Below, in pieces: positions 1 to 6,677 of a DNA stretch of 6,677 nucleotides; positions within the stretch are counted from its first letter, which is position 1; each line of letters starts with the position of its first letter. The notes under the pieces were generated by a model that saw only the letters and a program-made list of their open reading frames with translations, had not been told where the DNA came from and ran no database searches. Location: positions 1 to 6,677 of the forward strand of contig CAMLFK010000264.1 in the NCBI GenBank assembly GCA_946479255.1, in the 5' to 3' direction. The DNA comes from an uncultured Oxalobacteraceae bacterium (GTDB lineage Bacteria; Pseudomonadota; Gammaproteobacteria; Burkholderiales; Burkholderiaceae). The position numbers and the translations under genes are program-made.

Positions 1-49
1 CGACGGCGACGTCACCGCGTGCGGCGCCAAGCTGATCTCGTCGATCTGA
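1..49 (+). CDS. PAAR-domain protein, C-terminal end only (partial)
   Basis: Reading frame 2 from the left edge gives DGDVTACGAKLISSI and then TGA at 47-49. A closing 'GD.TACGAKLISS' stretch is the usual last strand of PAAR-repeat proteins. These form the sharpened tip on the VgrG spike of type VI secretion systems and often carry or bind effectors. Only 15 codons lie in the window, so neither the start nor any effector domain can be seen. The gene converges with the KGG gene at 192-446. The identification rests on this short signature alone; another protein ending in a similar motif cannot be excluded. Confidence 0.6.
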   Translation, partial: DGDVTACGAKLISSI

Positions 50-147
50 TCGTCACACGAAAAAGGCCCTATTCGCGTTCAAGCTGATTGTGGCGTCGGA
101 AAGCCGCCGGCGACCAAAGGCAGAACCTGAACAGAGCCCGATGCACA

Positions 148-165
148 CGCCGGCCACGGCCGGCG
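148..165. other. GC-rich hairpin in the convergent intergenic gap
   Basis: CGCCGGCC and GGCCGGCG are separated by two bases, giving a perfect 8-bp inverted repeat (about 7 bp with a 4-base loop when folded). It lies between two convergent genes, where a bidirectional transcription stop would be useful. There is no T-run on either side, so it is not a textbook intrinsic terminator and is listed only as a hairpin. Nothing else was found in 50-191. Confidence 0.35.
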
Positions 166-191
166 CGCATCAGCATCAGCTGTAAAAACAG

Positions 192-446
192 TTACTTCTT
201 GTCGTTCTTGTGGCTCTGACGGCCAGCCTCGGCATGCTGCTCAGGCGTGCCGCCGCGCATGCCCGAACCGGAGCCTTGCGAGCCCTGGTTACCAGAACCC
301 TGCGAACCCTGGTTGCCGGACTGGCGGCTGCCCTGGCTGTTGTCGTTGCGGTTCGCATCGTTCTTGTGGCTCTGACGACCTGCCTCAGCGTGTTGCTCTG
401 GGGTGCCGCCCTGGGTACCTTTGCTGCCCGATTTGGTATTTGCCAT
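192..446 (-). CDS. KGG-motif (GsiB-like) stress-induced protein
   Basis: An 84-residue, highly hydrophilic, glycine/glutamine/asparagine-rich protein with no hydrophobic segment. It carries two identical 18-residue units (residues 13-30 and 65-82, GGTPEQHAEAGRQSHKND). Between them is a flexible linker that contains a tandem GNQGSQGS pair (residues 44-59). The repeated unit matches the KGG / GsiB-type repeat of bacterial general-stress proteins, which resemble plant LEA hydrophilins and are thought to protect during desiccation, osmotic or starvation stress. The molecular role is not settled for the family. The ATG at 446 is chosen because AAGGAG (453-458) sits six bases before it. A longer in-frame GTG at 491 has no properly spaced ribosome binding site. 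The gene stands alone on the minus strand. Confidence 0.88.
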   Translation of the reverse strand: MANTKSGSKGTQGGTPEQHAEAGRQSHKNDANRNDNSQGSRQSGNQGSQGSGNQGSQGSGSGMRGGTPEQHAEAGRQSHKNDKK

Positions 447-483
447 GATGTACTCCTTGGTAGTTTGATTGCTGTTTAACCGC

Positions 484-508
484 CAGCGCACTCCTCGTTG
501 AGGCGCTG
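484..508 (-). promoter_or_regulatory. 5'-leader hairpin of the KGG gene
   Basis: The 6-bp arms CAGCGC (484-489) and GCGCTG (503-508) enclose an inner 3-bp CTC/GAG stem with a one-base bulge and a six-base loop. The element lies about 38 bases upstream of the KGG start codon and would be in its mRNA leader if transcription starts further upstream. It could affect mRNA stability or translation; no function can be shown from sequence alone. Confidence 0.25.
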
Positions 509-680
509 ATCAGAGTGCTCATGATGAACTCGTTAGCGAGCAGCACATATCGGACACGCTACCTCGGCCCCGTCGGACTGCTTTCAGCCAAGGCGTAGGA
601 CTAGCGCTCCGTTTTCCGGAATACATTGGCCAAATTCAATGCCGCCATGTGAAAAGTGGCCTTCTTTTGCTTGTTACGCA

Positions 681-723
681 CTTGTAAGCATCAATCACCC
701 AATACCGATATGCGCCTTACAAG
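681..723. repeat. 8-bp inverted repeat, 27-base spacer
   Basis: CTTGTAAG at 681-688 is matched by CTTACAAG at 716-723. It lies about 33 bases beyond the stop codon of the small lipoprotein gene (minus strand). It may be a 3' stem-loop or a protein-binding pair. No T-run follows, so terminator activity is uncertain. Confidence 0.3.
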
Positions 724-755
724 GAGCGCGTAGTTTGTCCAGCCAGTGGCGCAAA

Positions 756-956
756 TCAGGGGCCCGCCAGGGTGCGCTGGGCGACCGTCAGGCGCGGGTC
801 CCATGTCTGGCGCAGCGCGGGCGGCGCCACGCGCTGGCGTTCGGCCGCCTGCTGCGCCTGGCGTTCCAGGACGAGGTCTTTCTCCATCGGATAAAAGCTC
901 AGCCCGCACGCCAGCAACAGCAAGGACATGACGAGACTCGTGGTCTTTCCAGGCAT
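756..956 (-). CDS. Small predicted lipoprotein (66 aa), unknown function
   Basis: The N-terminus has a lysine at residue 4 and then a hydrophobic run ending in LLAC (residues 14-17). This is a clean lipobox, so the protein is predicted to be lipidated on Cys17 by the Lgt/LspA/Lnt pathway and anchored in the envelope. The remaining 49 residues are polar, with a Gln/Ala/Arg-rich probable helix around 28-42 (includes ERQAQ) and a Pro-containing C-terminus. GGAG ends eight bases before the ATG, which supports the start. It follows the 1042-1302 gene on the same strand with an 85-base gap, so co-transcription is likely. No family was recognised; the lipobox and ribosome binding site are the main reasons to believe it is real. 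Confidence 0.6.
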   Translation of the reverse strand: MPGKTTSLVMSLLLLACGLSFYPMEKDLVLERQAQQAAERQRVAPPALRQTWDPRLTVAQRTLAGP

Positions 957-1041
957 GACAACATCTCCGGCAAAATGGATTCCGCGGGCGCGGCCTCAGC
1001 CGCGCCCGTACTGGTAGCAAGGGATTTGTGTGGACCCGGCC

Positions 1042-1302
1042 TTAGCCGGCGGCGCCGATTTCCAGGTGGCGCTGGCGCAGGTCGGCCAGGTATTGAGCCT
1101 GGCGCTCCCAGTCGGTCAGCCGGCGTTGTCGCTCGACCGACATGATGCGGGTGGCCACGTTTGGCGTGACGGCACTGGTGGAAAAGAACGCCCACGCGAC
1201 ACTGTCGCCAAGCGTTCGTCGGTAGGTGACTCCGAGATCGACGAGGATGGACATGCACCGGTTCTCATGACGCCGGCGCTCCTGCTGATCGGATGTGGAC
1301 AT
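1042..1302 (-). CDS. Small conserved-looking protein (86 aa), unknown function
   Basis: The protein has a charged N-terminus (residues 1-16), a central moderately hydrophobic stretch with Trp and Phe (about 36-55), and an Arg/Gln-rich C-terminal helix (57-82, includes ERQAQ at 66-70). It has no signal peptide or clear membrane helix, so it is probably cytoplasmic. Start choice: the ATG at 1302 is preceded by a purine-rich AAGAGAG about six bases away, and a good sigma70-like promoter lies at 1351-1379. It is the first gene of a probable two-gene unit with the small lipoprotein at 756-956. I do not recognise the family. Opposite-strand frames over this stretch lack comparable start signals. 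Confidence 0.55.
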   Translation of the reverse strand: MSTSDQQERRRHENRCMSILVDLGVTYRRTLGDSVAWAFFSTSAVTPNVATRIMSVERQRRLTDWERQAQYLADLRQRHLEIGAAG

Positions 1303-1350
1303 GGTGCACTCTCTTTGTGAAAGTTATTGTTCTATGTACTGCGGAATTCA

Positions 1351-1379
1351 GTTATAGGCTTCCTCGACAATGAATTCAA
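1351..1379 (-). promoter_or_regulatory. Predicted sigma70 promoter of the 1042-1302 gene
   Basis: Read on the minus strand, TTGAAT (-35, 1374-1379) and TATAAC (-10, 1351-1356) are separated by exactly 17 bases. Transcription would start near 1344, giving a leader of about 42 bases before the ATG at 1302. The local sequence is AT-rich against a GC-rich background. This is the best-looking housekeeping promoter in the left half of the window. Confidence 0.55.
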
Positions 1380-1422
1380 ATTGCATTTTTTGCTGTCGCG
1401 CTGAATGTTGATAGCTAGTAGT

Positions 1423-1450
1423 CATCTTTCAGGCGAATGCCATAAAGATG
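1423..1450 (-). terminator. Stem-loop directly after the 1452-2180 gene
   Basis: CATCTTT (1423-1429) pairs with AAAGATG (1444-1450). Inside, a GGC/GCC stem closes a four-base GAAT loop across a 2x2 internal loop. It begins one base after the stop codon of the secreted protein gene on the minus strand, where a 3' end is expected. There is no U-run right after it, so it may act as an mRNA-end stabiliser or a weak terminator. Confidence 0.4.
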
Positions 1451-1451
1451 G

Positions 1452-2180
1452 TCACAGGCTTTCTGCCAGTTCGAAGCGAACGATGGCGTCATTGGGGATG
1501 TCCGCTTGCGCGACGGGAATGCCGATATCGCGCCTGAGCTCGGGGAATGAGGTGACCTTGATCACTTTGGCGCCGTCTAGATACGTGACCTTATTGAATG
1601 GCAGCGGCGCTTGAATATGGTATCCGGATTCTTCCGTGCAAGGGCTGAGCGACAGCGCCCCCAAGGCGCCAAGCATCACATTGAATTTGAAGTTGGCGCC
1701 ACGCACAAGTTCCACGCGGACCCGGCAGCTGAGCCGTACATCGCCCATCCGGACTTCATTGACGGCCAGGAAGGTCGACCGGACCAGCGGTTCCGGATAA
1801 TGGTGTCCCTCGCTGAACGAACCGTCGACGATGACGGATGCATCGGACCAGTTCGCCGGAGCGGGGTGCGGCAGCGAAAATACCCCGTGCGCATCGACAT
1901 CCACTGTTGTCGCGTCATCGGTATGCGCAGGCAAGACCCGGACGGCAGGCCTGAACGCGTCGTTATTGCTGAGCTGGGCGGGCAGTTTATATTGCAGAGT
2001 GGAAAGGGGCGCGTAGCGCGTCTTCTGGTCCGCAAAAAACGCGTCGGCACGTTTGAACATGCGGTGCGGCCATTTGACTGCGCCGATCCGGTAGGTCTGG
2101 GTCACAGCGGCGTCCTGGGCAGCGGCTGACAATGGCAGCGTGCCGGCCACGGCGATCAGCAGCGAAGTCGTCAATTTCAT
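1452..2180 (-). CDS. Secreted protein of unknown function (242 aa)
   Basis: Residues 1-21 form a classical Sec signal peptide: MKL, a hydrophobic core, and a predicted cut after the AAA at 19-21, before QD. The mature part (about 221 residues) is rich in beta-type sequence and has only two cysteines (Cys152 and Cys181), which could form a periplasmic disulfide. No transmembrane segment, lipobox or catalytic motif was recognised, and no family name is offered. The ATG at 2180 is chosen over an in-frame upstream start at 2198 because GAGGA sits seven bases before it and because it gives a proper signal peptide. The gene lies 112 bases downstream of the lipase on the same strand and probably has its own promoter. 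Confidence 0.8.
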   Translation of the reverse strand: MKLTTSLLIAVAGTLPLSAAAQDAAVTQTYRIGAVKWPHRMFKRADAFFADQKTRYAPLSTLQYKLPAQLSNNDAFRPAVRVLPAHTDDATTVDVDAHGVFSLPHPAPANWSDASVIVDGSFSEGHHYPEPLVRSTFLAVNEVRMGDVRLSCRVRVELVRGANFKFNVMLGALGALSLSPCTEESGYHIQAPLPFNKVTYLDGAKVIKVTSFPELRRDIGIPVAQADIPNDAIVRFELAESL

Positions 2181-2240
2181 GCGGTCTTCCTCATTCAAGG
2201 TCGGGTGGTTGCAGTTGTATTGATGTGGTGATGTAGGTAA

Positions 2241-2270
2241 CTATAACACTAGGCCGGTAGTTGTGGACAA
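2241..2270 (-). promoter_or_regulatory. Possible promoter of the 1452-2180 gene
   Basis: On the minus strand TTGTCC (2265-2270) and TTATAG (2241-2246) are spaced by 18 bases. The start site would be near 2234, about 54 bases before the ATG. The -10 match is imperfect, so this is tentative. Confidence 0.35.
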
Positions 2271-2290
2271 GACATTTTTTCATTCTTGTC
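2266..2290 (-). other. Stem-loop after the lipase gene
   Basis: GACAAG (2266-2271) and CTTGTC (2285-2290) form a 6-bp stem around an A/T-rich 13-base loop. It begins a few bases past the lipase stop codon and overlaps the -35 of the next gene's possible promoter. The stem is AT-rich with no trailing U-run, so it is weak as a terminator. Confidence 0.25.
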
Positions 2291-2292
2291 AG

Positions 2293-3645
2293 CTACAGCC
2301 GGTACAGCAGGTCGGCGATCCGGTCGTACAAGGGGTAGATCCGTTCACCCGAGCTGGGCCAGCCGAGGATGTCGAAGTGGTCGATCGCGCGGTAGGTGCC
2401 GAGGAAATTCCAGCTGCCCTTGACGGGTACGCCGTCGAAGTCGCGTACCGGGTGTCCCTTGGGCGAGCGCATGCTGATGGTGTTGACCACCCCGTCGTTG
2501 GGGAACCAGCTGCTGTCGACCGGAACCCGGTCCGGCGCGCTCTGGGTGTACGCGCCCATGCCGCGGCGGCGCCGCGCCGGCAGGATCCATTCGCCGGCGT
2601 AGGGCTTGGTCAGGGGCGCCATGTCGCTGCGCGGATATTGATACCCGCGCAGCTGGAAGGGCGCGATAACCCGGTCGGTTTCGTTGCAGCAGAAGCGGCC
2701 CGCCTCGGTGGCCACGTTGGCGAAAGAAAAATAGTAGACGTTGGGCGAGGTGCGCACCCAGGCATTGAATTCCCGCGCGCCATCCGGCCCCATTTCGTGC
2801 TGTGTCGAATCGAAATTGTCCTGATCCCAAAAGCGGGATGCCCGCGCGCGCGCCCGGAAAGCGCCCGCCGGCTCCGCCTGGGCACGGGTGATGCCGAACT
2901 GCTCCAGTTTAAAGTCGTCCGGCGGCGCTGCCTTGCGCTTCGAGCGCGCCATGGCCGCCACGCCGCTGGCCAGCTCCGTCATTTTGGGCCAGAAGTCGCC
3001 GATCGCGTCGCGCAGGCTGGTGCCGTTGTGCGGGGCGGCCAGCGTGGTGGCGCTCTTGACCCAGCCGATCTTGCCGCCGGTGTAGAGCGCGCCGCCGCCT
3101 TCGTCGCCATTGGGCGAGCCGTTCTCGAGCAGCTCGATCAGGGCGCGCACGGTCTGTCCGCCCTGGCTGTGGCCGATCAGGTGGATCGGATGGTCGGCGT
3201 CCCAGGCCGGATAGATCGCCAGTGGATACTTGTTGGGATTGTTGGCCGGATCGGCGGCCCAGCATTTGCCGGCCGGCTGGCGCAGCGCGCCGAACTGGGC
3301 AAACTTTGCCGTATGGCCCGTGCCATAGTCGACGCAGCCCCCCTTGATCTGGTAGAACAGTTCGGCGGCGCGGTCCCAGTTCGAGCTGACCGGGCCGACC
3401 GCGGCGGCCACCACCACGTGTTTGCCGCCGGCCCGCATGTGGCCGACGATGTCATCGAAGCCGCCCCAGTATTTGAAGCCGGTATCGGCATACTGCTCGG
3501 GCCCGAAACCCAGAAAGCCGTGCACCAGCACGATCGGGTCATTGTTGAGGGCGGCAGCGCCGCGGCAGCAGGCCAGCAGGATCAGCGCGAGCGTAGCCCG
3601 GGCAACTGGCTTGAATGGTGGAAGGCAGGACAGCATGGCGGACAT
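2293..3645 (-). CDS. Secreted triacylglycerol lipase, family I.5/I.6-like
   Basis: The 450-residue protein resembles the large Geobacillus/Staphylococcus lipases, which hydrolyse ester bonds of triacylglycerols outside the cell. Visible landmarks in order: VLVHGF oxyanion-hole motif (39-44), FKYWGG (57-62), SSNWDRA (87-93), GHSQGG with nucleophile Ser160, APHNGT (204-209), FKLEQFG (245-251), NDGVVNT with acid Asp384, and DHFDILG with catalytic His423. The family's structural zinc ligands appear as Asp91, His111 and Asp279. The fourth (the His of the 'HGH' in Geobacillus lipases) is missing: the segment reads TAKFAQFG. The N-terminus has a hydrophobic export signal ending LILLACC, which may be a lipobox (Cys26) or an ordinary signal peptide cut after AAA (30-32). 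The start is uncertain: neither the ATG at 3645 nor the one at 3636 has a strong ribosome binding site. The catalytic assignment is from remembered family members, not an alignment. Confidence 0.93.
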   Translation of the reverse strand: MSAMLSCLPPFKPVARATLALILLACCRGAAALNNDPIVLVHGFLGFGPEQYADTGFKYWGGFDDIVGHMRAGGKHVVVAAAVGPVSSNWDRAAELFYQIKGGCVDYGTGHTAKFAQFGALRQPAGKCWAADPANNPNKYPLAIYPAWDADHPIHLIGHSQGGQTVRALIELLENGSPNGDEGGGALYTGGKIGWVKSATTLAAPHNGTSLRDAIGDFWPKMTELASGVAAMARSKRKAAPPDDFKLEQFGITRAQAEPAGAFRARARASRFWDQDNFDSTQHEMGPDGAREFNAWVRTSPNVYYFSFANVATEAGRFCCNETDRVIAPFQLRGYQYPRSDMAPLTKPYAGEWILPARRRRGMGAYTQSAPDRVPVDSSWFPNDGVVNTISMRSPKGHPVRDFDGVPVKGSWNFLGTYRAIDHFDILGWPSSGERIYPLYDRIADLLYRL

Positions 3646-3666
3646 CCGGTTGCATTATTGGCATCA

Positions 3667-3681
3667 ATTGTGCCTCACAAT
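3667..3681. promoter_or_regulatory. Operator-like palindrome upstream of the lipase
   Basis: ATTGTG-CCT-CACAAT is a perfect 6-bp inverted repeat with a three-base centre. It ends 22 bases before the lipase start codon and lies within the 86-base gap after the hydrolase gene. Its size and symmetry suit a dimeric repressor site, but no regulator gene is nearby and no clear promoter was found here. Confidence 0.3.
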
Positions 3682-3731
3682 CGGTGTCGCCTGCGCGAAT
3701 GCGTGTGATATTTGACAGGCTTGTAGTCGAC

Positions 3732-4973
3732 TTATGGCTGTGCTGTTGCGGCTGTGCTACCAACCGCGCCATTGTTGCCTGAGGTATCGGTCGGCGCGCT
3801 GTTGCCAGTACTGTTGCCAACCGCATTGACTGGCGCTGCGCCATTGCTGGCCACCATCGATTGAGGATGCGTCGACTGGCCGTTCCAGACCACGTAATCG
3901 TCCACCGAGTACAGCTGGCATGGCTGATTGCTTTTGTTCTGGCAGGCCGCCAGTGCGCGGCTGTCCGGGTCTTCGCCTTCTTCGGCCCAGCACCAGGCGC
4001 CGCTGGCCGAAACCGCAAAAGCGCGCGGGGTCAGCTTGTTCAGGTATTCGCGGTAGGCCGCGCGCCCTTGCTCGCTGAGGAAGGGCACGGCGCCCACGTC
4101 GTCCAGACGGGCGAAGTCGCTCTTGGGAAGCGTCGGCGCCTCGGCCACGGCGACCGTCTCGCGGGTCGGCATGTCGATTTTCTTGAGGTAGCGTTCCACC
4201 TCGTCCCACCAGACTTTCTGGCCGTCGCGGCTGGCCAGCATGCCGTGCGCGTCGCGCTTGAACGGACCGTACTCGACCAGCCGGGCGCGCCCGCCGGCGC
4301 GGGTAAAGGCGGCGTGCATGCGGCGCGCCAGGTCAGGGCCGAACAGGGAATCGTTGACGCCGTACATCCACAAGCTATCGATGTGGCTCTTGCCGCCGTA
4401 TTCCTCGAAGGCATACACCAGCGACGAGCGCCAGTCGCAATTGTTGCCGTCGTCGCGCAGGCCGCCGGCGAAATTGATCAGGCCGCGTACGCCCGGCACC
4501 GCGCGGGTGCCCAGCGCGATCGTCGCCAGCCCGCCGTAGGACTGGCCGGCCACCACGATGCGGGTGTCGTCAATCCACTTCTGGGTGCGCGCGTAGGCGA
4601 TGGCGTCGAGCACGTCGTCGGCCTGGCCCTGGCCATTGGCGGTCATGTTGCAGCCATAGTCCACATAGCGGCCGGTCGAATCGGCATAGCCCTGGCGCAT
4701 CGGCACCATGACAACGTAGCCGCGCTTCACAAAAGCGGTCGCCATATGGATGAAGCGGTCGCGCGCCTGGTGGCGCGGCTCGCCGGCTTCCTTGCCGTGA
4801 TTGATGATCAGGAGCGGGAAGGGGCCGGGACCATTCGGGCGGTACACGGTGGTTTGCAGGCGCGCGCTGAAGTCGACCCCGGCCGGCAGCATGAGAATCT
4901 GTTCGTTGAGACGAAAATCGACCGGCAGCTCTTGTTCAACTGCCAACGCCGGCATCAAGCTCAGGCACACCAC
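3732..4973 (-). CDS. Exported alpha/beta hydrolase (dienelactone-hydrolase type) with extra C-terminal domain
   Basis: Numbering from the GTG at 4973 (413 aa). The hydrolase domain spans about residues 15-265: INHG near the oxyanion hole (57-60), GQSYGG with nucleophile Ser145, YGVND with acid Asp208, and DAHG with catalytic His243. This is the dienelactone-hydrolase/prolyl-oligopeptidase-like fold, and the substrate (an ester or peptide) cannot be told. A second domain (about 285-363) contains GAWCWAEEGEDP, three cysteines (328, 344, 352) and LYSVDDYVVW. A Ser/Thr/Asn/Gly/Ala-rich tail fills 364-413. The N-terminus is odd: the GTG start gives a stunted export signal (MVCLSLMPALA) with no basic residue and no ribosome binding site. 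The frame stays open upstream to 5067 without ATG, GTG or TTG. An ATC at 5028-5030 behind GGGAG would give a full signal peptide. The gene precedes the lipase by 86 bases. Confidence 0.88.
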   Translation of the reverse strand: MVCLSLMPALAVEQELPVDFRLNEQILMLPAGVDFSARLQTTVYRPNGPGPFPLLIINHGKEAGEPRHQARDRFIHMATAFVKRGYVVMVPMRQGYADSTGRYVDYGCNMTANGQGQADDVLDAIAYARTQKWIDDTRIVVAGQSYGGLATIALGTRAVPGVRGLINFAGGLRDDGNNCDWRSSLVYAFEEYGGKSHIDSLWMYGVNDSLFGPDLARRMHAAFTRAGGRARLVEYGPFKRDAHGMLASRDGQKVWWDEVERYLKKIDMPTRETVAVAEAPTLPKSDFARLDDVGAVPFLSEQGRAAYREYLNKLTPRAFAVSASGAWCWAEEGEDPDSRALAACQNKSNQPCQLYSVDDYVVWNGQSTHPQSMVASNGAAPVNAVGNSTGNSAPTDTSGNNGAVGSTAATAQP

Positions 4974-5119
4974 GACAGTGGAAGCGAGGTGCCGTATGGC
5001 ATTGCAAAAGCGTGGGGCGGCGGTAGCGATTTTGAGCTCCCGGAGTAGGATTACCGATGGAGTGTTTCACCCAGAATAGGATGATTCTAGGCATGGCTTT
5101 TTTCCTGGGCAATACACGA

Positions 5120-5147
5120 ATGTTAATTCCGGGCACTTTTTGGTAAA
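5120..5147 (-). promoter_or_regulatory. Possible promoter of the alpha/beta hydrolase
   Basis: On the minus strand TTTACC (5142-5147) and TAACAT (5120-5125) are 16 bases apart, each matching four of six consensus positions. Transcription would begin near 5113. The -35 lies inside the nested palindrome at 5140-5180, which suggests control by a DNA-binding protein. Confidence 0.3.
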
Positions 5148-5180
5148 TAAACCGCTGAGCAGAAACTGTTCAGTTACCAA
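5140..5180. promoter_or_regulatory. Nested palindrome between divergent genes
   Basis: The outer arms TTGGTAA (5140-5146) and TTACCAA (5174-5180) enclose an inner hairpin, CTGAGCAG (5155-5162) and CTGTTCAG (5166-5173), with an AAA loop and one G-T pair. The two stems stack directly on the right side, while eight unpaired bases bulge on the left. It lies between the hydrolase and reductase genes and overlaps a possible hydrolase -35. An operator is the likeliest reading; a structured RNA leader or terminator is possible. Confidence 0.4.
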
Positions 5181-5229
5181 GGCGCTAATGGAGGAGGGCA
5201 AGGTGGCGCGCGGGGATATGCGAGCGGCT

Positions 5230-5264
5230 TAAAATCGGGCTAACAAACCACTGGGCTTCAGGAG
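5230..5264 (+). promoter_or_regulatory. -10-like box and ribosome binding site of the reductase
   Basis: TAAAAT (5230-5235) is a plausible -10 element but has no good -35 partner 16-18 bases upstream. AGGAG at 5260-5264 lies eight bases before the ATG at 5273 and fixes the start of the reductase. Confidence 0.4.
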
Positions 5265-5272
5265 AAATTGCC

Positions 5273-5863
5273 ATGGTCAACATTGCACTTATCGTTGGAA
5301 GTACCCGGCCCGGGCGCAAGGCGCTCGATGTGGCGAAATGGGTACACCAGATCGCGCAGTTGCGCGCCGACGCCCGCTTCGAACTGGTCGATATCGCCGA
5401 CTTCAATCTCCCCTTGCTCGACGAAGAAGTGCCGCCGTCCATGGGCCAGTACAAGCAGGAACACACGCGACGATGGGCCGCCAAGGTGGCGGCCTTCGAC
5501 GGCTTTGTATTCGTCACCCCGGAGTACAACCACGGCATATCGGGCGCACTCAAAAATGCCATCGATTTTCTGTTCGCCGAATGGAACAACAAGGCGGCCG
5601 GCTTCGTCGCCTACGGCAGTGCCGGCGGGGCGCGCGCGGTCGAGAGCCTGCGCCTGGTGATGGGCGAACTGATGATCGCCGACGTGCGCAGTCAGGTGAT
5701 GCTGTCGCTGTACACCGACTTCGAGAACTACACCACCTTCAAGCCGGCCACCCATCACGAACCGACGGTGACGAAGATGCTCGACGAACTGGTGGCATGG
5801 AGCGGGGCGATGCAGTATCTGCGCGGCCTCAGCCACGACCGGGCGGCCGCGGCGGCGCCTTAA
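5273..5863 (+). CDS. NAD(P)H-dependent FMN/quinone reductase
   Basis: A 196-residue flavodoxin-fold protein of the NADPH-dependent FMN reductase family (relatives: SsuE, ChrR, YieF, azoreductases). Residues 9-15 (GSTRPGR) form the phosphate-binding loop for FMN. TPEYNHGISGALKNAIDFL (82-100) is the family's signature at the flavin and dimer interface, and GSAGG (115-119) is the next flavin-contacting loop. Members are cytosolic dimers that pass electrons from NAD(P)H through FMN to quinones, chromate, azo dyes or free flavin; the substrate here cannot be assigned. The length is normal and the start is supported by a strong ribosome binding site. It is the first plus-strand gene after the divergent region, and tapT follows 60 bases later. 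The alanine-rich tail (RAAAAAP) is an unremarkable extension. Confidence 0.92.
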   Translation: MVNIALIVGSTRPGRKALDVAKWVHQIAQLRADARFELVDIADFNLPLLDEEVPPSMGQYKQEHTRRWAAKVAAFDGFVFVTPEYNHGISGALKNAIDFLFAEWNNKAAGFVAYGSAGGARAVESLRLVMGELMIADVRSQVMLSLYTDFENYTTFKPATHHEPTVTKMLDELVAWSGAMQYLRGLSHDRAAAAAP

Positions 5864-5880
5864 GTGTCCGACAGTGTCCG
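5863..5880 (+). repeat. Tandem octamer between reductase and DTW gene
   Basis: AGTGTCCG occurs twice, at 5863-5870 and 5873-5880, two bases apart, so the period is 10 bases (one helical turn). It begins on the last base of the reductase stop codon. Just after it, TAGAAT at 5882-5887 resembles a -10 box, so the repeat could be a binding site for a regulator of the downstream gene. Chance is not excluded. Confidence 0.3.
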
Positions 5881-5923
5881 GTAGAATGCGCGCTGGCTTA
5901 CACTCTTTAATCGCATTCTATTC

Positions 5924-6595
5924 ATGACCCAAGCGACGGCGCCCGCGCCAAAACAGCCCGCACGCCGGGCTTGCTGCGCCCGGTGCCTGCGGCCTGCGAC
6001 TGCCTGCCTGTGCCAATGGGTAGCACCCGTCGTCACCCAAGTAGAATTGTTGATCTTGCAGCATCCGCTCGAAGTGGCCAATGCCAAGGGCAGCGCGCGC
6101 CTGCTTCACCTGTGCCTGCCTCATAGCCGCATCGTGGCGGGCGAACGCTTCGACCGGGCCGACCTGGAGCGCCTGCTGCGCGCGGACGGCCGCACGCCGG
6201 TCCTGCTGTATCCAGACACCCCCGACCATGCGGCGCTCGGCCTGCCGCATCCGCCGCCGCTGGAGCCCGGCATCGCCGGCGCGCTGGACAACTTGCGCCT
6301 GGTCGTACTGGACGGAACCTGGCGCAAGAGCCGCAAGATGCTTTATGTAAATCCTGCCCTGCAAGCGTTGCCGCGCTACGCCTTGCGCGCCATGCCGCCC
6401 TCGCATTACCGGGTGCGCAAGGCCCACGGTCCCGACCAGCTGTCGACGCTGGAAGCCGCCTGCTACGCGCTGGCCCAGCTGGAGGGGGCGGAATGCTGCG
6501 CGCCAGTGCTGCAAGCCTTCGATTGTTTCGTCGACATGCTATTGCAGCATCAGTTGACCGGGCGCGAAGAGGGAAGCGAACAACGCTTGAAATGA
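5924..6595 (+). CDS. tapT: DTW-domain tRNA-uridine aminocarboxypropyltransferase
   Basis: A 223-residue DTW-domain protein. The E. coli family member TapT (YfiP) transfers the 3-amino-3-carboxypropyl group from S-adenosylmethionine to uridine 47 of tRNA, making acp3U. Visible marks: an N-terminal cysteine cluster (Cys18, 21, 28, 30; CxxC-x6-CxC) likely to bind zinc, QHPLE (46-50), the name-giving DGTW (130-133) followed by RKSRKM, and YRVRK...LSTLEA (162-178). Length and order of motifs fit the family. The ATG at 5924 gives a natural start just before the cysteine cluster, but no clear Shine-Dalgarno precedes it, so initiation may be leaderless-like or weak. It acts in the cytoplasm. The stop codon lies inside the SOS promoter of the next unit. 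The symbol is by family resemblance; paralogues exist. Confidence 0.9.
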   Translation: MTQATAPAPKQPARRACCARCLRPATACLCQWVAPVVTQVELLILQHPLEVANAKGSARLLHLCLPHSRIVAGERFDRADLERLLRADGRTPVLLYPDTPDHAALGLPHPPPLEPGIAGALDNLRLVVLDGTWRKSRKMLYVNPALQALPRYALRAMPPSHYRVRKAHGPDQLSTLEAACYALAQLEGAECCAPVLQAFDCFVDMLLQHQLTGREEGSEQRLK

Positions 6596-6615
6596 CCGTC
6601 GGCTCGGCGTAAGAT
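6587..6615 (+). promoter_or_regulatory. SOS promoter overlapping the end of tapT
   Basis: TTGAAA (-35, 6587-6592) and TAAGAT (-10, 6610-6615) are spaced by exactly 17 bases. The -35 is in the last codons of tapT. The LexA box starts at the last base of the -10, so bound LexA would cover the start site (near 6622). The regulated gene lies beyond the window. Confidence 0.6.
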
Positions 6616-6634
6616 ACTGTATATCCATACAGTG
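6615..6634 (+). promoter_or_regulatory. LexA operator (SOS box)
   Basis: TACTGTATATCCATACAGTG matches the E. coli LexA consensus TACTGTATATATATACAGTA at 17 of 20 positions. It has the invariant CTGT-N8-ACAG core at 6617-6632. As single strand it folds into a 7-bp stem with an ATCC loop (6616-6633). It should repress the promoter at 6587-6615 until DNA damage activates RecA. In related bacteria such boxes precede lexA, recA or the imuA-imuB-dnaE2 mutagenesis cassette; which one is present here is unknown. Confidence 0.85.
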
Positions 6635-6677
6635 TGCGCCGGGAGGCCGGCAGAGGTTAAGGAGTGAAAGTCCCCAC
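6634..6677 (+). mobile_element. Probable 5' end of a group II intron (partial)
   Basis: Directly after the LexA stem-loop the sequence reads GTGCGCC, fitting the conserved GUGYG 5' end of bacterial group II introns. A short GCCGG/CCGGC hairpin (6638-6651 region) and then GGAGTGAAAGTCC resemble the beginning of intron domain I. These are self-splicing ribozymes that usually encode a reverse transcriptase/maturase and move by retrohoming. Placement right behind a hairpin suits class C introns, which choose sites after stem-loops. Only 44 bases are visible and no reverse transcriptase can be seen. The other reading is the plain 5' leader of the SOS gene, since AAGGAG (6659-6664) could serve as a ribosome binding site. 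Confidence 0.55.

Follow-up and report, generated by a model that had tools for sequence, protein, structure and literature searches.

The last 44 nucleotides of the window (by which we mean the whole stretch of DNA analyzed here, 6,677 nucleotides long) are very probably where a mobile group II intron begins, a IIB-like one lacking an endonuclease domain and belonging to a clade that homes to the LexA operator. The intron is already known; the logic of its LexA target appears undescribed in the open-access library searched, and the window adds a beta-proteobacterial member. The features that matter are at the right end of the window:

5924..6595, plus strand: DTW-domain gene (Pfam PF03942, 164.7 bits), the anchor for the intron-free site in relatives
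6587..6615, plus strand: promoter-like pair TTGAAA-17-TAAGAT, reading toward the box and the intron; a consensus match only
6617..6632, no strand: LexA box CTGTATATCCATACAG, a putative operator and the intron target; its letters match the intron-free loci L203, L205, L206 and L211
6622..6626, plus strand: presumed IBS2, TATCC (-12 to -8), 5/5 pairs with EBS2 GGATA of B. cenocepacia L165
6628..6633, plus strand: presumed IBS1, TACAGT (-6 to -1), 6/6 pairs with EBS1 ACTGTA of L165, L166 and L008
6634..6677, plus strand: group II intron, first 44 nt, truncated where the record stops; plasmid introns match by blastn at E 2e-12, box included; 41/44 to L012, L013 and L016

A preliminary description of this DNA had proposed a perfect 7-bp stem with a 4-base loop at the LexA palindrome, followed by a group II intron 5′ end, and both proposals hold. 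Positions 6616-6633, that is, the box plus one base on either side, read ACTGTATATCCATACAGT and form the 7-bp palindrome stem with its 4-base loop; folded as single-stranded DNA, this hairpin has -4.4 kcal/mol, which none of 200 shuffles equals. The box at 6617-6632 is the sole mismatch-free CTGTATATNNNNNCAG in the whole window. After it comes a single T, and then GTGCGCCGGGAGGCCGGCAGAGGTTAAGGAGTGAAAGTCCCCAC until the record stops at 6677, with GTGCGCC starting at 6634, in agreement with the GTGYG start of group II introns. The promoter-like pair at 6587-6615 is one found against 0.1 expected from shuffles, and since its -10 (TAAGAT) is five bases too far upstream to coincide with the TACTGT hexamer, it fails the stricter promoter rule used below. 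A terminator-like site was sought in 6500-6677 and none was found. Rfam applied to the window reports chance-level matches only, and no intron, 44 intron bases being too short for it. Because the record ends at 6677, the window displays no RT, domains V/VI or 3′ end; its EBS loops lie beyond the record as well, and the EBS assignments above are borrowed from relatives (L165, L166, L008). At the other end of the window, positions 192-491 of the minus strand encode a small Gly/Gln-rich protein with GGTPEQHAEAGRQSHKND repeats, which we presume to be akin to the stress-induced KGG-repeat proteins.

A blastn search with positions 6500-6677 matches Klebsiella plasmids over the box and the intron start (~86%, E 2e-12). 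The nearest 5′ ends that we found, 41/44 identical, come from a single Burkholderiaceae MAG (contigs L012, L013, L016); Paraburkholderia L008 has 39/44 and B. cenocepacia L165 has 37/44. One could argue that the window has no full intron, but only a dead remnant or an intron end joined on during assembly. The record does stop at 6677; the GGAG...CCCC stem of the window, compared by eye, contains a single A-C mismatch, at a place where the stem reads GGGG/CCCC in L001 and GGAG/CTCC in L012; and degenerate intron starts are found at boxes elsewhere (L004, L015, L022, L028, L261). But the junction at the box is exact, the identity to L012 is high, and the three MAG contigs themselves stop 60-72 nt inside the intron, as a multi-copy element would give, all of which makes a dead or misjoined end unlikely. 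Those contig breaks suggest, without being proof, that the window likewise stops inside an element present in several copies.

If 6634-6677 is the start of a mobile intron, its full-length relatives indicate what would follow. The lack of an RT had been named beforehand as evidence against an intron; sought via the full-length relatives, an RT/maturase is present. Two plasmid copies that we fetched continue beyond the box and the start as a group II intron that matches RF02005 and encodes an RT/maturase. In L001 (NZ_CP025467.1) the RNA matches RF02005 (group-II-D1D4-6) with 186.6 bits, and the RT/maturase is WP_004178082.1, of 495 aa; the RF02005 RNA is found in L002, L165, and L167 as well. 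The RT of the relatives matches TIGR04416 (376 bits) and RVT_1, its only Pfam domain at E 0.001, with no HNH endonuclease domain. Copies span GTGCGCC to CTACCGCGAC, 1,908-1,918 bp, and have flanks that differ at both sides. The 3′ end ...GAC (AC) is invariant in the relatives, with a D5-like hairpin seen by eye only; an Rfam search for domain V finds none in L001, and RF00029 is matched in the more distant relatives L233, L234, and L238.

This element has been described under two names, Kl.pn.I5 and Se.ma.I1, which are one element (PMC6764390, in excerpt), and the plasmid of the reference Kl.pn.I5 copy is pK245 (PMC3522654, in excerpt). In the first 50,000 of the 98,264 bases of pK245, WP_004178082.1 adjoins umuD. 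Judged by sequence, L001 is the same element type as Kl.pn.I5, and the 44 nt of the window are a diverged beta-proteobacterial relative. The excerpted PMC3522654 gives Kl.pn.I5 a consensus homing site and calls two MGH copies intergenic. Two new insertions of Kl.pn.I5 during a hospital outbreak, as given in the part of PMC8269217 available to us, imply that the element moves. The 5′ part of the element is matched by 4,389/72,556 plasmid records (4,243 over at least 80% of it), a pOXA-48 plasmid is among the carriers, and at least part of the element is present in 219/5,426 E. coli genomes. L258 and L261, both chromosomal copies of E. coli, begin with mutated letters (TATGCGCC; GTTCACC), one after a LexA box and the other after a one-mismatch box; the RT of L261, as annotated, is interrupted by an internal stop.

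The same place can be inspected in relatives without the intron. The DTW gene is present in 61/62 genomes of a related genus (in a separate search, the DTW protein was matched in 8/200 Burkholderiales genomes). Directly behind it, CTGT-N8-ACAG occurs without an intron at 27 of the 30 loci fetched from that genus; the box is absent in the other three (L215, L222, L229) and in 7 loci of other genera. At L203, L205, L206, and L211 the letters of the box are those of the window, and the next bases are AC, versus GTGCGCC in the window, so the alternative raised at the outset, that these bases are the ordinary leader of an SOS gene, fails. The gene that follows in L203, beginning another 16 nt on, belongs to the PA0069 family of radical SAM genes (472 bits, cut-off 360). 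L307, a closer genome with a DTW protein 71% identical, retains the DTW gene as well as the box and the radical SAM motif, and a strict rule finds box and radical SAM motif in 9 of the 18 further relatives of the window (L307-L324). In Paraburkholderia silviterrae (L166), the box of the same radical SAM gene holds a full intron.

Since the intron-free relatives keep the DTW gene, the box, and the PA0069 radical SAM gene, the intron of the window most likely entered between ACAGT and AC, between the operator and a start codon ~16 nt ahead, that of a radical SAM gene which for the window itself is beyond the record and is placed there from relatives. The earlier proposal of a retroelement just inside an SOS transcript agrees with this comparison, in which the intron would lie just inside an SOS-type leader. 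The conserved linkage of DTW gene, LexA box, and radical SAM gene (L203, L205, and others) suggests that, in that beta-proteobacterial genus, the PA0069-type radical SAM gene is a member of the SOS regulon. In the flanks of L167, an imuA gene and a PA0069-type radical SAM gene diverge from what seems to be a single common LexA box, and the intron lies toward imuA.

How many copies sit at LexA boxes? A survey that uses 17 nt of the intron 5′ end and no upstream letters avoids presupposing the box. In viral contigs it reports 91 stretches with 96 occurrences: 74 at a strict box, 6 at a one-mismatch box, 4 in tandem behind another copy, 1 too short, and 11 other. Eight of these 11 lack an EBS1 loop and do not continue into an intron; the other three are relatives with different targets (L271, L275, L282). 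We count 84/87 readable introns in this survey as LexA-linked. An RT-based survey, which has many contigs in common with the first, gives 60 loci, 57 of them readable, and 56/57 LexA-linked (51 strict, 5 one-mismatch); the lone exception, L157, is the same contig as L282. Both surveys together with annotated loci and genome matches yield 53 distinct 24-nt 5′ exons for LexA-clade introns, 47 strict and 6 one-mismatch, a set that misses L261 with its mutated intron start. The more distant L157, L169, and L192 (62-68% RT identity) and L232 are at unrelated target sites, and thus the LexA-box rule is a property of one clade.

That clade is patchy. An RT search at E 1e-60 has a match in 7/399 Burkholderiales and 13/394 Enterobacterales genomes, and the best places in those genomes belong to the LexA clade only in G003 and G007, both already known. 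The same search in the 62 genomes of the relatives' genus finds no RT of the family, an empty result that carries no weight in a set without a positive genome. In genome contigs, the exact 40-nt intron pattern has no match, and a looser pattern finds 27 stretches: 17 with an exact intron start, 4 with a degenerate one (L004, L015, L022, L028), and 6 with none (L003, L006, L009, L014, L019, L023). In L014 (6646-6677), a Pseudoalteromonas hairpin has CTGTATATAAATACAG inside a longer GGCGCACA...TGTGCGCC palindrome with T-runs; it is likely a two-way terminator and a decoy for the search pattern. Tandem introns occur behind one LexA box in L047 (four starts), L078, L111, and L122, so the box is still a target after insertion. 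Two genomes with LexA-box intron starts or fragments, G004 and G009, also have terminator-sited introns (L173, L180, L181; RF02001).

The insertion sites that can be named are the following:

E. coli chromosomal umuD (L259): sense
tisB side, E. coli CH468 (L262): antisense
hipA, downstream side (L257): no recognizable SOS gene
sbmC, Klebsiella michiganensis (L191): a 70-aa piece, 123.5 bits, below the cut-off of 179
imuA (L167): a piece, 48.9 bits, below the cut-off of 150
dinI-like and S24-peptidase (umuD-like) genes of prophages: LexA-box insertion sites
plasmid umuD, pK245 and pOXA-48: antisense

For chromosomal umuD the empty site is the common one: the joined flanks have a one-place match over at least 80% in 5,273/5,426 E. 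coli genomes, and L259 is the same leader with the intron.

To see how the target is read, we located the EBS1 loop in aligned introns, with a register first spotted by eye and then held the same for all. EBS1 pairs 6/6 with the last six exon bases in each of nine intron types (54/54, including G-U). Among the 362,880 possible assignments only the true one reaches 54/54; EBS1 and IBS1 taken from different types average 2.4 pairs, and a single combination, of the similar L169 and L232, gives 6. Seven of the nine types are relatives with other targets, and therefore the EBS1-IBS1 match reflects covariation rather than common ancestry. LexA-clade introns have ACTGTT or ACTGTA as EBS1, which is complementary to AACAGT/TACAGT, half a LexA box. 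EBS2 is the weaker part of the pairing: it is 5/5 in 7 of the 13 introns scored, and 4/5 in the other six, where, as the best of many positions, it is little above what a free choice of position gives. In B. cenocepacia L165, the box of which has the letters of the window, EBS2 GGATA pairs with TATCC. In an RT tree of 27 rows the LexA introns form one clade (88/98, the UFBoot of 88 being below the tool's mark of 95), so that operator targeting resembles one retargeting event.

Was the palindrome instead recognized as a DNA hairpin, the way class C introns use terminators and attC sites? The preliminary description had proposed this, with the LexA operator as the target hairpin. Its operator part stands; its hairpin part is not supported. 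The box is a palindrome, that of the window folds well, and the distal TG at -16/-15 is kept in all occupied enterobacterial-type exons though the pairing of the intron does not need it. But when ten target boxes are folded, seven give stems of 4-5 bp with -0.7 to -2.3 kcal/mol (the box of the window, at -4.4, is among the better ones), compared with -5.4 to -11.9 kcal/mol for three terminator targets, and one-mismatch boxes come without compensating changes. The RNA is RF02005 in the LexA introns and RF02001 in the three terminator-sited ones, from which the LexA introns are also apart in the RT tree. Nor do the introns lie behind terminator or attC hairpins, as class C introns do, being at LexA boxes instead; and in place of an EBS1 of 3-4 bp and no EBS2, there is a covarying 6-bp EBS1-IBS1 and, in several, EBS2 pairing. 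The class C label is therefore unsupported, and hairpin recognition is quite improbable. A IIB-like intron with an endonuclease-less protein agrees with the EBS1-IBS1 and EBS2-IBS2 pairing and the missing HNH domain of the relatives; the label is based on that pairing and that protein, the RT tree having been built without class-labelled references.

The distal half of the operator needs a further reader. Pairing-competent sites in the same contigs number 1,622 distinct, 70 of them with CTGT; occupied enterobacterial-type exons, which come partly from LexA-containing search patterns, have CTGT in 44/48 and TG at -16/-15 in 48/48. The distal half is kept beyond what the pairing needs, and thus something reads it. 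Proteins of IIB-like introns make contacts in the distal 5′ exon, at about -15 and farther out, which would fit. Conservation of both half-sites at occupied sites could also mean that the intron RNP is recruited by LexA-bound DNA or LexA itself, with base pairing secondary. But the EBS1-IBS1 covariation holds at the non-LexA targets of the wider family, needing no LexA, and a bound LexA would be expected rather to cover the site; we regard recruitment by LexA as very improbable.

For 55 distinct sites the flanks on both sides are available, and a simple ORF rule scores 31 of them as sense, 9 as antisense, 4 as both, and 11 as neither; the rule undercounts, since L259 (umuD, sense) is scored as neither. 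Antisense sites are about a fifth to a quarter of those classified. A TTG-type -35 lies 16-18 nt ahead of TACTGT in 27/32 sense sites (the 31 of the ORF rule plus L259) and 0/11 antisense sites (8 of the 9 of the rule, as L078 repeats L122, plus L256, L175, and L262 by hand), and in 103/3,200 shuffles (3%), under a promoter rule that was altered after viewing the sequences and with site lists partly assembled by hand. The earlier rule, which asked for a -10 match of 4/6 and misses TACTGT, gave 2/32 and 0/11. Sense sites without the promoter element include L166 and L167, both of the beta-proteobacterial ones. Thus the enterobacterial sense intron, as judged from these matches, usually begins just past a promoter whose -10 overlaps the operator. 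With the promoter overlapping the box, the 5′ exon may be only 10-15 nt long, and would still include IBS1 and IBS2. That the overlap is found in 27/32 sense and 0/11 antisense sites makes SOS-controlled expression of the intron likely, as an inference.

Comparison among copies shows that the intron inserts after the base following CTGT-N8-ACAG, with EBS1 ACTGTA/T pairing to the intron-side half-site and EBS2 often pairing to the AT-rich center of the box. The operator is left whole on the 5′ side, and most sense copies stand behind a promoter overlapped by the box. Beyond this, we propose the following. The distal half-site would be read by the intron protein. LexA would repress transcription into the intron, such that SOS induction would yield intron RNA and RT; splicing would restore the SOS mRNA; and operators freed of LexA may be better targets. 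Against this we count that an SOS promoter cannot drive the antisense copies, that IBS pairing by itself leaves the conserved distal half-site unexplained and EBS2 is weak in several introns, that Rfam detects no domain V in L001, that the 62 genomes of the relatives' genus gave no RT of the family, that the UFBoot of the LexA clade is below 95, and that the window has only 44 nt of intron.

The broader reading is one to which we give about even chances. The operator of a regulatory protein would be a fourth kind of group II target; an EBS matched to the LexA consensus would make a whole regulon into homing sites, each sense copy would be SOS-controlled, and damage would free the targets and induce the intron together, giving a damage-triggered retroelement that splices out of SOS mRNAs. 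A 2015 review, in the part available to us, sorts the targets of bacterial group II introns into three kinds, namely homing sites, terminators, and attC sites (PMC4424553). Among the titles, abstract openings, and excerpts listed from an open-access library, we found no report of LexA targeting by group II introns. PMC8269217 mentions LexA 0 times, and PMC3522654 is not among the papers of that library in which the terms group II intron and LexA both occur. If the reading is true, a conserved repressor operator joins the known targets, and the spread of a retroelement is tied to the DNA-damage response. Introns of this family are common on hospital plasmids, and the known copies are nearly all behind LexA operators. 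The element adjoins umuD, tisB, and sbmC, and so may alter SOS mutagenesis or persistence genes.

Among known systems, the RmInt1-type IIB introns have no endonuclease domain and combine EBS1/EBS2 pairing with distal exon contacts by the protein; their target is one insertion-sequence family. The LexA introns are alike in the pairing and in the endonuclease-less protein, but their target is the LexA operator. In integron integrase genes, the LexA box is built permanently into the promoter. In the LexA introns the box is the insertion target, and thus every new sense copy gains one, unlike the integrase; what the two have in common is a mobility enzyme under SOS control by a box (PMC8876359, in excerpt). 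Bacterial class C (IIC) introns resemble the LexA introns in their endonuclease-less RT, GTGCGCC start, and insertion adjoining an inverted repeat; they differ in the RF02001 RNA, the separate RT clade, and the true terminator hairpins (L173, L180, L181), and have a short EBS1 and no EBS2 (PMC7923331, in excerpt). Finally, the IIC-attC introns of integrons, like the LexA introns, have as their target a single DNA motif that recurs across many loci. Their motif is a recombination site, where they are reported to insert opposite to cassette transcription (PMC7923331, same excerpt), whereas that of the LexA introns is a repressor operator, where they insert mostly in sense.
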